DNA from: Halobaculum sp. XH14
Lineage (GTDB): Archaea; Halobacteriota; Halobacteria; Halobacteriales; Haloferacaceae
Assembly: GCF_032116555.1 (NCBI RefSeq)
Contig: NZ_CP134949.1
Location: forward strand, 1,364,001 to 1,428,000
Length of the DNA: 64,000 bases
Reading direction: 5' to 3'
A program made the translations under genes and the position numbers. This document shows positions 1 to 64,000 of the stretch, one piece after another; positions within the stretch are counted from its first letter, which is position 1; every line of letters begins with the position of its first letter. Under the pieces are notes generated by a model, which worked only from the letters and a program-made list of their open reading frames with translations, had not been told where the DNA came from and searched no databases.

Positions 1-37
1 TCTCACAGTAATCGGCCGGCCTCGAATCGTTTCCGGA

Positions 38-46
38 AGTTATAGT
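38..46 (+). promoter_or_regulatory. TATA-like box of AdoMet synthetase gene
   Basis: An AT-rich AGTTATAGT stretch sits in GC-rich surroundings about 28 nt before the ATG at 72. This is the spacing expected for a leaderless haloarchaeal transcript, and no Shine-Dalgarno motif lies before the start codon. Confidence 0.5.
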
Positions 47-71
47 TCGAGCGCTCTCGACCGACTCGGTA

Positions 72-1271
72 ATGAGGAACATCCAGGTGTCCGAACTCGA
101 CCGCGCGGCGGTCGAGGATCAGGACGTGGAGATCGTCGAACGGAAGGGGCTCGGCCATCCCGACTCCATCTGTGATGGCATCGCGGAGTCGGTCTCGCGG
201 GCGCTCTCGCGGCTGTATCTCGACCGCGTCGGCAAGGTCCTCCACTACAACACCGACGAGACCCAGCTCGTCGCTGGCTCCGCCTCCCCGGCGTTCGGCG
301 GCGGCGAGGTGCTCGAACCGATCTACGTGCTCATCGTCGGGCGCGCCACGAAGAAGTACGAGGGGCAGACGCTCCCCGTCGAACGGACGGCCATCGAGGC
401 CGCGCGGGCGTACCTCCGGCGGAAGTTCCCCGAACTCGACGTCGGCGGGGACGTCATCCTCGACGTGAAGCTCGGCGAGGGCTCGGGCGACCTCCAGCAG
501 GTGTTCGGCGAGGAGGGCGCACAGGTGCCCGAGGCGAACGACACCTCCTTCGGCGTCGGCCACGCGCCCCGGACCGAGACCGAGCGGATCGTCCTCGAGG
601 CCGAGCACGCGCTCAACGGGCGGTACGGCGACGACCACCCAGAACTCGGCCAGGACATCAAGCTGATGGGCAAGCGCGAGGGCGACGAGATCGACATCAC
701 GGTCGCGGCCGCGATGGTCGACGCCCACGTCGAGGACATGGACGACTACGTGGCGGCCGTCGACGCGGTCGAGGCGTACGTCACCGACCTCGCCGAGGAG
801 TACACCGACCGCGAGGTCCACGTGCAGGTGAACACCGCCGACGACCTCGCGGAGGGCGCGATCTACCTCACGACGACCGGCACCTCGGCCGAGCAGGGCG
901 ACGACGGTTCCGTCGGGCGCGGCAATCGAGCGAACGGGCTCATCACCCCGAACCGGCCGATGAGCATGGAGGCGACGTCCGGGAAGAACCCCGTCAACCA
1001 CATCGGGAAGATCTACAACCTGCTTTCGACCGACATCGCCGAGGCGGTCGTCGCGGAGGTCGACGGCATCCGCGACCTCCAGGTCCGACTGCTCTCCCAG
1101 ATCGGCCGCCCCATCGACCAGCCCCACGTCGCCGACGCGCAGGTCGTCACCGAGGACGGCGTCGCGGTCTCGGACGTGGAACCGGAGGTCCGCGCGATCG
1201 TCGACGAGCGGCTGGCGAACGTCACCGACGTCACCCGCCGCGTCATCGACGGCGACCTCTCCACCTTCTGA
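72..1271 (+). CDS. mat: Archaeal-type S-adenosylmethionine synthetase (methionine adenosyltransferase)
   Basis: This enzyme makes S-adenosylmethionine from methionine and ATP in the cytoplasm and so feeds methylation and other AdoMet-dependent reactions. The 399-residue protein has the length and character of the archaeal AdoMet synthetase family rather than bacterial MetK. The N-terminal region has [17 protein letters not shown] (about residues 23-39) and the middle has the glycine- and asparagine-rich [19 protein letters not shown] (about 280-298), both characteristic of the archaeal family. The ATG at 72 follows a TATA-like box by about 28 nt. It stands alone; the next gene downstream is convergent. 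Confidence 0.96.
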
Positions 1272-1339
1272 CCGGCATCGGACGCACCTCGTCTCCGGTC
1301 CCGGCTGACGCCCCGGAACCACAGCACCGGGCTTCCGCG

Positions 1340-1344
1340 AAAAA
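1340..1344 (-). terminator. T-run downstream of the thioredoxin gene
   Basis: On the minus strand a run of five T residues follows the stop codon of the thioredoxin gene within about 10 nt. Short T-runs are the usual archaeal termination signal. Confidence 0.35.
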
Positions 1345-1350
1345 TCGGAC

Positions 1351-1731
1351 CTACGCGTCGTCTTCCGCCAGCTCCGCCGCGAGGAACGCCGCGATGGACG
1401 CGTCGGCGCTCTCGACGAACCTGGCGACTTCCGTCCCGTCCCGCTCCACGACGACGGTCGGGATGAACTCGACGCCGTACTCGTCCATTCCGGGCCCCCG
1501 CTTCTCGCCGTCGACCTTCTCGACCGGGTACTGTTCGATCCGCTCGTCCGGCACGCCAGCCGCACCGAGCGCGGCCGCGAACGCGGGCAACTGGCTCGTG
1601 CAGTCACCACACCAGTCGCCGCCCCAGACCCTGAACGTCAGCGAGTCGTCCGCGAGCACGTCGATGGCTTCCGGCGGGGCCGCTCGGGACCCCACCGGAT
1701 CCGGCCGCATCGTGTCGAGTCGGCTGCTCAT
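1351..1731 (-). CDS. Small thioredoxin-family protein (WCGDC)
   Basis: A cytoplasmic thiol-disulfide redox protein of 126 residues. The active-site WCGDC lies at residues 40-44 and a cis-proline segment FIPTVVV lies about 50 residues later, so the thioredoxin fold and redox pair are complete. The CGDC dipeptide differs from the CGPC of classical thioredoxins, which usually alters redox potential and partner choice. No signal peptide or membrane segment is seen. It is transcribed convergently with the AdoMet synthetase gene. The exact partner is unknown. Confidence 0.85.
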   Translation of the reverse strand: MSSRLDTMRPDPVGSRAAPPEAIDVLADDSLTFRVWGGDWCGDCTSQLPAFAAALGAAGVPDERIEQYPVEKVDGEKRGPGMDEYGVEFIPTVVVERDGTEVARFVESADASIAAFLAAELAEDDA

Positions 1732-1930
1732 ACCCGGCGTAGGGAACCGGCCGGCATAACCCCGACGCCCGCGGCAGCGGCTGCACAGGACCGTGGCGAG
1801 CGTGGCGACCGTCCCGCGGGCCTGTCGGGTGCGGGGTCGAGTCGGCGGCCGGACGGCTAGGTGGCGTCGTCCCGTCGAGCGTTTGCCGGTGTCGGCGAGT
1901 GATTAAGGGGCACGTCCCGTAGCCACGTCC

Positions 1931-2896
1931 ATGGACGACTCCGTGCTGGAGACGATCGGCTCGCCGCTCGTCCGGGTCGACTCGCCGCCCGGGACGACAG
2001 TCGCGGCGAAGCTGGAGTCACACAACCCGGGCGGGTCGGCGAAGGACCGTCCGGCGCGGTACATGGTCGAGGCCGCCGAGGCGGACGGCCTGCTGGAGCC
2101 GGGGGACGCCATCGTCGAACCCACCTCCGGGAACACGGGCGTCGGCCTCGCGCTCGTCGGCGCGGCGACGGGCTACGACGTGACGCTGGTGATGCCGGCC
2201 TCGAAGAGCGAGGAGCGCCGCCGGGTGATGAAGGCGTACGGCGCGGACATCGAACTCGTCGAGGGGAGCATCGAGGACGCGAAGGAGCACGCGGACGAAC
2301 TGGAGGCCGACGGGATGGTACAGCTCCGCCAGTTCGAGAACGAGGCGAACCCGCGCTCGCACTACGAGACGACCGCCGAGGAGCTCCTGGACCAGCTCGA
2401 GGGACGAACCCCGGACGCGCTGGTCGCCGGCGTCGGCACCGGCGGCACCGTCACCGGGATCGGCAGACGGCTCCGCGAGGCGTTCCCGGCGATGGACGTC
2501 GTCGCGGTCGAACCGGAACGGAGCGCCGTCCTCTCGGGCGGGCCGGTCGAGGCTGACGAGTTCCAGGGGATGGGCCCGGGCTTTCTCAGCCCGAACCTGG
2601 ACGTCGACCTGCTCGACGGCGTGTTCACCGTCGGCATCGGGGAGGCCGAAGCCGAGTGCCGACGGATCGCGCGCGAGGAGGGCGTTCTCGTCGGCCAGTC
2701 CGGCGGCGCGTCGAACCTGCGGGCGCGGGACGTCGCCCGCGCGTTCGCGGCCGGCGAGGACCCCGGCTACGGCGACGTGACTGCGGCGGGCTGGGAGCCG
2801 CGACCCGACGCCGGCGAGTCGGGCGCGGACCCGCTGGTCCTCACGGTGTTCCCGGACTCGGGCGAGCGGTACATGTCGACCGGGCTGTTCGACTGA
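1931..2896 (+). CDS. cysK: PLP-dependent cysteine synthase family protein
   Basis: A fold-type II PLP enzyme of 321 residues, most likely O-acetylserine (thiol)-lyase making cysteine from O-acetylserine and sulfide. The PLP lysine is in NPGGSAKDRPA (Lys38). The substrate loop EPTSGNTGVG (about 61-70) and the phosphate-binding GVGTGGTVTGIGR are intact. A cystathionine beta-synthase-like or phosphoserine-dependent variant cannot be excluded from sequence alone. An AT-richer GATTAAGG stretch about 30 nt before the ATG could be the promoter. Confidence 0.88.
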   Translation: MDDSVLETIGSPLVRVDSPPGTTVAAKLESHNPGGSAKDRPARYMVEAAEADGLLEPGDAIVEPTSGNTGVGLALVGAATGYDVTLVMPASKSEERRRVMKAYGADIELVEGSIEDAKEHADELEADGMVQLRQFENEANPRSHYETTAEELLDQLEGRTPDALVAGVGTGGTVTGIGRRLREAFPAMDVVAVEPERSAVLSGGPVEADEFQGMGPGFLSPNLDVDLLDGVFTVGIGEAEAECRRIAREEGVLVGQSGGASNLRARDVARAFAAGEDPGYGDVTAAGWEPRPDAGESGADPLVLTVFPDSGERYMSTGLFD

Positions 2897-2937
2897 CGGC
2901 GACTCGGCGGGGGGAGCGCCCGACGCGGCCCCGGCGG

Positions 2938-3393
2938 TCAGCCCTCGAACTCCGCTTCGGTGACGCGCACCCTGACCGTCTCCTCGACGTCGTGCAGGTC
3001 GTACTCGGGCAGCGGCGCGTCGTCGCTCCGGGCGAGATACATCGGCTCCAGCAGTTCGCCGTCCTCGACGCCGTACACCTTCAGCAGCCGGTCGGTCTCC
3101 TCGGGCCTGACGTCGTCGTTCCGGACCTCGGTCGCGAGTTCGCGCGAGAGCCACTCGTCCTCGGAGACGGAGGGGTCCTTGACGAACGCCTCGTCGACGA
3201 ACCGGACCAGATACCAGTTCAGGTCGTTCAGCAGCGAGACGGCCGCGCCGAGGCTCACGGTCTCGACGGCGATGCTGTTCTCGAACGGGGACGTGCGGTC
3301 GTAGGTGGAGAGCGCGTCCCGAGCCGTCTCCCGCGAGAGGAGCTCGTACCGGAGCTCCGAGCCCGGCTCCCCGACGAGACACACCGTTGGCAT
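2938..3393 (-). CDS. Conserved haloarchaeal protein (DUF5804-like)
   Basis: A 151-residue soluble protein of unknown function. It opens with MPTVCLVGEPGSELRYELLS and has mixed alpha/beta character with no membrane segment, signal peptide or metal motif. I believe it belongs to the haloarchaeal family called DUF5804, from recollection of its N-terminus. It lies downstream of the methylmalonate-semialdehyde dehydrogenase gene on the same strand with a 93-bp gap, so it may be a separate transcript. Confidence 0.75.
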   Translation of the reverse strand: MPTVCLVGEPGSELRYELLSRETARDALSTYDRTSPFENSIAVETVSLGAAVSLLNDLNWYLVRFVDEAFVKDPSVSEDEWLSRELATEVRNDDVRPEETDRLLKVYGVEDGELLEPMYLARSDDAPLPEYDLHDVEETVRVRVTEAEFEG

Positions 3394-3486
3394 GGTTTCG
3401 CCTCGCCGCGGTCCGGCAAAGCGGTTACGCTCCTCGGCCCGATTCGTCGGGTCGCTGAACCGACCACGGGTGGAGGTGCCAGCCTC

Positions 3487-4953
3487 TCAGGCGTCGGGCC
3501 AGCGCTCGATGTACACCGTCTCGTCGGTGTAAAAGCGGATCGCGTCCTCCCCCTGCGCGTGGAGGTCGCCGAAGAAGGACTCCTTCGCCCCGCCGAAGTG
3601 GAAGAACGCCATCGGCGCCGCGGTACCGACGTTGACCCCGAGGTTCCCGGCGTCGACCTCGTGGCGGAACCGCCTCGCCTCGCCGCCGTCGCGGGTGAAG
3701 AGCGAGGCGGCGTTGCCGAACCGCGAGCCGTTCACGACGTCGAGCGCCTCCCCGAAGTCGGACGCGCGGACGAGCGCGAGCACCGGGCCGAAGATCTCCT
3801 CGCGGGCGAGCGCGTCGTCGGGGTCGACGTCGCCGAAGATCGTCGGGCCGAGATACGACCCCTCGCCGGGGACGTCGCGCTCGCGCCCGTCGAGCAGCAG
3901 CCGCCCGCCCTCCGCCACGCCGGTCTCGACGTACTCCAGGACGGACTCGCGGTGGGCCGCCGAGACGAGCGGCCCCATCTCCGTGTCGGCGTCCAGCCCC
4001 GGGCCGACGGTCAGGTCGCCGGTCGCGTCCACGAGCGCCTCGGCGAACGGCTCGTACACCGCGTCCTCGACGACCGCGACAGGGTTCGCCAGACAGCGCT
4101 GGCCGGCGTTCGCGAACGCGGAGCTGACGGTCTGTTCGACCGCGTGCTCGAGGTCGGCCTCCGCGGAGACGACGATGTGGTTCTTCGCGCCCCCCTGCGC
4201 CTGCACGCGCTTGCCCGCCCCGGCCGCCGTCTCGTACACGTGTCGGGCGATCGGCGTGGAGCCGACGAAGGAGACGCCCTCGATCCCGTCGTGGGTGATG
4301 AGCCGGTTCACCGTGTCCGGCCCGCCGTGGACGACGTTGACGACGCCGTCCGGGAACCCTGCCTCCTCGACGAGTTCGGCGATGCGGACGGCCGTGAACG
4401 GGTCGCGTTCGCTGGGCTTCAGCACGAACGTGTTCCCCGTGGCGACGGCGTACGGCAGGAACCACAGCGGGATCATCGCGGGGAAGTTGAACGGCGTCAC
4501 CGCGAGGAACGTCCCGAGCGGCTTCCGGACGGCCGTCTCGTCGATGTCCGGCGCGGCGTGCGGGAGGTGACCCGCCTGCATGAGGCTGGGCGCGCCACAG
4601 GCGACCTCGACGTTCTCGATGCCGCGACGAATCTCGCCGAGCGCCTCGTCGGTCGTCTTGCCGTGTTCGGTCACGAGCGTCTCGGCGAGCGACTCCTGGT
4701 TCCCCTCGAGGAGCCGTTTCAGCCGGAACAGCGGCTGGATCCGCGCCTCGACGGCCGTCTCGCTCCAGTCCTCGAACGCCTCGTTCGCCGCGGCGACCGC
4801 GTCGTCGACGTCCCCCGCCGAGGAGAAGTCGACGCGGCCGACCGACTCGCCGGTCGCGGGGTTCACCACGTCCCGCCCCTCGTCGCCGGCGGGTCGCCGC
4901 CACGTTCCGCCCGCGTAGTTTCGCACCGTCTCGGCCGTGGGTGGTCCGTCCAT
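3487..4953 (-). CDS. mmsA: CoA-acylating methylmalonate-semialdehyde dehydrogenase
   Basis: An aldehyde dehydrogenase of 488 residues that probably oxidises (methyl)malonate semialdehyde to propionyl- or acetyl-CoA, a step of valine, pyrimidine or inositol breakdown. The oxyanion-hole region FNFPAMIPLWF and the catalytic cysteine in FANAGQRCLANP are present. The C-terminus has the FGGAKESFFGDLHAQG and FYTDETV pattern typical of the MMSDH branch. The reading frame stays open far upstream, but family length and a TATA-like CTTTG stretch about 28 nt upstream favour the ATG at 4953 (MDGPPTAET). Confidence 0.9.
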   Translation of the reverse strand: MDGPPTAETVRNYAGGTWRRPAGDEGRDVVNPATGESVGRVDFSSAGDVDDAVAAANEAFEDWSETAVEARIQPLFRLKRLLEGNQESLAETLVTEHGKTTDEALGEIRRGIENVEVACGAPSLMQAGHLPHAAPDIDETAVRKPLGTFLAVTPFNFPAMIPLWFLPYAVATGNTFVLKPSERDPFTAVRIAELVEEAGFPDGVVNVVHGGPDTVNRLITHDGIEGVSFVGSTPIARHVYETAAGAGKRVQAQGGAKNHIVVSAEADLEHAVEQTVSSAFANAGQRCLANPVAVVEDAVYEPFAEALVDATGDLTVGPGLDADTEMGPLVSAAHRESVLEYVETGVAEGGRLLLDGRERDVPGEGSYLGPTIFGDVDPDDALAREEIFGPVLALVRASDFGEALDVVNGSRFGNAASLFTRDGGEARRFRHEVDAGNLGVNVGTAAPMAFFHFGGAKESFFGDLHAQGEDAIRFYTDETVYIERWPDA

Positions 4954-5042
4954 GTCACTCGGTGACGTCTCCCGGTGCAAAGAACTGTGGTCACCGGCCA
5001 GCGCTTCCGTTCGGGAACGACCTTCGGGTCGGTCTCGTGGAC

Positions 5043-6770
5043 TCAGGGGTGTGCGTAGTAGGCGACCGTCTCGTCGGGGTCGACGCGGTCGTAGCGCGCG
5101 AAGCCGACGCGCTCGAACTGGACCACATCGTCCGGTTCGTACGAGGCGTAGCCGGGTTCGGCGCGGCCGTGGACGTCGCCCTCGACGGTCCGGAGCCTGA
5201 CCGGGACGTTGTCGCCCGCGGGCACCCAGTGGACGACCGGGACGCCCTCCTCGCGGACCATCTCGATGTCGGTGCCGACCCAGTCGAGCGCGTCGCCCTC
5301 GCGCCGGAGACAGCCGTACCCCTTCAGCCAGACGCGCTCGCCCTCGGCCGGCAGGTCGTCGGGTTCGACGAGCACGGCGTCGTCGACGGGGATGTCGCGC
5401 CGGCCGCGGTCCTCGTGGTTCGGGTGGAGCGGCGGGGTGCCGGCGGCGGGCCTGTCCGCGCCGGTCACGGCGATTCGCTCGCCGTCGCGCACGAGGAACC
5501 GGCGGTCGGTGTCCTCGTCGATGGCGTTGCGGTTGTTCGCGTACACCGCCGACATCGCCAGATCGACGTCGCTGGTCGACATGCCGAGTTCGACCATCGC
5601 GTCGACGAGCGCCTGGCCGCGGATGCCGCGGCGGCGGATCGACTTGATCGTCGGGACGCGCGGGTCGTCCCAGCCGTCGAGTTCGCCGGTCTCGATGCGC
5701 TCCTTGATCGTCGAGGTCGACAGCTTCACGTCGTACTCGTCGACCTGGACGTGGCCCCAGTGGAGCACCTCGGGGTACTCCCAGCCGAAGTAGTCGTAGA
5801 CGAACCCCTGGCGCTTCGCGGAGTCCTGCAGGTCGATGCCGCGGACGATGTGGGTGACGCCCGTCAGGTGGTCGTCGATGCCCGACTGGAAGTCGAGCAT
5901 CGGCCACGCGCGGTACGACTCCGCCTCGGGCCGCGGGTGGGGCGTCTCGACGACGCGGAAGGCGACGAAGTCCCGCAGCGCCGGGTTCTTGTGTTCGATG
6001 TCGGTCTTGACGCGGAGGACCAGCTCGCCGTCGCCGTACTCGCCCGCGACCATCGCGTCGAACTCCTCGCGGACCGTCTCGGCGTCCTTGTCGCGGTGGG
6101 GACAGGCCTCGCCGTCGGCCTTCAGGCTACGGAACTCCTCGGCGGGACACGAGCAGGTGTACGCGCCGCCCAGGTCGATGAGCTCCCGGGCGTGCTCGTA
6201 GTACGTCTCGACGCGGTCGGAGGCCCGCAGCACCTCGTCGGGCTCGAACCCGAGGTAGTCGACGTCCTCGAGGATGGCGTCGTAGGCCCACAGGAGCGGG
6301 CGGCCGACGCCAGTGTCCGGGTTCGTGTCGTCGAAGCGGACGATGAAGTGGCCGTCGTAGCGCTCGGCGTACGTGCCGATGACCGAGGGCATCCGCGCGT
6401 GGCCGATGTGCCACGGGCCGTTGGGGTTCGGCGCGGCGCGCATCCGGATCTCGTCGTACTCGTCCGCGTTCGGGAGGTCCGGAAGGGCCCGCTCGTCGGT
6501 CTCCTCGTCGGCGTCGAGTTCCGCCAGCAGGTCGGGCGCGAGTTCGGCCAGGCGGTCGCGTCGGGCCGACTCGTCCATGCCCGCGACCTCGTTCGCCACG
6601 GGCGCGACGACGCCGGGGATCTCGTCGCCGTGCTGCCGGAACTCGGGGTTCTCACCCATCAGCGGGCCCATGATCGCGCCGACCTCGGGGTCGGAGCCGT
6701 GTTTCAGCGCGTTGTACAGCGCGGCCGTCTCGGCGGCCGCGCGCACGCGCTCTCGCATGTCGTCGTCCAT
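5043..6770 (-). CDS. gltX: Glutamyl-tRNA synthetase, archaeal type
   Basis: Charges tRNA with glutamate; a 575-residue class I synthetase. The HIGH motif is in NPNGPWHIGHAR (HIGH at 121-124) and the KMSKS-equivalent is KLSTSTIKERI. A roughly 100-residue N-terminal extension and a beta-barrel C-terminus match the archaeal/eukaryotic (GlnRS-like) subclass. Haloarchaea normally use a non-discriminating GluRS with GatDE for Gln-tRNA; that is family knowledge, not shown here. The frame extends 37 codons upstream, but the ATG at 6770 fits a CCTTTTTGG box 28 nt upstream. Confidence 0.95.
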   Translation of the reverse strand: MDDDMRERVRAAAETAALYNALKHGSDPEVGAIMGPLMGENPEFRQHGDEIPGVVAPVANEVAGMDESARRDRLAELAPDLLAELDADEETDERALPDLPNADEYDEIRMRAAPNPNGPWHIGHARMPSVIGTYAERYDGHFIVRFDDTNPDTGVGRPLLWAYDAILEDVDYLGFEPDEVLRASDRVETYYEHARELIDLGGAYTCSCPAEEFRSLKADGEACPHRDKDAETVREEFDAMVAGEYGDGELVLRVKTDIEHKNPALRDFVAFRVVETPHPRPEAESYRAWPMLDFQSGIDDHLTGVTHIVRGIDLQDSAKRQGFVYDYFGWEYPEVLHWGHVQVDEYDVKLSTSTIKERIETGELDGWDDPRVPTIKSIRRRGIRGQALVDAMVELGMSTSDVDLAMSAVYANNRNAIDEDTDRRFLVRDGERIAVTGADRPAAGTPPLHPNHEDRGRRDIPVDDAVLVEPDDLPAEGERVWLKGYGCLRREGDALDWVGTDIEMVREEGVPVVHWVPAGDNVPVRLRTVEGDVHGRAEPGYASYEPDDVVQFERVGFARYDRVDPDETVAYYAHP

Positions 6771-6803
6771 TGGAGTCGGCTTCGCCGGCCGCACCAAAAA
6801 GGG

Positions 6804-6883
6804 GCGTGAAACGTCGGGCACACCCGGGTAGGGGCAACCGGCGTGACGGGCGTCCGGGGGATATGGATGTCGACGTTTCACGC
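6804..6883. repeat. 13-bp perfect inverted repeat between gltX and the MaoC gene
   Basis: GCGTGAAACGTCG at 6804-6816 and its exact reverse complement CGACGTTTCACGC at 6871-6883 flank a 54-bp spacer in the divergent promoter region. It could be a paired operator or a stem in a transcript. The left arm lies just upstream of the gltX TATA-like box. Confidence 0.6.
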
Positions 6884-6999
6884 GGTTTCAGCCGTCACCC
6901 GGCCGGTAAGACCCGCCTACGCGGCGTCCGAACCGTCGGTCCGGGTCCTCGACCGCCTCGACGGGTAACGTTTTGCGCGTGCCGCGCGTTCGCCCGCCA

Positions 7000-7443
7000 A
7001 TGACCGTGTTCTTCGAGGACGTGAGCGAGGGTGACCGGTCCGAGTACGGCAGCTACGAGGTGACCCGCGAGGAGATCATCAGGTTCGCCGAACAGTACGA
7101 CCCGCAGTGGTTCCACGTCGACGAGGAGCGGATCGAGCGAGAATCGCCCTACGGCGGGCTCATCGCGTCCGGCTGGCACACCGCCGCGATGACGATGCGC
7201 ATGCTCGTCGAGGCGGAGTTCAGGGATGCCGCCTCCGTCGGCGCGAAGGGCACCGACGAACTCCGCTGGTGGCGACCGGTTCGTCCCGGCGACACGCTCC
7301 GCATCGAGACGGAGATCGTCGAGACCGTCCCCGAGTCCCCGGAGCGCGGGCTGGTTCGCGTGCGGGTGGAGACGTACGACGGCGACGACGAGCGCGTGTT
7401 CTCGATGATCGGCAACGTGATGTATCTCACCCGCGACGGCTGA
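7000..7443 (+). CDS. MaoC-family hot-dog hydratase
   Basis: A 147-residue single hot-dog domain protein of the MaoC / R-specific enoyl-CoA hydratase family, probably acting on acyl-CoA thioesters. The hydratase signature appears as FAEQYDPQWFHVDEE, with the catalytic Asp and His, followed by GLIASGWHT. The ATG at 7000 is preferred over a start nine codons upstream because it matches the family N-terminus (MTVFFEDVSEGD) and lies about 30 nt after a TAACGTTTTG stretch. It is divergent from gltX, and no neighbour reveals the substrate. Confidence 0.85.
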   Translation: MTVFFEDVSEGDRSEYGSYEVTREEIIRFAEQYDPQWFHVDEERIERESPYGGLIASGWHTAAMTMRMLVEAEFRDAASVGAKGTDELRWWRPVRPGDTLRIETEIVETVPESPERGLVRVRVETYDGDDERVFSMIGNVMYLTRDG

Positions 7444-7522
7444 TCGGTCGGTTCATTCCCCGTGGCGCTGGCCGGAGCGGGATCGTCTCACCGATCCGAG
7501 AATCGTCCGTTGCCGAGTCGTC

Positions 7523-8347
7523 TCACCGATCCGACTCCCGGTCGAGGTCGGCCGCCTCGAGGTCCCGTGCCGCCTTCCGGAACACGCCGGTGAGCGTGCT
7601 CACCTCCTTGTCGGTCGGGTGCGCCCGGCCGACCAGCCGCCGGATCAGCCGCTCGGTGCGCTCCCGCTTGTGGTCGCGGTGTTCGACCGAATCGAGGAAC
7701 GACGAGAACTGCTCGTAGAGCCGTTCGACGTCGGGTTCGGCGGCCCGCTCGCGCTCCACGTCCGGCAACTGCGTCTCCTCGACGAACAGGGTTCGTAGCT
7801 CGTACAGCGTCACCGTCGCGGCCTGGCCCAGGTTGAGCACCGGGTACTCGGCGCTCGCCGGGATCGAACAGATCTCGTCGATGCGCGCGAGTTCGTCGTT
7901 GTTCAGCCCGCGGCCCTCGCGGCCGAACACGAGCGCCGTGTCGGCCTCGACGGTCGCCAGCGACTCGCTCACATCCGCGGGGGTCGAGAACGGGAACCGG
8001 ACGTGTCGTCGGGCGTCCTCGCCGGTGATCGCGGTGCAGCCGACGGTGTGGTAGCGCTCGACCACCGAGTCGAAGGTGACGGTCTCGGCGTTCGGGAGCA
8101 CGTCCTCGCGCGCGTGCCCGGCGAACCCATACGCCTCGCCACCCTCGGTCAGTTCGGGCGGGTTCACCAGCTTCAGGTCCGAGAGCCCGAAGTTCTTCAT
8201 CGCCCGCGCGACGGTGCCGACGTTCCCCGGCGTCTCGGGCTCGACGAGGACGACGACGTACTCGCTGTCGTCCCCGGTTTCCCGGCCGCCTCCGGCGCCC
8301 TCCTCGGCGTCCAGTTCGTCGTCGCCGTCGGACCCGCCGCGGCTCAT
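7523..8347 (-). CDS. trmJ: TrmJ-like SpoU-class tRNA 2'-O-methyltransferase
   Basis: A 274-residue SPOUT-superfamily methyltransferase expected to put a 2'-O-methyl group on position 32 of tRNA. Motif 1 is in [20 protein letters not shown], motif 2 in [15 protein letters not shown] and motif 3 in [17 protein letters not shown]; together they form the AdoMet-binding trefoil knot. An acidic N-terminal extension of about 30 residues is typical of haloarchaeal adaptation. Its ATG overlaps the stop of the upstream gene (ATGA at 8344-8347), so the two are translationally coupled. Confidence 0.88.
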
Positions 8348-8934
8348 TGGGGGTACTCGCGATTCAGGTCGAGGTCGTCGATGCCGTCGAGTCCGTCGTC
8401 GCCGTCGGTCCCGGCAGACTCGGCACCGTCGCGCTCGCCGTCGCCGTCGAAGTCCGACCGCTCGTCTTCCAGCAGTTCCTGCTCGCGCTCGTAGATCTCC
8501 TCCGGGTCCGGGAGGTTCGGCAGGTCGTCGGGGTCCGTCTCGACGTGATCGACGCCGCCGTAGCCGTCCGGCGCGCGCCCGCCGTCCGCGAACCACTCGT
8601 GGAACTCGTCCCGCAGTTCGGGCTCGCCGGCGAGCCGCGTGCCGCCCTCCTCCTGGAACCAGTAGCTGAAGTCGGGTTCGTGCCGATCACACAGCAGGAT
8701 CTCCTCCAGGGGTTCGCCGTACACGACCGTCGCCTCGCGGCAGCGTCGCTTCTCCTCCTCGCCGTGGATCAGGTAGCACGCGTCACACGGTTTGCCCATG
8801 ACGACCTGGAGCCGGAGCAGCCGGTGTCGCGGCCCCTTCGGCATCTCCTCCAGGGGTCGCCACGTCCCCGCCTCGGTGAAGACGTCCGCCTCGTCGAAGC
8901 GCCAGCCGCGCAGGCCGATGCTCACCTTTCCCAT
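8344..8934 (-). CDS. Conserved haloarchaeal protein with Cys/His cluster, coupled to trmJ
   Basis: A 196-residue protein I do not recognise. It starts [15 protein letters not shown]. The middle has a cysteine/histidine array ([11 protein letters not shown], then an RRC segment, then [14 protein letters not shown]) that looks like a zinc site, and the C-terminus is a long acidic low-complexity tail rich in D, E and G. No membrane segment is seen. The stop overlaps the trmJ start by four bases, which suggests a link with RNA modification. The frame is open 90 codons upstream through repeat DNA; the ATG at 8934 is the credible start. Confidence 0.75.
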
Positions 8935-9034
8935 TGGTTCGGGGTAGCGGGGCAGGTGGGATAAACGACGCGTTCGCTCGATGATATCCTGCTTGGGGCC
9001 AGAAACTCGTGGTCGAGCAGGTGGTGACGACCGC

Positions 9035-9160
9035 CTCGAAAGCCCCCGGCTGGCTACGCTCCCGCGGCACGCGCTGCGCGCTTCACGCTCACTTCGTTCG
9101 CGTTGCAGTGCTTGCGGCGCCGGGGTTCGCGTAGCCAGCCGGCCCCTTTCATTCCCACCC
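9035..9160. repeat. Dispersed long-stem element, copy A
   Basis: It opens with CTCGAAAGCCCCCGGC and closes with CCGGCCCCTTTCATTCCCAC. The inner ends form a perfect 14-bp stem (9046-9059 with 9129-9142) around a 69-bp GC-rich spacer. The same boundary sequences with a different but still perfectly paired stem occur at 39739-39880. Confidence 0.7.
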
Positions 9161-9183
9161 GACCACCCAGCACCGCAGCCTCG

Positions 9184-9334
9184 CCCTCCCTTACCTCGGA
9201 GCACGCTCCTCGGAACTCACCCTCGCTCCGCTCGCGTGAACAGCCTCCTGCGCTCCTCGCTCGCAGGCTCGCTCAGGTGCTCGTCCCTCGCGCGCGTCGT
9301 CTCGCCCCTCCGGGGCTCGCCGTCACGCGCGCCA
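9184..9334. repeat. Dispersed 90-bp repeat, copy 1, upstream of the DHPS-like gene
   Basis: The core at 9184-9273 is identical at 89 of 90 positions to 21041-21130 and starts CCCTCCCTTACCTCGGAGCA. Further shared blocks follow: TCGTCCCTCGCGCGCGTCG at 9281-9299 and CCGTCACGCGCGCCA at about 9320-9334. These are separated here by a 20-bp insertion absent from the other copy. Confidence 0.8.
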
Positions 9335-9430
9335 GTCGGCTGATTCCCATCCCGGAGCGAATAGCCAACGACCCCGAAGCGCCGTTCCGCGACCGCAACA
9401 CCGAAGCGCGCGCCGGCCGACCGCCCACCA

Positions 9431-10576
9431 ATGCGAACCGTCGACGCCGCGGGCCTCGGAATCGGCGACGAACACCCGCCCCGGATCATGGGCGTGCTCA
9501 ACGTCTCCGCGGAGTCGCCCTACTCCCCGAGCGTGTTCGACGACCCGGGCGAGGCGGCCGCCTACGTGGACGAGGAGCTGATCGACGAGGGCGCGGACGT
9601 CGTCGACGTCGGCCTCGAATCGGCGAACAAGCGCTTCGAGGTGCTCTCGGCGGAACAGGAACTCGACCGGCTCGACACTGCGGTCGAGACCGTCGAGTCC
9701 GTCTCGGGCGACGCCGTGTTCTCCATCGAGACGCGCTACCACGAGGTCGCCGACGCCGCGCTCTCGCGCGGGTTCGACATGGTGAACGACATCTGCGGCT
9801 TCGCCGACCCGGAAATGCCCGCGACCTGCGAGGAGTACGACGCCGCCGTGGCGAAGATGGCCTCGCCCCCCGACCTCGAACGCCCCGGCGCGGTGGAGGA
9901 CGTGGACGACATCTACGAGGCGCTCTCGCTCAACGGCTTCACCGAGAAGACCATCCTCGACCCGGCGTTCGGCGGCTGGTCGGAGGCGAAGACGACCGCG
10001 GACGACCGCGAGACGTTCCGCAGGCTCCGGGAGTTCCGCGGCTACGGCCGACCGCTGCTCGTCTCCATCAACCGCAAGAACTTCCTCCGCGAGGTCGCCG
10101 GCCGCGACACCGAGGACGCGCTGCCCGTCTCGCTGGCCGCGACGTCGATGGCCGTCGAGCGCGGCGCACACGTGATCCGAACGCACGACGTGGCCGAGAC
10201 GCGCGACGCCGCTCTCATCGGCGAGGCGTTCGCGGGGGACCGGGTCCGCCGGGACGGCGACGTCTCGGTGGAGGAACTCGACGTGACCACGCCTGACGAG
10301 GCGCGACGGCACCTCGACCGCCTCGGCGGCGACGCCGAACGCGCGGCGGACGCCGTGACGCGGGTGTTCGAGTTCGACGGCCTCTCGGCCGAGGAGGCGG
10401 GCGCGTTCCGGGCCGGCGCGGCAGAATCGGGTGCAGTCGCCGTGATCGGCGCGGAGGGAACGGCGGCGCTGTTGATCGGCACTCCCGCGGACCTCGAACG
10501 GGCTGGATCGGCGATATCGGGCGTCTCCACCGCTCTCGACGCCGCTCTCGGCCCGCTCGTCACCTCGGCCGAGTGA
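9431..10576 (+). CDS. folP: Dihydropteroate synthase-like protein with C-terminal extension
   Basis: A TIM-barrel pterin-binding protein of 381 residues, related to the enzyme that joins hydroxymethyl-dihydropterin pyrophosphate to p-aminobenzoate. Conserved DHPS features are IMGVLNVSAESPYSPSVF (about 19-36), TILDPAFGGW, VSINRKNFL and the RTHDVAETRDAA segment. The usual GGESTRPG loop is replaced by GLESANKRF (61-69), so the substrate may differ. A C-terminal domain of about 90 residues follows the barrel. The mptE gene lies directly downstream, which supports a role in pterin or folate synthesis. Confidence 0.82.
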   Translation: MRTVDAAGLGIGDEHPPRIMGVLNVSAESPYSPSVFDDPGEAAAYVDEELIDEGADVVDVGLESANKRFEVLSAEQELDRLDTAVETVESVSGDAVFSIETRYHEVADAALSRGFDMVNDICGFADPEMPATCEEYDAAVAKMASPPDLERPGAVEDVDDIYEALSLNGFTEKTILDPAFGGWSEAKTTADDRETFRRLREFRGYGRPLLVSINRKNFLREVAGRDTEDALPVSLAATSMAVERGAHVIRTHDVAETRDAALIGEAFAGDRVRRDGDVSVEELDVTTPDEARRHLDRLGGDAERAADAVTRVFEFDGLSAEEAGAFRAGAAESGAVAVIGAEGTAALLIGTPADLERAGSAISGVSTALDAALGPLVTSAE

Positions 10577-10579
10577 GAA

Positions 10580-10661
10580 AACTTATACCATCAGCCCCGG
10601 TACGACCGGCTGGAAGCCGGAAGGGCGCTACGGGTAGGGGTACTTGGGTGCGCTTCCGGCC
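10580..10661 (+). promoter_or_regulatory. TATA-like box and overlapping hairpins upstream of mptE
   Basis: ACTTATACC at 10580-10588 looks like a strong TATA box. Just downstream is a perfect hairpin, CCGGCT-GGA-AGCCGG (10606-10620). Its 3' arm overlaps the 5' arm of a second stem, CCGGAAGGGCGC (10617-10628) with GCGCTTCCGG (10650-10659). The two stems cannot form together. A second TATA-like CGTATCTTTG (10678-10687) lies about 30 nt before the mptE ATG. Confidence 0.45.
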
Positions 10662-10712
10662 CAAACCGTATCTTTGACTGCCGAGCGGTGCATCCACCCG
10701 GTAGTGACGACC

Positions 10713-11387
10713 ATGGAGTTCGCCGAGTGGGAGCCGATCTACGAGCGGATTCTGGCCGACTTCGGCTACGACCGGGCCGGCGACGAGTCGATCCGTGACC
10801 GGCTGGCCGCGCTCGCGGAGCCGTTCGACCTCGACCGCCTGGACTGTACGGGACTGACGGTCGCGGTCGCCGGTGCCGGCCCGTCGCTGGAGTCGGACCT
10901 CGACCTCGCCCGCGGGGCCGACCGCGTCTTCGCCGCCTCCACCGCGACCGACAGGCTCGTCGACGCCGGCGTCGCGGTCGACGCCATGGTCACGGACCTG
11001 GACAAGAACCCCGAAACCGGGCTCGAACGCACCGAACGCGGGGAGCCAGTCGTCGCGCACGCTCACGGCGACAACGGCGACCTGGTGGACGAGTGGCTCC
11101 CGCGGTACGACTCCGCGCACGTGCTGGCGACGACCCAGGCGGCCCCTGCCGGCCCGGTTCGCAACTTCGGCGGGTTCACCGACGGCGACCGGGCGGCGTT
11201 CCTCGCGGACGCGCTCGGTGCCGATGCCCTCCGGTTTCCCGGCTGGGACTTCGAGGACGGTTCCCTCACGCCGGGGAAGGCCCGGAAGCTGCGGTGGGCC
11301 GAGCGTCTGCTGTACCTGCTCGAACGCCGCCGAGGCGAACGGTTCGCCGTCCTCGACGGACGGCGGGAGGCCATCGACGCCCTCTGA
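10713..11387 (+). CDS. mptE: 6-hydroxymethyl-dihydropterin diphosphokinase MptE-like (DUF115)
   Basis: Probably transfers pyrophosphate to 6-hydroxymethyl-7,8-dihydropterin, the step before dihydropteroate synthase. The 224-residue protein carries the DUF115 core: VAVAGAGPSLESDLDL, then AASTATDRLVDAGVAVDAMVTDLD (about 70-93), and later HAHGDNGDLV and PVRNFGGFTDGDRA, the acidic and glycine clusters that bind nucleotide and metal in this family. The ATG at 10713 (MEFAEWEPIY) matches the family start; an in-frame start 23 codons upstream falls inside the structured leader. It follows the DHPS-like gene by 136 bp. Confidence 0.88.
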   Translation: MEFAEWEPIYERILADFGYDRAGDESIRDRLAALAEPFDLDRLDCTGLTVAVAGAGPSLESDLDLARGADRVFAASTATDRLVDAGVAVDAMVTDLDKNPETGLERTERGEPVVAHAHGDNGDLVDEWLPRYDSAHVLATTQAAPAGPVRNFGGFTDGDRAAFLADALGADALRFPGWDFEDGSLTPGKARKLRWAERLLYLLERRRGERFAVLDGRREAIDAL

Positions 11388-11410
11388 GGGACCGACCCGC
11401 ACTCGCCTGC

Positions 11411-11439
11411 CTAAAACATATTTTAGCGGACACTTATCC
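11411..11439 (+). promoter_or_regulatory. psmB promoter: TATA-like box with AT-rich inverted repeat
   Basis: ACTTATCC (11432-11439) lies about 25 nt before the psmB ATG at 11462. Immediately upstream, CTAAAA-CATA-TTTTAG (11411-11426) is an inverted repeat with 6-bp arms, a plausible regulator site or upstream activating element. Confidence 0.5.
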
Positions 11440-11461
11440 GGACGAGGCCGGAACGGACGGT

Positions 11462-12070
11462 ATGGTTCAGGAGACCGAGTTCGGGACGACCATCGTCGGC
11501 CTCGTCGCCGACGGCCGGGTCGTTCTCGCGTCTGACCGGCGTGCGAGCGCCGGCGGCATGGTGGCGAGCAAACGGGCGGACAAGGTGTTCCCCATCGGCG
11601 ACCGCGCGGCGCTGGCGTTCACCGGCGCGGTCGGCGACGCACAGGGGCTGGTCCGGACGCTCGAAAGCGAGGTCAGGCTGTACGAGACGCGTCGGAACGC
11701 GGCGATGTCGGTCCCGGCGCTCGCGTCAGTGACCGCGAGCACGATGCGGGAGAACCCAGTTCGGGTCCAGCACGTCCTCGGCGGCGTCGACGCCGACGGC
11801 CCCCACCTCTACACGTTCGACGCCGCCGGCGGGGTGCTCGAACAACCGTACGCCGCGGACGGGTCGGGCGGCCCCACGGCCTACGGCGTGCTGGAGAACG
11901 AGTACCGGGAGGACGTCTCGGTCGAGGCGGCGCGCGCACTCGCCGGGCGAGCCGTGGCGGCCGCCTCCGAGCGCGACCTCGCGTCCGGTAACGGACTCGC
12001 CGTCGCAACCGTCGACGAGAAGTCGGTCGAACTCGACCGCTACGACGACCCCGCGGCCGTCGCGTCGTAG
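11462..12070 (+). CDS. psmB: Proteasome beta subunit with very short propeptide
   Basis: The catalytic subunit of the 20S proteasome, 202 residues. The expected autoprocessing point is Gly8/Thr9 (EFG-TTIVGLVADGRVV). Counting from that Thr as 1, the catalytic set Thr1, Asp17 and Lys33 is present in LASDRRAS and RADKVFP, so the subunit should be active. The propeptide is only eight residues, far shorter than the roughly 50-residue one I recall for the main haloarchaeal PsmB, so it may be a second beta paralogue. The C-terminus overlaps the convergent downstream gene by 31 bp. The alpha subunit gene is 13 kb away. Confidence 0.9.
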   Translation: MVQETEFGTTIVGLVADGRVVLASDRRASAGGMVASKRADKVFPIGDRAALAFTGAVGDAQGLVRTLESEVRLYETRRNAAMSVPALASVTASTMRENPVRVQHVLGGVDADGPHLYTFDAAGGVLEQPYAADGSGGPTAYGVLENEYREDVSVEAARALAGRAVAAASERDLASGNGLAVATVDEKSVELDRYDDPAAVAS

Positions 12071-13149
12071 TCCTCGGCGTCGTCGGTCGAGGTCGGCCCC
12101 GGCTCAGCGCGAGTCCGGTCGGCGTCGGCCGCCCCGTCGTCGTCGATCGACACCTCCCCGTCAGTCGATCCTTCCTCCTCGATCGGCCCCTCCTTATCGA
12201 TCGATTCCTCTTCGTCAGTCGACCCCTCGTCGACGGTCACCCGCTCCACGTCGACGACGGTCGGTCCATCCCCGACGAGCAGCCCGAGCGTTTCCCCGCC
12301 GAGCCGGATCCGCACCCTCACGGCCGGTGGATCCTCGGACAGCACCGTTTCGCTCCACTCGGAGCCCAGGTTCCAGATCGGCCGGTCGCGGATCGACCCG
12401 CCGTGTTCCCGGAAGAACGCGACGGCTTCGGGGTGGCTCGTGACCGCGAGCGACACCGGGGCGCGCACCCGGAAGTCACAGTCCGAACACCGGCCGGCGA
12501 GCACCGGTCGCCGCTCGTCCCCGGGAAGCGCCGGCGTCTCGACGAACGTGATCTCGGCCCCGGCGCGGCCCGCACAGTCCGGGCAGACGCCCTCCGCGAG
12601 CAGGCCGAACCTGTGCCGATGGTGCGCGTCGAACGCAGCCGCCGTCTCCGCCGCGTCGCGGTCGCGGGAGCCGCTCGGCGGGAACGGCAGCGAGAGGAGT
12701 TCCGTCCCGCACCCGGTGCAGGCGACGGCGACGAAGTTGTCCGCGACGCGGGCTTCCAGGCTCGGTTCACCACAGACCGGGCAGTCGCCCTCGATCGGCT
12801 CCGGGTCGCGGGTGACCTGCTCGGTGTAGGTGCCGGCCGCGAGCGCCCGGGCCGCCTGCCGGCCGGCGTACGTGAGCCGGTAGCGCTCCGTCTCCTCGTC
12901 CTTCCGGACGAACCGGTCCACGAGCTGCCGGAGGTGGTACGCGAAGCCGGCGCTCGTCTCCTCGTCGCTCGCCTCGAACAGCTCCGTGAACGTCGGCGGC
13001 TCGTCGGCGTCCGCGAGCGTCCGAAGCACGCGCAGGCGGGTGTCGTTGCCCAGCGCCGCAAAGGCGTCGTCCGCGTTCGCGTCCGGGGCCAGTTCCCCTC
13101 CGTCGCCCGGTCCGGCGTCCGCGCGTTCGGTCGACTCCGCGTCCGTCAC
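12040..13149 (-). CDS. ArsR-type winged-helix protein with zinc-ribbon and DUF7351-like region
   Basis: A 369-residue putative transcriptional regulator. A winged-helix domain (ALGNDTRLRVLRTLADADE to the AYHLRQLVDRFVRK recognition region, about 31-90) is followed by paired CxxC zinc-ribbon motifs (CPVCGEP, CTGCGTE, CPDCAG, CSDCDF). The C-terminal tail is acidic low complexity with repeated EGSTD/SIDKE/SIDDD blocks. The effector is unknown. It starts with GTG overlapping the stop of the upstream oxidoreductase (13146-13149), so the two are coupled. A paralogue with the same architecture lies at 47176-48096. Confidence 0.82.
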   Translation of the reverse strand: MTDAESTERADAGPGDGGELAPDANADDAFAALGNDTRLRVLRTLADADEPPTFTELFEASDEETSAGFAYHLRQLVDRFVRKDEETERYRLTYAGRQAARALAAGTYTEQVTRDPEPIEGDCPVCGEPSLEARVADNFVAVACTGCGTELLSLPFPPSGSRDRDAAETAAAFDAHHRHRFGLLAEGVCPDCAGRAGAEITFVETPALPGDERRPVLAGRCSDCDFRVRAPVSLAVTSHPEAVAFFREHGGSIRDRPIWNLGSEWSETVLSEDPPAVRVRIRLGGETLGLLVGDGPTVVDVERVTVDEGSTDEEESIDKEGPIEEEGSTDGEVSIDDDGAADADRTRAEPGPTSTDDAEDYDATAAGSS

Positions 13150-14144
13150 GGCGCCAGCACCTCCATCGTGGTCCGGATCCCCTCCCGGTCGGCCTCGCGC
13201 GGGAAGCCGACCGTGAGCGCGTCGACGCCGTCGATCCCGGCGAACTCGGCCAGCCGCTCGCGCGCCTCGTCGGGGGTCCCCGCGACCGCGAGGTCCCCGA
13301 GCAGATCGTCGCCGAGCGCGCCCATCGCGGCGCGCCGGTCGCCGTCGTTCCAGTTATCGTACACGGCGTGGGCGGTGTCCTCGTACCCCTGCCGGGCGAG
13401 CGCGTCGCGGTAGAACGTTCCCATGCCGCCGATGTAGAAGCAGAGGTGCTGGCGAACTTGCTCGCGAGCGCGGTCGCCGTCCTCGTCGACGTAGCAGGTG
13501 AGCGACATCGTCACCCGCGCGTCCTCGGGGTCGCGGTCGCCGAGGTCCGCGCCGCGTCGGAAGTCGTCGAGCCGGTCCTGGAGCCCCTCGGGCGTGAGCA
13601 TGAGCGCGTGCCAGCCGTCGGCAAAGCGCCCCGCCAGCTCAACGGACTTTGGCCCCATCCCGGCCGCGTCCACGGGCGGGGGGATCTCGGGCGGCCCCTG
13701 GCGGAGTCGGAACCCGCCGAGCCGGAACACGTCGCCGTCGTAGCGCACCTCCTCGCCCGAGACGACGCGCCTGAGGATCTCGACGTACTCGCGGGTCCGC
13801 TTCAGGGGCCGGTCGAACTCCACGCCGTGCCAGTTCCGAATCACCGCCGGCCCGGAGGGACCCAGACCCACGCGGAACCGTCCGTCGCTGGCCTCCTGGA
13901 GGGTTGCGGCGGTCTGGCCGACGAGCGTCGGCGAGCGGGAGTAGACGTTGAGGATGGAGGCTCCGAGCCCGACGTCGTCGGTTCGCTCCGCCGCGAGCGC
14001 GAGCGTCGTGACGCCGTCCCGACCCCACGTTTCCGGGAGCCAGACGCGGTCGTAGCCGTGGTCCTCGGCCGCCTCCGCGAGCGAGACGACGTCCTCGAGC
14101 GAGGGCTGGGCCGCGACCGGCAGCGAGACGTCCAGTTCGGTCAT
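13146..14144 (-). CDS. LLM-class F420-dependent oxidoreductase
   Basis: A luciferase-like monooxygenase-fold TIM barrel of 332 residues that probably uses coenzyme F420. It opens MTELDVSLPVAAQPSLEDVV and contains VWLPETWGRDGVTTLALAAERT (about 36-57, split by short loops) and FRVGLGPSGPAV, both typical of the bacterial-luciferase/F420 family. It appears to match the haloarchaeal TIGR04024 subgroup, from memory. The substrate is unknown. It is the first gene of a two-gene unit with the regulator downstream, so that regulator may control it. Confidence 0.85.
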   Translation of the reverse strand: MTELDVSLPVAAQPSLEDVVSLAEAAEDHGYDRVWLPETWGRDGVTTLALAAERTDDVGLGASILNVYSRSPTLVGQTAATLQEASDGRFRVGLGPSGPAVIRNWHGVEFDRPLKRTREYVEILRRVVSGEEVRYDGDVFRLGGFRLRQGPPEIPPPVDAAGMGPKSVELAGRFADGWHALMLTPEGLQDRLDDFRRGADLGDRDPEDARVTMSLTCYVDEDGDRAREQVRQHLCFYIGGMGTFYRDALARQGYEDTAHAVYDNWNDGDRRAAMGALGDDLLGDLAVAGTPDEARERLAEFAGIDGVDALTVGFPREADREGIRTTMEVLAP

Positions 14145-14366
14145 ACCCCCGAGAAGTCGGGCGTCGCGTAAGAAACCTCCCCCTCCGGGACCGTGGCGAC
14201 CGGAATCGGGAGGGTGGGTCGAGCGGCATCAGGAGCGGGGACCGACCGGCATGGGAGCGGGGACCGAAGGGAGAGAACGCGGACGGCGTGTCGATGTTCG
14301 TGATCGGACCGTCGCGCGGCCGGCGTGACAGAAGCGTTAGGGGCCGTGCGTTCGTGTGCCCCGACG

Positions 14367-15785
14367 ATGCGACTGTTCTGGCACCGGCGCGACCTCCGGC
14401 TCGCCGACAACATCGGGCTCGCCGAGGCGGCGTCCGGCGACACCGTCGTCCCGGTCTTCGTCTTCGACGACGACGTGCTCGCGCACGCGAGCGACGCCCG
14501 CGTGCGCTTCATGCTCGACGCGCTCGCCGAGGTGCGCGAGCGCTACCGGGAGCGCGGCTCGGACCTCCTCGCGGTCCGTGGCGATCCGGCAGAGGCGCTT
14601 CCGGGACTGGCGGCGACCCACGAGGCCGACTCGGTGTACTGGAACGTGGACTATTCCGGGCTCGCCCGCGAGCGCGACTCGGCCGTGGGGCGCGCGCTCG
14701 ACGAGGCTGGCCTCGGCCGCGAGACGTTCCACGACGCGGTCCACCACGAACCGGGCGAGATCACGACGAACGAGGGGGAGCCGTACTCGGTGTACACCTA
14801 CTTCTGGCGGAAGTGGCGCGACCGCGGGAAGGACGCGGCCGTTCCCGCGCCCGGCGCGGACGCGCTCGCGGACGTGTCGGGCGACCCGCTCCCGGCGATC
14901 GACGACCTCGGGTTCTCGGAGCCCGATGCGGACGTGCGGACGGCCGGGACGGCCACGGCCCGCGAGCGGCTGGCGTCGTTTTGCGACGGGCCGATCTTCG
15001 AGTACGCGGAGTCGCGCGACTACCCGGCGCGGGAGGGGACCTCACGGCTCTCGACGGACCTCAAGTGGGGAACGATCGGCGTGCGCGAGGTGTCCGAGGC
15101 GACGGCGGACGCCGCCGAGGAGGCGGCCGAATCCGGCGACGACGCCGCGGTCGAGTCCGTCGAGGAGTTCCGATCACAGCTCGCCTGGCGGGAGTTTTAC
15201 GAGCAGGTCCTCTGGGCGAACCCGAACGTCGTCTCCGCGAACTTCAGGTCCTACGAGCAGCCCATCGGGTGGCGGGAGGACGACGAGGACCTTCGGGCCT
15301 GGAAGGAGGGACGGACCGGCTACCCCATCGTCGACGCCGGCATGCGCCAGCTCCGGGAGGAAGCGTACATGCACAACCGGCTCAGGATGATCGTCGCCTC
15401 CTTTCTCACGAAGGACCTCCGCATCGACTGGCGGGAGGGGTACGCCCACTTCCGCGACCTGCTTGCGGACCACGACACCGCCAACGACACCGGCGGCTGG
15501 CAGTGGGCCGACTCGACCGGCACGGACGCCCAGCCGTACTTCCGCGTGTTCAACCCCGTCACGCAGGGCGAACGCTACGACCCCGACGCCGAGTACATCA
15601 GACGGTACGTGCCCGCGTTCGAGGGCGTGCCGGCCGAGGAGATCCACGGCTGGACCGACCTCACCGGCGAGCAGCGCGAGCGGACCGCCGACCACCCGCA
15701 CCTCATCGTCGACCACTCGGAGGCGCGGGAGGCGGCCATCGAGATGTTCGAGCGCGCCCGCGGGGACGGCAAGGAGTCGGACTGA
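14367..15785 (+). CDS. phr: Deoxyribodipyrimidine photolyase (class I cryptochrome/photolyase)
   Basis: Repairs UV-induced cyclobutane pyrimidine dimers in a light-dependent FAD reaction. The 472-residue protein has an N-terminal antenna domain (MRLFWHRRDLRLADNIGL) and a helical FAD domain with GYPIVDAGMRQL, MHNRLRMIVASFLTK and DTGGWQWADSTGTDAQPYFR, where the electron-transfer and lesion-binding residues lie. The start at 14367 is chosen because it gives the conserved N-terminus; 14 further codons upstream are open but have no family counterpart. Confidence 0.95.
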   Translation: MRLFWHRRDLRLADNIGLAEAASGDTVVPVFVFDDDVLAHASDARVRFMLDALAEVRERYRERGSDLLAVRGDPAEALPGLAATHEADSVYWNVDYSGLARERDSAVGRALDEAGLGRETFHDAVHHEPGEITTNEGEPYSVYTYFWRKWRDRGKDAAVPAPGADALADVSGDPLPAIDDLGFSEPDADVRTAGTATARERLASFCDGPIFEYAESRDYPAREGTSRLSTDLKWGTIGVREVSEATADAAEEAAESGDDAAVESVEEFRSQLAWREFYEQVLWANPNVVSANFRSYEQPIGWREDDEDLRAWKEGRTGYPIVDAGMRQLREEAYMHNRLRMIVASFLTKDLRIDWREGYAHFRDLLADHDTANDTGGWQWADSTGTDAQPYFRVFNPVTQGERYDPDAEYIRRYVPAFEGVPAEEIHGWTDLTGEQRERTADHPHLIVDHSEAREAAIEMFERARGDGKESD

Positions 15786-15851
15786 ACCGACGTCGTCGTC
15801 GCCGCTTGCCCGCCGCGACACGACTTTCTCCCCTCCGTCCGAGTCGGGGGT

Positions 15852-16454
15852 ATGGACGTCGACGTGCTGCTGTTCGAGGGGTTCGACGAACTGGACGCTG
15901 TCGGCCCGTTCGAGGTGTTCCGCACCGCCGCGGCCGAGGGTGCCGACTTCGACACGCGACTCGTCTCCATGGAGGGTCCGGGGACGGTGACCGCGAGCCA
16001 CGGGATGCGCGTGGAGGCAGAGGCCGCGCTGGGGGACCCCGGTGAGGTCGACCTGCTCGTCGTCCCCGGCGGCGGGTGGAACGACCGGAGCGACGCCGGC
16101 GCGTGGGCCGAGTACGAGCGCGGCGCAATCCCGGACGCCGTCGCCGCCCATCACGGGGCCGGGGCGACGGTCGCCTCCGTCTGTACGGGCGGGATGCTGC
16201 TCTCGAAGGCGGGGGTCCTCGCCGGCAGGCCGGCGGTGACCCACGGGAGCGCGCTGGCCGACCTCCGGGAGACGGACGCGGAGGTACGCGAGGAGCGCGT
16301 CGTCGACGACGGCGACGTGCTCACCGCCGGCGGCGTCACCTCGGGCATCGACCTCGCGCTCCACCTCGTCGAGCGCGAGGCGAGCGCCGAGGTCGCCGAC
16401 GCGGTGGCGACGGTCCTCGAGTACGAGCGCAGACACGAGACGTTCTCGCCGTAG
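15852..16454 (+). CDS. DJ-1/PfpI family protein
   Basis: A 200-residue DJ-1/PfpI superfamily protein. The fold is shown by VDVLLFEGFDELDAVGPFEVF at the N-terminus, the central LLVVPGGGW and the nucleophile-elbow cysteine in VASVCTGGMLL (about residue 114), followed by THGSALADLRE. Members include isonitrile hydratase-like enzymes, glyoxalase III and chaperone-like proteins; the AVGPFEVF start is closer to the isonitrile hydratase/AraC-ligand branch. It follows the photolyase gene by 66 bp on the same strand and may share its transcript. Confidence 0.85.
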   Translation: MDVDVLLFEGFDELDAVGPFEVFRTAAAEGADFDTRLVSMEGPGTVTASHGMRVEAEAALGDPGEVDLLVVPGGGWNDRSDAGAWAEYERGAIPDAVAAHHGAGATVASVCTGGMLLSKAGVLAGRPAVTHGSALADLRETDAEVREERVVDDGDVLTAGGVTSGIDLALHLVEREASAEVADAVATVLEYERRHETFSP

Positions 16455-16484
16455 CGGGGTGGAGCGCCCGGTCGGCGGAGGTCG

Positions 16485-17642
16485 CTACGAACGGGCGACC
16501 GGGATCACCGAGACGGCGGCCAGCACCGCGACCACGGCGAGCCCGTACCACCCGACCGCGTAGCCCGCGGTGTCCGCGAGGTAGCCGAACGCGGGCGGGG
16601 CCAGCAGGCCGCCGAGGTTGAGCGCCGTCTGGCCGCCGGCGGTCGCCGCGCCCACCTCCTCGTCCGGCACGAGCGCGGTGAGGCAGGCGTAGTAGACGCC
16701 GGGGAAGCCGAGGACGACGAGTCCCAGCGCGAGGAAGGCGACGGCCGCCGGGACGGGCGTGCCGGCGAGCGTGACCGCGAGGAACCCGACCGCCGTCAGT
16801 GCGGACTGACAGACCAGGACGAGCGCGCTCGCCCCGGCGTCGCCGGGGAGGCGGTCCGCCACCGCGCCGCCGCCGAGGCGGCCCAGGCTCCCGGTCACCT
16901 GCAGGCCGGCGAACGTGGCGCCGGCGAAGGCGGCCGTGGCTGCGACGGTCGAGTCGCGCATGTACACGACGACGTAGCCGGTCGTGGTGAACACCGCCGC
17001 GCCGAGGAAGAAGCCGGCGAGCAACAGCCCACGGTAACCCGGGCCGCCGAGCAGGCTCCGCACGTCCGGGACCGAGAGGGTGCCGCTCCCGGGTCGGCCC
17101 TCGTAGCCGCGTGCGAACGCGAGCGCGACGACCCCCGCGACGGCAGCGGCGACGAGAAAGCCCGTCCGCCAGTCGCCGTTCGTCCCGGCGGCGGTGACGA
17201 GTAGCGCCGACAGGCCCGAACCGGCGGTGACGCCGACCTGCTTGACGTTCATCGCGACGTTCCGCCGGCCCTCGGGGGCGACGACGAGCACCGCCCTGTT
17301 CGTCGCCGGCATCGCCGTGGCGTACGCCAGGCCGACGAAGACGAGCGCGGCCAGCAGCAGCGGGAACGTCGGCGCGAGGGCGACGGCGACCGAACCGACG
17401 CCGAGCAGCGTCAGGCCGACCAGCATCGCCGGGTATTCGCCGTAGGCGTCGACGGCCGCACCCGCGCCCCAGAGCGCGACGGTGTAGCCGAGCATCACGG
17501 CAGTCACTGCGACGCCCGTCAGGAACCCCGAGAGGCCGAACCCCTCGCTGATGAACCCCGTCGAGGCGAACACGGCATAAAAGCAGAGGCTCGCCGTCAC
17601 CTGCCAGCCGCCGACGAGTCCGACGCCGCGCCACCCCTTCAC
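16485..17642 (-). CDS. MFS transporter
   Basis: A 385-residue membrane protein with about 12 predicted helices, of the major facilitator superfamily. Evidence is the dense succession of hydrophobic segments (VGLVGGWQVTASLCFYAVFA at the start, VPAAVAFLALGLVVLGFPG later) and the loop DAYGEYPAMLVG in the place of the A-motif. The substrate cannot be inferred. The start codon is GTG at 17642; no clear promoter is seen. It lies convergent to the DJ-1 gene. Confidence 0.85.
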   Translation of the reverse strand: MKGWRGVGLVGGWQVTASLCFYAVFASTGFISEGFGLSGFLTGVAVTAVMLGYTVALWGAGAAVDAYGEYPAMLVGLTLLGVGSVAVALAPTFPLLLAALVFVGLAYATAMPATNRAVLVVAPEGRRNVAMNVKQVGVTAGSGLSALLVTAAGTNGDWRTGFLVAAAVAGVVALAFARGYEGRPGSGTLSVPDVRSLLGGPGYRGLLLAGFFLGAAVFTTTGYVVVYMRDSTVAATAAFAGATFAGLQVTGSLGRLGGGAVADRLPGDAGASALVLVCQSALTAVGFLAVTLAGTPVPAAVAFLALGLVVLGFPGVYYACLTALVPDEEVGAATAGGQTALNLGGLLAPPAFGYLADTAGYAVGWYGLAVVAVLAAVSVIPVARS

Positions 17643-17763
17643 GGCAGGGTGGACGGCCGGCAGGTACCTTCCCCCTTCGGTGACGGCGGGCCTCGCCGGT
17701 GGCTGGACAGGAGCGACGGCGTCCGTGGGGCCCGCGCGTGGCGTGCTAGCAATCCCTTTCTCA

Positions 17764-17804
17764 AAGTTTAACAGCTATCCGAATCATCTAGACGGCGAGG
17801 TGAT
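17764..17804 (+). promoter_or_regulatory. sod promoter region and strong Shine-Dalgarno site
   Basis: AAGTTTAA (17764-17771) is a TATA-like box. GAGGTGAT at 17797-17804, four bases before the ATG, matches the complement of the archaeal 16S rRNA 3' end very well, which is unusual in a genome where most genes here lack a Shine-Dalgarno motif. Confidence 0.55.
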
Positions 17805-17807
17805 TCC

Positions 17808-18410
17808 ATGAGTGAGTACGAACTCGATCCGTTACCGTACGAGTACGACGCGCTGGAACCGCACATCAGCGAGCAGGTGCTGACGTGGCACCACGACACG
17901 CACCATCAGGGGTACGTCAACGGCTGGAACGCGGCGGAAGAAACCCTTGCAGAGAACCGTAAATCCGGAGAGTTCGGGTCGTCGCCGGGAGCGATCCGGA
18001 ACGTGACGCACAACTCGTCGGGGCACATCCTGCACGACCTGTTCTGGCAGAACATGAGCCCGGAGGGCGGCGACGAGCCGTCGGGTGCGCTCGCCGACCG
18101 GATCGCCGAGGACTTCGGTTCCTACGAGGCGTGGAAGGGCGAGTTCGAGGCCGCCGCGGGCAACGCCTCGGGCTGGGCGCTGCTCGTCTACGACACGTTC
18201 TCGAACCAACTGCGCAACGTCGTGGTGGACAAGCACGATCAGGGCGCGATCTGGGGCGGTCACCCCATCCTCGCGCTCGACGTGTGGGAACACTCCTACT
18301 ACTACGACTACGGCCCCGCCCGCGGCGACTTCGTCGACGCGTTCTTCGAAGTCGTCGACTGGGAGGAACCCGCAGCCCGCTACGACCAGGCCACCCAACT
18401 GTTCGAGTAA
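17808..18410 (+). CDS. sod: Superoxide dismutase (Mn/Fe)
   Basis: Converts superoxide to oxygen and hydrogen peroxide. The 200-residue protein has the full set of metal ligands: His in LTWHHDTHHQGYV, His in HNSSGHILHDLFW, and Asp and His in LDVWEHSYYYDYG near the C-terminus. Haloarchaeal enzymes of this type are usually manganese-dependent. A good ribosome-binding site (GAGGTGAT) lies just before the start and a T-rich stretch (TTTTCTTT) follows the stop, so it is probably a single-gene, well-expressed transcript. Confidence 0.97.
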   Translation: MSEYELDPLPYEYDALEPHISEQVLTWHHDTHHQGYVNGWNAAEETLAENRKSGEFGSSPGAIRNVTHNSSGHILHDLFWQNMSPEGGDEPSGALADRIAEDFGSYEAWKGEFEAAAGNASGWALLVYDTFSNQLRNVVVDKHDQGAIWGGHPILALDVWEHSYYYDYGPARGDFVDAFFEVVDWEEPAARYDQATQLFE

Positions 18411-18437
18411 CGTCCTCGAACGCGCGTCGAGCTCCGA

Positions 18438-18446
18438 CTTTTCTTT
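18438..18446 (+). terminator. T-rich terminator after sod
   Basis: CTTTTCTTT begins about 28 nt after the sod stop codon and is the only T-rich stretch in this GC-rich interval, fitting an archaeal poly-T terminator. Confidence 0.45.
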
Positions 18447-18512
18447 CCGCAGTGGGGTCGAACGAGTCACGGTCGGTCCCGAGCCCGCAGCGTCCGGGAC
18501 AGCGACGACGAG

Positions 18513-18923
18513 TTACTCGCCGGGACCGGCGAGGTCGAACCGATCCACCGCCCCCGTCAGGTCCGCGATGCGGGCTGCGAGCCCGTCGAAGTCGTAGTTT
18601 CCGTCCGGGTCGAAGCTGGCGAGCACGCCCACGTGGCCGTCGCCGACCCGCTCGAACGTCCGGAACTGGGTGAAGGCGTCGAACGCGCGGACGGTGTAAT
18701 TGTAGCCAGTGTAGTGGAGTTCCTCGAACGTCCGGCGGGTGATGTAGCCGTAGCGTTCGTTGTCCAGATACTCCGCGACGTCGACGTCGGCCACGCGCCG
18801 CTCCACGTCGTCCCGCACGTACAGCGGTTCGTGGGTCTCCTGGTCGAACAGCCAGGCGTCACGGAGCGCCTCGCCGCCGAACTCCCGGAGTCTCCCCCGG
18901 AGTTCATCCTTCGGCTCGTCCAT
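18513..18923 (-). CDS. Conserved haloarchaeal protein (DUF7522-like)
   Basis: A soluble 136-residue protein of unknown function starting MDEPKDELRGRLREFGGEAL. It has aromatic-rich segments (YGYITRRTFEELHYTGYNYT) and no metal-binding, membrane or signal sequence. The family assignment to DUF7522 is from memory. The frame is open further upstream, but the ATG at 18923 fits the family start. It is divergent from the next gene, with a 140-bp shared promoter region. Confidence 0.72.
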   Translation of the reverse strand: MDEPKDELRGRLREFGGEALRDAWLFDQETHEPLYVRDDVERRVADVDVAEYLDNERYGYITRRTFEELHYTGYNYTVRAFDAFTQFRTFERVGDGHVGVLASFDPDGNYDFDGLAARIADLTGAVDRFDLAGPGE

Positions 18924-19063
18924 GCTACGGAACGCCAAACAATGTCGGTTGAAAACCGTTCCGGGTCGCAGTCGGCCCCGCCAGCGACCCGGGCGACGGG
19001 ACCGATTCGACCGAGTAGACCGCATCCGTCGGTATTTACGGGCGGGAACGCGAACTGCCGGAC

Positions 19064-19390
19064 GTGCCCATCCCGAAAACCGAGTTCCCGGCGCTGCACC
19101 CGTGTGACTTCTACACGCCGGAGGAGCTCCTCGACCCCGAGCGGATGTACACCGTCTACGAGATCGCCCGGCTGCTCCAGGGACTCGACCCGGACGCGAC
19201 CATCGACGAAGGGACCGAGGAGATCCTCCTCGACTGGACCATCCCGTGGATCATGCGCAACGCGGCGGAGCTGGTCGTCGCGGAACCGCGCACCGACGAC
19301 GAACCGGGCTACTACGGCCTGAAAGAGCCCGGCGACCTCGACCGCGAGTCGGACGAGGACGCCGACGGGCCCCCCGCCCGCGGGGAATGA
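19064..19390 (+). CDS. Conserved haloarchaeal protein (DUF5827-like), GTG start
   Basis: A 108-residue protein, GTG-initiated, starting MPIPKTEFPALHPCDFYTPE with a helical core (VYEIARLLQGLDPDATIDEG) and an acidic C-terminal tail. I recall this as the haloarchaeal DUF5827 family; its function is unknown. A TATA-like GTATTTACG lies about 30 nt upstream. Its stop overlaps the ATG of the following ATPase gene (ATGA at 19387-19390), so they are translated together and may work together. Confidence 0.78.
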   Translation: MPIPKTEFPALHPCDFYTPEELLDPERMYTVYEIARLLQGLDPDATIDEGTEEILLDWTIPWIMRNAAELVVAEPRTDDEPGYYGLKEPGDLDRESDEDADGPPARGE

Positions 19391-20250
19391 GGCTGCTCGT
19401 CGCAGGGGGCGACCGCGTCGACGCGGGCAAGACGACGTTCGTGGTCGGGCTCGCAGCCCGCCTCGTCGGCGACGCCGAGGCCACCGCACCTCCGGCCGCC
19501 GGCGACGACGTCGCCGCGTTCAAACCCCGCGCCGGCAACGACGTCTGGTTCGACCACGACGACGTTCGGGCGGCGACGGCCGACGGTCGCCTCTACGGCA
19601 AGGACGTCCGCCGACTCACCGCCGTCGCCGGCGGCGTCCCCGAGGAGCACAATCCGGTCCACCGACTCTGGCGACCGACGCCCGGCCGGACCGGCATGCT
19701 CGGCGACCCGAACCGCACGTTCCTGCTGGACCGCGTCACGACGCCCGACGGCACGGCGTGGGTCCGGAACGCGAACGTGGACCGATCGGACCTCCCGGCA
19801 AGCGTCCGCCAGAAGCTGCCGGTGGCCGACGCGCGGGCGGTCGAGTCGGTCGCGGCGTTCAACGAGACGATGCGCGAGCTGCACCTCTCGGCGCTCGAAC
19901 GGGTCGCCGACCGCATCGACGGAACGGACGCGGCGCTCGTGGAGTCGTACGCCGACATCGCCGACCCGCTCCCCGACGCCGACGTCGGGTACGACGCGGT
20001 CGCGGTCGTCGACCCCGGCCGGGCGCGAGTGTTCGACGGCCCGCGCTGGGAGGCCGCACGCCGGACGGCCGCCGGGAGCGACGCCGAGGGCCAACTGGAG
20101 GAGCGCGTCGAGCGCGTCGCCGGGCTGGTCGAACCGGTCTCCACCCACTCGCTCCCGGCGCTCACGGGCGAGGAACGCGCCGATCCCGCCCGGATCGCGG
20201 AGGCGAACGGCGAGGCGTACGAGTCGCTCCTCTCGCACGCGAGGGACTGA
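19387..20250 (+). CDS. P-loop ATPase of CbiA/BioD-like type
   Basis: A 287-residue nucleotide-binding protein. The P-loop is at the extreme N-terminus (LLVAGGDRVDAGKTTFVVGL), in the style of dethiobiotin synthetase/CbiA/MinD-family proteins, followed by AAFKPRAGNDVWFDHDDV, which resembles the substrate loop of that group. A DxxG-type switch is less clear. Function is unknown; it is translationally coupled to the small DUF5827-like protein upstream, so the two may form a complex. Confidence 0.75.
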   Translation: MRLLVAGGDRVDAGKTTFVVGLAARLVGDAEATAPPAAGDDVAAFKPRAGNDVWFDHDDVRAATADGRLYGKDVRRLTAVAGGVPEEHNPVHRLWRPTPGRTGMLGDPNRTFLLDRVTTPDGTAWVRNANVDRSDLPASVRQKLPVADARAVESVAAFNETMRELHLSALERVADRIDGTDAALVESYADIADPLPDADVGYDAVAVVDPGRARVFDGPRWEAARRTAAGSDAEGQLEERVERVAGLVEPVSTHSLPALTGEERADPARIAEANGEAYESLLSHARD

Positions 20251-20279
20251 GCAGACTTCGACCGAAACGTCGCCTCGCG

Positions 20280-20912
20280 TCAACCCATCCTCGCCGACCG
20301 CACGGCGAGTTCGACGTGTTCGCCCGGCGCGTCGAGCACGCTCGGCCCGTGACCGACGTGCATCTCGCGGAGGTCCCCGTCGAGGCGCTCTCGCACCCGG
20401 TCGATGCTACGGATCAGCGCGTCGCGGTCGCCCTCGGCGAGGTCGGTCCGACCGAAGCCGCCGTTCTGAAAGATCAGGTCGCCCGCGAACAGCACCCCGG
20501 CCTCGGGCGCGTACAGGCAGAGGTGGTCGTCCTTGTGCCCGGGCGTGTGGAGCACCTCGTACTCGGCGGTTCCCATCGTCACGGTGCCGCCGTCGGGGAG
20601 TTCGTTGTCGACCTGGTCGAGCGACGCGTCGAACCCCCACGTCTCCACGTCGAACGCGTCGCGGACGGCCGCGAGGTTCCCGACGTGGTCGGGGTGCGTG
20701 TGGGTCAAGACGACGGCGTCGAGGTCCTCGACGTGCTCGCCGATGCGGGCGACGACGTCGAAGTTCGAGCCGGCGTCGACGAGGACGCGCCGGCCCGCGT
20801 CGTTGGCGTCGTTGGCGTCGTTTCGCGGCGGGGAGTCGGCGCCGGGTTCGCCGGCGACGAGGAACGCGTTGCTGGTGAACGCCTGCACGCCGGCAGCGAG
20901 GTTCTCGATCAT
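20280..20912 (-). CDS. Metallo-beta-lactamase-fold hydrolase (glyoxalase II-like)
   Basis: A 210-residue MBL-fold protein. The zinc motif is VVLTHTHPDHVGNLAAV (about 84-100), with additional ligands in HTPGHKDDHLCLY, FAGDLIF and HVGHGPS, so both metal sites look complete. The short length and lack of extra domains suggest a glyoxalase II-like or thioester/lactone hydrolase; the substrate is unknown. A charged insertion (about 30-50, rich in N, D and A) follows the first strands. The ATG at 20912 is chosen over a longer frame running into repeat DNA. Confidence 0.83.
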   Translation of the reverse strand: MIENLAAGVQAFTSNAFLVAGEPGADSPPRNDANDANDAGRRVLVDAGSNFDVVARIGEHVEDLDAVVLTHTHPDHVGNLAAVRDAFDVETWGFDASLDQVDNELPDGGTVTMGTAEYEVLHTPGHKDDHLCLYAPEAGVLFAGDLIFQNGGFGRTDLAEGDRDALIRSIDRVRERLDGDLREMHVGHGPSVLDAPGEHVELAVRSARMG

Positions 20913-20929
20913 GTGCTGGGAGTTGGCGG

Positions 20930-21018
20930 GGGTGGGACTTGCCGTTTCCCATCGATTCCGGCGTGTCCGCTCGATCGTTGGTTCGGTGGTCGCTTCGACC
21001 GCTTCGAAAGTCCCACCC
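20930..21018. repeat. Inverted GGGTGGGACTT / AAGTCCCACCC pair
   Basis: Perfect 11-bp arms at 20930-20940 and 21008-21018 enclose about 67 bp. The right arm follows TTCGA and so resembles a collapsed form of the long-stem element found at 9035 and 39739, which begins CTCGAAAG and ends AGTCCCACCC. Confidence 0.5.
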
Positions 21019-21040
21019 GCTGTGACCGCCCCGCACCTCA

Positions 21041-21229
21041 CCCTCCCTTACCTCGGAGCACGCTCCTCGGAACTCACCCTCGCTCCGCTCGCGTGAACAG
21101 CCTCCTGCGCTCCTCGTTCGCAGGCTCGCTGTCGTTCGAAATGCGCTTCGCGCCTTTCGTGATGACGAGACGCCAAGGCGTCTCGAACCACGGTACTCGT
21201 CCCTCGCGCGCGTCGCCGTCACGCGCGCC
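21041..21229. repeat. Dispersed 90-bp repeat, copy 2, upstream of thyA
   Basis: 21041-21130 matches 9184-9273 at 89 of 90 positions; the only difference is T for C at 21116. It is followed by a 65-bp insertion not in copy 1, containing GAGACGCC-AA-GGCGTCTC as a hairpin, and then by the shared blocks CTCGTCCCTCGCGCGCGTCG and CCGTCACGCGCGCCA. Confidence 0.8.
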
Positions 21230-21312
21230 ACCGCACTCGGCCGATTCGGTGCGGGGGGTCGGGTGCCGTCGCCCCACTCGGTCATGCTCGTGGGGGTCGC
21301 CCGCTCCGGAAC

Positions 21313-21319
21313 AATTTAG
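21313..21319 (+). promoter_or_regulatory. TATA-like box of thyA
   Basis: AATTTAG, the only AT-rich patch in the area, lies about 27 nt before the ATG at 21344, the spacing of a leaderless promoter. Confidence 0.5.
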
Positions 21320-21343
21320 CCGGGCGGGGTCCCCTCCTCGCAC

Positions 21344-22345
21344 ATGCAACAGTACCTCGACCTCGTCGAGCGCGTCCTCCGGACCGGGACGCACAAGCCC
21401 AACCGCACGGGCGTCGACACGGTCTCCTCGTTCGCCGAGCAGTACGAGGTGGACCTGTCCGCGGGGTTCCCGCTGCTGACGACGAAGGACCTCTCGGGGT
21501 TCCGCTGGAACTCGCTGATCCACGAGTTCTGCTGGTACCTCTCGGGCGAGGAACACATCCGCGAACTCCGCGAGGAGACGGGCATCTGGGACGCCTGGGC
21601 CGACGAGGAGGGCCACCTCGACACCGCCTACGGGCGCTTCTGGCGTCGCTACCCCATCCCGGAGGAGGGCCTGCCGGGCGAGACCTGGGCCGACGAGGGC
21701 CACCGCTGGGTGAACGAGGACGAGCGGACGTTCGACCAGATCCGGTACGTCCTCGACACGCTGCGCGAGAACCCCAACTCCCGCCGCATCGTCGTCGACG
21801 CCTGGCACCCCGCGAACGCGACCGTCTCGACGCTCCCGCCGTGTCACTACACGTTCGTCTTCAACGTGCAGGGCGACCGCCTCAACCTCCAGTTGACCCA
21901 GCGCTCGGGCGACATCGCGCTCGGCGTGCCGTTCAACGTCGCGGCCTATTCGATGCTCCTGATCGCCGTCGCCCAGCGCACCGGCTTCGAGCCCGGCACG
22001 TTCGCCCACACAGTCACCGACGCCCACGTCTACTGCGGGAGCGGCGACAGGGGGGCGTGGTACGGCGACCGCGGCGACGAACTCGCGGACCGACTGGCCG
22101 ACGTGAGCGACCGGCGGGAGTACCGCGACGTCGCCGACTGGGTGGAGCGGCGGGCGCCGCCGGAGGCCGAGGGCGAGCGGGATCAGGACCACGTGCCGGG
22201 TCTGCTCCGCCAGCTCTCGCGAGAGCCCCGCGAGCGCCCACGGATCGAGATCGCCGACGTGCCCCTCGACGAGTTGACGGCCGAGGACGTCCGGCTCCGC
22301 GAGTACGACCCGGCCGACGGGATCCGGTTCGCGGTCGCCGAGTGA
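21344..22345 (+). CDS. thyA: Thymidylate synthase ThyA
   Basis: Makes dTMP from dUMP with methylene-tetrahydrofolate as donor and reductant. The 333-residue enzyme has the catalytic cysteine in STLPPCHYTF (Cys167), the phosphate-binding RRIVVDAWHPA and the folate/dUMP region LTQRSGDIALGVPFNVA. It is somewhat longer than the bacterial enzyme because of acidic insertions near the C-terminus. The dihydrofolate reductase gene starts three bases after its stop, so both enzymes of the thymidylate cycle are co-expressed, as in the known Haloferax hts-hdrB pair. Confidence 0.96.
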   Translation: MQQYLDLVERVLRTGTHKPNRTGVDTVSSFAEQYEVDLSAGFPLLTTKDLSGFRWNSLIHEFCWYLSGEEHIRELREETGIWDAWADEEGHLDTAYGRFWRRYPIPEEGLPGETWADEGHRWVNEDERTFDQIRYVLDTLRENPNSRRIVVDAWHPANATVSTLPPCHYTFVFNVQGDRLNLQLTQRSGDIALGVPFNVAAYSMLLIAVAQRTGFEPGTFAHTVTDAHVYCGSGDRGAWYGDRGDELADRLADVSDRREYRDVADWVERRAPPEAEGERDQDHVPGLLRQLSREPRERPRIEIADVPLDELTAEDVRLREYDPADGIRFAVAE

Positions 22346-22348
22346 GCG

Positions 22349-22837
22349 ATGGAGCTGGTCATCATCGCCGCGGTCGCCGACAACGGCGTCATCGGCGCCG
22401 ACGGCGACATCCCGTGGCACCATCCCGAAGACCTCCGCCACTTCAAGGAGACGACGATTGGCTCGCCGGTCATCATGGGCAGGCGTACCTACGAGTCGAT
22501 CGCGCGTGATCTGGGCGGCCCGCTCCCGGGTCGCACGAACGTCGTGCTCTCGCGCTCGAACCCCGATCTCCCCGACGACGTCTTGGTGGCCGAATCGCCC
22601 GACGAGGCCGTCGAGGCCGCCGAAGCGACCGGCGCGGACGTGGCGTACGTCGCCGGCGGCGGCGCGGTGTACGAGGCGTTCCTCGACCGCGCGGACCGGA
22701 TGGTGCTCACCGAACTCGACGAGGCCCACGAGGGCGACACGACGTTCCCGGCGTGGGACGAGACGCGGTGGCGGGAGCGACGCCGCGACCGGGGTGACGG
22801 GGTCGCGTTCGTCCGGTACGAACGGGTTGAGGGATAG
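22349..22837 (+). CDS. folA: Dihydrofolate reductase
   Basis: Regenerates tetrahydrofolate after thymidylate synthesis. The 162-residue protein has the DHFR signature MELVIIAAVADNGVIGADGD followed by IPWHHPEDLRHFKETT, the NADPH-binding VIMGRRTYESI and the FVAGGG-equivalent AYVAGGGAVYEAFL. It lies three bases after thyA in a two-gene operon. The position next to thyA matches hdrB rather than hdrA of Haloferax. Confidence 0.95.
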   Translation: MELVIIAAVADNGVIGADGDIPWHHPEDLRHFKETTIGSPVIMGRRTYESIARDLGGPLPGRTNVVLSRSNPDLPDDVLVAESPDEAVEAAEATGADVAYVAGGGAVYEAFLDRADRMVLTELDEAHEGDTTFPAWDETRWRERRRDRGDGVAFVRYERVEG

Positions 22838-22851
22838 ACGCCCGGGGCCGA

Positions 22852-23535
22852 TCAGTCGCGGCGTCGCCGCTCCGCGTGCCGGTCCAGCGACTCCCGGGCG
22901 GTGAGCGTGTTCCTGAGGAGGTTCGAGACGCCCCGGCGGAGTCGCTCCGAGACGGCGTTCGTCGAGACGCCGAGGTCGGCGGCGAGTTCGGACGCGGTCG
23001 CCCGCCGCGGGATGTCGAAGTAGCCCCGCTCCAGGGCGGCAACGAGCGTCTCCCGTTGCACACCGGTCAGCGTGAACTCGGGGTGGCGCGGATCGGTCGG
23101 ACTGTAGAGCCGCTCCAGCGAGAACGTCAGGTCGCCGTCGTCGAACCGCGACTTGAGCGCCGACAGCTCCGACCGGTCGTGAACCCGCAGTTTGATCCTC
23201 CACCCGTTCCGGTTCCCGGCGACCGCGACCAGCGTCCCCGACCGCTCGAAGACCTCAGTGACGAGTCGTTCGACCGCCTCCGCCCACCTGACCCGGTAGA
23301 GGACGACCGACTCGAACTCGTCGCTCACCGTCGCGGACCGGACCGTCGGGTCGTCGTCGACCTCCGCCCGGAACGCGTCGACGTCCCCGCCGCTCACCCA
23401 GAGACACGGCGTGACCCACTCCCGGCTGCGGGTGACGACCCGTTCGAACTCGGCGGTCGCGTCCGGCGCGGCGTTCAGTGTCCGGCCGAGCGCGAACTGC
23501 TCGGCCGGCACCGAGAAATCCGCGATGATGCTCAT
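22852..23535 (-). CDS. bat-type helix-turn-helix transcriptional regulator
   Basis: A 227-residue haloarchaeal regulator. The C-terminal HTH_10 domain (FTLTGVQRETLVAALERGYF to DLGVSTNAVSERLRRGVSNL, about 152-205) is the DNA-binding module of the Bat/HTH-10 family; the N-terminal 150 residues form the associated sensor-like domain starting MSIIADFSVPAEQFALGR. Ligand and targets are unknown. It is divergent from the nuclease lipoprotein gene, and three 14-bp repeats lie between them. A TATA-like GAACTATGG precedes the start by about 27 nt. Confidence 0.88.
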   Translation of the reverse strand: MSIIADFSVPAEQFALGRTLNAAPDATAEFERVVTRSREWVTPCLWVSGGDVDAFRAEVDDDPTVRSATVSDEFESVVLYRVRWAEAVERLVTEVFERSGTLVAVAGNRNGWRIKLRVHDRSELSALKSRFDDGDLTFSLERLYSPTDPRHPEFTLTGVQRETLVAALERGYFDIPRRATASELAADLGVSTNAVSERLRRGVSNLLRNTLTARESLDRHAERRRRD

Positions 23536-23620
23536 GGGAGACGTCTGACGCCGTGTTCCATAGTTCCACGGCACCGCCGCGCTGGCGCCTCCTGTACCGA
23601 GAACGGGGTTTCCGGCCGGG

Positions 23621-23662
23621 GTCGAGACTGGGGTGTCGAAACTCGAGTGTCGAGACTGTGAT
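23621..23662. repeat. Three 14-bp tandem repeats between regulator and nuclease genes
   Basis: Units begin at 23621, 23635 and 23649 (GTCGAGACTGGGGT, GTCGAAACTCGAGT, GTCGAGACTGTGAT). The strict 14-bp spacing and central position in a divergent intergenic region suggest a binding array for a regulator. Confidence 0.6.
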
Positions 23663-23748
23663 TCCCCGTGGGTTCGCTGCCGGGTCGAGAGCGCGCGCGT
23701 GGACCGTCGTGCGAAACCGATTTCCCCCCGGCCGCCGCCGGTCGCGGT

Positions 23749-24771
23749 ATGGAGCGTCCGCTCGGCTCGCTCGCCTGCTGTCTCCTGCTGGTCCTGGCCG
23801 GGTGCGCGTCGGTCCCGGCACCCGAGGGGCTGCCGGACCAGCCGGGCGCTGGAACCGCCGACGCCGACCCGTCGCCCTCGTCGCTCCCGCCGGTGACGCC
23901 GGGGTCGACCACCCCGCCTCCCGACGGCACGACGGTGACGGTCGTCGAAGTCGTCGACGGCGACACGGTCCGGATCCGATACGGGAACGGGACGCGCGAC
24001 ACGGCGCGCCTGCTCGGGGTCGACACCCCGGAGGTGTACGGCGAGAACACGCCCGGCGAGTTCGAGGGGGTCCCCGACACGGCGGCCGGCCGGTCCTGTC
24101 TCGGCGAGTACGGGGACCGCGCGAGCGCGTTCGCCGACCGTCGGCTCGCGGGCGAGGAGGTGACCGTCAGCTTCGACGCGAACGAGCCGAGACGCGGCTA
24201 CTACGACCGCCTGCTCGTCTACGTCCACCACGACGGCCACGAGTTCAACCGCCTGCTCGTCCACCGCGGACTCGGCCGCGTCTACGACTCCTCCTTCGAG
24301 AAGCGGGACGCCTACTACGCCACGGAAGCCGACGCGATGGACGCCGGGCGCGGGCTCTGGACGTGCCGCGACGGCGAGGCCGGAACGCGCACGTCGACCG
24401 TCACCGCGCCGGCGCCCGCGACCGGGACGCCCACGTCGGAAACCGGGGTCGTCATCTCGAAACTCCACGCCGACGCCGAGGGGCCGGACGGCGAGAACCT
24501 GACCGACGAGTACGTCGTCGTGACGAACCGGGGTGAGGACCCGGTCGAACTCGCCGGCTGGACCCTCGCCGAGGCCGCGGGCCGGACCTACACGTTCCCG
24601 GGATCGACGACGCTCGCGGCGGGCGAGTCGGTCACCGTCCACGTCGGCGAGGGGACCGACGGCGACGGCCACCTGTACTGGGGACGGACGAGCCCGATCC
24701 TGAACAACGACGGCGAGACGGTCACGCTCCGTGACGCCAGCGGGGCGGTGGTCGCGGAACGGTCGGGGTGA
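23749..24771 (+). CDS. Secreted nuclease lipoprotein: thermonuclease plus lamin-tail domain
   Basis: A 340-residue extracellular, probably membrane-anchored protein. A short signal peptide ends in the lipobox LAGC (Cys19), followed by a Pro/Thr/Ser-rich linker. A staphylococcal-nuclease-type domain (VEVVDGDTVRIRYGNGT, RLLGVDTPEV and the catalytic ERR-region equivalent YYDRLLVYVH, about 65-200) is followed by a lamin-tail domain (DEYVVVTNRGEDPVELAGW, about 230-338). The likely role is breakdown of external DNA for nutrients or phosphate. The start at 23749 gives a proper lipoprotein signal. Confidence 0.88.
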   Translation: MERPLGSLACCLLLVLAGCASVPAPEGLPDQPGAGTADADPSPSSLPPVTPGSTTPPPDGTTVTVVEVVDGDTVRIRYGNGTRDTARLLGVDTPEVYGENTPGEFEGVPDTAAGRSCLGEYGDRASAFADRRLAGEEVTVSFDANEPRRGYYDRLLVYVHHDGHEFNRLLVHRGLGRVYDSSFEKRDAYYATEADAMDAGRGLWTCRDGEAGTRTSTVTAPAPATGTPTSETGVVISKLHADAEGPDGENLTDEYVVVTNRGEDPVELAGWTLAEAAGRTYTFPGSTTLAAGESVTVHVGEGTDGDGHLYWGRTSPILNNDGETVTLRDASGAVVAERSG

Positions 24772-24835
24772 GCGGTCCAACGTTGGCCGTTCAACGTGAA
24801 CGGTCCAGCGTGAACGGTCGGCGTGAGCGGTCGGG
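24768..24835 (+). repeat. Short degenerate repeats GTGARCGGTC
   Basis: Four copies of GTGARCGGTC begin at 24768, 24796, 24810 and 24823; the last three are spaced 13-14 bp. They start on the stop codon of the nuclease gene and run into the intergenic gap. Confidence 0.45.
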
Positions 24836-24872
24836 CGAGCGTTCACGTGACGTGTGATACCACCGGCCACAG

Positions 24873-24880
24873 CCTATTTC
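24873..24880 (+). promoter_or_regulatory. TATA-like box of the DUF1508 gene
   Basis: CCTATTTC lies about 29 nt before the ATG at 24906. Confidence 0.45.
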
Positions 24881-24905
24881 TCGCTGGACTGGGACCGACC
24901 CACGT

Positions 24906-25097
24906 ATGTCCAGCAAGGCGACCTTCGAGCTGTACGAGGACAGCGCCGGCCAGTGGCGCTGGCGACTCGTTCACGACAACGGTCGGATCATCGCGGACTC
25001 GGGTGAGGGGTACGCGAGCAAGCAGAAGGCGACGGAGGGGCTCGAAAGCGTCAGGGAGAACGCGACCGGGGCCGACGTCGTCACGGTCGAAGGCTGA
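24906..25097 (+). CDS. DUF1508 (YegP-like) small protein
   Basis: A 63-residue protein consisting of a single DUF1508 unit: ATFELYEDSAGQWRWRLVHD, NGRIIADSGEGYASKQKA and the C-terminal GLESVRENATGADVV are the family hallmarks. The haloarchaeal homologue I recall is Haloferax HVO_2922, next to the psmA2 gene; the same neighbour order here (psmA 101 bp downstream) supports that identity. Function is unknown, probably a small dimeric soluble protein. Confidence 0.88.
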   Translation: MSSKATFELYEDSAGQWRWRLVHDNGRIIADSGEGYASKQKATEGLESVRENATGADVVTVEG

Positions 25098-25187
25098 GCC
25101 GTCGCTACAATTCCTTTTAGGGAGGGTTTTTCCGACAGCGCCACATAGCCGGTGGCGATGAGAGATTCCGTGAGGGCCGGCAGCGCC

Positions 25188-25192
25188 GGAGG
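25188..25192 (+). promoter_or_regulatory. Shine-Dalgarno site of psmA
   Basis: GGAGG lies six bases before the ATG at 25199. A TATA-like CTTTTAGG at 25114-25121 implies a leader of roughly 50 nt, so psmA is probably translated from a leadered mRNA. Confidence 0.5.
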
Positions 25193-25198
25193 CGAACG

Positions 25199-25939
25199 AT
25201 GAAGGGCAACGACCAGCAGGCGTACGACCGCGGGACGTCCCTGTTCTCGCCCGACGGCCGGATCTATCAGGTGGAGTACGCACGCGAGGCGGTCTCGCGG
25301 GGCGCACCATCCGTGGGCGTTCGGACGGCCGACGGCGTCGTCCTCGCGGCCCAGGCGCGGGCCTCCTCGACGCTGATGGAGTCCGAGTCCATCGAGAAGC
25401 TCCACAAGCTCGACGACCACGTCGGCACCGCGAGCGCGGGCCACGTCGCCGACGCCCGTCAGCTCATCGACTACGCTCGGCGGATGGCACAGGGCAACCG
25501 CCTCCGCTACGGCGAATCGGTGGGCGTCGAGACGCTGACCAAGCACGTCACCGACCACATCCAGGAGAACACCCAGCGGGGCGGCACGCGCCCGTACGGC
25601 GCGGCGCTGCTCGTCGGCGGCGTCGAGAACGGGCGCGCACGCCTGTTCGGCGCGGACCCGTCGGGGACGCCCCACGAGTGGAAGGCGACCGCCATCGGCG
25701 GCTCGCGCAGCGAGATCCAGGAGGTGCTCGAGGAGGGCTGGACCGACCAGCTCTCGCTCGATGGCGGCATCGACCTCGCGCTCCGCGCGCTGCTCACGGC
25801 CGATGACGAACTCGAAGCCGGCGACCTGAGCATCGCCACCATCACCGCGGCGGACGGCTATCGGGCGCTCTCGACCGACGACATCGAGGACCTGGTCGGC
25901 GGGATCGACGTCGAATCCGCCGACGACGAGGAAGAGTAG
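25199..25939 (+). CDS. psmA: Proteasome alpha subunit (PsmA2-like)
   Basis: The structural alpha subunit of the 20S proteasome, forming the outer gating rings. The 246-residue protein has the alpha signature YDRGTSLFSPDGRIYQVEYA with the N-terminal gate region, then TADGVVLAAQARASSTLM and the conserved TRPYGAALLVGGVENG. The N-terminus and the adjacent DUF1508 gene point to the PsmA2 paralogue of Haloferax, which is inference from memory. The C-terminus is a poly-acidic tail. Confidence 0.93.
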   Translation: MKGNDQQAYDRGTSLFSPDGRIYQVEYAREAVSRGAPSVGVRTADGVVLAAQARASSTLMESESIEKLHKLDDHVGTASAGHVADARQLIDYARRMAQGNRLRYGESVGVETLTKHVTDHIQENTQRGGTRPYGAALLVGGVENGRARLFGADPSGTPHEWKATAIGGSRSEIQEVLEEGWTDQLSLDGGIDLALRALLTADDELEAGDLSIATITAADGYRALSTDDIEDLVGGIDVESADDEEE

Positions 25940-26076
25940 CGCCGCGCTCGCCGCACGGTTCCCGAACTCGTTTTCGGAGTCAGATTCCGCCGGGAGCGAC
26001 GTCCACGGGCGACGACGCCCGCGGGACCATCGCCGGAATCGGACGACTTTAGCGACCCGCGGTCGTTTCCGGACGC

Positions 26077-26874
26077 ATGTCCCTCGCGACGCTCGACCGA
26101 CTCCGCGTGTTCCCGATCAAGTCGCTCGACGGGGTCGACGTGGACGCCACACGACTCGGCGACGCCGGTGGTCTCGCCGGCGACCGGGAGTTCGCCATCG
26201 TCGACGGCGAGTACGTCAACGGGAAACGGGAGCGGGCCATCCACCGCGTCTCGGCCGCCTACGACCTCGACGCTCGCACGGTCTCGCTCGCCGCGCCCGG
26301 AACGGACGACGGCGCGTTCCACCTGGACGGGGACCGCGAGGGGATCGAACGCTGGCTCGGCGAGTTCCTCGGCTACGACGTCTCGCTCGTCGCGGAGCGG
26401 CCGGGCGGCTACCCGGACGACACCGAGGCGGCGGGGCCGACCGTGATCTCGACCGCCACGCTTCGGGCGGTCGCGTCCTGGTTCGACGGCATCGACGCGG
26501 ACGGCATGCGGCGTCGGCTCAGGGCGAACGTCGAACTCGGGGCCGACGACCCGTTCGTCGAGGACCGGCTGTTCGGCTCGCGGGGCGAACACGTGGCCTT
26601 CACCGTCGGCGGGACGCGACTGGAGGGCGTCAACCCCTGTCAGCGATGCGTCGTCCCGTCGCGGGACCCCGACACCGGCGAGGAGCGTCCCGGGTTCAGG
26701 AAGCGGTTCGTCGAGCGACGGCGCGAGACGCTCCCGGAGTGGAGCGACGGCGACCGGTTCGACCACCCGTTCCGGGTGATGGTGAACACGACGGTCCCGG
26801 AGTCCGCCCGGGGTGAACCTCTCCGCGTCGGCGACGAGGTGGCGGTGCAGGGGACGGTCGCCATCGAGGCGTAA
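26077..26874 (+). CDS. MOSC domain protein with N-terminal beta-barrel
   Basis: A 265-residue protein of the mARC/YcbX type. An N-terminal MOSC_N barrel (LRVFPIKSLDGVDVDATRLG) is followed by the MOSC domain, whose conserved molybdenum-ligand cysteine lies in GVNPCQRCVVPSRDPDTGE (about 186-204). Members bind molybdenum cofactor and reduce N-hydroxylated compounds or carry sulfur; no [2Fe-2S] domain is attached. The ATG lies about 30 nt after a TATA-like ACTTTAGCG. Confidence 0.85.
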   Translation: MSLATLDRLRVFPIKSLDGVDVDATRLGDAGGLAGDREFAIVDGEYVNGKRERAIHRVSAAYDLDARTVSLAAPGTDDGAFHLDGDREGIERWLGEFLGYDVSLVAERPGGYPDDTEAAGPTVISTATLRAVASWFDGIDADGMRRRLRANVELGADDPFVEDRLFGSRGEHVAFTVGGTRLEGVNPCQRCVVPSRDPDTGEERPGFRKRFVERRRETLPEWSDGDRFDHPFRVMVNTTVPESARGEPLRVGDEVAVQGTVAIEA

Positions 26875-26881
26875 CCCGCGT

Positions 26882-27637
26882 TCAGACCGCGTCCCGCTCG
26901 GACTCGATGAGGTCGACGTACGCCCCGGTGACCCGCTCCAAAATCAGCTCGCCGGCCTCCGCGGTCGCCTCCCGCGGGTCGCCGAGGACGCCGGTTTCCG
27001 TGATCGATTCGAACCCCTCGCTGAGCAGCCGGGCGGTGCTCACCTCCCCCTCGTGTCCGGGTTCCAGGCGATCCGTCCGGACGAGCCCCTCCTCGACGGC
27101 CATGACGATCGCCGTCTCGGCCGCGCCCGCGTGGATCACGGGCTCCTCGTCGAGCCCCGCCTCGCGCAGCCCCTCGTTCTGTAGCGACATGAGTTCGTGG
27201 AGGTCGGCGACCGCGATCACGTTCGCGTCGACCTCGCGGGCGAGTTCGGGCGCGACGGTGTTGACCGGCGCGAAGTTGCCGCCGTGGCTCGGAACGAGCG
27301 CGACGTGCTCGAAGCCGTGTTCGTCCAGCGACCGGCAGTACGCGCGGATGGTGTCCATCAGCGTCTCGGCGGGGACCGTGATCGTGCCGGGGAACTCCAT
27401 GTGGTGGCCCGAGCAGCCGGGTCTGATGGTCGGTGCCGCGAGCGCGTCGCCCAGTTCCGCCGCGATGCGTCTCGCGAGTTCGTCGCCGGCGAGCGTGTCC
27501 ATCACGAGCGGCAGGTGCGGCCCGTGCTGTTCGACGGAGCCGACGGCGACGACCGCGGTCCGGCTGCCGTCCTCGAGCGCCGACTCGACTTCCGTCCAGC
27601 TCAGCTCCTCGAGCAGGACCGACGTGCGAGAAGACAT
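26882..27637 (-). CDS. Creatininase / ArfB-family amidohydrolase
   Basis: A 251-residue metal-dependent amidohydrolase. The metal site is seen in VGSVEQHGPHLPLVMDTL (Glu, His, Asp), SHGGN and the late AAETAIVMA segment. In archaea this family includes ArfB, the formylamino-pyrimidine deformylase of riboflavin and F420 synthesis, which is a better guess than creatinine hydrolysis; MftE-like peptidases are another option. It is convergent with the MOSC gene, with only seven bases between stops. Confidence 0.82.
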   Translation of the reverse strand: MSSRTSVLLEELSWTEVESALEDGSRTAVVAVGSVEQHGPHLPLVMDTLAGDELARRIAAELGDALAAPTIRPGCSGHHMEFPGTITVPAETLMDTIRAYCRSLDEHGFEHVALVPSHGGNFAPVNTVAPELAREVDANVIAVADLHELMSLQNEGLREAGLDEEPVIHAGAAETAIVMAVEEGLVRTDRLEPGHEGEVSTARLLSEGFESITETGVLGDPREATAEAGELILERVTGAYVDLIESERDAV

Positions 27638-27731
27638 CAGGTTGTAGCTACGGACCGGGCCGAACGAGTCTGCGGGTTGCGGACACTATCGCCGGGATCT
27701 CGCCGGTGGAACGGCGTTCGAGGAGGAATCT

Positions 27732-28007
27732 TCAGCTGCCGTCCGCCCGCTCCTCGTACTCCTCGGGCGTGTACGTCTTGATCTCCAGGGCGTGGACGTC
27801 CCGCGTCATCGCGTCGCCGACCGCGTCGTAGACGAGCTGGTGCTGCTGGACGAGCGACTCCCCCGCGAAGGCGGGCGAGACGACGACCGCGGCGAAGTGC
27901 TGGTCCTCGTGGTCGGGATCCGGCGCGCGCGGCGTCGTCACCGTCGCCTCCGCGTCCTCGATGCCGGCCTCGATCGCCGCTTCGACGTCGTCGGCGTCCA
28001 TGGTCAT
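27732..28007 (-). CDS. BolA-family protein
   Basis: A 91-residue BolA/IbaG-like protein, usually a partner of monothiol glutaredoxins in iron-sulfur handling or a DNA-binding stress factor. It contains the fold with FAAVVVSPAFAGESLVQQHQ and LVYDAVGDAMTRDVHALEIK, where the conserved His and Arg-His region lies. ATGs at 28007 and 28001 are both possible. The next upstream gene on this strand is a small winged-helix protein. Confidence 0.85.
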   Translation of the reverse strand: MTMDADDVEAAIEAGIEDAEATVTTPRAPDPDHEDQHFAAVVVSPAFAGESLVQQHQLVYDAVGDAMTRDVHALEIKTYTPEEYEERADGS

Positions 28008-28064
28008 ACCTCCCGGTGGGCGCCGAGAGTGGAAAAGCGGTCGGATGTGCGGACGGCCGCCGGC

Positions 28065-28310
28065 TTATTCGAGGACGTAGCGGTCACCCTCGCGTGCGAC
28101 CAGCCCGTTCGTCCGGAGCGTCTTCAGAATGGCGTACAGCGAGATGCGTTTCATGTCCAGTCCCTCCAGGAGCTCCGTCTCGGTGACCGCGCCGTGGGTC
28201 GCCAGATACAGGTAGACCAGTTTCGCGCGCGGCGAGGAGAGCTCGCGTGGCACGCGCTGCATCGTCGGCTCGACGTCACCCATCGACTCGGATCGGATCT
28301 GCGCCTGCAT
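28065..28310 (-). CDS. Small winged-helix protein
   Basis: An 81-residue protein that is essentially one winged-helix domain (SPRAKLVYLYLATHGAVTET, then ELLEGLDMKRISLYAILKTL and the wing DGLVAREGDRYVLE-like end). It resembles haloarchaeal TrmB-like single-domain regulators starting MQAQIRSESMGDVEP. An alternative GTG lies six codons upstream at 28328. Targets are unknown; the neighbours are sdhA and bolA. Confidence 0.8.
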   Translation of the reverse strand: MQAQIRSESMGDVEPTMQRVPRELSSPRAKLVYLYLATHGAVTETELLEGLDMKRISLYAILKTLRTNGLVAREGDRYVLE

Positions 28311-28529
28311 CGTCTTACGTCTCCCCACCGCTTCGACACCCGTAAAACCTCGGTACGACTATCGTCGAAACGCCGGGGAGAGCCCCCCACGACCGCGAAA
28401 CGTGGCGGTTCGAGGCTCGTCCCGAACCGGAGCCTCACGACGTCGGCGCTCGTCGAGGTCGAACTTCGACTCGTGACGGACCGCCCCGGCAAAATTCGCG
28501 TCCCGGTCGGCGTGGGCGGCGTGGTCGGG

Positions 28530-30404
28530 TCAGTACGACCGGATCTTCGGCTCGTACTCCTTCTCCTCGCCCTCGAGGATGACCGGGCGGTACCACAGCT
28601 GTGGCGTGCCGTCGTTCCAGGACAACAGCGTGTGCTTTAGCCACTCGTCGTCGTTGCGCTCCTGGAACTCCGCGCGCCAGTGTGCGCCGCGGAACTCCTC
28701 GCGGGCGAGCGCGCCGAGCGTGATCGCCTCGGCCAGATCGAGGATGTTGCGCGTCTCGATCGTCTGGATGAGGTCGGTGTTGAACGTGCGCGAGGGGTCC
28801 TTCACGAACACGTCCTCGTAGCGCTCGCGCGCCTCGCGGACGTCCCGGAGCGACTGCTTCAGCCCCGCCTCCTCGCGGAACACGTTCACGTTCGCGGTCA
28901 TCGACTCCTGGACGTCCGCACGGATCTCGGCGTGCTGGATGCCCTCGTCCTTCTCGAGCAGTTCCTGCACGCGCTCGCGCTCGGTCTCGACCGCCCGTTC
29001 GAGCACGTCGTCGCCCCCGACCGCGGCCGCGTCGGACTCCGTCGCCACGCCGCCGTCGGCCGTGGCGTCGTCCCCGGTCGCCTCGTCCTCGACGCCGGGC
29101 CCCCCGACGGCGCCCGGTTCGACGGGCGTGTCGACCTCACCGAGTTCGTACTCGCCGCGCTGGCCGGTCTCGATCTCGGCCTCGCCCAGATCCTTCCCTG
29201 CCGCGTGCTGGCCGGCGCGCTTGCCGAAGACGATGAGCTCCGGCAGCGCGTTGCCGCCGAGGCGGTTCGACCCGTGGACCGAGGCGCAGGCGCACTCGCC
29301 GGCCGCGTACAGCCCCGAAATACAGGTCTCGCCGTTCTCGTCGGTCTCGATGCCGCCCATCGCGTAGTGCTGGCCGGGCTTGACCGGCATCGGCTCCTCC
29401 AGCCCGTCGACGCCCTCGAAGTCCTCGGCGAGGTGGAGGATGTTCTCCAGGCGGTCGATGATGCGCTCCTCGCCGAGGTGGCGCATGTCGAGGTGGACGT
29501 ACTCGTCCTCGATGCCGCGCCCCGCGTTCACCTCGCTCAACTCGGCGCGGGCGACCACGTCCCGTGAGGCGAGTTCGCCGTCGTTGCTGGCGTAGCCGTA
29601 CTCGAACATGAACCGCTCGCCCTCCGCGTTGTAGAGGATGCCGCCCTCGCCGCGGACGCCCTCGGAGATGAGCACGCCCGTGCTGGGCAGGCTCGTCGGG
29701 TGGAACTGGACGAACTCCATGTCCTCCATCGGGACGCCGGCGCGGTAGGCCATCGCCACGCCGTCGCCGGTGTTGGAGACGGCGTTGGTGGTGTGATCGA
29801 ACACCTGCCCGGGGCCGCCGGTCGCCAGGATGACGCCGTCGTTCGCGCGGAAGCCCGACAGCTCGCCGCTCTGGATGTCGTAGGCGACGACGCCGTGGCA
29901 GCTCCGCTCGGTCGGGTCTTCCTCGTCGGTGACCGCGAGGTTCGAGACGTACCACTCGTCGTAGACGGTGACGCCCCGCTTGACGAGCTGCTCGTACATC
30001 GTGTGGAGCAGCTGGTGGCCGGTTTCCGCGCCGGCGTAGGTGGTGCGGGGGAACGAGAGGCCGCCGAACGGTCGCTGGGAGACGCGGCCGTCCTCGTCCC
30101 GCGAGAAGGCCATGCCCCAGTGTTCGAGCTGGATGACCTCCTCGGGCGAGTCCTGACAGAGCGTCTCGATTGCGGGGGCGTCCCCGAGGTAGTCCGAGCC
30201 CTTCATCGTGTCGTAGGCGTGGTCCTCCCAGGAGTCGCCCTCGCGCAGCGCGGCGTTGATGCCGCCCTCGGCCGCCCCGGTGTGGCTTCGCACCGGGTGT
30301 AGCTTCGAGACGATGGCAACGTCCGCGCCCTCCTCCTGGGCGGCGATGGCAGCGCGGAGCCCCGCGCCGCCTGCGCCGACCACGATGACGTCGTGTTCGT
30401 ACAT
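28530..30404 (-). CDS. sdhA: Succinate dehydrogenase flavoprotein subunit
   Basis: Oxidises succinate to fumarate in complex II. The 624-residue protein has the FAD-binding VIVVGAGGAGLRAAIAA, the covalent-FAD histidine segment RSHTGAAEGGINAAL and the active-site GANRL-equivalent HGSNRLGGNALPELIVFGK. Between the catalytic core and the C-terminal helical domain is an acidic, low-complexity insertion (about residues 420-468, rich in D, G, A and V). It is the last gene of the sdhCDBA operon, 38 bp after sdhB. Confidence 0.96.
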   Translation of the reverse strand: MYEHDVIVVGAGGAGLRAAIAAQEEGADVAIVSKLHPVRSHTGAAEGGINAALREGDSWEDHAYDTMKGSDYLGDAPAIETLCQDSPEEVIQLEHWGMAFSRDEDGRVSQRPFGGLSFPRTTYAGAETGHQLLHTMYEQLVKRGVTVYDEWYVSNLAVTDEEDPTERSCHGVVAYDIQSGELSGFRANDGVILATGGPGQVFDHTTNAVSNTGDGVAMAYRAGVPMEDMEFVQFHPTSLPSTGVLISEGVRGEGGILYNAEGERFMFEYGYASNDGELASRDVVARAELSEVNAGRGIEDEYVHLDMRHLGEERIIDRLENILHLAEDFEGVDGLEEPMPVKPGQHYAMGGIETDENGETCISGLYAAGECACASVHGSNRLGGNALPELIVFGKRAGQHAAGKDLGEAEIETGQRGEYELGEVDTPVEPGAVGGPGVEDEATGDDATADGGVATESDAAAVGGDDVLERAVETERERVQELLEKDEGIQHAEIRADVQESMTANVNVFREEAGLKQSLRDVREARERYEDVFVKDPSRTFNTDLIQTIETRNILDLAEAITLGALAREEFRGAHWRAEFQERNDDEWLKHTLLSWNDGTPQLWYRPVILEGEEKEYEPKIRSY

Positions 30405-30442
30405 TGTGTGTGGTGTGTGTCGGTGGTGGAATTCGTCGGTCG

Positions 30443-31339
30443 TTACCAGAACTGCAGGTTGCTCTTGACGGCCTCGCGCTTCAGCTCCTGGATGTGCTCG
30501 GTGAGCGGGATGTCCTTCGGGCAGACCTCGGTACAGGAGAACTGGGTCTGACACCGCCAGACGCCGTGTTCCTGCTCGATGACGTTGAGCCGGTGTTCCT
30601 TCACGTCCTCGCCCTCGCGCTCGTCCATGGCAAAGCGGTACGCCTTGTTGATGGCCGCGGGGCCGAGATACTCGTTGTCGCCCGCGGCGATGTTACACGA
30701 GGACATGCAGGCGCCACACCAGATACAGCGCGTGGACATCTTCACCTTCTCGCGGTTCTCGGGCGTCTGCCGCTGCTCATCGAGTTCGCCGTCGGGCAGC
30801 TCGTTCGTCTGGAAGAACGGCTCGACGGCCTCCATCTGGTCGTAGAAGTGCTCCATGTCGACGACGAGGTCCTTGCGCACCTCGGCGTGCGGGAGCGGTT
30901 CGACGCGGACCGGGTCCTCGAGGTCCGAGAGCTGGGTCTTGCACCCGAGGCGCTGGCGACCGTTGATGAAGAACGCGTCAGACCCGCAGATCGCCTGCCG
31001 GCAGGAGTGCCGGAACGTGAGCGAGGAGTCGAACGTGTCCCGCGCGTGGATGAGCGCGTCGAGGACGGTCATCCCCTTCTCGAACGGGACGTGGAAGTCG
31101 TCGAAGCGGGGCTCCTGTTTCCCCTCCACCTCGGGGTCGTAGCGGAACACCTTGAGGTGGACCGTGTTCTCCTCGGCCGCGGCCTCCTCCTCGGCGGCCT
31201 CGCGCTCCCGCCGCTCGCGGGCGGCGCGGGCCTCGGCCTTCTTCTCCATCCGCGCCCGCTGGGCGGGCGGGAGCGACTCGGTCGGCTCCGTCTCGACCGC
31301 CTCGGTCTCCGATTCGGTGTCTGGAAGTTGCGTGCTCAT
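30443..31339 (-). CDS. sdhB: Succinate dehydrogenase iron-sulfur subunit
   Basis: Carries electrons from the flavin to quinone through three clusters. In the 298-residue protein the [2Fe-2S] site is SCRQAICGSDAFFINGRQRL plus the following GC, the [4Fe-4S] site is CIWCGACMSSCN and the [3Fe-4S] site is CQTQFSCTEVCPKDIP. A charged N-terminal extension of about 60 residues (rich in E, A and R) precedes the ferredoxin domain and is longer than in bacterial SdhB. The gap to sdhD is two bases. Confidence 0.96.
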   Translation of the reverse strand: MSTQLPDTESETEAVETEPTESLPPAQRARMEKKAEARAARERREREAAEEEAAAEENTVHLKVFRYDPEVEGKQEPRFDDFHVPFEKGMTVLDALIHARDTFDSSLTFRHSCRQAICGSDAFFINGRQRLGCKTQLSDLEDPVRVEPLPHAEVRKDLVVDMEHFYDQMEAVEPFFQTNELPDGELDEQRQTPENREKVKMSTRCIWCGACMSSCNIAAGDNEYLGPAAINKAYRFAMDEREGEDVKEHRLNVIEQEHGVWRCQTQFSCTEVCPKDIPLTEHIQELKREAVKSNLQFW

Positions 31340-31341
31340 TG

Positions 31342-31713
31342 TTAGAACGTCGGGAAGCCGGCCCACGCGTTCGCGGTGCGGATCCCTTGCACGACGAGGA
31401 TCGCGCTAGCGAGCACGAGGACGTACTTGACGACCCGTTTCCTGGTTCCGGTAAGCCCCTGGTTGACGAGCGCGTTGTAGACGCCGTTCACGCCGTGGAA
31501 CGTCGCCGTCACGAGGAACAGCACCATCAGCGAGTAGTAGGTGAGATCCTGCATCCGGATGCTCGACGCCATGAACGTCACCTCGTCGGCGTGGTTCACG
31601 AAGTGGAGCAGGAAGAAGTGGAACGCGAGCACCACGACGAGGAACGCCGCGGTGATGCGCTGCCAGAGCCAGCGGCGGCCGCCGCGCTCGAACGAGGAGT
31701 AGCGCTCGGCCAT
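31342..31713 (-). CDS. sdhD: Succinate dehydrogenase membrane anchor subunit
   Basis: A 123-residue integral membrane subunit with three predicted helices (about ITAAFLVVVLAFHFFLLHFV, YYSLMVLFLVTATFHGVNGV and VLVLASAILVVQGI). It anchors SdhAB and helps form the quinone site; histidines in the first and second helices could ligate heme. Its ATG overlaps the stop of sdhC by one base (TGATG at 31711-31715), so the two are coupled. Confidence 0.9.
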   Translation of the reverse strand: MAERYSSFERGGRRWLWQRITAAFLVVVLAFHFFLLHFVNHADEVTFMASSIRMQDLTYYSLMVLFLVTATFHGVNGVYNALVNQGLTGTRKRVVKYVLVLASAILVVQGIRTANAWAGFPTF

Positions 31714-32108
31714 CAGCCGAACACCCCCGAGAGGAACGTCGGCACCGACGCCACGACGATCGCCCCCGTCAGCACCAGCGACGCGTAGAAGCTCCGGTCC
31801 TGTGCGTCGAGGCCGACCCCCAGGTCCACGAACAGCAGACGGACGCCGTTCAGGATGTGGAAGACGGCGACCGCGAGCAGCCCGATCTCGAGGAAGCGTA
31901 CGACGAGCAGCGACTCCAGCCCCTGGATCGTGGTCGTGTACGCCGCCTCGCTGGACGTCGCGGTACTCAACACGGCGATGTGGGTGAAGAGGTAGCCCAC
32001 GAGCACCCAGCCCGTGAACTTGTGGAACACCCAGGCCCACATGCCCGCCGAGAACTCCCGCCACCGGCCGAAGTCCTCGACGAGGCCCCTGTCGTACGAC
32101 TGGCTCAT
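31713..32108 (-). CDS. sdhC: Succinate dehydrogenase cytochrome b subunit
   Basis: A 131-residue membrane subunit of complex II and the first gene of the operon. Three hydrophobic helices are visible, and [20 protein letters not shown] has the cytochrome b556 pattern with a likely heme-ligand histidine; [10 protein letters not shown] in the second helix is also conserved in the family. A good TATA-like box lies about 27 nt upstream. Confidence 0.92.
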
Positions 32109-32133
32109 GCGTGGTCGTGGCTCGGTCCCAAGG

Positions 32134-32143
32134 GGGTATAGTA
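32134..32143 (-). promoter_or_regulatory. TATA-like box of the sdhCDBA operon
   Basis: On the minus strand ACTATACCCC lies about 26-35 nt before the sdhC ATG at 32108. Confidence 0.55.
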
Positions 32144-32242
32144 GTTACGTGTACGGCAGCGTGGGCGTGGGGTTGGAACCGTTCGCGGACGCGGTCCCGT
32201 CCCGCGCGACGTCGCGAACGCGTTCGCGGGTCGCCGACGCGG

Positions 32243-33268
32243 TCACGTTTCGCCCGTCCCGTTCGGCGACTGCTGGCGCTCGAGGACCCGGCGGGTGCGC
32301 TCGTCGAGTTCCACGAGGTGACACAGCGGGTTCCCCGGGTAGACGACCGGGTTCTCGAGCATTCCCACGAGCACGCCGGTGAACGGCGCCTCCACGCGAA
32401 CGGCGTCGTGCTTGAACGGGTCGCTGACGGTGCAGACGACGTCGCCCTCGTGGACGAGCGCGCCGCGGTCGAAGTGCATGTCCACGATGCCGCCGGCGTC
32501 CGCGCGGATCCACGTCTTCTCGCCCGACCCGGAGATGACCGTCCGCCAGCCGGGCCAGCGGACCGACCCCGTCTCCCGGAGGCCGAACTCCGCGAAGACG
32601 CTCAGGACGCCTTCGAGGGCGTCGTCGATGAGCGGGCGCTGGAACCGGTGGGCCTCGCCCATCTCCACGGTGATGGTCGGCGTGTCCACCGCGGCCGCCT
32701 CCACGCGCAACATCCCGGAACTCCCCTCGCTGTCGATGATGACGTTCGTCCCGTACGCGCGGGCGACCCGGGCGACCGCCGGATCGGACATGTCGGCGCG
32801 GACGTGGAGCATGTTCGTCCGACCCCGCGTCGAGGTGTGGAAGTCGAGGCCGATGTCGCAGGGTTCGATGAAGTTCCGGAAGATGCGGTCGGCCATCCGC
32901 TTGGCGCTCGTGGAGTCGGCCGCGCCAGGGAACGACCGGTTCAGGTCGCGGTCGTACACCGGCAGGTAGCGCTGCTGGGCGAGGAACCCGGGAACGTTCA
33001 ACACGGGCAGACAGACCAGCGTGCCCGCGAGGTCCGAGAGATCCCACTCGTGGGCGACCTCCCTGACCACCTCGATGCCGTTGAGTTCGTCGCCGTGTGC
33101 GGCCGCCGAGAGGAACGCCGTCGGCCCGTCGCGCTCGCCGTTGACGATCGTCACGGGGATCCTGACCGGGTCGCCGAGGTACGTCTCGCTCACCACGAAC
33201 CGCAGGTTCCGTCGCTCGCCGGGTTCCACCGTCCCCCCGTCGTAGGTGAACGCCCCGTCCTCGCTCAT
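32243..33268 (-). CDS. AspA/AstE-like zinc deacylase (succinylglutamate desuccinylase/aspartoacylase family)
   Basis: A 341-residue M14-fold metallo-enzyme expected to hydrolyse an N-acyl or peptide-like amide. Zinc ligands are in AAAHGDELNGIEVV (His58, Glu61) and GLDFHTSTRGR (His144); substrate-binding DLNRSFPG (108-115) and catalytic Glu in TVEMGEAHRF are present. A C-terminal barrel (HFDRGALVHEGDVVCTV) is lipoyl-like. It is divergent from a RimK-retropepsin fusion gene with separate TATA-like boxes; similar AspA-like genes accompany RimK genes in bacteria, so both may act on one substrate. The ATG at 33268 lies 27 nt after CCCTTTTTAC. Confidence 0.85.
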   Translation of the reverse strand: MSEDGAFTYDGGTVEPGERRNLRFVVSETYLGDPVRIPVTIVNGERDGPTAFLSAAAHGDELNGIEVVREVAHEWDLSDLAGTLVCLPVLNVPGFLAQQRYLPVYDRDLNRSFPGAADSTSAKRMADRIFRNFIEPCDIGLDFHTSTRGRTNMLHVRADMSDPAVARVARAYGTNVIIDSEGSSGMLRVEAAAVDTPTITVEMGEAHRFQRPLIDDALEGVLSVFAEFGLRETGSVRWPGWRTVISGSGEKTWIRADAGGIVDMHFDRGALVHEGDVVCTVSDPFKHDAVRVEAPFTGVLVGMLENPVVYPGNPLCHLVELDERTRRVLERQQSPNGTGET

Positions 33269-33290
33269 ACCCGGAGGTGGACGGCGGATG

Positions 33291-33415
33291 GTAAAAAGGG
33301 TGCACGCCGGAACGACCCAGTCGTCCCGACGACGACGGTCGATCGGGAGTCGCTCCGTCCGGCGCGTGCCGTCCTCACAGCCCACGGGGGCCGATTCGAC
33401 CGGGACCTCTTTACT
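33291..33415. promoter_or_regulatory. Divergent promoters between AspA-like and RimK-fusion genes
   Basis: CCCTTTTTAC on the minus strand (33291-33300) serves the deacylase start at 33268. CTCTTTACT on the plus strand (33407-33415) serves the RimK-fusion ATG at 33437. Both have leaderless spacing. Confidence 0.45.
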
Positions 33416-33436
33416 CGCGCCGAGTGACCGTTTCGT

Positions 33437-34795
33437 ATGGACGAGGACCCGGTTCGCGTGGGCGTGCTCGCGCTCCACACGAGCAAGGAGTCGAAGGCGA
33501 TCTGCAACGCGGTCGAGGACCTGGGACACGAGCCGGAGTGGCTGCGCGAGGAGAACGCGTCGGTCAGCATCGCGGAGGGCGCGGTCGAACTGGAGCCGGA
33601 CGTCGACGTGGTCGCCAACCGGATGCTGCTCTCGAACACCGAGGAGCCGGCCGAGGGCCTCGGGCTCGCGGGGACGTTCGCGCGGGCGCGGCCGACCCTG
33701 AACCCGCCCGAGGCGGTGCTCACCGCGGTCCACAAGTTCGCCACGGCGGTCGCGCTCTCGGAGGCGGGCATCCGCGTCCCGGATGCGCTGCTGGCGCTCT
33801 CGAACGCGCGGCTCAACGACGGCCGGGAGCGGTTCGCCCCCGAGGGCGTGTACAAGACCGCCATCGGCACCCACGGCGGCGGCACCTGGAAGCTGGACCT
33901 CCGCGAGCCGGTGAACCCGATGGTCGGCAAGCGGCAGGCGTTCCTGCAACAGCTCATCGACCGCGACGAGACGCGTCACCACGACACCCGCGTGTACGTC
34001 GTCGATGACGAGGTCGTCGGCGCGATGAACCGGTACGCCCCGGAGGGCGACTGGCGAACCAACGTCGCGCTCGGCGGCGACGTCGAGGACGCGACCGACT
34101 CGCTCCCCGGGGAAGCCCGCGAGATGGCGCTCGCGGCGACCGACACGGTCGGGCTCGACTACGCGGGCGTCGACCTCGTGCAGGGGTACGACGGCTGGTA
34201 CGTGCTCGAAGTCAACCCGACCGCGGGGTTCAAAGGGCTGTTCAGGGCGACGGGCCGCTCGCCCGCCCCTCACATCGCAAAGCTCGCCATCGAGCGCGGC
34301 GGCGGCAGCGTCGACGACGAGCGCGTCGCCGAACTGACCGCCGTGCTCGACGACTCGCGCCCCTCGTGCATGCCGTCGCTCGCCCAGCAGCGGCCGAAGG
34401 ACACGCCGCTGATCGGGTACATCGAGGAGGTCGTCGTCGCCGGCACCCGGGGCTCGACGCAGGCGTTCGCCAAGTCCGACACCGGCGCGACCCGCTCGTC
34501 GATCGACACGAAGCTCGCCGCCGAGATCGGCGCTGGCCCAATCAAGAGCATGACACGCGTGAAATCCGGGAGCGTCAAGCGCGGGAAGGCGCGTCCGGTC
34601 GTCGACCTCGTCATCGGCATCGGCGGCGACCAGCACACCGTCACCGCGAGCATCGAGGACCGCTCGCACATGGAGTACCCGCTGTTGCTCGGCCGGGACA
34701 TCCTTGAACACTACCGGGTCGACGTACGGCGTCGAGCGGACGAGTCCCGGAACCGCGAGCGCGACGAGGAGGAGGAGGAGACAGGCGAGGAGTAA
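33437..34795 (+). CDS. rimK: RimK-family ATP-grasp ligase fused to retropepsin-like (RimK-associated 'zinc protease') domain
   Basis: A 452-residue two-domain protein. Residues about 1-290 are a RimK-type ATP-grasp amidoligase: GVYKTAIGTHGGGTWKLDL (Lys140 and the glycine-rich loop) and the metal/ATP end VDLVQGYDGWYVLEVNPTAG (Asp247, Glu258, Asn260). Residues about 322-432 match the RimK-associated aspartic-protease-like domain (PF05618): FAKSDTGATRSSID (DTG at 348-350) and HMEYPLLLGRDILEHYRVD. The two are usually separate genes in bacteria. The C-terminus is Glu-rich. Substrate unknown; possibly protein or cofactor glutamylation. Confidence 0.85.
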   Translation: MDEDPVRVGVLALHTSKESKAICNAVEDLGHEPEWLREENASVSIAEGAVELEPDVDVVANRMLLSNTEEPAEGLGLAGTFARARPTLNPPEAVLTAVHKFATAVALSEAGIRVPDALLALSNARLNDGRERFAPEGVYKTAIGTHGGGTWKLDLREPVNPMVGKRQAFLQQLIDRDETRHHDTRVYVVDDEVVGAMNRYAPEGDWRTNVALGGDVEDATDSLPGEAREMALAATDTVGLDYAGVDLVQGYDGWYVLEVNPTAGFKGLFRATGRSPAPHIAKLAIERGGGSVDDERVAELTAVLDDSRPSCMPSLAQQRPKDTPLIGYIEEVVVAGTRGSTQAFAKSDTGATRSSIDTKLAAEIGAGPIKSMTRVKSGSVKRGKARPVVDLVIGIGGDQHTVTASIEDRSHMEYPLLLGRDILEHYRVDVRRRADESRNRERDEEEEETGEE

Positions 34796-34890
34796 GCGGT
34801 CGAGGGTCGGCCTGCGGGCGAGCCCCATACCCGACATCGCAGCCGACCCGAAGACAGACCCCTTTTCCGTGCGCACCTCGACTCGCGAGC

Positions 34891-35085
34891 ATGGGCTTCG
34901 GTAGCTACGACGAATCCGAGCAGGAACGGAAGCAGTCAGGCGACGGCCCCGGCGACGAGGCGACCGTCGACGCACACGAGAACGAACACGAGGGGGAGAT
35001 GACGTTCGACACGGGCGCGTCGACCGACGACCTCGTCTCGAAGCTGCAGGAGATGAAGGACGACCCCGACGCGGACGAGGAGTGA
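34891..35085 (+). CDS. DUF5786-like small acidic protein
   Basis: A 64-residue very acidic protein starting MGFGSYDESEQERK, with a C-terminal helix (STDDLVSKLQEMKDD). I recall it as the conserved haloarchaeal family DUF5786, of unknown function. It has its own upstream CCCCTTTTCC stretch about 30 nt before the ATG, so it is likely transcribed independently of the rimK fusion gene. Confidence 0.82.
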   Translation: MGFGSYDESEQERKQSGDGPGDEATVDAHENEHEGEMTFDTGASTDDLVSKLQEMKDDPDADEE

Positions 35086-35145
35086 GGACGACGGATACCG
35101 GGAGGCTTTAGCCCCACAGCACCCTTCTCGCCATCGAACGGTACC

Positions 35146-35736
35146 ATGAACGACGACGCACACGACGTCCTGCGGGAGGACCCGGTGATGGCCGGGCTCA
35201 TCGAGCACCACGACCCGTTCTCCGAGGCCGACTGGTCGGAGTTCGAGCGGCTCTGCGTCTCCATCATCAATCAGCAGCTCTCGACGGCGAGCGCCGCGGC
35301 CGTGAAGGAGCGGGTGTTCGACCTGCTGGCCGGGGGAGTGACGCCGGATTCGGTGCTCGCGGCCGAGGACGCCGCGCTGCGCGAGGCGGGACTCTCCGAG
35401 ATGAAGGTCGAGTACCTTCGGAACGCCGCGCGGGCGTTCCAGGAGCGGGATTTCACCCGGGAGGGGCTGGCGGACCACTCGGACGCGGAGGTCGTCGAAC
35501 GCCTCACCGAGATCAAGGGCGTCGGCGACTGGACCGCGCGGATGTACCTGCTGTTCGTGCTCGAACGCGAGGACGTCTTGCCGCTCGGGGACCTCGCCGT
35601 CCGCCGCGGCATCGAACAGCTGTATGGCGACGGCGGCGAGCTCACCCGCGACGAGATGCGCGAGATCGCGGAGGCGTGGCGACCGTACCGCTCCGTGGCG
35701 ACGCGGTACATCTGGGCGGCCTACGAGTCCGCCTAG
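35146..35736 (+). CDS. AlkA-type DNA-3-methyladenine glycosylase (HhH-GPD)
   Basis: A base-excision repair glycosylase removing alkylated bases, 196 residues. The helix-hairpin-helix is LTEIKGVGDWTARMYLLF (about 124-141) and the catalytic aspartate lies in PLGDLAVRRGIEQLYG, in the right position for the HhH-GPD family. It lacks the N-terminal domain of E. coli AlkA, as do many archaeal enzymes. No iron-sulfur cysteines are seen, which argues against an Nth/MutY identity. Confidence 0.9.
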   Translation: MNDDAHDVLREDPVMAGLIEHHDPFSEADWSEFERLCVSIINQQLSTASAAAVKERVFDLLAGGVTPDSVLAAEDAALREAGLSEMKVEYLRNAARAFQERDFTREGLADHSDAEVVERLTEIKGVGDWTARMYLLFVLEREDVLPLGDLAVRRGIEQLYGDGGELTRDEMREIAEAWRPYRSVATRYIWAAYESA

Positions 35737-35913
35737 GAGTTCCTCGAACTGGTCCCTCTCTCGACGTTTCGGTCGCCATGGCACTTGAGCAACCGCCTAA
35801 CCGCGGCGTTTGGAGCCGACTATCGGGACGCAGGGGGCGCGTCGTGACCCGGCGTGATCGGAGGCGAGCGACTAACTTTGGGCGTCCGTCCCGAACCGGC
35901 TCGTGTCCTTGCG

Positions 35914-36081
35914 ATGACGACCGACCAACCGCGCCCGGACCCCGTCGAGGAGGGCTGGCGGGACCTCCCGCTGGACGGCCGGGTGGCGATCCAGATCTTC
36001 GCGTTCACCGAGAGCGGGGAGCTGTCGGCCGACGCCTGGGTCCACTCGACCCACTGGACCGATCCGGTTGCGAAGCGATAG
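35914..36081 (+). CDS. Small haloarchaeal protein of unknown function (55 aa)
   Basis: A 55-residue open frame starting MTTDQPRPDPVEEGWRDLPL and ending in VHSTHWTDPVAKR. Composition is acidic with normal haloarchaeal codon use, including the core RVAIQIFAFTESGELSADAW, which looks like real protein rather than a shadow. No motif is recognised. There is an alternative start 20 codons upstream without family support. Confidence 0.55.
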   Translation: MTTDQPRPDPVEEGWRDLPLDGRVAIQIFAFTESGELSADAWVHSTHWTDPVAKR

Positions 36082-36115
36082 CGCCCCGGGACGGCGCTCC
36101 GACGCCGGAACCGTG

Positions 36116-36191
36116 GAACGGCGACCCGATGAACGGGAACGGCGACCCCTGACAACGGGAACGCCGACCGGGAAAACGGGAACGGCAACCC
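36116..36191. repeat. Four 21-22 bp imperfect repeats upstream of the beta-oxidation gene
   Basis: GAACGGCGACCC-type cores begin at 36116, 36137, 36159 and 36180. The 21-22 bp period is two DNA helical turns, so all cores face the same side of the helix. The array ends about 70 bp before the ATG at 36264. Confidence 0.5.
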
Positions 36192-36263
36192 CGGTGAACG
36201 AGGTTTCTGTTCACGCGTGCGCGAGGGGAAACGTTGAATCCGGGCCCGTCCCACCCGCCTACC

Positions 36264-38240
36264 ATGGACGCATCAGACGTGGAGACGGTGGCCGTCCTCG
36301 GTGCCGGGAACATGGGGCACGGAATCGCCGAAGTCGCCGCGCTCGCCGGCTACGAGGTCCGGATGCGCGACATCAACGACGAGTTCGTTCAGGACGGCTA
36401 CGACCAGATCGAGTGGTCGCTGGGCAAGCTCGCCGAGAAGGACCAGCTCTCGGAGGGCGACGCGCAGGCCGCCCTCGACAGGGTCACGCCGCTGGTCGAC
36501 ATGGCGGAGACCCTCGAGGGCGCGGACCTCGTCATCGAGGCCGTCCCCGAGAAGATGGACATCAAGAAGGACGTGTACGACGACGTGGTGAAACACGCCG
36601 CGGCGGACGCCGTCTTCGCCTCCAACACGTCGAGCCTCTCGATCACGGAGCTCTCGGAGGTCACCGACCGGCCCGAGCGCTTCTGCGGGATGCACTTTTT
36701 CAACCCGCCGGTGCGGATGCAGCTCGTCGAGGTCATCTCGGGCGAACACACCGACGACGGCACCCTCGAACTCGTCGAGGACGTCGCCGAGGAGATGGGC
36801 AAGACGCCGGTCCGCGTCCGGAAGGACTCGCCCGGCTTCATCGTGAACCGCGTGCTCGTCCCGCTGATGAACGAGGCGGCCTGGATCGTCCACGGGGGCG
36901 ATGCGACGGTCGCGGAGGTCGACTCCACGGCCAAGTTCGACGTTGGGCTCCCGATGGGGAGCTTCGAACTCGCCGACCAGGTCGGCATCGACGTGGGCTA
37001 TCACGTGCTCGAGTACATGCACGACGTGCTCGGCGACGCCTACGAGCCGTGCCCGCTCCTGGCGGAGAAGGTCCAGAACGACGAACTCGGCAAGAAGACC
37101 GGCGAGGGCTTTTACGACTACGAGGACGGCGGCGTCGACATCCCCAACGACGCCGGCCGCGAGGACGTCACCCACCGCCTGCTGGCCGTGATGGCCAACG
37201 AGGTCGCCGGCCTGATCGGCAACGACGTCGCCGACGCCGACGCGATCGACCGCGCGGTCATGCTCGGCGCGGGCTTCCCCGACGGCCCCGCGAAGATGGC
37301 CGACGCCGCAGGCCTCGACACCCTGGTCGAGACCCTCGATGACCTCCACGAGGAGACGGGCGCGGCGCGCTACGAGGCGGCCGACTACCTCCGCGAACTC
37401 GCCGAGGCCGGGGAGGGCTTCCACGGCGGGAACGGGGACGGCGAGTCGGACCCGACGGAGTTCGACACGATCAGGCTGGAGCGTGACGGGAACGTCGGCC
37501 GCATCGTTCTCGATCGGCCCCACCGGATGAACACGGTGTCGGCGGAGATGCTCGAGGACCTCTCGGTCGCCATCGACCTGCTCGACGCGGACGAGGAGGT
37601 CCGATCGGTGCTCGTGACCGGCGAGGGCGAGCGCGCCTTCTCCGCGGGCGCGGACGTCCAGAGCATGGCCGCCGGCGGCGCGGACCCCATCGGCGCGGTC
37701 GAACTCTCCCGGCTCGGCCAGTCCACGTTCGGCAAGTTCGAGTTGGCCGACGTGCCGGTCGTCGCCGGCATCGACGGCTACTGTCTCGGCGGCGGGATGG
37801 AGTTCGCGACCTGCGCGGACATGCGTGTCGCCTCCGAGCGCTCGGAACTGGGCCAGCCCGAACACAACCTCGGCCTGCTGCCCGGCTGGGGCGGCACCCA
37901 GCGGCTGAGCAACATCGTGGGAGAGGGGCGCGCCAAGGAGATCATCTTCACCGCGGATCGGTACGAGGCCGGTGAGCTGGCCGAGTACGGCTTCATCAAC
38001 GAGGTCGTCCCCAACGAGCGGCTGGAGGAACGCGCGCTCGAACTGGCCCGCGACCTCGCCGCCGGCCCGCCGATCGCACAGCGCTACACGAAGCGCGCGA
38101 TGCTTCGCGGCCGCCACGACACCGACGCGGGACTGGAGATCGAAGCGCAGGCGTTCGGCCACCTCATGGGGACCGACGACCTGATGGAGGGCGTGACGGC
38201 GTTCATGTCCGACGAGGAGCCGGAGTTCGAGGGGAAGTAG
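36264..38240 (+). CDS. Fused 3-hydroxyacyl-CoA dehydrogenase / enoyl-CoA hydratase
   Basis: A bifunctional fatty-acid beta-oxidation enzyme of 658 residues. The N-terminal half is the NAD-dependent dehydrogenase (VAVLGAGNMGHGIAEVAAL; then the FFNPPVRM motif and the C-terminal HCDH domains ending near residue 385). The C-terminal half is a crotonase (VRSVLVTGEGERAFSAGADV with the oxyanion hole, and DGYCLGGGMEFATCADMR). The domain order is opposite to bacterial FadB and typical of archaeal fusions. The ATG at 36264 gives the canonical N-terminus; ten in-frame codons upstream lack support. Confidence 0.95.
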   Translation: MDASDVETVAVLGAGNMGHGIAEVAALAGYEVRMRDINDEFVQDGYDQIEWSLGKLAEKDQLSEGDAQAALDRVTPLVDMAETLEGADLVIEAVPEKMDIKKDVYDDVVKHAAADAVFASNTSSLSITELSEVTDRPERFCGMHFFNPPVRMQLVEVISGEHTDDGTLELVEDVAEEMGKTPVRVRKDSPGFIVNRVLVPLMNEAAWIVHGGDATVAEVDSTAKFDVGLPMGSFELADQVGIDVGYHVLEYMHDVLGDAYEPCPLLAEKVQNDELGKKTGEGFYDYEDGGVDIPNDAGREDVTHRLLAVMANEVAGLIGNDVADADAIDRAVMLGAGFPDGPAKMADAAGLDTLVETLDDLHEETGAARYEAADYLRELAEAGEGFHGGNGDGESDPTEFDTIRLERDGNVGRIVLDRPHRMNTVSAEMLEDLSVAIDLLDADEEVRSVLVTGEGERAFSAGADVQSMAAGGADPIGAVELSRLGQSTFGKFELADVPVVAGIDGYCLGGGMEFATCADMRVASERSELGQPEHNLGLLPGWGGTQRLSNIVGEGRAKEIIFTADRYEAGELAEYGFINEVVPNERLEERALELARDLAAGPPIAQRYTKRAMLRGRHDTDAGLEIEAQAFGHLMGTDDLMEGVTAFMSDEEPEFEGK

Positions 38241-38265
38241 TCGAACGGTTCACCGAACGAACCTT

Positions 38266-38798
38266 TTGCGAGCGGCGGCGACTCGATGGTTCGATGGCTC
38301 TCCAGTTCGCGGACTACGGCCCCGGGGTCGCCTTCATCTTCGCCGTGGGCCACCGCTTGCGGTGCTCTTCCACGAACTCGGCCACGCCGTCGTCCCACTT
38401 CTCGTCTCGGGTGCCGAGGTGACCGTCCCACTCGGTAGGAATCCGAATCGGGACGTGCGAGTCGGCCGACTCCGCGTCGGTTACGGCGTCTCGGGCTACT
38501 CGTCGCTCACCGGACTCCGGGGTTCGTGAACTACTCCGGCGGGTCGCTCGGTCGTCGCGCTCACGTCGAGACGTATCTCGGCGGCCCGGCGACCACGCCG
38601 TTCCTGCTCGCGGTCACCGTGTTCGTCGTCCCCGCCCTCGACGGTGCCGCTCGCGTCGCCGCCTTAGTGCTCGCCTACTCGTTCGGAATCCAACTACTCG
38701 TCACGCTCGCACCAGTGGAGTACCCAGACTGGTGGGGCACGTACGCCGGCACGAAAAGCGACGGTCGTCGGGTGCTCGACGCCCTGCGGGGGGCGTAG
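38266..38798 (+). pseudogene. Frameshifted M50-like metallopeptidase remnant
   Basis: Pieces of one membrane metalloprotease lie in three frames. A start (MALQFADYGPGVAFIFAVG) at 38294 breaks near 38350. The HExxH zinc motif appears in another frame as PPLAVLFHELGHAVVPLLV (about 38354-38410) and continues to a stop at 38529. The C-terminal part (GFVNYSGGSLGRRAHVE, LLAVTVFVVPALDG, WWGTYAGTKSDG) continues in a third frame to 38798. Together they look like a site-2-protease-type (M50) protein disrupted by two small indels. Sequencing error cannot be excluded. Confidence 0.65.
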
Positions 38799-39632
38799 TT
38801 ACTCGCTCTCCGCTTCACGTAGCTCCCGGTAATCCGGCAGGAAGTCGTCCTGCAACACGCCGTTTCGACCGCCGTCGACCGTCAGGTGCGCGCCGGTCAC
38901 GAAGCCCGCCTCGTCGCTGGCGAGGAACGCGACCGCTGCGGCGACGTCGGCCGGCACGCCGATTCTGCCGGTCGGGTGGATGCGCGCCAGTTCAGCGCGC
39001 CGCTCCTCGGACATGTCCGAGGTGGTGCGGTCGATGGCGACCCAGCCCGGGTTGACGGTGTTCACCCGCACGTCCGGGCCGAAATCGAGCGCCACCGCCC
39101 GCGTCATCCCGTTGATGCCGGCCTTGACCGCGTTGTAGGGGAAGATCCGCGGGCCGGTCGAGAACGCGTGGTTCGAGGACATGTTTACGATGGCACCCTC
39201 GTCCATGTGTTCGCGGGCGTGTTTGGCACAGAGCCAGTAGGAGCGGAAGTCCGTCTCGAGGACGAACGCCCAGTCGTCCATGTCGGCCTCGTCGGCGGCG
39301 GTGTACGTCTCCACGCCGGCGTTGTTGACGAGGACGTCGAGGCCGCCGAAGCGCTCGACGGTCGCCTCGAACAGCGCGACGATGTCGTCCGGGTCACGCA
39401 TGTCGGCCCGCACGAACTGGGCCTCGCCGCCGGCGTCCTCGATGGCCGCGACTGTCCCTTCGCCTGCGTCGGTCGAACGCCCGGTGACGACGACGTTCGC
39501 GCCCTCGGCCGCGAGCCGCCGGGCACAGCCCGCACCGATGCCCCGGGTCGACCCCGTGACGACGGCTGTTTCTCCGTGGAATCGGGAGGGGAGCTTCGTG
39601 GCGTCGATGGGGGAGTTGTCGATGCTGGTCAT
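38799..39632 (-). CDS. SDR-family oxidoreductase
   Basis: A 277-residue short-chain dehydrogenase with the Rossmann motif TGSTRGIGAGCARRLA, the NNAGVET strand and the catalytic YNAVKAG (Tyr, Lys) after NMSSNHAFSTG. It is most like the classical glucose/3-oxoacyl dehydrogenase group. The neighbour galactonate-dehydratase-like gene on the same strand, 589 bp upstream, hints at sugar or sugar-acid metabolism. The stop is adjacent to the M50 remnant. Cofactor preference is not certain; Arg-rich positions suggest NADP. Confidence 0.88.
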   Translation of the reverse strand: MTSIDNSPIDATKLPSRFHGETAVVTGSTRGIGAGCARRLAAEGANVVVTGRSTDAGEGTVAAIEDAGGEAQFVRADMRDPDDIVALFEATVERFGGLDVLVNNAGVETYTAADEADMDDWAFVLETDFRSYWLCAKHAREHMDEGAIVNMSSNHAFSTGPRIFPYNAVKAGINGMTRAVALDFGPDVRVNTVNPGWVAIDRTTSDMSEERRAELARIHPTGRIGVPADVAAAVAFLASDEAGFVTGAHLTVDGGRNGVLQDDFLPDYRELREAESE

Positions 39633-39738
39633 TGGTCGTTCAATGGGTCGGTCGCGGGGGACTTCACGTCTGCTACGTCTTCTGCGTCTTCTGATGCGTG
39701 ATTTTCGGTCGTGCCGTGGTTTTCCTCGGTCGGAACGG

Positions 39739-39880
39739 CTCGAAAGCCCCCGGCTTCTGCGCTCGCGCGCCTCGCTGCGGTGCTTGCGTCGTTCGCGGGA
39801 CACGTCCCGCGAGCTCACGAGAGCAGAGCTCTCGTGAACGTCGTGCTTCCCGCAGAAGCCGGCCCCGTTCAGTCCCGCCC
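39739..39880. repeat. Dispersed long-stem element, copy B
   Basis: It starts CTCGAAAGCCCCCGGC and ends CCGGCCCCGTTCAGTCCCGC. Inner arms pair perfectly over 12 bp (39750-39761 with 39851-39862) but differ in sequence from copy A at 9035. The loop contains CGCGGGAC-AC-GTCCCGCG and CACGAGAG-style hairpins. Confidence 0.7.
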
Positions 39881-40067
39881 GGTGGGACGGTCGGGTCGTC
39901 GCGTGGGCTCCCCACGCCTCCCCGGCGGGCGCGGCTCGCTCCCTCCGGTCGCTCGCGTGGGCACCCGCCGCATCCCCCCGACCGTCAGCCGGCCAGCGTC
40001 CCGGTGGACTACCGACGTCGTGCACGGTCGGTAGTCGGGGCAGCGACGCTCGACCGGAAAGCCGGCA

Positions 40068-40098
40068 GGGTGGGACTGGAAGGGGCCGCGGGGGCTTC
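40068..40098 (-). repeat. Compact inverted relative of the long-stem element
   Basis: On the minus strand it reads GAAGCCCCCG directly followed by CGGCCCCTTCCAGTCCCACC, that is, the two conserved ends of the element without the intervening loop. Confidence 0.5.
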
Positions 40099-40221
40099 CG
40101 AGGCGTTCAGACCGAGACGAGCGACTGGTTCAGGCAGGTCGGCGCACGCGGGGGTTTCCGCGGTCGTCACTGGAGTACCAGACTCAGGCGCTCCCGTGAA
40201 CCGTCCGCCATCGCCGAACGA

Positions 40222-41370
40222 TCACCACTCCGCAACCGACCCGTCCGGCCGACGCCACACCGGATTGTGCCAGTCGTCGTGGCCGTCACGCTCCTCCAGC
40301 ACCTCGCGGTCCACCTCGATGCCGAGCCCCGGGCCGTCCGGCACCGGTACGAAGCCGTCCTCGTACTCGAACACCGAGTCGTCGACCAGATAATCGAGCA
40401 CGTCGCTCGTCTCGTTGTAGTGGATGTCGAGGCTCTGCTCCTGGATGAGCGCGTTCGGCGCGACCGCGTCGAGCTGGAGACAGGAGGCGAGCGCCACGGG
40501 GCCGAGCGGGCAGTGAGGCGCGACCGAGACGTCGTACGCGCCGGCCATCGCCGCGATGCGCTGGACCTCGGTGATGCCGCCCGCGTGGCTCAGGTCCGGC
40601 TGGATGATGTCGACCGCGTTCTCCTCGAAGATCCGCTTGTAGTCGGTTCGGTGGAACATGCGCTCGCCGGTGGCGATGGGCACCGAGGTCGAGGCCGCGA
40701 TGTCCGCGAGCGCGTCGTTGTGCTCGGGCAGCACCGGCTCCTCGACGAAGAACGGGTCGTGGGGCTCCAGGGCCGCGACGAGCTGCTTCGCGGCGGTCTT
40801 CGTCGCGCGGCCGTGGAGGTCGACGCCGACGTCCACTTCCGGCCCGACCGCCTCCCGGACCGCCCGCAGGCGCTCGGCGGCCTGGTCGATCGCCGCGGGC
40901 GACTCGACGCGCTCCAGTTCGGGCGTCCCGTTCATCTTCAGCGCCGAAAAGCCCGCGTCGACCTTCTCGCGGGCGGCCTCGGCGACGCCCTCCGGTCGGT
41001 CGCCGCCGACCCACTGGTACACCCGGACGCGGTCGCGGACCGGGCCGCCGAGCAGCTGGTGGACCGGCGCGCCGAAGTGCTTGCCCTTGATGTCCCAGAG
41101 CGCCTGGTCGATGCCCGCGATGGCCGACATGAGCACCGGGCCGCCGCGGTAGAACCCGCCGCGGTAGAGCCGCTCCCAGTGGTCCGCCACGGGGAGCGGG
41201 TCCTCGCCCAGCAGGTAGTCGTCCATCAGCTCCGCGACCGCCTCCTTCACGCTGCGGGCACGTCCTTCGACGACTGGCTCGCCCCAGCCGACCGTCCCGT
41301 CGTCCGTCTCGACGCGGAGGAAGAGCCACCGCGGCGGCACCGCGTACAGGTCGTAGTCGACGATTCGCAT
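40222..41370 (-). CDS. Mandelate racemase/enolase-superfamily dehydratase, galactonate dehydratase-like
   Basis: A 382-residue enolase-superfamily enzyme, probably dehydrating a sugar acid such as galactonate to the 2-keto-3-deoxy form. The metal and catalytic residues are in DVGVDLHGRATK, FVEEPVLPE and ATGERMF, with IIQPDLSHAGGITEV and the catalytic-His segment VAPHCPLGPVALASC, matching D-galactonate dehydratase (DgoD). Alternative substrates such as arabinonate, xylonate or gluconate cannot be excluded. The ATG at 41370 (MRIVDYDLYAVPP) is the canonical start. Confidence 0.85.
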   Translation of the reverse strand: MRIVDYDLYAVPPRWLFLRVETDDGTVGWGEPVVEGRARSVKEAVAELMDDYLLGEDPLPVADHWERLYRGGFYRGGPVLMSAIAGIDQALWDIKGKHFGAPVHQLLGGPVRDRVRVYQWVGGDRPEGVAEAAREKVDAGFSALKMNGTPELERVESPAAIDQAAERLRAVREAVGPEVDVGVDLHGRATKTAAKQLVAALEPHDPFFVEEPVLPEHNDALADIAASTSVPIATGERMFHRTDYKRIFEENAVDIIQPDLSHAGGITEVQRIAAMAGAYDVSVAPHCPLGPVALASCLQLDAVAPNALIQEQSLDIHYNETSDVLDYLVDDSVFEYEDGFVPVPDGPGLGIEVDREVLEERDGHDDWHNPVWRRPDGSVAEW

Positions 41371-41407
41371 ACGCGGGGCGATGAAACGCACCACCAAAAG
41401 GCCGCCG

Positions 41408-41851
41408 TCACCGGAACGTCACGTCGAGCAGGTCGGCCGCGTCGCCACGGACGCGGCGATACCGGGGCTCGTTCCCGTCCCGCTCGACCGCGAACGCCTC
41501 GATCTCGATGACGAGTCGGCCCCGCCCCGGAACCGTCGCCCGCACGATGGGGCCGGTCGCGGTCACGACGACGTACGGCGGCGCGGCCACCGGCTCGGCG
41601 GGCAGCGACGTTTCGAGCGCCGCGACCGCGGCGTCCAGCAGCGCCGGCAGTCGACCGAGTGCGCCGGCCCGCGAGAGCGTGGCCCGCATCGGCGGAACGA
41701 CGGCGTCGCGGTCCGCCGTTCCACGCGTCCCCGTCGGTCCGTCCTCCTCCCAGCCGGCGGCGACCGCCTCCGCACGGTCGGCCACCGTCTCCAGCAGGTC
41801 GCCGTGCTCGGCGAGGATGCGTTCCCGGACGAGCGCGGCGTCCTCGTTCAC
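41408..41851 (-). CDS. Conserved hypothetical protein, GTG start
   Basis: A 147-residue soluble protein starting MNEDAALVRERILAEHGDLL. An alpha-helical N-terminus is followed by a beta-rich half (YVVVTATGPIVRATVPGRGR, LVIEIEAFAVERDG). I do not recognise a characterised family. The start codon is GTG. It sits 37 bp upstream of the galactonate-dehydratase-like gene and may share its transcript. Confidence 0.65.
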   Translation of the reverse strand: MNEDAALVRERILAEHGDLLETVADRAEAVAAGWEEDGPTGTRGTADRDAVVPPMRATLSRAGALGRLPALLDAAVAALETSLPAEPVAAPPYVVVTATGPIVRATVPGRGRLVIEIEAFAVERDGNEPRYRRVRGDAADLLDVTFR

Positions 41852-41919
41852 GGGCTCACGTGTCGCGCCGCGCCGCCCACGCGCGTCGGTGCCTGTCGGA
41901 AAAGCATCCGGAAACCCGC

Positions 41920-42705
41920 TTACCCGCCGAGGAAGTCCTGGCGGACCTGCTCGTCGGCCAGCAGCGCCTCGCCCGAGTCGACGTAGGCGTTCTCGCCGTT
42001 GACCAGCACGTAGCCGCGGTCACAGCGCCCGAGCGCCTCCTTCGCGTTCTGCTCGACCATCAGCACCGACGTGCCGTCGTCGTTGATGCGGTCGATGCGG
42101 TCGAACATGTCGGCGACGAGGTCGGGTGCCAGCCCGGCCGACGGCTCGTCGAGCAACAGCAGGTCCGGGTCCAGCATGAGCGCGCGACCCATGGCGAGCA
42201 TCTGCCGCTGTCCGCCCGACATCGTCCCCGCCGTCTGGCTCTCGCGCTCCTCGAGGATCGGGAAGCGGTCGTAGATGTCGCGGATCCGGTCCTCCGGGAC
42301 CTCGTCGAGGATGTACGCGCCCATCTCCAGGTTCTCCCGGACGGTCAGCCCTTCGAAGACGTTCTCGTTTTGCGGGACGTACCCGATCCCCCGGTGGATG
42401 ATCTCCTCGGGTGCGAGCCCGTGGATGGACTCCTCCGCGAACGTGATGTCGCCGCCCATGTACGTCGTCAGGCCGAACACCGACTTCATCACGGTCGACT
42501 TGCCGGCCCCGTTCGGCCCGACGATGGTGACGTACTCGCCGTCAGCGACGTCCAGGTCCACGTCCCTGAGGATCTGGAGGTCGCCGTAGCCGGCGTCGAG
42601 ATCGCGGACCCGCAACAGCGCGTCCTCGTCGGTCGTCGACTCGACCGCCGCCGTCGCGCCCCCTTCCGTTTCGGTTTCTGCTCCGGCGTCGGCTTCGGAC
42701 GCCAT
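41920..42705 (-). CDS. livF: Branched-chain amino acid ABC transporter ATP-binding protein LivF
   Basis: One of two ATPases powering uptake through LivHM. In the 261-residue protein the Walker A is VGPNGAGKST, the signature is TMSGGQRQMLAMG and the Walker B is LLLLDEPSAGL; short length and GYVPQNENVF are typical of LivF. An acidic N-terminal extension of about 30 residues precedes the domain. The start ATG at 42705 overlaps the livG stop (TGATG); a GTG one codon upstream is also possible. Confidence 0.92.
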   Translation of the reverse strand: MASEADAGAETETEGGATAAVESTTDEDALLRVRDLDAGYGDLQILRDVDLDVADGEYVTIVGPNGAGKSTVMKSVFGLTTYMGGDITFAEESIHGLAPEEIIHRGIGYVPQNENVFEGLTVRENLEMGAYILDEVPEDRIRDIYDRFPILEERESQTAGTMSGGQRQMLAMGRALMLDPDLLLLDEPSAGLAPDLVADMFDRIDRINDDGTSVLMVEQNAKEALGRCDRGYVLVNGENAYVDSGEALLADEQVRQDFLGG

Positions 42706-43547
42706 CACACCTCACCTCCGAGGTACGCCTCGACGACCCGTTCGTTCCCCTTGATGTCGGCGGGCGCTCCCTCCGCGAGGACCTGCCCCTGGTGCATGAC
42801 GATGACGTGTTCGCAGTTGTCCATGATGACGTCCATGTCGTGTTCGACGAGCAGGAACGTGTTCCCCCGCTCGCGCAGTTCGTGGATCCGTTCCAGTAGC
42901 TTCTCCTCCAGCGTGGGGTTGACGCCGGCGAGCGGCTCGTCCAGCAGGACGAGATCCGGATCGGTCAGCAGCGCCCGGGCCATCTCCAGCAGCTTGCGCT
43001 GGCCGCCCGAGAGGTTGCCAGCGTACTCCTCGGCGAGGTGGTCGATCTCGAAGAACTCCAGTTGCTGCCACGCCCGCTCGCGGAGCTCCTCCTCCTGTTC
43101 GATCACGCCGCCGCGGAGGCCGGGGAGCACCGAGTGCCAGAACTTCTCGCCGATCTGGGCTTTCGGCGCGAGCATCATGTTCTCGAGCACCGTCATGTCC
43201 TCCAGTTCGCGGGCGATCTGGAACGTCCGCACTAGCCCGCGGTTGGCGATGCTGTGGGTCGCCAGCCCGGTGATGTCCTCGCCGTGGAACCGGACGGTCC
43301 CGCTCGTCGGGCGGTGGACGCCGGTGATGAGGTTGAACGTCGTGGACTTGCCCGCGCCGTTGGGACCGATGAGGCCGGTCAGCGAGCCCTCCTCGACGGA
43401 GAAGCTCGCGCCGTCGACGGCGGTGATGCCGCCGAACGTCTTGTGCAGGTCTTCGACGAGGAGGGGCGGTTCCTCGCCGGACTCCACCGTGGCCGACTCC
43501 CTCGCCGCCTCGTCCGTGTCGGGCGGGGCGCCGGCGCCCTCACTCAT
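42705..43547 (-). CDS. livG: Branched-chain amino acid ABC transporter ATP-binding protein LivG
   Basis: The second ATPase of the Liv transporter, 280 residues. Walker A IGPNGAGKST, signature NLSGGQRKLLEMARALL, Walker B LVLLDEPLAGVNP and the LivG-type GLVRTFQIARELEDMTVLEN are present. Its ATG overlaps the last eight bases of livM (ATGAGTGA at 43540-43547), so translation is coupled. A GTG three codons upstream is possible but less likely. Confidence 0.92.
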   Translation of the reverse strand: MSEGAGAPPDTDEAARESATVESGEEPPLLVEDLHKTFGGITAVDGASFSVEEGSLTGLIGPNGAGKSTTFNLITGVHRPTSGTVRFHGEDITGLATHSIANRGLVRTFQIARELEDMTVLENMMLAPKAQIGEKFWHSVLPGLRGGVIEQEEELRERAWQQLEFFEIDHLAEEYAGNLSGGQRKLLEMARALLTDPDLVLLDEPLAGVNPTLEEKLLERIHELRERGNTFLLVEHDMDVIMDNCEHVIVMHQGQVLAEGAPADIKGNERVVEAYLGGEV

Positions 43548-45192
43548 CGTCGCCACCCCCGTCCCTCGCCGTCGGCCGAACTCCCAGCGGAATCGCCGCG
43601 GCCTCCTCCTTCCGGTGGCCGAGCAGGCCCTCCGGGCGGCGCTGCATCAGCCAGATGAGCAGCACCCCGACGAGGACGAACCGGAGCGCGGAGATGTTGT
43701 TGAGCATGAACGCCAGGAACGGGAGCACTTCCCCCTCGAGGAACGGCCCGACGGCTGCGGGGAACGTCGCGGGCGTCGTGTCGAACTCGACGTAGTTGAG
43801 CACGACGCGCCGCAGGAACGTCGGCCCGGTCCAGAGCAGCGAGGCGAACAGCGCCCCGCCGAGCACGCTGCCGGTGTTCGAGCCGGCGCCGCCGATGATG
43901 AGCGCGACCCAGATGTAGAACGTCAGGATCGGGCGGAACGAGCCCGGGTTCGTGTAGCCCTGGCTGCCGTGCCAGAAGATGCCGCCCAGCCCCATCAGCC
44001 CGCAGCCGAACATGAACGCGACGATCTTGAACCGCCGGGTGTCCTTCCCGAGCGCCTGGGCGACCTGCTCGTCCTCGCGGATCGCCTTCAGCACGCGACC
44101 GAACGGCGAGTTGCCGACCCGCACGAGCAGGACGTAAAACAGCGCGACGCCCCCGGCGAGCACGAACAGGTAGGCGATGTCGACGATGACCGGCGGGGTC
44201 AACGCGAGATCGAGCGTGAACGCGGGGAGCGGGACGAACCCGAGCCAGGAACTGCCCGGCGGGATGAGTTCGATCCTGAGCCCGCTGAACAGCGGGAACA
44301 GTACGGAGCCGAGCAGCGCCGGCTCGCTGCCGGTGCCCGCGCCGCCGTAAAACAGGATCCGGATCGGGTTCGTCGGCATCGAGATGCCCCCCGCGCCGCC
44401 GGTCCCGGTCTCGATCCCCGTGAACGGGACCGCGAACGTCTGGAACGTCTGTGAGGTGAGCGTGAGCCTGATGATCTCCGAGAGCGCCACCGTAACGATT
44501 GCGAAGTAGTCCGCCCGGAGCCGCAGCGCCGGCAGCGCGGCAAGCAGCCCGACGAGCGAGGCGGCGAGCACGCCGCCGAGGACGCCGATCGGGAGCGGCA
44601 GTCCGAGCCCCGGGACGCCGCCGACGCCGGCCTCGACGGGCCCGGAGAGGATCGCCATCGTGTAGATGCCGACCGCCATGAAGCCGACGACGCCGATGTT
44701 GAACACGCCCGCGTACCCCCAGTGGAGGTTCAGCGCCAGCACCATCATCGCGTACACCGCCGTGAAGAAGAACACCGACTGGAGCGAGTTGACGACGCCG
44801 TTGAACGCGAAGTCCAGCGCGATGGCGAACAGGAAGAAGCCGACCGTGACGTGGCCGAGCACGATCAGCAGCTTGTCCACGTCCGAGGTCATCCAGCGCT
44901 CGTCCAGCCAGGCGACATACGGCTCGGCCGGTGGCGCGGCGGCGACGTACAGCGTCCCCGCGAGCACGAGCGTGTAGAGGAAGCCGATGAGGCTCCCGCC
45001 GACCGGGAGCGAGCCCAGATCGAACGAGAACACCGCGAAGAACAGCAGCAGGCCGACCAGCAGGTGGCCGAAGGCGGTTCCCCACGCGACCGCCCCGCCG
45101 GTCGCCCACTGCGTGCGGAACCAGTCCCGGTACTCGTTCCAGACCGGCACGTCGAAGCGGCCGGCTCGGCCCGCCACGGGTTCGTCGCTCAC
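43540..45192 (-). CDS. livM: Branched-chain amino acid ABC transporter permease LivM
   Basis: A 550-residue membrane protein, the larger permease of the system. At least ten hydrophobic segments are visible, with the conserved LNLHWGYAGVFNIGVVGFMA and ALPALRLRADYFAIVT of the family and the EAA-like cytoplasmic loop AIREDEQVAQALGKDTRRFK. It is longer than bacterial LivM because of extra N-terminal helices. The start is GTG at 45192. The substrate could be amino acids, urea or other amides. Confidence 0.9.
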   Translation of the reverse strand: MSDEPVAGRAGRFDVPVWNEYRDWFRTQWATGGAVAWGTAFGHLLVGLLLFFAVFSFDLGSLPVGGSLIGFLYTLVLAGTLYVAAAPPAEPYVAWLDERWMTSDVDKLLIVLGHVTVGFFLFAIALDFAFNGVVNSLQSVFFFTAVYAMMVLALNLHWGYAGVFNIGVVGFMAVGIYTMAILSGPVEAGVGGVPGLGLPLPIGVLGGVLAASLVGLLAALPALRLRADYFAIVTVALSEIIRLTLTSQTFQTFAVPFTGIETGTGGAGGISMPTNPIRILFYGGAGTGSEPALLGSVLFPLFSGLRIELIPPGSSWLGFVPLPAFTLDLALTPPVIVDIAYLFVLAGGVALFYVLLVRVGNSPFGRVLKAIREDEQVAQALGKDTRRFKIVAFMFGCGLMGLGGIFWHGSQGYTNPGSFRPILTFYIWVALIIGGAGSNTGSVLGGALFASLLWTGPTFLRRVVLNYVEFDTTPATFPAAVGPFLEGEVLPFLAFMLNNISALRFVLVGVLLIWLMQRRPEGLLGHRKEEAAAIPLGVRPTARDGGGDDE

Positions 45193-45238
45193 GAGTCCGC
45201 ACCCCCGTTCGGACGGGCGTGGAGTGGCCGGCCGGCTC

Positions 45239-46342
45239 TCATGCCGTCGTCACCCCCGAGAAGATGCCCTCCGGCTTGAACAGCAGCACGAAGATCATCA
45301 CCGCGAAGGCGGCGACCGTGGAGAACTCGTTGGGGATCCAGACCAGCGAGAGGTTCTGTGCGACGCCCATGACGATCCCGCCGAACATCGCCCCGTAGAT
45401 GGAGCCGATGCCGCCGAGGATCACCGCCGCGAAGATGAGCAACAACAGCAGCCAGCCGAACTGGAAGTTCATCGTCCCGCGCTCCAGCGCGATGAGGAAG
45501 CCGCCCGCGCCGGCGAGGCCGGCGCCGATGACCCAGGTGAACCGGATGACGCGCTCGGTCGGGATGCCCGTGATCCGGGCGAGGTCCTCGTTGTCGGCCA
45601 TCGCACGCATCGCCTTCCCGAGTTTCGTCCGCTGGAGCAGGAAGTGGAGCCCGAGCATCAGCCCGCCCGCGATGACGACGAGCGTGAGCTGGTGTGCGCC
45701 GACGTCGATCACGCCGCTCCCGACCGCGAACGAGAACTCGGGTGCGGCCTGGGAGTTCGTCAGCCCCCGCGTCCGCCCGCTGAACACGATGAAGATGACG
45801 TACCGGAGCGCGAGCGCGACGCCGATGGAGGCGATGAGCAGCGAGATTCCCTCCTCGCCGCGCATCGGCCTGTAGACGACGCGGTCGATGGCGAGCGAGA
45901 GCAGGATCGTCGCCGCCCCGGCGACCAGCACGCCGGCGATGATCGCCAGCGGCGTCGTGGCGATGGAGACGCCGAGTTCCCGCGTCGAGACCTGTCCGAT
46001 GACCAGCAGCGTCGTGAGATCGAACTGACCGAAGCCGGCGATGAGCCACGTCACCGCCCAGCCGGCGAAGGCGCCGCTGGTGACGTAATCGCCGTGGCTG
46101 AAGTTCGCGAAGTTCAGAATGCTGTACGTCATCGACAGGCCCACGCCCGCGAGCCCGATGGACAGGCCGACGACGAGTCCCTCCCACAGATAGCCGACCA
46201 GCGTGGCGGCACCGAGGCCGCCCGTCGCCAGCCGTCGCAGGAGGTCCACAAACAAGATTCCACAGAGCACCGCGGTCACGATGACCGGAAGCCGGTCACC
46301 GAGAGCGCGACGTCCGCGCGAGTAGGAGTCGCTAATACTCAT
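45239..46342 (-). CDS. livH: Branched-chain amino acid ABC transporter permease LivH
   Basis: The first gene of the liv operon, a 367-residue permease. Conserved LivH features are GLSMTYSILNFANFSHGDYV, VVYRPMRGEEGISLLIASIG and MRAMADNEDLARITGI, with about eight membrane helices. An inverted repeat surrounds the putative promoter (46374-46396). No periplasmic-type binding protein gene lies in the operon, in contrast to the sugar transporter nearby. Confidence 0.92.
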   Translation of the reverse strand: MSISDSYSRGRRALGDRLPVIVTAVLCGILFVDLLRRLATGGLGAATLVGYLWEGLVVGLSIGLAGVGLSMTYSILNFANFSHGDYVTSGAFAGWAVTWLIAGFGQFDLTTLLVIGQVSTRELGVSIATTPLAIIAGVLVAGAATILLSLAIDRVVYRPMRGEEGISLLIASIGVALALRYVIFIVFSGRTRGLTNSQAAPEFSFAVGSGVIDVGAHQLTLVVIAGGLMLGLHFLLQRTKLGKAMRAMADNEDLARITGIPTERVIRFTWVIGAGLAGAGGFLIALERGTMNFQFGWLLLLLIFAAVILGGIGSIYGAMFGGIVMGVAQNLSLVWIPNEFSTVAAFAVMIFVLLFKPEGIFSGVTTA

Positions 46343-46373
46343 TGTGATTCCCTCTCACAGAATCGGGGTCCTT

Positions 46374-46396
46374 TGAGGGAGTTAAAGGTTCCCTCA
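46374..46396. promoter_or_regulatory. Palindrome over the liv operon promoter
   Basis: TGAGGGA (46374-46380) and TCCCTCA (46390-46396) are perfect inverted arms around GTTAAAGGT, whose minus-strand form ACCTTTAAC is TATA-like. It lies about 40 nt before the livH ATG and is a good operator candidate. Confidence 0.5.
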
Positions 46397-46516
46397 CGCG
46401 GGCGCGAACATGAAAAGGTCGCCGACGAACGTTCCCACGGATCCACGCTCGATGGACGGTTCCCGCACGTCCGGGACCCCACAAGGACCAAGCGCCGCGC
46501 CCCCGTGGAGGTCGGC

Positions 46517-47017
46517 ATGGACGGCGTCACCATCGAGGCAGCGACGATGGAGGACGCTGATCGGCTGACCGACATGTGGGTGTCGCTCGCGGCCGGCCAG
46601 CGCGCCCACGGCTCCTCGCTCCGCGCGGACGCCAACCGGGCGGTCGCCCGCGACGCGGTGGCCCGCCACGTCGTGGCCGGCGGCCTCCTGCTCGCGCGTG
46701 GGTCGGACGGGATCTGCGGGTTCGTCATGTTCGGCCCCGAGACGGGCAGTTACGAGCAGGACGTCGAACGCGGCGTCATCAGGAACCTCTACGTTCGCCC
46801 GGCGGACCGCGACCGGGGCATCGGCTCCCGGTTGCTCGCGGCCGCCGAGGCGACCCTCGCGGACGAGGGCGCGGACGTCGCCTCGCTGGAGGCGATGGCC
46901 GCCAACGAGGACGCGCGCCGGTTCTACGACCGGGCGGGCTACGAGGAGCACCGGATCGAACTGGAGAAGCCGCTGGGGGCGGCTGAAAGCGATACCGATT
47001 CAAAGGAGGGGGAGTAA
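46517..47017 (+). CDS. GNAT-family N-acetyltransferase
   Basis: A 166-residue acetyl-CoA-dependent acetyltransferase. The CoA-binding loop is in RNLYVRPADRDRGIGSRLLA (about 92-111), followed by SLEAMAANEDARRFYDRAGY, which forms the usual last strands. The acceptor is unknown; haloarchaeal members include RimI-like and antibiotic-type enzymes. The frame is open far upstream, antisense to livH; the ATG at 46517 fits the domain start. A tRNA gene follows 11 bp after the stop. Confidence 0.85.
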   Translation: MDGVTIEAATMEDADRLTDMWVSLAAGQRAHGSSLRADANRAVARDAVARHVVAGGLLLARGSDGICGFVMFGPETGSYEQDVERGVIRNLYVRPADRDRGIGSRLLAAAEATLADEGADVASLEAMAANEDARRFYDRAGYEEHRIELEKPLGAAESDTDSKEGE

Positions 47018-47028
47018 TCGCCGACTGC

Positions 47029-47102
47029 GCCGGGGGAGCATGGGCGGTGCATGCACTCGACTTGTAATCGAGACTTCGCGGGTTCGAATCCCGCCCCCGG
47101 CT
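47029..47102 (+). tRNA. tRNA-Thr (anticodon TGT)
   Basis: A full cloverleaf is present: acceptor GCCGGGG with CCCCGGC, D-stem GCAT with ATGC, anticodon stem CTCGA with TCGAG around loop CTTGTAA (anticodon TGT at 47063-47065) and T-stem GCGGG with CCCGC around TTCGAAT. The discriminator base is T and CCA is not encoded, as expected for Thr in archaea. No intron is seen. Confidence 0.93.
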
Positions 47103-47175
47103 TCCGTCCTCCGGTGCGGATCCGGGATCGATCCCTCGTTCCGGTTTTGAACCGGGGCTCCCAGCACCACGGGAC

Positions 47176-48096
47176 CTATTCGACCGTGAGCGACAGGTCG
47201 GCATCGATTCGGAGCCGCGACTCCCCGTCCGGCCCGGCGTAGGTGACCGTCGGCTCCGTGGCGTCGAGAACCGAGAACTCCCTCGTCATGGCGACGCCGA
47301 ACCGTTCCCACGCCGACGTCTTCCGCCCGTTGTGGTTGAGCAGGTCGAACACGGCGGGGTGGCGCGTGTGGGTGAGCAACGGGGGCGAGACGCGATCGAA
47401 CCCGCAGACGAGACAGCCGAGTTCGGCGACCGCGCCGATCCCGAGGTTACAGTGGGGACACAGCGACTCGACGTCGCCCTCGTGTTCGTGACAGACGACG
47501 AGTCGACACTCGCTCTCGCTGCCACACTCCGGGCACGTGTCGGCGGCGAGCATGCCGACCTCCCGTTCGAACCGGTCGTGTACCAGTTCGAGCACCTCGT
47601 TCGGGCCGCGATCCGTGAGGCCCGCAGGGGGGTACACGAGCGCCGAGAGCGTCCCCGGCGGCGTGTAAGTCAGGTTCAGCGTGCCCGCGCAGTCCCGACA
47701 ACGCGTGAACACGTGCTCGTTCCGATAGGAGACCGTCACCTCCCCGCCGCATGCGAAGCAGGCGGCGTCAGTGGCGATCGGGCCGAACCGCGGATCGTCC
47801 GTGAACGTGCCGCTCAGCACCGACCGAACGACCGTCCTGCCGGCCTGCCGCATCGCGTACCCGCCGTCGACCTTCTCGACGAACTGGCCCCTGAGCCGGC
47901 TCAGATGGTAGTTGAACTTGCCGCTGTCGGGCTCCCCGACGGCGTCCTGCAGCTCGGAGTAGGTGATCGCGCTCCGCTCACGCCCGACGCGTTCGGTGGC
48001 TTCATAGAGGGAAAACAGGATGGCGAGCCGGAGCTCGTCGCCCAGCAGGGCGAACGCGGACTGCGGGGAGAGGCCCTCCTCGCCGGCGTGGTCCAT
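47176..48096 (-). CDS. ArsR-type winged-helix protein with zinc-ribbon region (paralogue of 12040-13149)
   Basis: A 306-residue probable transcriptional regulator. The winged-helix domain (ALLGDELRLAILFSLYEATE, then SGKFNYHLSRLRGQFVEKVD, about 13-80) is followed by four CxxC pairs (CFACGG, CRDCAG, CPECGS, CPHCNLG and CLVCGF). The architecture matches the protein at 12040-13149, though the C-terminus lacks the acidic repeats. An upstream TTG start would add 13 residues; the ATG at 48096 (MDHAGEEGL) is preferred. It is convergent with the tRNA gene. Confidence 0.82.
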   Translation of the reverse strand: MDHAGEEGLSPQSAFALLGDELRLAILFSLYEATERVGRERSAITYSELQDAVGEPDSGKFNYHLSRLRGQFVEKVDGGYAMRQAGRTVVRSVLSGTFTDDPRFGPIATDAACFACGGEVTVSYRNEHVFTRCRDCAGTLNLTYTPPGTLSALVYPPAGLTDRGPNEVLELVHDRFEREVGMLAADTCPECGSESECRLVVCHEHEGDVESLCPHCNLGIGAVAELGCLVCGFDRVSPPLLTHTRHPAVFDLLNHNGRKTSAWERFGVAMTREFSVLDATEPTVTYAGPDGESRLRIDADLSLTVE

Positions 48097-48305
48097 GCGA
48101 ACGGGTACGACCAGCGTCCGGAAAACGTTGTTCAAAATTGACAGCGTTCTCGAACTGAATCAACACCCGTCGCTTCGACGGAATCTCGCGGTCTCACGCC
48201 GCGCCCCCGACGCGTGTGGCGGTTCCGGCTCACGAGCGAACATGTGCGGTCCGGTCGGCCCGGACGACGGCCGGGCTTATCCCTGAGCGGCCCCTCCGAT
48301 GGGGT

Positions 48306-48851
48306 ATGACCGACCACGAACTGGCGACGCTCGCGGGCGGCTGTTTCTGGTGTATCGAGGCGGCGGTCAAGGAACTCGACGGCGTCGTCGAAGCGACGTC
48401 GGGTTACGCCGGCGGGCACGTCGAGAACCCCTCCTACGAGAAGGTCTGCAGCGAGACGACGGGCCACGCGGAGGTCGTCCAGGTCGAGTACGACCCCGAA
48501 CGGATCACCTACCCTGACCTGCTTCGCGTGTTCTTCACCGTGCACGACCCCACGACGCTGAACCGGCAGGGGCCCGACGTGGGCGAGTCGTACCGGTCGG
48601 CGGTGTTCTACCACGACGACGAGCAGCGGGAGACGGTGGAGGCGTTCATCGAGGAACTGGAGGCCGTAGGGGCCTACGAGGACCCGATCGTCACGGAGGT
48701 CGAACCGCTGGAGGCGTTCTACGAGGCCGAGGCGTACCACCAGGACTACTACGAGAAGAACCCGAACGACGGCTACTGTCAGTTCAACGCCGACCCGAAG
48801 ATCCGGAAGGTCCGCGAGAAGTTCGCGGACAAGGTCAAACGGAGCGCCTGA
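48306..48851 (+). CDS. msrA: Peptide-methionine (S)-S-oxide reductase MsrA
   Basis: Repairs oxidised methionine (S-form) in proteins. The 181-residue protein has the active-site GCFWCIEA (Cys in ATLAGGCFWC, about residue 13) and the family segments GYAGGHVENPSYEKVCSETT and QVEYDPERITY. The start at 48306 gives the canonical N-terminus; 30 codons upstream are open but unsupported. Resolving cysteines near the C-terminus include one in DGYCQFNADPK. Confidence 0.95.
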   Translation: MTDHELATLAGGCFWCIEAAVKELDGVVEATSGYAGGHVENPSYEKVCSETTGHAEVVQVEYDPERITYPDLLRVFFTVHDPTTLNRQGPDVGESYRSAVFYHDDEQRETVEAFIEELEAVGAYEDPIVTEVEPLEAFYEAEAYHQDYYEKNPNDGYCQFNADPKIRKVREKFADKVKRSA

Positions 48852-48889
48852 GTCGACGCCGACTCACGACGCCGCGGTCGGAACGACGC

Positions 48890-49675
48890 TCAGTCGCTCC
48901 CCCGGCCAGCCGTCCCGCCGCCGGTCCCGAACCGCTCGGTCCCCCACCGCACGAGGGCGGGGAACCGACGGACGAGCGCCAGTCCGATCCGCGTGGGCCA
49001 GTCGGCGTAAACGACGGGGCCGGTCGAGTCGATCTTCCCGGCGAGGTTCCGGCCCACCTCGGCCGGGTCGCTCATCATCCACGGCGGGAAGCCGAGTTCC
49101 GCGGCCGAGCGCGTGTTCGTGAAGGGCGGGTGGACCACGGTGACCGAGACGTGCTCGTCCCACAGTTCCAGCCGCAGCGAGCGGACGAGCGCCTCGACCG
49201 CGCCCTTCGTGGACGCGTAGCCGGTGAGCCCCGGCGTGCCGACGAGGCCGACCCCGGAACTCACGTTGTGGATGATCCCTTCTCCCCTGGCCCGCATGTG
49301 TGGGAGGACGGCCCTGATGGTCCGGACGTACCCGAAGTAGTTCACCTCGAACTCCCGGCGCGTGTCATCGATGGTCTGTTCCGCGAACGGGGCGTAGTTG
49401 AACATCGCGGCGTTGTTGACCAGGACGTCGATCCGTCCCCACTCGTCGAGGACTCCGTCAATCGCCGTCTCCACGTCGCCATCGACCGTCACGTCACACT
49501 CCGCGACCCGCATCCGGTCGGGGTTCGCCCCCCGAACCGGCTCCAGGTTCCCCACGTCGACGTCGAGTCCTGCCACCCGATAGCCGTCCGCGAGGAGCGC
49601 CCGCAGCAGGCCGTGACCGATCCCCTCGTTCGCGCCGGTAACGACGACGACGTCGTCCGTTACGCTCCCGTTCAT
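48890..49675 (-). CDS. SDR-family oxidoreductase
   Basis: A 261-residue short-chain dehydrogenase: cofactor motif VVVTGANEGIGHGLLRAL, NNAAMF in place of the usual NNAG, and catalytic Ser and YASTKGAVEAL. The longer C-terminal part with an arginine-rich end (ALVRRFPALVRWGTERFG) suggests membrane proximity, as in lipid-modifying SDRs. The substrate is unknown. A strong TATA-like GTTATAT lies about 27 nt before the ATG. Confidence 0.87.
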   Translation of the reverse strand: MNGSVTDDVVVVTGANEGIGHGLLRALLADGYRVAGLDVDVGNLEPVRGANPDRMRVAECDVTVDGDVETAIDGVLDEWGRIDVLVNNAAMFNYAPFAEQTIDDTRREFEVNYFGYVRTIRAVLPHMRARGEGIIHNVSSGVGLVGTPGLTGYASTKGAVEALVRSLRLELWDEHVSVTVVHPPFTNTRSAAELGFPPWMMSDPAEVGRNLAGKIDSTGPVVYADWPTRIGLALVRRFPALVRWGTERFGTGGGTAGRGSD

Positions 49676-49698
49676 CGTCCCATACCGAGGCTCTCCAC

Positions 49699-49708
49699 CC
49701 ATATAACC
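49699..49708 (-). promoter_or_regulatory. TATA-like box of the SDR gene at 48890-49675
   Basis: On the minus strand GGTTATATGG lies 24-33 nt before the ATG, an almost ideal haloarchaeal TATA box and spacing. Confidence 0.55.
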
Positions 49709-49811
49709 GCATAGACGGGTCCGGGTCGGGCCCACCACGCCGACGGTTGTGTGGCGGCACCGCGGTGACGCGAAAGGGCCTCCCCTCCGGGGGCCGTGGC
49801 GTGGACCACCG

Positions 49812-50288
49812 ATGGACGGAACCACGGCACCCGACTTCGGGCTGGAGAGCACCGCGGGCGAGGAGGTCACCCTCTCGGAGACGCTCGACTCCGGGCCGAC
49901 GGTCGTCCTCGTCAACCGCGGTCACTGGTGTAGCTTCTGTGCGGAACAGCTCGGCACGTTCAGCGAGGTCGCCTACGACCTCTGGTTCAACGACGGGGTG
50001 GACGTGCTCCCGGTCGTCACGAGCGAGCGCGGGAAGCTGGTCGAGATGCGCGACCGGTTCGACTTCGACTTCCAGCTGCTCGCGGACCCGGACGGCGCGG
50101 TGGCCGAGCAGTATAGCGGCACCGAGGAGACGAGCCACGGCGTCACGGGCATCGCGGGGACGTACGTGATCGACACGAACGGCGAGGTCCGGTACGAGCA
50201 GGTCGCCGAGCGCGTCGACGACCGGACGTACGGCAACTGGGTCCGCTACTTCGTCCGGAACGACTTCGAGGACCCGTTCGGCGAGTAG
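49812..50288 (+). CDS. Redoxin/peroxiredoxin-like protein (WCSFC)
   Basis: A 158-residue AhpC/TSA-redoxin fold protein. The redox pair is in NRGHWCSFCAEQLG (about 41-45), followed by DVLPVVTSERGKLVEM and a C-terminal GTYVIDTNGEVRYE that closes the fold. A CxxC in place of a single peroxidatic cysteine suggests a Bcp/PrxQ- or thiol-oxidoreductase-type role. The ATG at 49812 is chosen over a start 21 codons upstream with basic, uncharacteristic sequence. Confidence 0.82.
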   Translation: MDGTTAPDFGLESTAGEEVTLSETLDSGPTVVLVNRGHWCSFCAEQLGTFSEVAYDLWFNDGVDVLPVVTSERGKLVEMRDRFDFDFQLLADPDGAVAEQYSGTEETSHGVTGIAGTYVIDTNGEVRYEQVAERVDDRTYGNWVRYFVRNDFEDPFGE

Positions 50289-50371
50289 CCCGACGGCGTC
50301 GATTCCGGACCGAACTCGGGAGGGGTGGAATCGACGGGAACGCTTTTGCCGCTCGCGCGACCTGTCACCGC

Positions 50372-50458
50372 ATGGACGGTGCAGACCGGTTCTTCCTCGT
50401 CGTCGTGGCGCTCATCTTCCTGTTCACGCTGGTCGGCGTGCTCGTCAGTTTCCTCTGA
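50372..50458 (+). CDS. Tiny single-span membrane protein (28 aa)
   Basis: A 28-residue frame, MDGADRFFLVVVALIFLF continuing to a stop at 50458. It has a short acidic N-terminus and one hydrophobic helix of about 20 residues, which is unlikely to arise by chance in such GC-rich DNA where shadows are rich in Arg and Ala. A CTTTTGCC stretch lies about 28 nt upstream. Small one-helix proteins of this kind are common haloarchaeal accessory subunits, but its partner is unknown. Confidence 0.55.
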   Translation: MDGADRFFLVVVALIFLFTLVGVLVSFL

Positions 50459-50479
50459 GCGGGAGCCGCACTCCCATCG

Positions 50480-50484
50480 AAAAA
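50480..50484 (-). terminator. T-run after the sugar ABC operon
   Basis: Five T residues on the minus strand about 45 nt after the stop of the ATPase gene mark a likely termination site of the four-gene operon. Confidence 0.4.
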
Positions 50485-50526
50485 TCCGTACACGAGCCCC
50501 GACCGAACGGGCCGCCGGGAACCGGG

Positions 50527-51666
50527 CTACACCCGGGGTTCCGCTTCCTCGACGTCCGCCAGCCGCCGGTTCTTCAGGGCGTCCCCGGTAGCCCCGTCGA
50601 AGATGTGGACGGCCTCCTCCGGGAAGCGCGCGACGGCGGTGGCGCCGGCCTCGACCGAGCGCATCCCGCCGACGGTGGCGACGAACGTCTCCGGGTCGTC
50701 ACCGAACGTGAGGTAGACGGAGTTCTCGTTGCCCATCGGCTCGACCACGTCGACGACCGTCTCGTACTCGTGGTCGCCGCCGGTGGCGTCGACGAGTTCG
50801 ACGTCCTCGGGCCGGATGCCGAGCGTGACGCGCTCGCTGTCGCCCAGCGACGAGGCGCTCTCGTCGCTCAGCGGGTACGAGAAGTGCTCGCCGACGAGCG
50901 TGTCGCCCTCGACGGTCATCTCGAAGAAGTTCATCGACGGCTCGCCGATGAAGCCCGCGACGAAGCGGTTCGCCGGCTCGTGGTAACACTCCAGTGGTGT
51001 GCCGACCTGCTGGAGTTCACCGCCGTCGAGCACCGCGATGCGGTCGCCCATCGTCATCGCCTCCGTCTGGTCGTGGGTGACGTACATCGTCGTCACGCCC
51101 AGGTCCTCCTGGAGGCGCTGGAGTTCGGTCCGCATGTTCGAGCGGAGCTTCGCGTCGAGGTTCGAGAGCGGCTCGTCCATCAGGAACACCTCGGGGTCGC
51201 GCACGATGGCGCGCCCGAGCGCGACCCGCTGTTGCTGACCGCCGGACAGCTCCGAGGGCTTGCGGTCGAGCAGCTCGCCGATGCCGAGCGTTCCGGCCGT
51301 CTCCTCGACGAGTTCCCGGATCTCCGCGTCCGCCATGTCGGTGGACTCCTCCAGCCCGAAGGACATGTTCTCGCGGACCGTCATGTGCGGGTAGAGCGCG
51401 TACGACTGGAACACCATGGCGATGTCCCGCTCCTGGGGCCCCATGGCGGCGATGCTTTCCCCGCCGAGCAGGATGTCCCCGGACGTGACCGTTTCGAGCC
51501 CCGCGACCATCCGCAGGGTGGTTGATTTGCCACAGCCGGACGGGCCGACGAGCACGAGGAACTCCCCGTCCTCGATGTCGACCGACACGTCGTCGACCGC
51601 GACGATGTCGCTACCGTCGTCGTCGGTGAACACCTTGCTCAGGCGTTCGAGTGCGAGTTCTGACAT
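50527..51666 (-). CDS. Sugar ABC transporter ATP-binding protein (MalK/UgpC-like)
   Basis: Energises uptake by the adjacent permeases. The 379-residue ATPase has Walker A LVGPSGCGKSTTLRMVAG, signature ELSGGQQQRVALGRAI, Walker B VFLMDEPLSNLDAKLR and a C-terminal TOBE regulatory barrel (VTLGIRPEDVELVDATGGDH region), so it belongs to the carbohydrate class with a double-domain structure. It is the last gene of the operon, two bases after the permease. Confidence 0.92.
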   Translation of the reverse strand: MSELALERLSKVFTDDDGSDIVAVDDVSVDIEDGEFLVLVGPSGCGKSTTLRMVAGLETVTSGDILLGGESIAAMGPQERDIAMVFQSYALYPHMTVRENMSFGLEESTDMADAEIRELVEETAGTLGIGELLDRKPSELSGGQQQRVALGRAIVRDPEVFLMDEPLSNLDAKLRSNMRTELQRLQEDLGVTTMYVTHDQTEAMTMGDRIAVLDGGELQQVGTPLECYHEPANRFVAGFIGEPSMNFFEMTVEGDTLVGEHFSYPLSDESASSLGDSERVTLGIRPEDVELVDATGGDHEYETVVDVVEPMGNENSVYLTFGDDPETFVATVGGMRSVEAGATAVARFPEEAVHIFDGATGDALKNRRLADVEEAEPRV

Positions 51667-51668
51667 GG

Positions 51669-52592
51669 TTACGTTGCGACCCCCTCGGCGAACTCCTCGC
51701 CGAATGCGATGTAGACGACGAGCGTCGGCAGCGCGGCGACGAACGCGCCGGCCATCCGAAGCCCGAAGTCGACCCCTTCGAGCGACGCTCCGAGCCCCGC
51801 GAGCTTGAGGGTCACGGGTGCGGCCGGGCTCGAGGCCGATGAGACCAGGATGAGCGCGAACAGCAGGTCGTTCCAGATCTGGGTGAACTGGTAGATGAGC
51901 ACGACCGCGAACATCGGCGTCGACAGCGGGAAGACGATGCGGCGGTAGATGCGCCGCAGCGTCGCGCCGTCGAGCCGGGCGGACTCGAGCATCTCCGTGC
52001 TCATCGACTGGTAGTACGACCGGAAGAGGATCGTACAGATCGGGAGCCCGTACGCGACGTGGGCGATGATGAGTTCGATGATCCCGGCGTACTCCGACGG
52101 GATGCCGAGCAGCCCCCAGATCGGAAGCTGTCCCAGCGACAGGACGTTGAACACCTGCGAGAGCGGAACCAGCACCGCCTGGTACGGGATGAAGACGCCC
52201 GCGACGAACAGCATCAGCACCGGAACCTGGTACTTCCAGTCGACCAGCGTCAGTCCGTAGGCCGTGAGGCTCCCGATGAGCGCCGACAGGATGGTCGCCG
52301 GAACGGCGTACAGCAGGCTGTTGAACACTCCGACGGTCAGGGTGTCGAACGCCCGCTGGTACTTCGCCAGCGTCGCCCCGTCGGCCGGGAACTCGGTGAA
52401 CGGCCAGATCGGCGGCGCGTACGGGGCCGTCCCGGTGACCGCGCCGGTGGTCTTGAACGACGTGACGAGCCCCGCCTCGATGGGGGCGAGGAAGAACGCC
52501 ACGAGCAGTCCGAGCGTCGCGTACAGCGCGACGCGGTAGCCGTCGATGGACGCGAGCAGGGAGTCGTCGCGTCCGCGTGTCTCGGTACTCAT
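51669..52592 (-). CDS. Sugar ABC transporter permease (MalG-like)
   Basis: A 307-residue permease with about six membrane helices; the EAA-type coupling loop is LESARLDGATLRRIYRRIVF, the signature of this superfamily. The start overlaps the stop of the preceding permease gene (ATGA at 52589-52592), so production is coupled. The hydrophilic N-terminus resembles haloarchaeal glucose-type transporters. Confidence 0.92.
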   Translation of the reverse strand: MSTETRGRDDSLLASIDGYRVALYATLGLLVAFFLAPIEAGLVTSFKTTGAVTGTAPYAPPIWPFTEFPADGATLAKYQRAFDTLTVGVFNSLLYAVPATILSALIGSLTAYGLTLVDWKYQVPVLMLFVAGVFIPYQAVLVPLSQVFNVLSLGQLPIWGLLGIPSEYAGIIELIIAHVAYGLPICTILFRSYYQSMSTEMLESARLDGATLRRIYRRIVFPLSTPMFAVVLIYQFTQIWNDLLFALILVSSASSPAAPVTLKLAGLGASLEGVDFGLRMAGAFVAALPTLVVYIAFGEEFAEGVAT

Positions 52593-53671
52593 AGGTTGTC
52601 CTGCGTGTACTGGTGGTAGAGGTACGGGCCGACGACCGCGAGAGCCATCACGAAGAGGATGACCGCGATCGACGCGCCGTACGCCCAGTTCGTGTTGCTG
52701 TACGCCTCCCGGACCATCTTCGTGGCGAGGATGTCCGCCCCGTTAGGCGGGCGATACCCGCCGACGAGCGAGTAGAGGAAGTCGAACGCCTTCAGCGCGA
52801 ACACCATCAACACGACGGTGGCGCTGATCGTCGCGTTCCGAAGCTGTGGCACGATGACGCGCCAGTACATCTTCGGGACGCTCGCGCCGTCGACCTTCGC
52901 CGCCTCGAAGTGCTCGTCCGGGATGGCCCGCAGCGCGGCCAGGTAGACGACCATCGTGTAGCCGCTGAACTGCCAGACCAGCGCGAAGATGACCGCCCAG
53001 AGGACCAGATCGGAGTTACCGATCCAGTCGTACGGTCCCAGGCCGACGACCCCGATCACGGAGTTGACGATCCCGCTGTCGAGGTCGTACATCCACAGCC
53101 AGAACTGGGCGGTGACGACGAACGACAGGCTCATCGGCAGCAGGTAGATGGTGCGGAACGTGTTCTCGAACCGGATCCCACGGTCGACGAGGATGGCGAT
53201 GAGCAGCCCGAACACGAGCGCGACGACCGTGAACGCCACGAGCAGGATCAGCGTGTTGACCGCCGCGTCGATGACGAGCGGATCGTTCGCCGCCCGGACG
53301 TACATCTCGAAGTCCAGGTTCGTGTAGTCGGGCGAGCCGAACCCCGTGAAGTCCGTGAGCGAGATGAGGACGTTCCAGCCGATGGTGCCGTACACGAAAA
53401 ACGCCATCAGGAGGAACGGCGGGAGCCAGAACGGGGACGATTCGACGAAGTCGCTCCCCAGTCGGTCGTCTATCCACTCCCTGATTCCGCCGTCCGCGTC
53501 CTCGCGGCCGTCGGCGTCCCCGCGGGTCGCCGTGACACCGCCGTCGGTGGCGACGCGGTCGCCGTCGGGTCCGCCGTTCCCGCCGCTGGCCGGCTCCCGC
53601 TCGCCGCCGGCCCGGTCCGAGCTGCCGCGACGGCGGAGCCTTCGGAGTAGTTCCGTGAAAAATCGTTGCAT
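52589..53671 (-). CDS. Sugar ABC transporter permease (MalF-like)
   Basis: A 360-residue permease with six or more helices and a charged N-terminal tail of about 80 residues rich in Gly, Asp and Arg. The EAA loop is FEAAKVDGASVPKMYWRVIV. It lies 18 bp after the binding-protein gene. Tsg-type haloarchaeal glucose transporters have this size and order, which is inference from memory. Confidence 0.92.
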   Translation of the reverse strand: MQRFFTELLRRLRRRGSSDRAGGEREPASGGNGGPDGDRVATDGGVTATRGDADGREDADGGIREWIDDRLGSDFVESSPFWLPPFLLMAFFVYGTIGWNVLISLTDFTGFGSPDYTNLDFEMYVRAANDPLVIDAAVNTLILLVAFTVVALVFGLLIAILVDRGIRFENTFRTIYLLPMSLSFVVTAQFWLWMYDLDSGIVNSVIGVVGLGPYDWIGNSDLVLWAVIFALVWQFSGYTMVVYLAALRAIPDEHFEAAKVDGASVPKMYWRVIVPQLRNATISATVVLMVFALKAFDFLYSLVGGYRPPNGADILATKMVREAYSNTNWAYGASIAVILFVMALAVVGPYLYHQYTQDNL

Positions 53672-53689
53672 TGGTGTCCAGTAGCCGTC

Positions 53690-54967
53690 TTAGCCCTGAA
53701 CGACCGACATGAACCCGTCCGTGGCGGCCTCGACGTCGTAGGGCCCGGAGAAGTCGTTCGTGATGACGTTCTCCAGGTCCGTCATCTTCTGCGGTTCGAC
53801 CGCGAGACCGTGTGCGATCGTCGGCGGCAGGTTCTCGGCGTTCTCGAAGTCCTCGATGGTCTCCACGAGGTACGGGCCGAACTCGCTCGTGTCGACGCCC
53901 GTCCGCGTCGGGATCGAGCCCTTGTACTGGTTGAACGCGACCTGTGCCTTCTCGCTTCCGACGAACTCCATGAACGTCCTCGTGTTCTCCGGCGACGGGT
54001 TGTCGCTCGGCATGATGAACGAGTCGATGTGGAACGTGTAGAGCCCCTCCGTGCCGGGGAACGTCTTGTGGCCCCAGTGCTCGTCGTAGTTGAAGCCCTC
54101 CGCGTTCCGGTACGCGCCCGCGGCCCAGTTACCCTGGTGGATGAACGCGGCCTCGCCGTTGATGATCTTCTGGTTGGCAGCCGTCAGGTTCGTGGAGGCG
54201 GCGTCGTCGTTGATGTAGTTCTCGAGGATCTCCCGGGTCGTCTCGAAGGCGGTCCGGACGGCGTCGCGGCCGCCCTCGCCGTTAACCGCGCTCATGTACG
54301 CGTCGTACCCGCCCGTCGAGAGCAGCACGACGCCGACGAGCTGGAGCGTCGTCCACGCGCCCTGCATCGCCTGGGCCATCGGGACGGCGTCCGTCTCGTC
54401 GCTCACCGTCCCGAGCGCGTCGAGCAGCGCGTCCGCGGAGTTCAGGTCGTCGGGGTTGACGCCCGCGGCCTCGACGACTTCCGCGTTGTAGAACAGGCAG
54501 TTGAGCCGGTGGGAGCCGATCGGCATGGCCCGGTACTCGCCGTCGTACTGGCACAGCTCGGCCGCCTCGGGAATGTGGGCGTCGGTCATTCCGTTCTCCC
54601 ACACGTCCGTGAGGTTGCCGAGCACGCCGTCGTACTTGGTCAGGTTCTTGCCGGGCCACCCGGCGAAGGCGCTCGGCGGGTCACCGCTGTTCAGCCGGTT
54701 CGCGACGACGGTGTCGAGGTTCTCGTTCCCGCCGCCGCCGATGGGGCTGAAGTTGGTCGCCATGTCCGGATACTCCTCCTCGAACGCCGCGACGAGGGCG
54801 TCCTCGGCCGCGGCCCCGTCGCCGCCGGTCCAGCCGTGGAGGACTTCCAGTTCGTTGTTCCCGCCGCCGCCGATACCCATACAGCCCGCGAAGCCGGTGA
54901 GGCCCGCGGCTCCGGCACCCGCCGTGCCTTTCAGGTAGTCTCGTCGTGTGAGTTCCGTGTTCTTCAT
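53690..54967 (-). CDS. Sugar-binding lipoprotein of ABC transporter, Tat-exported
   Basis: The extracellular solute-binding protein of the operon, 425 residues. The signal has the twin-arginine motif in TRRDYLKG (residues 7-14) and a lipobox FAGC (Cys29), so it is likely exported folded by Tat and lipid-anchored, as usual in haloarchaea. The body (VLHGWTGGDGAAAEDALVAA, PMAQAMQGAWTTLQLVG) matches family 1 sugar-binding proteins, closest to glucose/mannose types. It is the first gene of the operon; an SD-like GGAGG lies 7 bases upstream. Confidence 0.9.
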   Translation of the reverse strand: MKNTELTRRDYLKGTAGAGAAGLTGFAGCMGIGGGGNNELEVLHGWTGGDGAAAEDALVAAFEEEYPDMATNFSPIGGGGNENLDTVVANRLNSGDPPSAFAGWPGKNLTKYDGVLGNLTDVWENGMTDAHIPEAAELCQYDGEYRAMPIGSHRLNCLFYNAEVVEAAGVNPDDLNSADALLDALGTVSDETDAVPMAQAMQGAWTTLQLVGVVLLSTGGYDAYMSAVNGEGGRDAVRTAFETTREILENYINDDAASTNLTAANQKIINGEAAFIHQGNWAAGAYRNAEGFNYDEHWGHKTFPGTEGLYTFHIDSFIMPSDNPSPENTRTFMEFVGSEKAQVAFNQYKGSIPTRTGVDTSEFGPYLVETIEDFENAENLPPTIAHGLAVEPQKMTDLENVITNDFSGPYDVEAATDGFMSVVQG

Positions 54968-55243
54968 GGTCTTCCCTCCGTGAGAGAGGTCATCAGACTC
55001 TTCCGCGAGGTGCCACTTAACCCTTTCTCAAGTTAACTCCGTTACGAGTGAATTCCAAACCGGACCGCGTGGACCGAACAAATCCCGGAGATATTGGCTT
55101 CTTCAGGCAGTTTCCGCTGGTCGCCGCTCGGCCGCCGTGGTTCGAGGTGAGTACCAGCAGTGTACCATACCCTTGTCACGTCCCTGCGGGTCGGTGCCGA
55201 GTCGCGCCCGCCTCGTCCGATCAGGGTCCCGAACGGCAGACCG
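54968..55243. other. 276-bp gap between the ABC operon and the helicase gene
   Basis: It contains the upstream region of the binding-protein gene: GGAGG at 54975-54979, a GGTTAAGTGG-like stretch and the palindrome AGTTAACT at about 55031. No gene is seen in the rest; the helicase stop lies at its far end. Confidence 0.5.
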
Positions 55244-57589
55244 TCAGGGGACCGGCTCGTCCGTCCCGGCGAGCGCGTTCAACAGCGTCACGGCCTCCGG
55301 TTTCGACAGCGGTTCGTTCGCGTTGCCACAGTGGGGCGACTGGACGCAGGCCGGACAGCCGTCCGCACAGTCACAGCCGGCGACGAGCCGGGCCGTCCGG
55401 GCCATCAGGTCGTCCGCGAAGCCGTAGGCGGCACGCGTGAGACCCACGCCGCCCGGGTAGCCGTCGTAGATGAACACCGTCGATCGACCGGTGTGACCGT
55501 GATACGGCGTCGAGAGGCCGCCGACGTCGCCCCGGTCACAGAGCAGCGAGAGCGGCATGAGCGAGATCATGCCGTGTTCGGCGGCGTGGATGCCGCCGTT
55601 GAACCCCGCCTCGCCGCCGATCGAACGCATGTCGGACTCGACGTCGTCGGGGACGGTGTAGTAGAGCGCCGTCGTCCGGAGCATCGTCTCCGGGAGGTCG
55701 AGCAGCTGGGTGCCGAGCGTCTCGCCGGTGGAGCCGTCGCGCCGCTCGAACCCGGTGATCTGCTCGGTGACGGTCACGTCCGCGAACCGGAGCGGCGTGT
55801 CCGGACGCGCCTCCAGCGCCGTCGAGCGCCGGTCGGCCTCCACCGTCACGTCCTTGTCGGTCAGCACGCGGGTGTAGTAGTCGGCCCAGGTCGGCTGGAG
55901 GCGGGCGACGTCCCGCTCCAGGTCGAGGTCCGCGACCTCGTAGGACTGGCCCTGGTGGTGATAGATCGCGCCCGGGTGGGCGTCACGGAGCGCGTCCGAG
56001 AACGAGAGCGAGGCGACCTGCTCGTTCGACCGGGCGTCCAGCAGGTCGATCTCGCGCTCGTCGATGGTCCGGAGGCTCATCGAGTGCTGCGGGCTCTCGT
56101 CGCCGGCGTGGGTCCAGCGGACGCCGTCCGCGGTGGTTCGACGCTCCAGGGTCCCGATGGCCTCCAGATCGCCCACCAGGTCGGGGAACTCCTCGCCGAA
56201 GTGCTCCTCGTCGGCCGGCGAGAGCCAGTTCTCGGCGGCCGCGCAGGCGACGTGGCCGGGAAGCAGTTCGTCGTTCTCGGGGTCGACCATCGCTCGTTCT
56301 GGCTCGCCCGCGAAGAACTCGTCCGCGTTTCCCATGACGTACTGGTCGAGCTGGTCCTCGCCGCCGACCATGACCACGAGCGCGGGGTCCTCGCCGCGGC
56401 CCGCCCTGCCGGCCCGCTGGAACGCCGACATCCGCGTGCCGGGGTAGCCGTCGAGGATGACGACGTCCAGGCCGCCGACGTCGACGCCGAGCTCCAGGGC
56501 GTTCGTCGACCAGACGCCGCGGACCTCGCCCGAATGCAGGCCGTCCTCGATCTCCCGACGCTTCTCGTGGGTGAGCGCAGCCTGGTACGCTTCCACGCCG
56601 CCGGCGAGGTCGTGGTGTCCCCGGTTCCGGAGTTCGTCGGCCGAATCGGTCGCGTAGCGCTCCGCGGTCTGTCTCGCGCGCGTGAAGACGAGCGTCTGGT
56701 AGCCCTTCGAGACGAGGTCACAGAACAGCCGCTTCGCCTCGGTGTGGCTGGAGCGCCGCCGGCCGGACTGGCCGTCCGCGACCTCGTCCTCGTACTCCGG
56801 CGGGTTCCAGAGCAGCCAGTGGCGGGGCCCCCGCGCCGAGGCGTCCGCCTCGACCAGCGTGTAGCCGTCCGCCGGTTGGCCGGTGACCCGGCTCGCGTGC
56901 TCGACCGGGTTGCCGATCGTCGCCGAACAGCAGACGAACCCCGGGTCGGCGCCGTAGCGCTCGCAGATCCGGTTCAGCCGGCGCATCGTCAGCGCGACCT
57001 GGGAGCCGAACACGCCGCGGTAGCGGTGGACCTCGTCGATGACGACGAGTTCGAGCGAGGAGAAGAACCACTCCCAGTGCCTGTACGCCCACGGGAGCAG
57101 CGCGTAGTGAAGCATATCCGGGTTCGAGAGAAGCACCGTCGGCTGCCGGTCCCGGACGCCGCGCTTCTCGGAATCCGAGAGCCGGCCGGTGTACTGGTCG
57201 ACCGAGACTGGGGACCCGAAGCCGAGGCCGGCCGCGAGGTCCGAGAGCGTCTCGGACTGATCGGTGATGAGCGCGTTCTGGGGGGCGAGATACAGCGTCC
57301 GGCCGCCGTGGTCCAGCGCGTTCTCGAACGCGGGCACGGTGTAGGCGAGCGATTTCCCGCTGGCCGTTCGCGTCGCCAGCACCACGTCGTCGCCGTCCCG
57401 GACCGCTTCGACGGCCTCGGCCTGGTGCTCGTAGAGGCGGTCGATGCCGCGCTCGGCGAGCACGTCGGCGAGCCGGGAGTCCGGATCGAGGTCGGCGAAC
57501 GCGGCCTCGCGGCCGGGGAGGGTGCGTTCGGCGGCGACCTGACCCTCGTAGTACGGGCGGTCGCGGAGCCACGCGACGGTGTCGTCCAC
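55244..57589 (-). CDS. DEAD/DEAH-box helicase with DUF1998 zinc domain (Hrq1/MrfA-like)
   Basis: A 781-residue SF2 helicase likely involved in DNA repair. Motif I is VLATRTASGKSLAYTVP, motif II is DEVH in VVIDEVHRYRG, motif III is CCSATIGNP and motif VI is QRAGRAGRG. The C-terminal DUF1998 zinc cluster is CDCADGCPACVQSPHCGN (about 743-760), as in Hrq1 and the mitomycin-repair helicase MrfA. The start is GTG at 57589. The neighbour on the other strand is an alkyltransferase-like protein, which fits a DNA repair setting. Confidence 0.9.
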   Translation of the reverse strand: MDDTVAWLRDRPYYEGQVAAERTLPGREAAFADLDPDSRLADVLAERGIDRLYEHQAEAVEAVRDGDDVVLATRTASGKSLAYTVPAFENALDHGGRTLYLAPQNALITDQSETLSDLAAGLGFGSPVSVDQYTGRLSDSEKRGVRDRQPTVLLSNPDMLHYALLPWAYRHWEWFFSSLELVVIDEVHRYRGVFGSQVALTMRRLNRICERYGADPGFVCCSATIGNPVEHASRVTGQPADGYTLVEADASARGPRHWLLWNPPEYEDEVADGQSGRRRSSHTEAKRLFCDLVSKGYQTLVFTRARQTAERYATDSADELRNRGHHDLAGGVEAYQAALTHEKRREIEDGLHSGEVRGVWSTNALELGVDVGGLDVVILDGYPGTRMSAFQRAGRAGRGEDPALVVMVGGEDQLDQYVMGNADEFFAGEPERAMVDPENDELLPGHVACAAAENWLSPADEEHFGEEFPDLVGDLEAIGTLERRTTADGVRWTHAGDESPQHSMSLRTIDEREIDLLDARSNEQVASLSFSDALRDAHPGAIYHHQGQSYEVADLDLERDVARLQPTWADYYTRVLTDKDVTVEADRRSTALEARPDTPLRFADVTVTEQITGFERRDGSTGETLGTQLLDLPETMLRTTALYYTVPDDVESDMRSIGGEAGFNGGIHAAEHGMISLMPLSLLCDRGDVGGLSTPYHGHTGRSTVFIYDGYPGGVGLTRAAYGFADDLMARTARLVAGCDCADGCPACVQSPHCGNANEPLSKPEAVTLLNALAGTDEPVP

Positions 57590-57713
57590 GGGCGCACTGG
57601 GGCGGCCGCCGGCTTACGGATTCCGGTCGCGTGGGGACCGCGCTCGGTCGGTGGACGTCCTTCACTTGCGCTCCGACCCGCGACGTTATGCCCGGCGCGC
57701 GACACACTCCACC

Positions 57714-58154
57714 ATGGACGACTCGTTCACGCTGGAGACGCCGGGCGGGACGCTCACCCTCGACGACTCGTTCCTGGACGCGTCCCGGGACGACGTCCGC
57801 GAGCAGGCGGCGGCGTACGCCGCCGGCGAGCGCACGGCGTTCGACGTGACCGTCCGCTACCCCGACTCGTTCACCGGTGACGTGATGCGCGCGATGGCGG
57901 CCATCCCGTACGGCGAAACGCGGACGTACGGCGAACTCGCGGCCGACCTCGACACCAGCCCCGTCGCGGTCGGGGGCGCCTGCGGGCGGAACCCGGTCCC
58001 GCTGGTCGTCCCGTGTCACCGCGTCGTCGGCGCCGACGGCCTGCGCGGGTTCTCCGGTGACGGCGGCGTCGCCCACAAGCGCGCCCTGCTGGAACACGAG
58101 GGGGCGTTCCCCCACTGTGCGGACGACGGGCTGACGCGGCAGGCCACGCTGTAG
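57714..58154 (+). CDS. ogt: Methylated-DNA-protein cysteine methyltransferase
   Basis: Directly repairs O6-alkylguanine by moving the alkyl group to its own cysteine. The 146-residue protein has the active site VVPCHRVVGADG (Cys101) preceded by the DNA-binding helix IPYGETRTYGELAADL and the canonical Asn/Arg GRNP (91-94). It lacks zinc-binding N-terminal residues of Ada. The start at 57714 is chosen because it gives a normal-length protein. It is divergent from the helicase gene, about 125 bp apart. Confidence 0.92.
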   Translation: MDDSFTLETPGGTLTLDDSFLDASRDDVREQAAAYAAGERTAFDVTVRYPDSFTGDVMRAMAAIPYGETRTYGELAADLDTSPVAVGGACGRNPVPLVVPCHRVVGADGLRGFSGDGGVAHKRALLEHEGAFPHCADDGLTRQATL

Positions 58155-58322
58155 GTTCGGTCGTCGCGGTCCCTCGCCCGGTCGAGTCGCCGTCGGACGA
58201 CCGTTTCGCCGTCAGCCGGCGTCACCCGGTCCCCCTCCTCGCCGTCCCTCGTCCCCACGACGATCGAACCCTGGCGGTCTGCCGACGGATGTGCTTTTGT
58301 TCCCCGCGACGAACCCGTTTCC

Positions 58323-59447
58323 ATGTTCCCGCCGCTTCCGTACCTGGAGTGGATCGAGGGCCGTCCGGCCGCCGCCCGCCACGATCTCGCGTCGAGCGAC
58401 CTCCGTCCGAACCCGTCCGGGTCGCCGCCGGCGCTCGTGCCCGGGCGGCTCGCCGACCTGCCGGACCCGGACGGCGGGACGACGCTCCGCGAGTACGTCG
58501 CCGCCGAGTACGACGTGTCGCCGTCGCGGGTCGTGCTCGCGGCCGGCGCGACCCACGCGAACTTCCTCGCGGTCGCAACGGCGGGCGCGCTGGCGGCAGA
58601 GCGCGACGACGCGGCGGACCCGACGCTTCGCGCGGTCGTCGAGACCCCCGGCTACGGGCCGCTGGTCGAGACGCCGCGGGCGCTTGGCATCCGGACCGAC
58701 CGCTTCCGCAGGCCGCTCCCCGACGCGACGCTCGACCCCTCGCGCGCGGCCTCCGCCATCGAGGAACCGGGCCTGGAGCGCCGGTTCACCCACCTGACGG
58801 TCACGAACCGTCACAACCCGACGGGGGTGCTGGCGAGCCGCACGGACCTCCAACGGCTCGCCACGATCGCCCGCGGGAACGACGGCTACCTCCTCGTGGA
58901 CGAGGTGTACGCGCCCTACGTCGCCGAGTCGACCGGCGACCGCGGGTTCGGCGGGCCGACGGCGGCGGGACTGGACGGGGCCGTCACCGTCGGCTCGCTG
59001 ACCAAGTTCCACGGCCTCGGTGGCCTCCGCGTCGGCTGGCTCGTCGCGCCCGAACGGTTCGCGCGACGGGCCGAAGCGGTTCGTAACCACGTCCCGGCGC
59101 TCGCGGACCCGAGCGTCGCGCTCGCGCGGCGGTTCTTCTCGAACCGGGACGCGGCCGTCGCCGACGCCCGGGACCACTGCGCGGCGAACCACGACCTGCT
59201 GGCGGAGTTCGTCGCCGGGCGGTCGGACCTCTCGGGCCCGGTTCCGGACGGCAGTTCCTTCGCGTTCCTCTCCCACGAGTCGGCCGACGGCGACGACGTC
59301 GCCGAGGCCGCCTGGGGGGCGGGCGTGCTGGTCGTTCCGGGCCGGTTCTTCGGCGAGCGCGGCGGCTTCCGCGTCTCGCTCGGCGGCGGTGAGGAGGCGT
59401 CCGCGGCCGCGCTCTCGGCGCTTGGATCAGTGCTCGACGGGTTCTGA
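58323..59447 (+). CDS. PLP-dependent aminotransferase (class I/II)
   Basis: A fold-type I aminotransferase of 374 residues. The PLP lysine is in VGSLTKFHGLGGLRVGW (Lys228), with RHNPTGVLA and DEVYAPYV marking the cofactor pocket. It is closest to aspartate- or alanine-type/valine transaminases but the amino donor is not clear. The start ATG lies about 30 nt after a TTTTGTTCC stretch. The C-terminus overlaps the convergent small membrane gene by 21 bp. Confidence 0.87.
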   Translation: MFPPLPYLEWIEGRPAAARHDLASSDLRPNPSGSPPALVPGRLADLPDPDGGTTLREYVAAEYDVSPSRVVLAAGATHANFLAVATAGALAAERDDAADPTLRAVVETPGYGPLVETPRALGIRTDRFRRPLPDATLDPSRAASAIEEPGLERRFTHLTVTNRHNPTGVLASRTDLQRLATIARGNDGYLLVDEVYAPYVAESTGDRGFGGPTAAGLDGAVTVGSLTKFHGLGGLRVGWLVAPERFARRAEAVRNHVPALADPSVALARRFFSNRDAAVADARDHCAANHDLLAEFVAGRSDLSGPVPDGSSFAFLSHESADGDDVAEAAWGAGVLVVPGRFFGERGGFRVSLGGGEEASAAALSALGSVLDGF

Positions 59448-59726
59448 GTCGGCGGGGTTCCGTCCCGCGATCTCGGTACGCTCCTCGCCCTCGGTCCGAT
59501 CCCCGTCGGTCGGCTCTTCGTCATCGGCTCGCTCCGCTCCGTCGTCGGATTCGCGGAAGCCGCGGGCGAAGGAGAAGCCGGCAACGAGCGCGAGCACGCC
59601 GACCGCGCCGACCGCGATCCAGCCGAGACTGGTCGCCAGCGGAACGCCGTCGAAGCCGCCGATGGCGGCGAAGATCCCGACGACGGTGAGGTAGCCGGCG
59701 ACGGGCAGCGCGAGCAGGCGGTTCAT
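59427..59726 (-). CDS. Small two-helix membrane protein
   Basis: A 99-residue protein with two hydrophobic helices (about residues 5-25 and 34-54: LLALPVAGYLTVVGIFAAIG and LGWIAVGAVGVLALVAGFSF) and an acidic, charged cytoplasmic or external tail. No family is recognised. It overlaps the convergent aminotransferase gene by 21 bp, which is unusual but both frames look real. Confidence 0.65.
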   Translation of the reverse strand: MNRLLALPVAGYLTVVGIFAAIGGFDGVPLATSLGWIAVGAVGVLALVAGFSFARGFRESDDGAERADDEEPTDGDRTEGEERTEIAGRNPADSEPVEH

Positions 59727-59998
59727 GCCTTCGGGTTCGTCGGGGCGGGCTTAACGGTTGCTCGTGTTGGTGGTCAGTTCCGTTGACTGATGGGGTATCC
59801 TCGTTGGCACCGGTGTCGTGATTCAGGTTCTTCGTTCAGAGTGGGGGTGAACTTTCTGTTCGATACAGCAGACCTACTTACCGTCCCGTCTTCCCTTCGG
59901 GTGAACGCTAGGTGCAGGTCAGATACGAAGCTCTTCTATTGAATTCGTCTCGGCAGCCAAACTTTATTACCAAATTCGGGCTTACAAGGAGTAATCTG
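59727..59998. other. 272-bp gap leading into the AT-rich island
   Basis: The sequence changes from GC-rich to visibly AT-rich from about 59850. It holds a TATA-like ACTTTATTA at about 59961-59969 and AAGGAG at 59986-59991 before the ATG at 59999. No integrase, direct repeat or att site was found by eye. Confidence 0.45.
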
Positions 59999-60544
59999 AT
60001 GATTTCAGGCCTTTCCGGCACAGAAGTTTCATCTGTAGTGTTAGCAGCTTTGATTGCCCTGTTTCCTATTCTCTACCCGAAATATTCTTTATTCATCAAA
60101 GAGGCACGCATTGGTATCGAATCGTTGAGAGACTGGGACGAAACGGGGATCCAAAACGACCAAAATAACAGAGTCCAAAAGCAAAGCTATCTGGAGCCGG
60201 GCGATACTGGATTTTCGCAAATCGAAGCTGCTCTTGATGACCGGATCCCTCCAAATCGAACAATTAAGCGATTTATACAGATACATTCTGACAAACCCGA
60301 TAGTCGAGGGGGTATTGCTTTTGGAGGGGGCAGCGTTAGAAGCATTGAGCAAGCCGTATTTTTAGCGGAATTTGAAAATGATGACTCCCAAATACTGCTA
60401 CAAAGACCGTTCGAGATCGAGAGCATTCTCGAACTTGACGAGTTAGAGCAAATTGTACGGAACCAAGCAAAAGCGAGAGCGCATCAGTGGACAGTCTTTC
60501 TGGTATTAGTTTGGACAGGTATCTCGATAATATCCACAACATAG
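59999..60544 (+). CDS. AT-rich, two-helix membrane protein of unknown function
   Basis: A 181-residue protein in low-GC DNA with codon use (AAA, TTT, ATA) unlike every neighbour, suggesting transfer from another source. A hydrophobic helix lies near the N-terminus (SSVVLAALIALFPILYP) and another at the extreme C-terminus (WTVFLVLVWTGISIIS), with a hydrophilic middle of about 120 residues containing LEPGDTGFSQIEAALDDRIP. No homologous family is recognised. An AAGGAG ribosome-binding site eight bases before the ATG supports this start over a GTG 29 codons upstream. Confidence 0.7.
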   Translation: MISGLSGTEVSSVVLAALIALFPILYPKYSLFIKEARIGIESLRDWDETGIQNDQNNRVQKQSYLEPGDTGFSQIEAALDDRIPPNRTIKRFIQIHSDKPDSRGGIAFGGGSVRSIEQAVFLAEFENDDSQILLQRPFEIESILELDELEQIVRNQAKARAHQWTVFLVLVWTGISIISTT

Positions 60545-60732
60545 CTCTCAAATTAGATTAGTGATGGTTCCGAGCCAGAACAGGATAATTTGACCACCGG
60601 TTCAACGATAAAGCACTGTAACTTCGCAGTTCAACACACCGATTCGCCCGCTTCCTCCTCTCAACCCCGAACTGTTCCGAGGACCCGCGCCGGCAGCGAC
60701 CCGGACGGATGGACGTCGAAACGCGCTAGACC

Positions 60733-63700
60733 CTACTCGTCAGCGAGCGCGTCGGCGAGCTTCTCGACCGGGTGTGGCGGCTCCTCGGCACCGTCCCGAT
60801 CTTCTAGCTGGGAGCGACACGACGCGCCGGGCGCGACGACGGTGTCGCCGCGGCTCCCCTCGACCTGGTCGTAGAGGATGCCCGCGACGGCCTTGCTCAT
60901 CGAGTAGTGTTCGGCCTCGTAGCCGAAGCTGCCGGCCATGCCACAGCAGGTCGAGTCCAGCGGGTCGACGTCGTAGCCGGCCCGCCGGAGCACGCCCACC
61001 GCGTGGTGGTCCTTCTTGGTCGCCTTCTGGTGGCAGTGGCCGTGGTAGGTGAGCGACTCGTCGGCCGCGCCACCGCCTCGCCCGCGCTCGTCGCCGCCGT
61101 CGTCGCCGTCCCGTCCGAACGCCATCGCCTCGTCGAGCCGGAACGCGTCGACGTACTCCATCACGCCGTACGTGTTGTTCGCGACGAGCGCCGCGTCCTC
61201 GTCGGGGGCGACGACCTCGTCGCCGGTCGGGTCCGGGTCCTCGACCACCTCGCCCCTGAAGTCCAGCATGTCCGACTGGAGCATCACCGCCTCCGAGGGC
61301 TCCACGACGACCACGTCGCGCCCCTCCCTGATCCGCGGCGCGAGGTCGGCGACCGCCTCGTCCAGGTGCTCGCGGGCGCGGTCGAGGAAGCCGAGCGAGT
61401 GCGCGGGTCGACCGGTGTCCTCGACGTCCGCGAGTTCGACGCGAACGCCCGCGGCCTCCAACGCTCGGACGGCGGCCTTGCCCGCGTCCGGGTGGTTGTA
61501 GTTCGTGTACGTGTCGGGCAGCAGGACGGCGACCCGGTCCGCGTCGGCCTCGGGGATGGCCGGCCCGCCGCGCGACGCGAACCAGTCGCGCAGCGTCTCG
61601 CGGTGGAACGTCGGGAGGTCGCGCTCGCGGGCGATGCCCAGCGCGTGTTCGGTCACCACGTCCGCGCCGGGGAGGTCGCTCGCCCAGTTCGAGACCGGCG
61701 CGAGCGCCGAGCCGAGTTTGCTCAGGGTGTTCACCTCGGCGAACAGGCGCTCGCGGAGGCTCGCCCCCTCGCGCTCGTGGTGCTCGTGGACGACCTCGGC
61801 CTTCAGCTTCGCCAGGTCGACCCCGCTCGGGCAGTTCACCTTACAGCCCTTGCAGCCGACACAGAGGTCAAGCACCTCCTCGCGGAACTCGTCGGTGAAC
61901 GGGTCGCCCGGCAGGTCGCCCGAGAACGACTGACGGAGCAGGTTCGCTCGCCCGCGCGTGGACTGGATTTCCTCGTTCGCGGCGCGGAACGTCGGGCACA
62001 TCACGCCCCCGGTCGTGGACTGCTTGCCGCGACAGCCGCCACAGCCGTGACAGAGTTCGGCCATGCCCGCGAAGCCGTTCTCGTTCCGCCAGTTCAGTTC
62101 GGGTTCGAAGCCCGCGTCGAAGTCGTAGGCCGAGTCGAACCGGAGGTTCTCCGTCAGGTCGGCGTCGCCACAGACGTTCCCGGGGTTCAACAACCAGTCC
62201 GGGTCGAACGCGGTCTTGAGCGACCGGAACGTCTCCCAGAGCTCGTCGCCGTACAGCTTCCGGTTCCACTGGGTTCGCGCCCGGCCGTCGCCGTGCTCGC
62301 CCGACACCGACCCGCCGAACTCGACGACCAGATCCGTCGCGCGGTCCGCGATGTCGTACATCGTCTCGCGGTCGTCCACGTCCTTCGTGTTGACCAGCGG
62401 CCTGACGTGGAGCACGCCCGGCCCCGCGTGGGCGTAGAAGGCGGCGAACGTGTCGTTGTCCGCGAGGATCTCCTCGAAGCCGGCGACGTACTCCGCGAGG
62501 TGCTCGGGCGGCACCGCACAGTCCTCGATGTACGAGATGTGCTTGGCGTCGGAGGTGCGGCTGAGGAGGATCGGCATGCCGGCCTTGCGCATCTTCCAGA
62601 ACGTCGCCCGCCGGTCGGCGTCGTGGGCTTCGAGGGCGGCCTCGGCGCGGACCGGCGCGTCGGCCTCGACCCGTCCCTCGGTCGGATCCGCATCCGTCTC
62701 CGTTCCCGGAACGCGGTCGGCGACCAGATCCGCGACCTTCCCGCGCCCCTCCGCGTCGTCCCCGGCGTAGAACTCGACGAGCAGCACGGAGTCGGTCCCC
62801 TCCGGGAGCAGATCCACGACCGGGCCGAACTCCGCCGTCTCGCGGGCGAGTCCGAGGAACACGTCGTCCATCACCTCGACCGCGGCCGGGTCGTGTTCGA
62901 GGATGGGGCCGACGTCCTCCATCGCGTCCGCGAGCGACGAGTAGGTGAGCAGCGCGACCGCCTTCGTCTCGGGCACGGGGACGAGCGACACCTCGACCTC
63001 GGTGACGACCGCGAGCGTCCCCTCGCTGCCGGCCATGAGCCGGCCGAGGTTGACCACGTCCGCCTCACCCCGCTCGCCGTTCGCCTCCTCGACGAGCACG
63101 TCCAGGTTGTACCCCGACACGTTCCGCTTCATGTCCGGGAACCGCTCCTCGACGGCGTCGGCGTCCTCCTCGAGGATCCGGACGACCTCGGCGTAGATCC
63201 GTTCGCGGACGCTCCCGTCCGGGTCGCCCGCCTCGCGCATCGTCTCGACCGCGACGTCGCCGAACGTCTCGACGCTCCCGTCGGCGAGCACCACCTCGCA
63301 TTCCTCGACGTACGCGTCCGTCTTCCCGTACTTCAGCGAGTGTGACCCGGTGGAGTTGTTGCCGACCGCGCCGCCCATCGCCGACTTGTCGCGCCAGGCG
63401 GGGTCCGGCGCGAACTTCAGGCCGTCGGGCGCGAGCGCCTCGTTCAGATCGCCGAGGATGCACCCCGCCTGGACCCGCGCGCGACGGGCGTCCGCGTCCG
63501 TCCCGAGGATGCCGTCCATGTATCTGGTGAAATCCAGCACGACCGCCTCGTTCACCGTCTGGCCCGCGAGCGAGGTGCCGCCCCCGCGCGGCAACACCGG
63601 AATCCCCTCGTCCGCGCAGTAGCCCATCACCGCGGCGACGTCCCCGGTCGAGCGGGGGAGCACGACGCCGATCGGCGTCACCTCGTAGGCCGACGCGTCC

Positions 63701-63864
63701 GTCGCGTACAGCTGTCTGGAGTAGGTGTCGAAGCGGACGTCGCCCTCGACGCGCGTCTCCAGGGCGGCAACCAGGTCCGGTCGGGCGACCTCCTCGGAGG
63801 TGAAGTCGTAGTCCGCCCCCTCCAGCGCCGGATCGCCGGAGGGAGTCGGTGCGTCGGAACTCAT
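60733..63864 (-). CDS. FAD- and Fe-S-containing 2-hydroxyacid dehydrogenase (YdiJ/D-lactate dehydrogenase-like)
   Basis: A 1043-residue multidomain enzyme. The N-terminal FAD_binding_4/PCMH domain has the LPRGGGTSLAGQTVNEAVV loop, followed by an FAD-oxidase C domain (HAGPGVLHVRPLVN, GSVSGEHGDGRART), two ferredoxin-like clusters (ELCHGCGGCRGKQ with VMCP; LCVGCKGCKVNCPSG) and C-terminal CCG domains (DSTCCGMAGSFGYE, with GHCHQKA). This domain order matches E. coli YdiJ (D-2-hydroxyglutarate dehydrogenase) and haloarchaeal D-lactate dehydrogenase homologues; the true substrate is uncertain. The ATG at 63864 is chosen over a start nine codons upstream. Confidence 0.9.
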   Translation of the reverse strand: MSSDAPTPSGDPALEGADYDFTSEEVARPDLVAALETRVEGDVRFDTYSRQLYATDASAYEVTPIGVVLPRSTGDVAAVMGYCADEGIPVLPRGGGTSLAGQTVNEAVVLDFTRYMDGILGTDADARRARVQAGCILGDLNEALAPDGLKFAPDPAWRDKSAMGGAVGNNSTGSHSLKYGKTDAYVEECEVVLADGSVETFGDVAVETMREAGDPDGSVRERIYAEVVRILEEDADAVEERFPDMKRNVSGYNLDVLVEEANGERGEADVVNLGRLMAGSEGTLAVVTEVEVSLVPVPETKAVALLTYSSLADAMEDVGPILEHDPAAVEVMDDVFLGLARETAEFGPVVDLLPEGTDSVLLVEFYAGDDAEGRGKVADLVADRVPGTETDADPTEGRVEADAPVRAEAALEAHDADRRATFWKMRKAGMPILLSRTSDAKHISYIEDCAVPPEHLAEYVAGFEEILADNDTFAAFYAHAGPGVLHVRPLVNTKDVDDRETMYDIADRATDLVVEFGGSVSGEHGDGRARTQWNRKLYGDELWETFRSLKTAFDPDWLLNPGNVCGDADLTENLRFDSAYDFDAGFEPELNWRNENGFAGMAELCHGCGGCRGKQSTTGGVMCPTFRAANEEIQSTRGRANLLRQSFSGDLPGDPFTDEFREEVLDLCVGCKGCKVNCPSGVDLAKLKAEVVHEHHEREGASLRERLFAEVNTLSKLGSALAPVSNWASDLPGADVVTEHALGIARERDLPTFHRETLRDWFASRGGPAIPEADADRVAVLLPDTYTNYNHPDAGKAAVRALEAAGVRVELADVEDTGRPAHSLGFLDRAREHLDEAVADLAPRIREGRDVVVVEPSEAVMLQSDMLDFRGEVVEDPDPTGDEVVAPDEDAALVANNTYGVMEYVDAFRLDEAMAFGRDGDDGGDERGRGGGAADESLTYHGHCHQKATKKDHHAVGVLRRAGYDVDPLDSTCCGMAGSFGYEAEHYSMSKAVAGILYDQVEGSRGDTVVAPGASCRSQLEDRDGAEEPPHPVEKLADALADE

Positions 63865-64000
63865 TGTCGGTGGTGTGGGTCCGAGTCGCATAAGCCCGGT
63901 GAACGCGGCGACGCTGGGTGGCCGTGCGCGGACGAGCGGGAGCGCCTACGGAAGGCGGCAGATGACACGCGTTAACGCAACACACAAGCGCCGTCGGCCG
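63865..64000. other. Window end, noncoding as far as visible
   Basis: The last 136 bases include the upstream region of the hydroxyacid dehydrogenase gene. No further gene can be called before the window ends. Confidence 0.4.

Follow-up and report, generated by a model that had tools for sequence, protein, structure and literature searches.

We propose that a RimK-retropepsin fusion protein and a divergently encoded zinc deacylase may form a self-contained reversible poly-alpha-L-glutamylation module in Halobaculum sp. XH14, in which the fusion would modify its own C-terminal tail, its retropepsin domain would cut the added chain and the deacylase would trim it. We put the probability of this reading, in which all activities are predicted ones, at about 45%. 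That the fusion both ligates and cuts poly-alpha-glutamate on a C-terminal Glu acceptor of some kind is probable. The two genes were found in the window, i.e. the whole 64,000 nt stretch of DNA analysed here.

The fusion (P0001) is a 452 aa protein encoded at 33437-34795 on the plus strand, as defined by its open reading frame and Pfam matches. Along this strand it consists of a RimK-type ATP-grasp ligase domain (residues 6-290, 33452-34306), an interdomain linker (residues 291-324, 34307-34408) which in the structure model includes a low-confidence segment at residues 317-320, a RimB/RloA-like retropepsin domain (residues 325-433, 34409-34735) with the catalytic DTG at residues 348-350 (34478-34486), and a Glu-rich, non-alignable C-terminal tail (residues 434-452, 34736-34792), which is our proposed acceptor and ends in a conserved Glu-Glu (34787-34792). 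The deacylase (P0002), a 341 aa protein of the AspA/AstE family, is encoded on the minus strand at 32243-33268, and both genes share a divergent intergenic region of 168 bp (33269-33436). Downstream of the deacylase and on the same strand lies sdhC-D-B-A (28530-32108), a context with conserved synteny. The deacylase directly precedes these four genes on the same strand (28530-33268 in the window) in most of the haloarchaeal families sampled, and the succinate dehydrogenase operon may begin with it. Beyond the fusion, at 34891-35085, is the gene for DUF5786, a 64 aa acidic haloarchaeal protein ending in DADEE. We considered DUF5786 as a substrate and rejected it, as it is present in 191 of 195 genomes, including those that lack the module, and adjoins the fusion only in this lineage. 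Among the more complete haloarchaeal genomes it was found in 157 of 157, again with module-less ones included, and there are often two to four copies per haloarchaeal genome.

The ligase domain matches PF08443 (RimK) at residues 100-275 with 87.1 bits against a cut-off of 21 (E 1.5e-24). In the AlphaFold2 model of the fusion (mean pLDDT 87) the fold of this domain is close to RimK 5zct (Z 29.3, 278 residues aligned, 2.5 A) and to P. aeruginosa RimK 7qyr (Z 29.1), and ArgX 3vpb is as close as RimK (Z 29.3). The residues R62, K100, K140, R185, D246, E258 and N260 are invariant in all 124 orthologues, and S66 is kept in 118 of them. The first-pass annotation had listed the ATP-grasp residues as Lys140, Asp247, Glu258 and Asn260; three of these are as claimed, while the Asp, which belongs to the metal site, is residue 246. 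When aligned to P. aeruginosa RimK through Vibrionaceae RimK, R62, S66, R185 and N260 of the fusion correspond to R64, S68, R189 and N262, which contact the Glu chain (PMC10092738). R8 of the Glu site in P. aeruginosa RimK is replaced, by L13 in the fusion and by Leu in 117 of the 124 orthologues. The subfamily profile TIGR00768 is narrowly missed (139.6 bits against a cut-off of 143.4), and the identities LysX (86.9 against 275.6), MptN for methanopterin (110.7 against 350) and CofF for F420 (51.3 against 300) were rejected, as these scores are far under the equivalog cut-offs. The E. coli-type RimK profile gave 62.1 bits, which is below both MptN and LysX.

For the C-terminal domain, residues 320-434 were folded and searched alone. 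The resulting model (pLDDT 87.3) has a retropepsin fold, with structure matches to 2pma (Z 13.7), RloA2 (13.4), RloA (12.7) and EIAV protease (11.9), and Foldseek matched it to 9g59 (E 1.2e-7). PF05618 matches residues 371-433 of the full-length fusion at 39.5 bits and the domain alone at 45.0 bits, both against a cut-off of 27, and 40 of 40 members match. The domain, which contains LLLGRDILEHY, keeps K346, D348, G350, R386 and R409 in all 124 orthologues and T349 in 123. A PF05618-like C-terminal domain with DTG at 348-350, as first annotated, is thus confirmed by both sequence and fold. Further, K346, R386 and R409 align with K46, R114 and R137 of RloA, which coordinate poly-Glu and matter for cleavage, with the strongest effects seen for R114A and R137A (PMC12239564). 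RimB and RloA belong to the retropepsin-like aspartic proteases (PMC11957791, PMC12239564), so that Pfam's name for the family, 'ATP-dependent zinc protease', misleads. Both active sites of the fusion look working, as predicted from these conserved residues, and poly-Glu specificity seems better supported for the protease domain than for the ligase domain.

The conserved Glu-Glu tail is a feature absent from the first-pass annotation. Among the orthologues it extends for about 7 to 27 non-alignable residues after the retropepsin domain, and 93 of the 124 chains have Glu-Glu at their end, with the last residue being Glu in 111 and Asp in none. Asp is absent from both of the final two positions, though at the positions before them its share is 6-29%. 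Among 186 other genes from the window and the 14-kb loci, which served as background, a Glu-Glu end occurs in 2, a final Glu in 22 and a final Asp in 18, and seven other conserved gene families of the loci never end in Glu-Glu. Parsimony on a tree of the fusion protein core counted 10 changes at position -1 and 18 at -2, against 34-64 at -3 to -15 and a median of 8 for a core column. The divergent fusion paralogues mostly end in Glu-Glu as well (11 of 13), on very short tails. On the other hand, 31 of the 124 orthologues do not end in Glu-Glu and 13 do not end in Glu, and in a haloarchaeal family with genomes of ~1 Mb (L099, L101, L102) the fusion is kept but tail-less, its chain stopping where the retropepsin domain stops; DUF5786 was not seen in this reduced-genome family. 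The Glu-Glu end is absent from the bacterial RimK, RimB and deacylase and from the two RimBK hybrids examined. E. coli S6, a substrate of RimK, ends in GDSEE (PMC11957791, Table 1). S6 was not found in 20 of 20 haloarchaeal relatives, while control bacteria gave S6 matches. We suggest that the tail carries the likely acceptor, an S6-like C-terminal Glu-Glu.

The divergent gene was first annotated as a zinc deacylase with HGDE, DLNR and DFH motifs, and this holds: the protein matches PF24827 (AstE_AspA_cat) at 157.8 bits against a cut-off of 25 (E 3e-46), and all three motifs are present, along with E202. H58 and E61 of HGDE, N110 and R111 of DLNR (residues 108-111) and H144 of DFH are invariant in 20 deacylase homologues, bacterial ones included; H58, E61 and H144 are the zinc ligands. 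The protein thus shares its catalytic domain and zinc motifs with DoeB, AspA and AstE, and is closest to DoeB, an N-acetyl-diaminobutyrate deacetylase, but it falls far below every equivalog cut-off (DoeB 101 against 402.7, aspartoacylase 33.2 against 180, AstE 18.3 against 305.65) and differs from these enzymes in being linked to a RimK-RimB system. Its identity to the Salinivibrio deacylase, which is encoded in a rimB-rimK-deacylase operon, is 36-38%. Enzymes of the AspA/AstE type split an acyl group from an amino acid whose alpha-carboxylate is free.

To follow the two genes through the haloarchaea we surveyed 195 genomes of the order, with matches taken at E<1e-100. In the 167 genomes that are at least 90% complete, both genes are present in 149, neither in 17 and the fusion alone in none, while the remaining one (G167, locus L107) has an intact deacylase beside a fusion remnant covering residues 2-70. 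The co-occurrence has a Fisher p of 2.4e-22, with genomes counted without correction for relatedness. Hence the deacylase and the fusion stay together in other haloarchaea and are lost together, and as the losses are scattered across several families, several independent co-losses are likely. Orthologues in 149 of 167 genomes and the invariant catalytic residues argue that the locus is not due to chance. In 111 of 111 loci holding both genes these are divergent, with a gap of 80-265 bp in 101. Nine loci have an insertion of ~2.7-3.1 kb between the deacylase and the fusion; where inspected they belong to family f7, and the insertion there encodes a GNAT-like and a flippase-like protein (L041:5357-7949, L051:7400-10068). 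Two genomes that are otherwise complete, the above G167 and G172 (L106), carry a decaying fusion, which in the latter is a fragment of residues 335-440 with two stops. Plasmid-borne paralogues of the fusion were seen beside universal stress protein genes (L184, L267) and beside a deacylase and a succinate-semialdehyde dehydrogenase (L269). Elsewhere in the phylum the fusion was found in none of 242 non-haloarchaeal genomes at E<=1e-40, with 47 sampled haloarchaea positive, and the PF05618 proteins listed for methanogens lie in short frames (about 100-310 aa) and are presumably free-standing. Among laboratory haloarchaea, Haloferax volcanii has a PF05618 gene, which may be this fusion.

The first-pass annotation had stated a co-occurrence of RimK, PF05618 and AspA-like genes in bacteria, and we find rimB-rimK-deacylase operons in both gamma- and alphaproteobacteria. 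With a deacylase alignment that had the Salinivibrio sequence at its head we scanned species genomes of bacteria and archaea, and the best 80 loci, which were all from gammaproteobacteria, were kept. Among these best 80, rimB, rimK and the deacylase stand in a row on one strand in 49, and rimK is adjacent in 55. The operon is annotated in Salinivibrio kushneri, and the alphaproteobacterium Phaeobacter inhibens has the same order, while in Vibrio nigripulchritudo the order is rimK-deacylase-rimB, on a conjugative plasmid. Members of the deacylase family without rimK or rimB within 4 kb make up 25 of the best 80 gammaproteobacterial loci (L193-L199 and others). A mechanosensitive channel, hinted at as a regular neighbour by Salinivibrio and V. 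nigripulchritudo, was rejected with 1 of the best 80 loci. The operons of Vibrionales, Pseudoalteromonas, Phaeobacter and others have the same three activities as the haloarchaeal locus, but as three co-directional unfused genes in variable order and with an S6-type RimK, whereas the haloarchaeal genes are fused and divergent. The haloarchaeal locus is this proteobacterial system of three parts, two of them joined in one protein and the remaining gene inverted, and the link of the deacylase to RimK-RimB thus spans two domains of life.

Like the fusion, the RimB-RimK (RimABK) system of Pseudomonas has an ATP-grasp alpha-glutamate ligase and a DTG retropepsin with conserved poly-Glu-binding residues. 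In Pseudomonas these are separate genes with S6 as the known substrate, whereas in the haloarchaea we find one polypeptide that carries a Glu-Glu tail, no S6, and a deacylase as partner. Bacterial fusions of RimB and RimK, with the two domains the other way round, have been published before, a fact which the first-pass annotation missed (PMC11957791). The RimBK hybrid of Desulfotalea psychrophila has both domains in one chain as the haloarchaeal fusion does; it cut poly-Glu and did not glutamylate the S6 tested (PMC11957791). In such hybrids (Little et al. 2025) RimB is N-terminal to RimK, whereas the retropepsin of the haloarchaeal fusion is C-terminal, and the annotated RimBK of Thioclava and Aureibacter are without the Glu-Glu terminus and the adjacent deacylase. 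The RloA retropepsins share the fold and the equivalents of K46, R114 and R137 (PMC12239564), but are secreted and have RloB and RloC as partners, whereas the fusion is presumably cytoplasmic and joined to a ligase. The open-access literature searched (subscription journals and preprints were outside the scope) yielded nothing on an archaeal RimK-retropepsin fusion or an archaeal poly-glutamylation system, and did not mention a link of the deacylase to RimK-RimB. Judged by this literature, what is new is that the domain order is reversed, that the fusion occurs almost throughout the haloarchaea, that it has a conserved Glu-Glu end and that a deacylase joins as third partner.

In the mechanism we propose, the ATP-grasp domain would attach L-Glu to a Glu at a C-terminus, which is the reaction of RimK on bacterial S6. 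The most likely acceptor would be the Glu-Glu tail of the fusion itself, either in cis or between the chains of an oligomer. Once the chain was about six to eight Glu long, the retropepsin domain, presumably as a dimer, would cut it, freeing oligo-Glu and leaving a short stub. The Glu run needed for cutting is five to six for RimB and more than six for RloA (PMC11957791, PMC12239564), and about four Glu stay on S6 after RimB has cut (PMC10092738). The zinc deacylase from the divergent gene would take the terminal Glu, which is beyond the reach of the endoprotease, off the stub or the released oligomers, a putative role that draws on knowledge of its family. A make-and-remove system, as already suggested in the first-pass annotation, seems the likeliest reading given the gene linkage, the co-loss and the bacterial operons, with its activity and substrate standing as predictions; the further argument that the fusion would force a 1:1 ratio of ligase and processing domain adds little. 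Self-acceptance as a step taken alone we suggest tentatively, at somewhat less than even odds. Counted against the proposed mechanism as a whole are the tail-less members, the 31 of 124 orthologues without Glu-Glu, the change of R8 to Leu, the behaviour of the D. psychrophila RimBK and the missed TIGR00768 cut-off. We further speculate that the fusion might be a self-priming poly-alpha-glutamate synthase, with a polymer grown on its own Glu-Glu, cut by itself, and the stub or oligomers passed to the deacylase, although we regard this as doubtful. Glycogenin, which primes glycogen, offers an analogy.

Much of the data would also be explained if the fusion modified another protein in trans and its own Glu-Glu tail were a regulatory pseudo-substrate lodged in the active site of the ligase or of the protease. 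Every RimK-RimB system characterised so far has a separate protein as its target (PMC11957791, PMC7343187), crystals show poly-Glu of 3-5 residues in the RimK active site (PMC10092738), and tail-less members exist. Encoded Glu runs in the tail are six or fewer in 118 of 124 orthologues, which is near or below the cutting length of RimB and RloA and is expected if the tail must not be cut. However, S6 was not found in the 20 haloarchaeal relatives, and neither was a candidate partner, DUF5786 being present also in module-less genomes and not adjacent elsewhere. A trans substrate with a regulatory tail seems to us somewhat unlikely.

It is less probable still that the ligase builds a small amide, such as a glutamylated cofactor or an acyl-amino-acid dipeptide, which the deacylase hydrolyses. 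The RimK relatives MptN and CofF do glutamylate cofactors, the MptN and LysX profiles score above the E. coli-type RimK (110.7 and 86.9 against 62.1 bits), and DoeB is the closest relative of the deacylase, but the equivalog cut-offs of MptN, CofF, LysX and DoeB are all widely missed, and the fused poly-Glu-type retropepsin along with the bacterial operons with S6-type RimK indicate a peptide substrate. We find it highly improbable that the C-terminal Glu is a built-in amino-group carrier like LysW, with the ligase loading its side-chain carboxylate and the deacylase freeing the product. Such carriers are loaded on a C-terminal Glu (PMC9303977), the fold of ArgX is as close as that of RimK (Z 29.3 for both), and a zinc hydrolase adjoins the fusion gene. 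Still, the LysX equivalog scores 86.9 against a cut-off of 275.6, the bacterial operon partners are RimB and S6-type RimK and not Lys/Arg genes, and the conserved poly-Glu-coordinating residues of the protease would be left without a role.

Bacteria are known to tune their ribosomes by reversible C-terminal glutamylation of S6, and to our knowledge archaea have no S6. For the reversible poly-alpha-L-glutamylation module that we favour there is one specific candidate substrate, the enzyme itself, which is near-universal in haloarchaea, has both activities by prediction and ends in an S6-like Glu-Glu. The zinc deacylase appears as a third, apparently undiscussed partner of RimK and RimB in archaea and proteobacteria alike, and as RimB leaves about four Glu on S6, an enzyme that removes this stub would close the cycle. 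A self-priming synthase, if true, would be the first system for poly-alpha-glutamylation in archaea, as well as the first RimK with its substrate built in.
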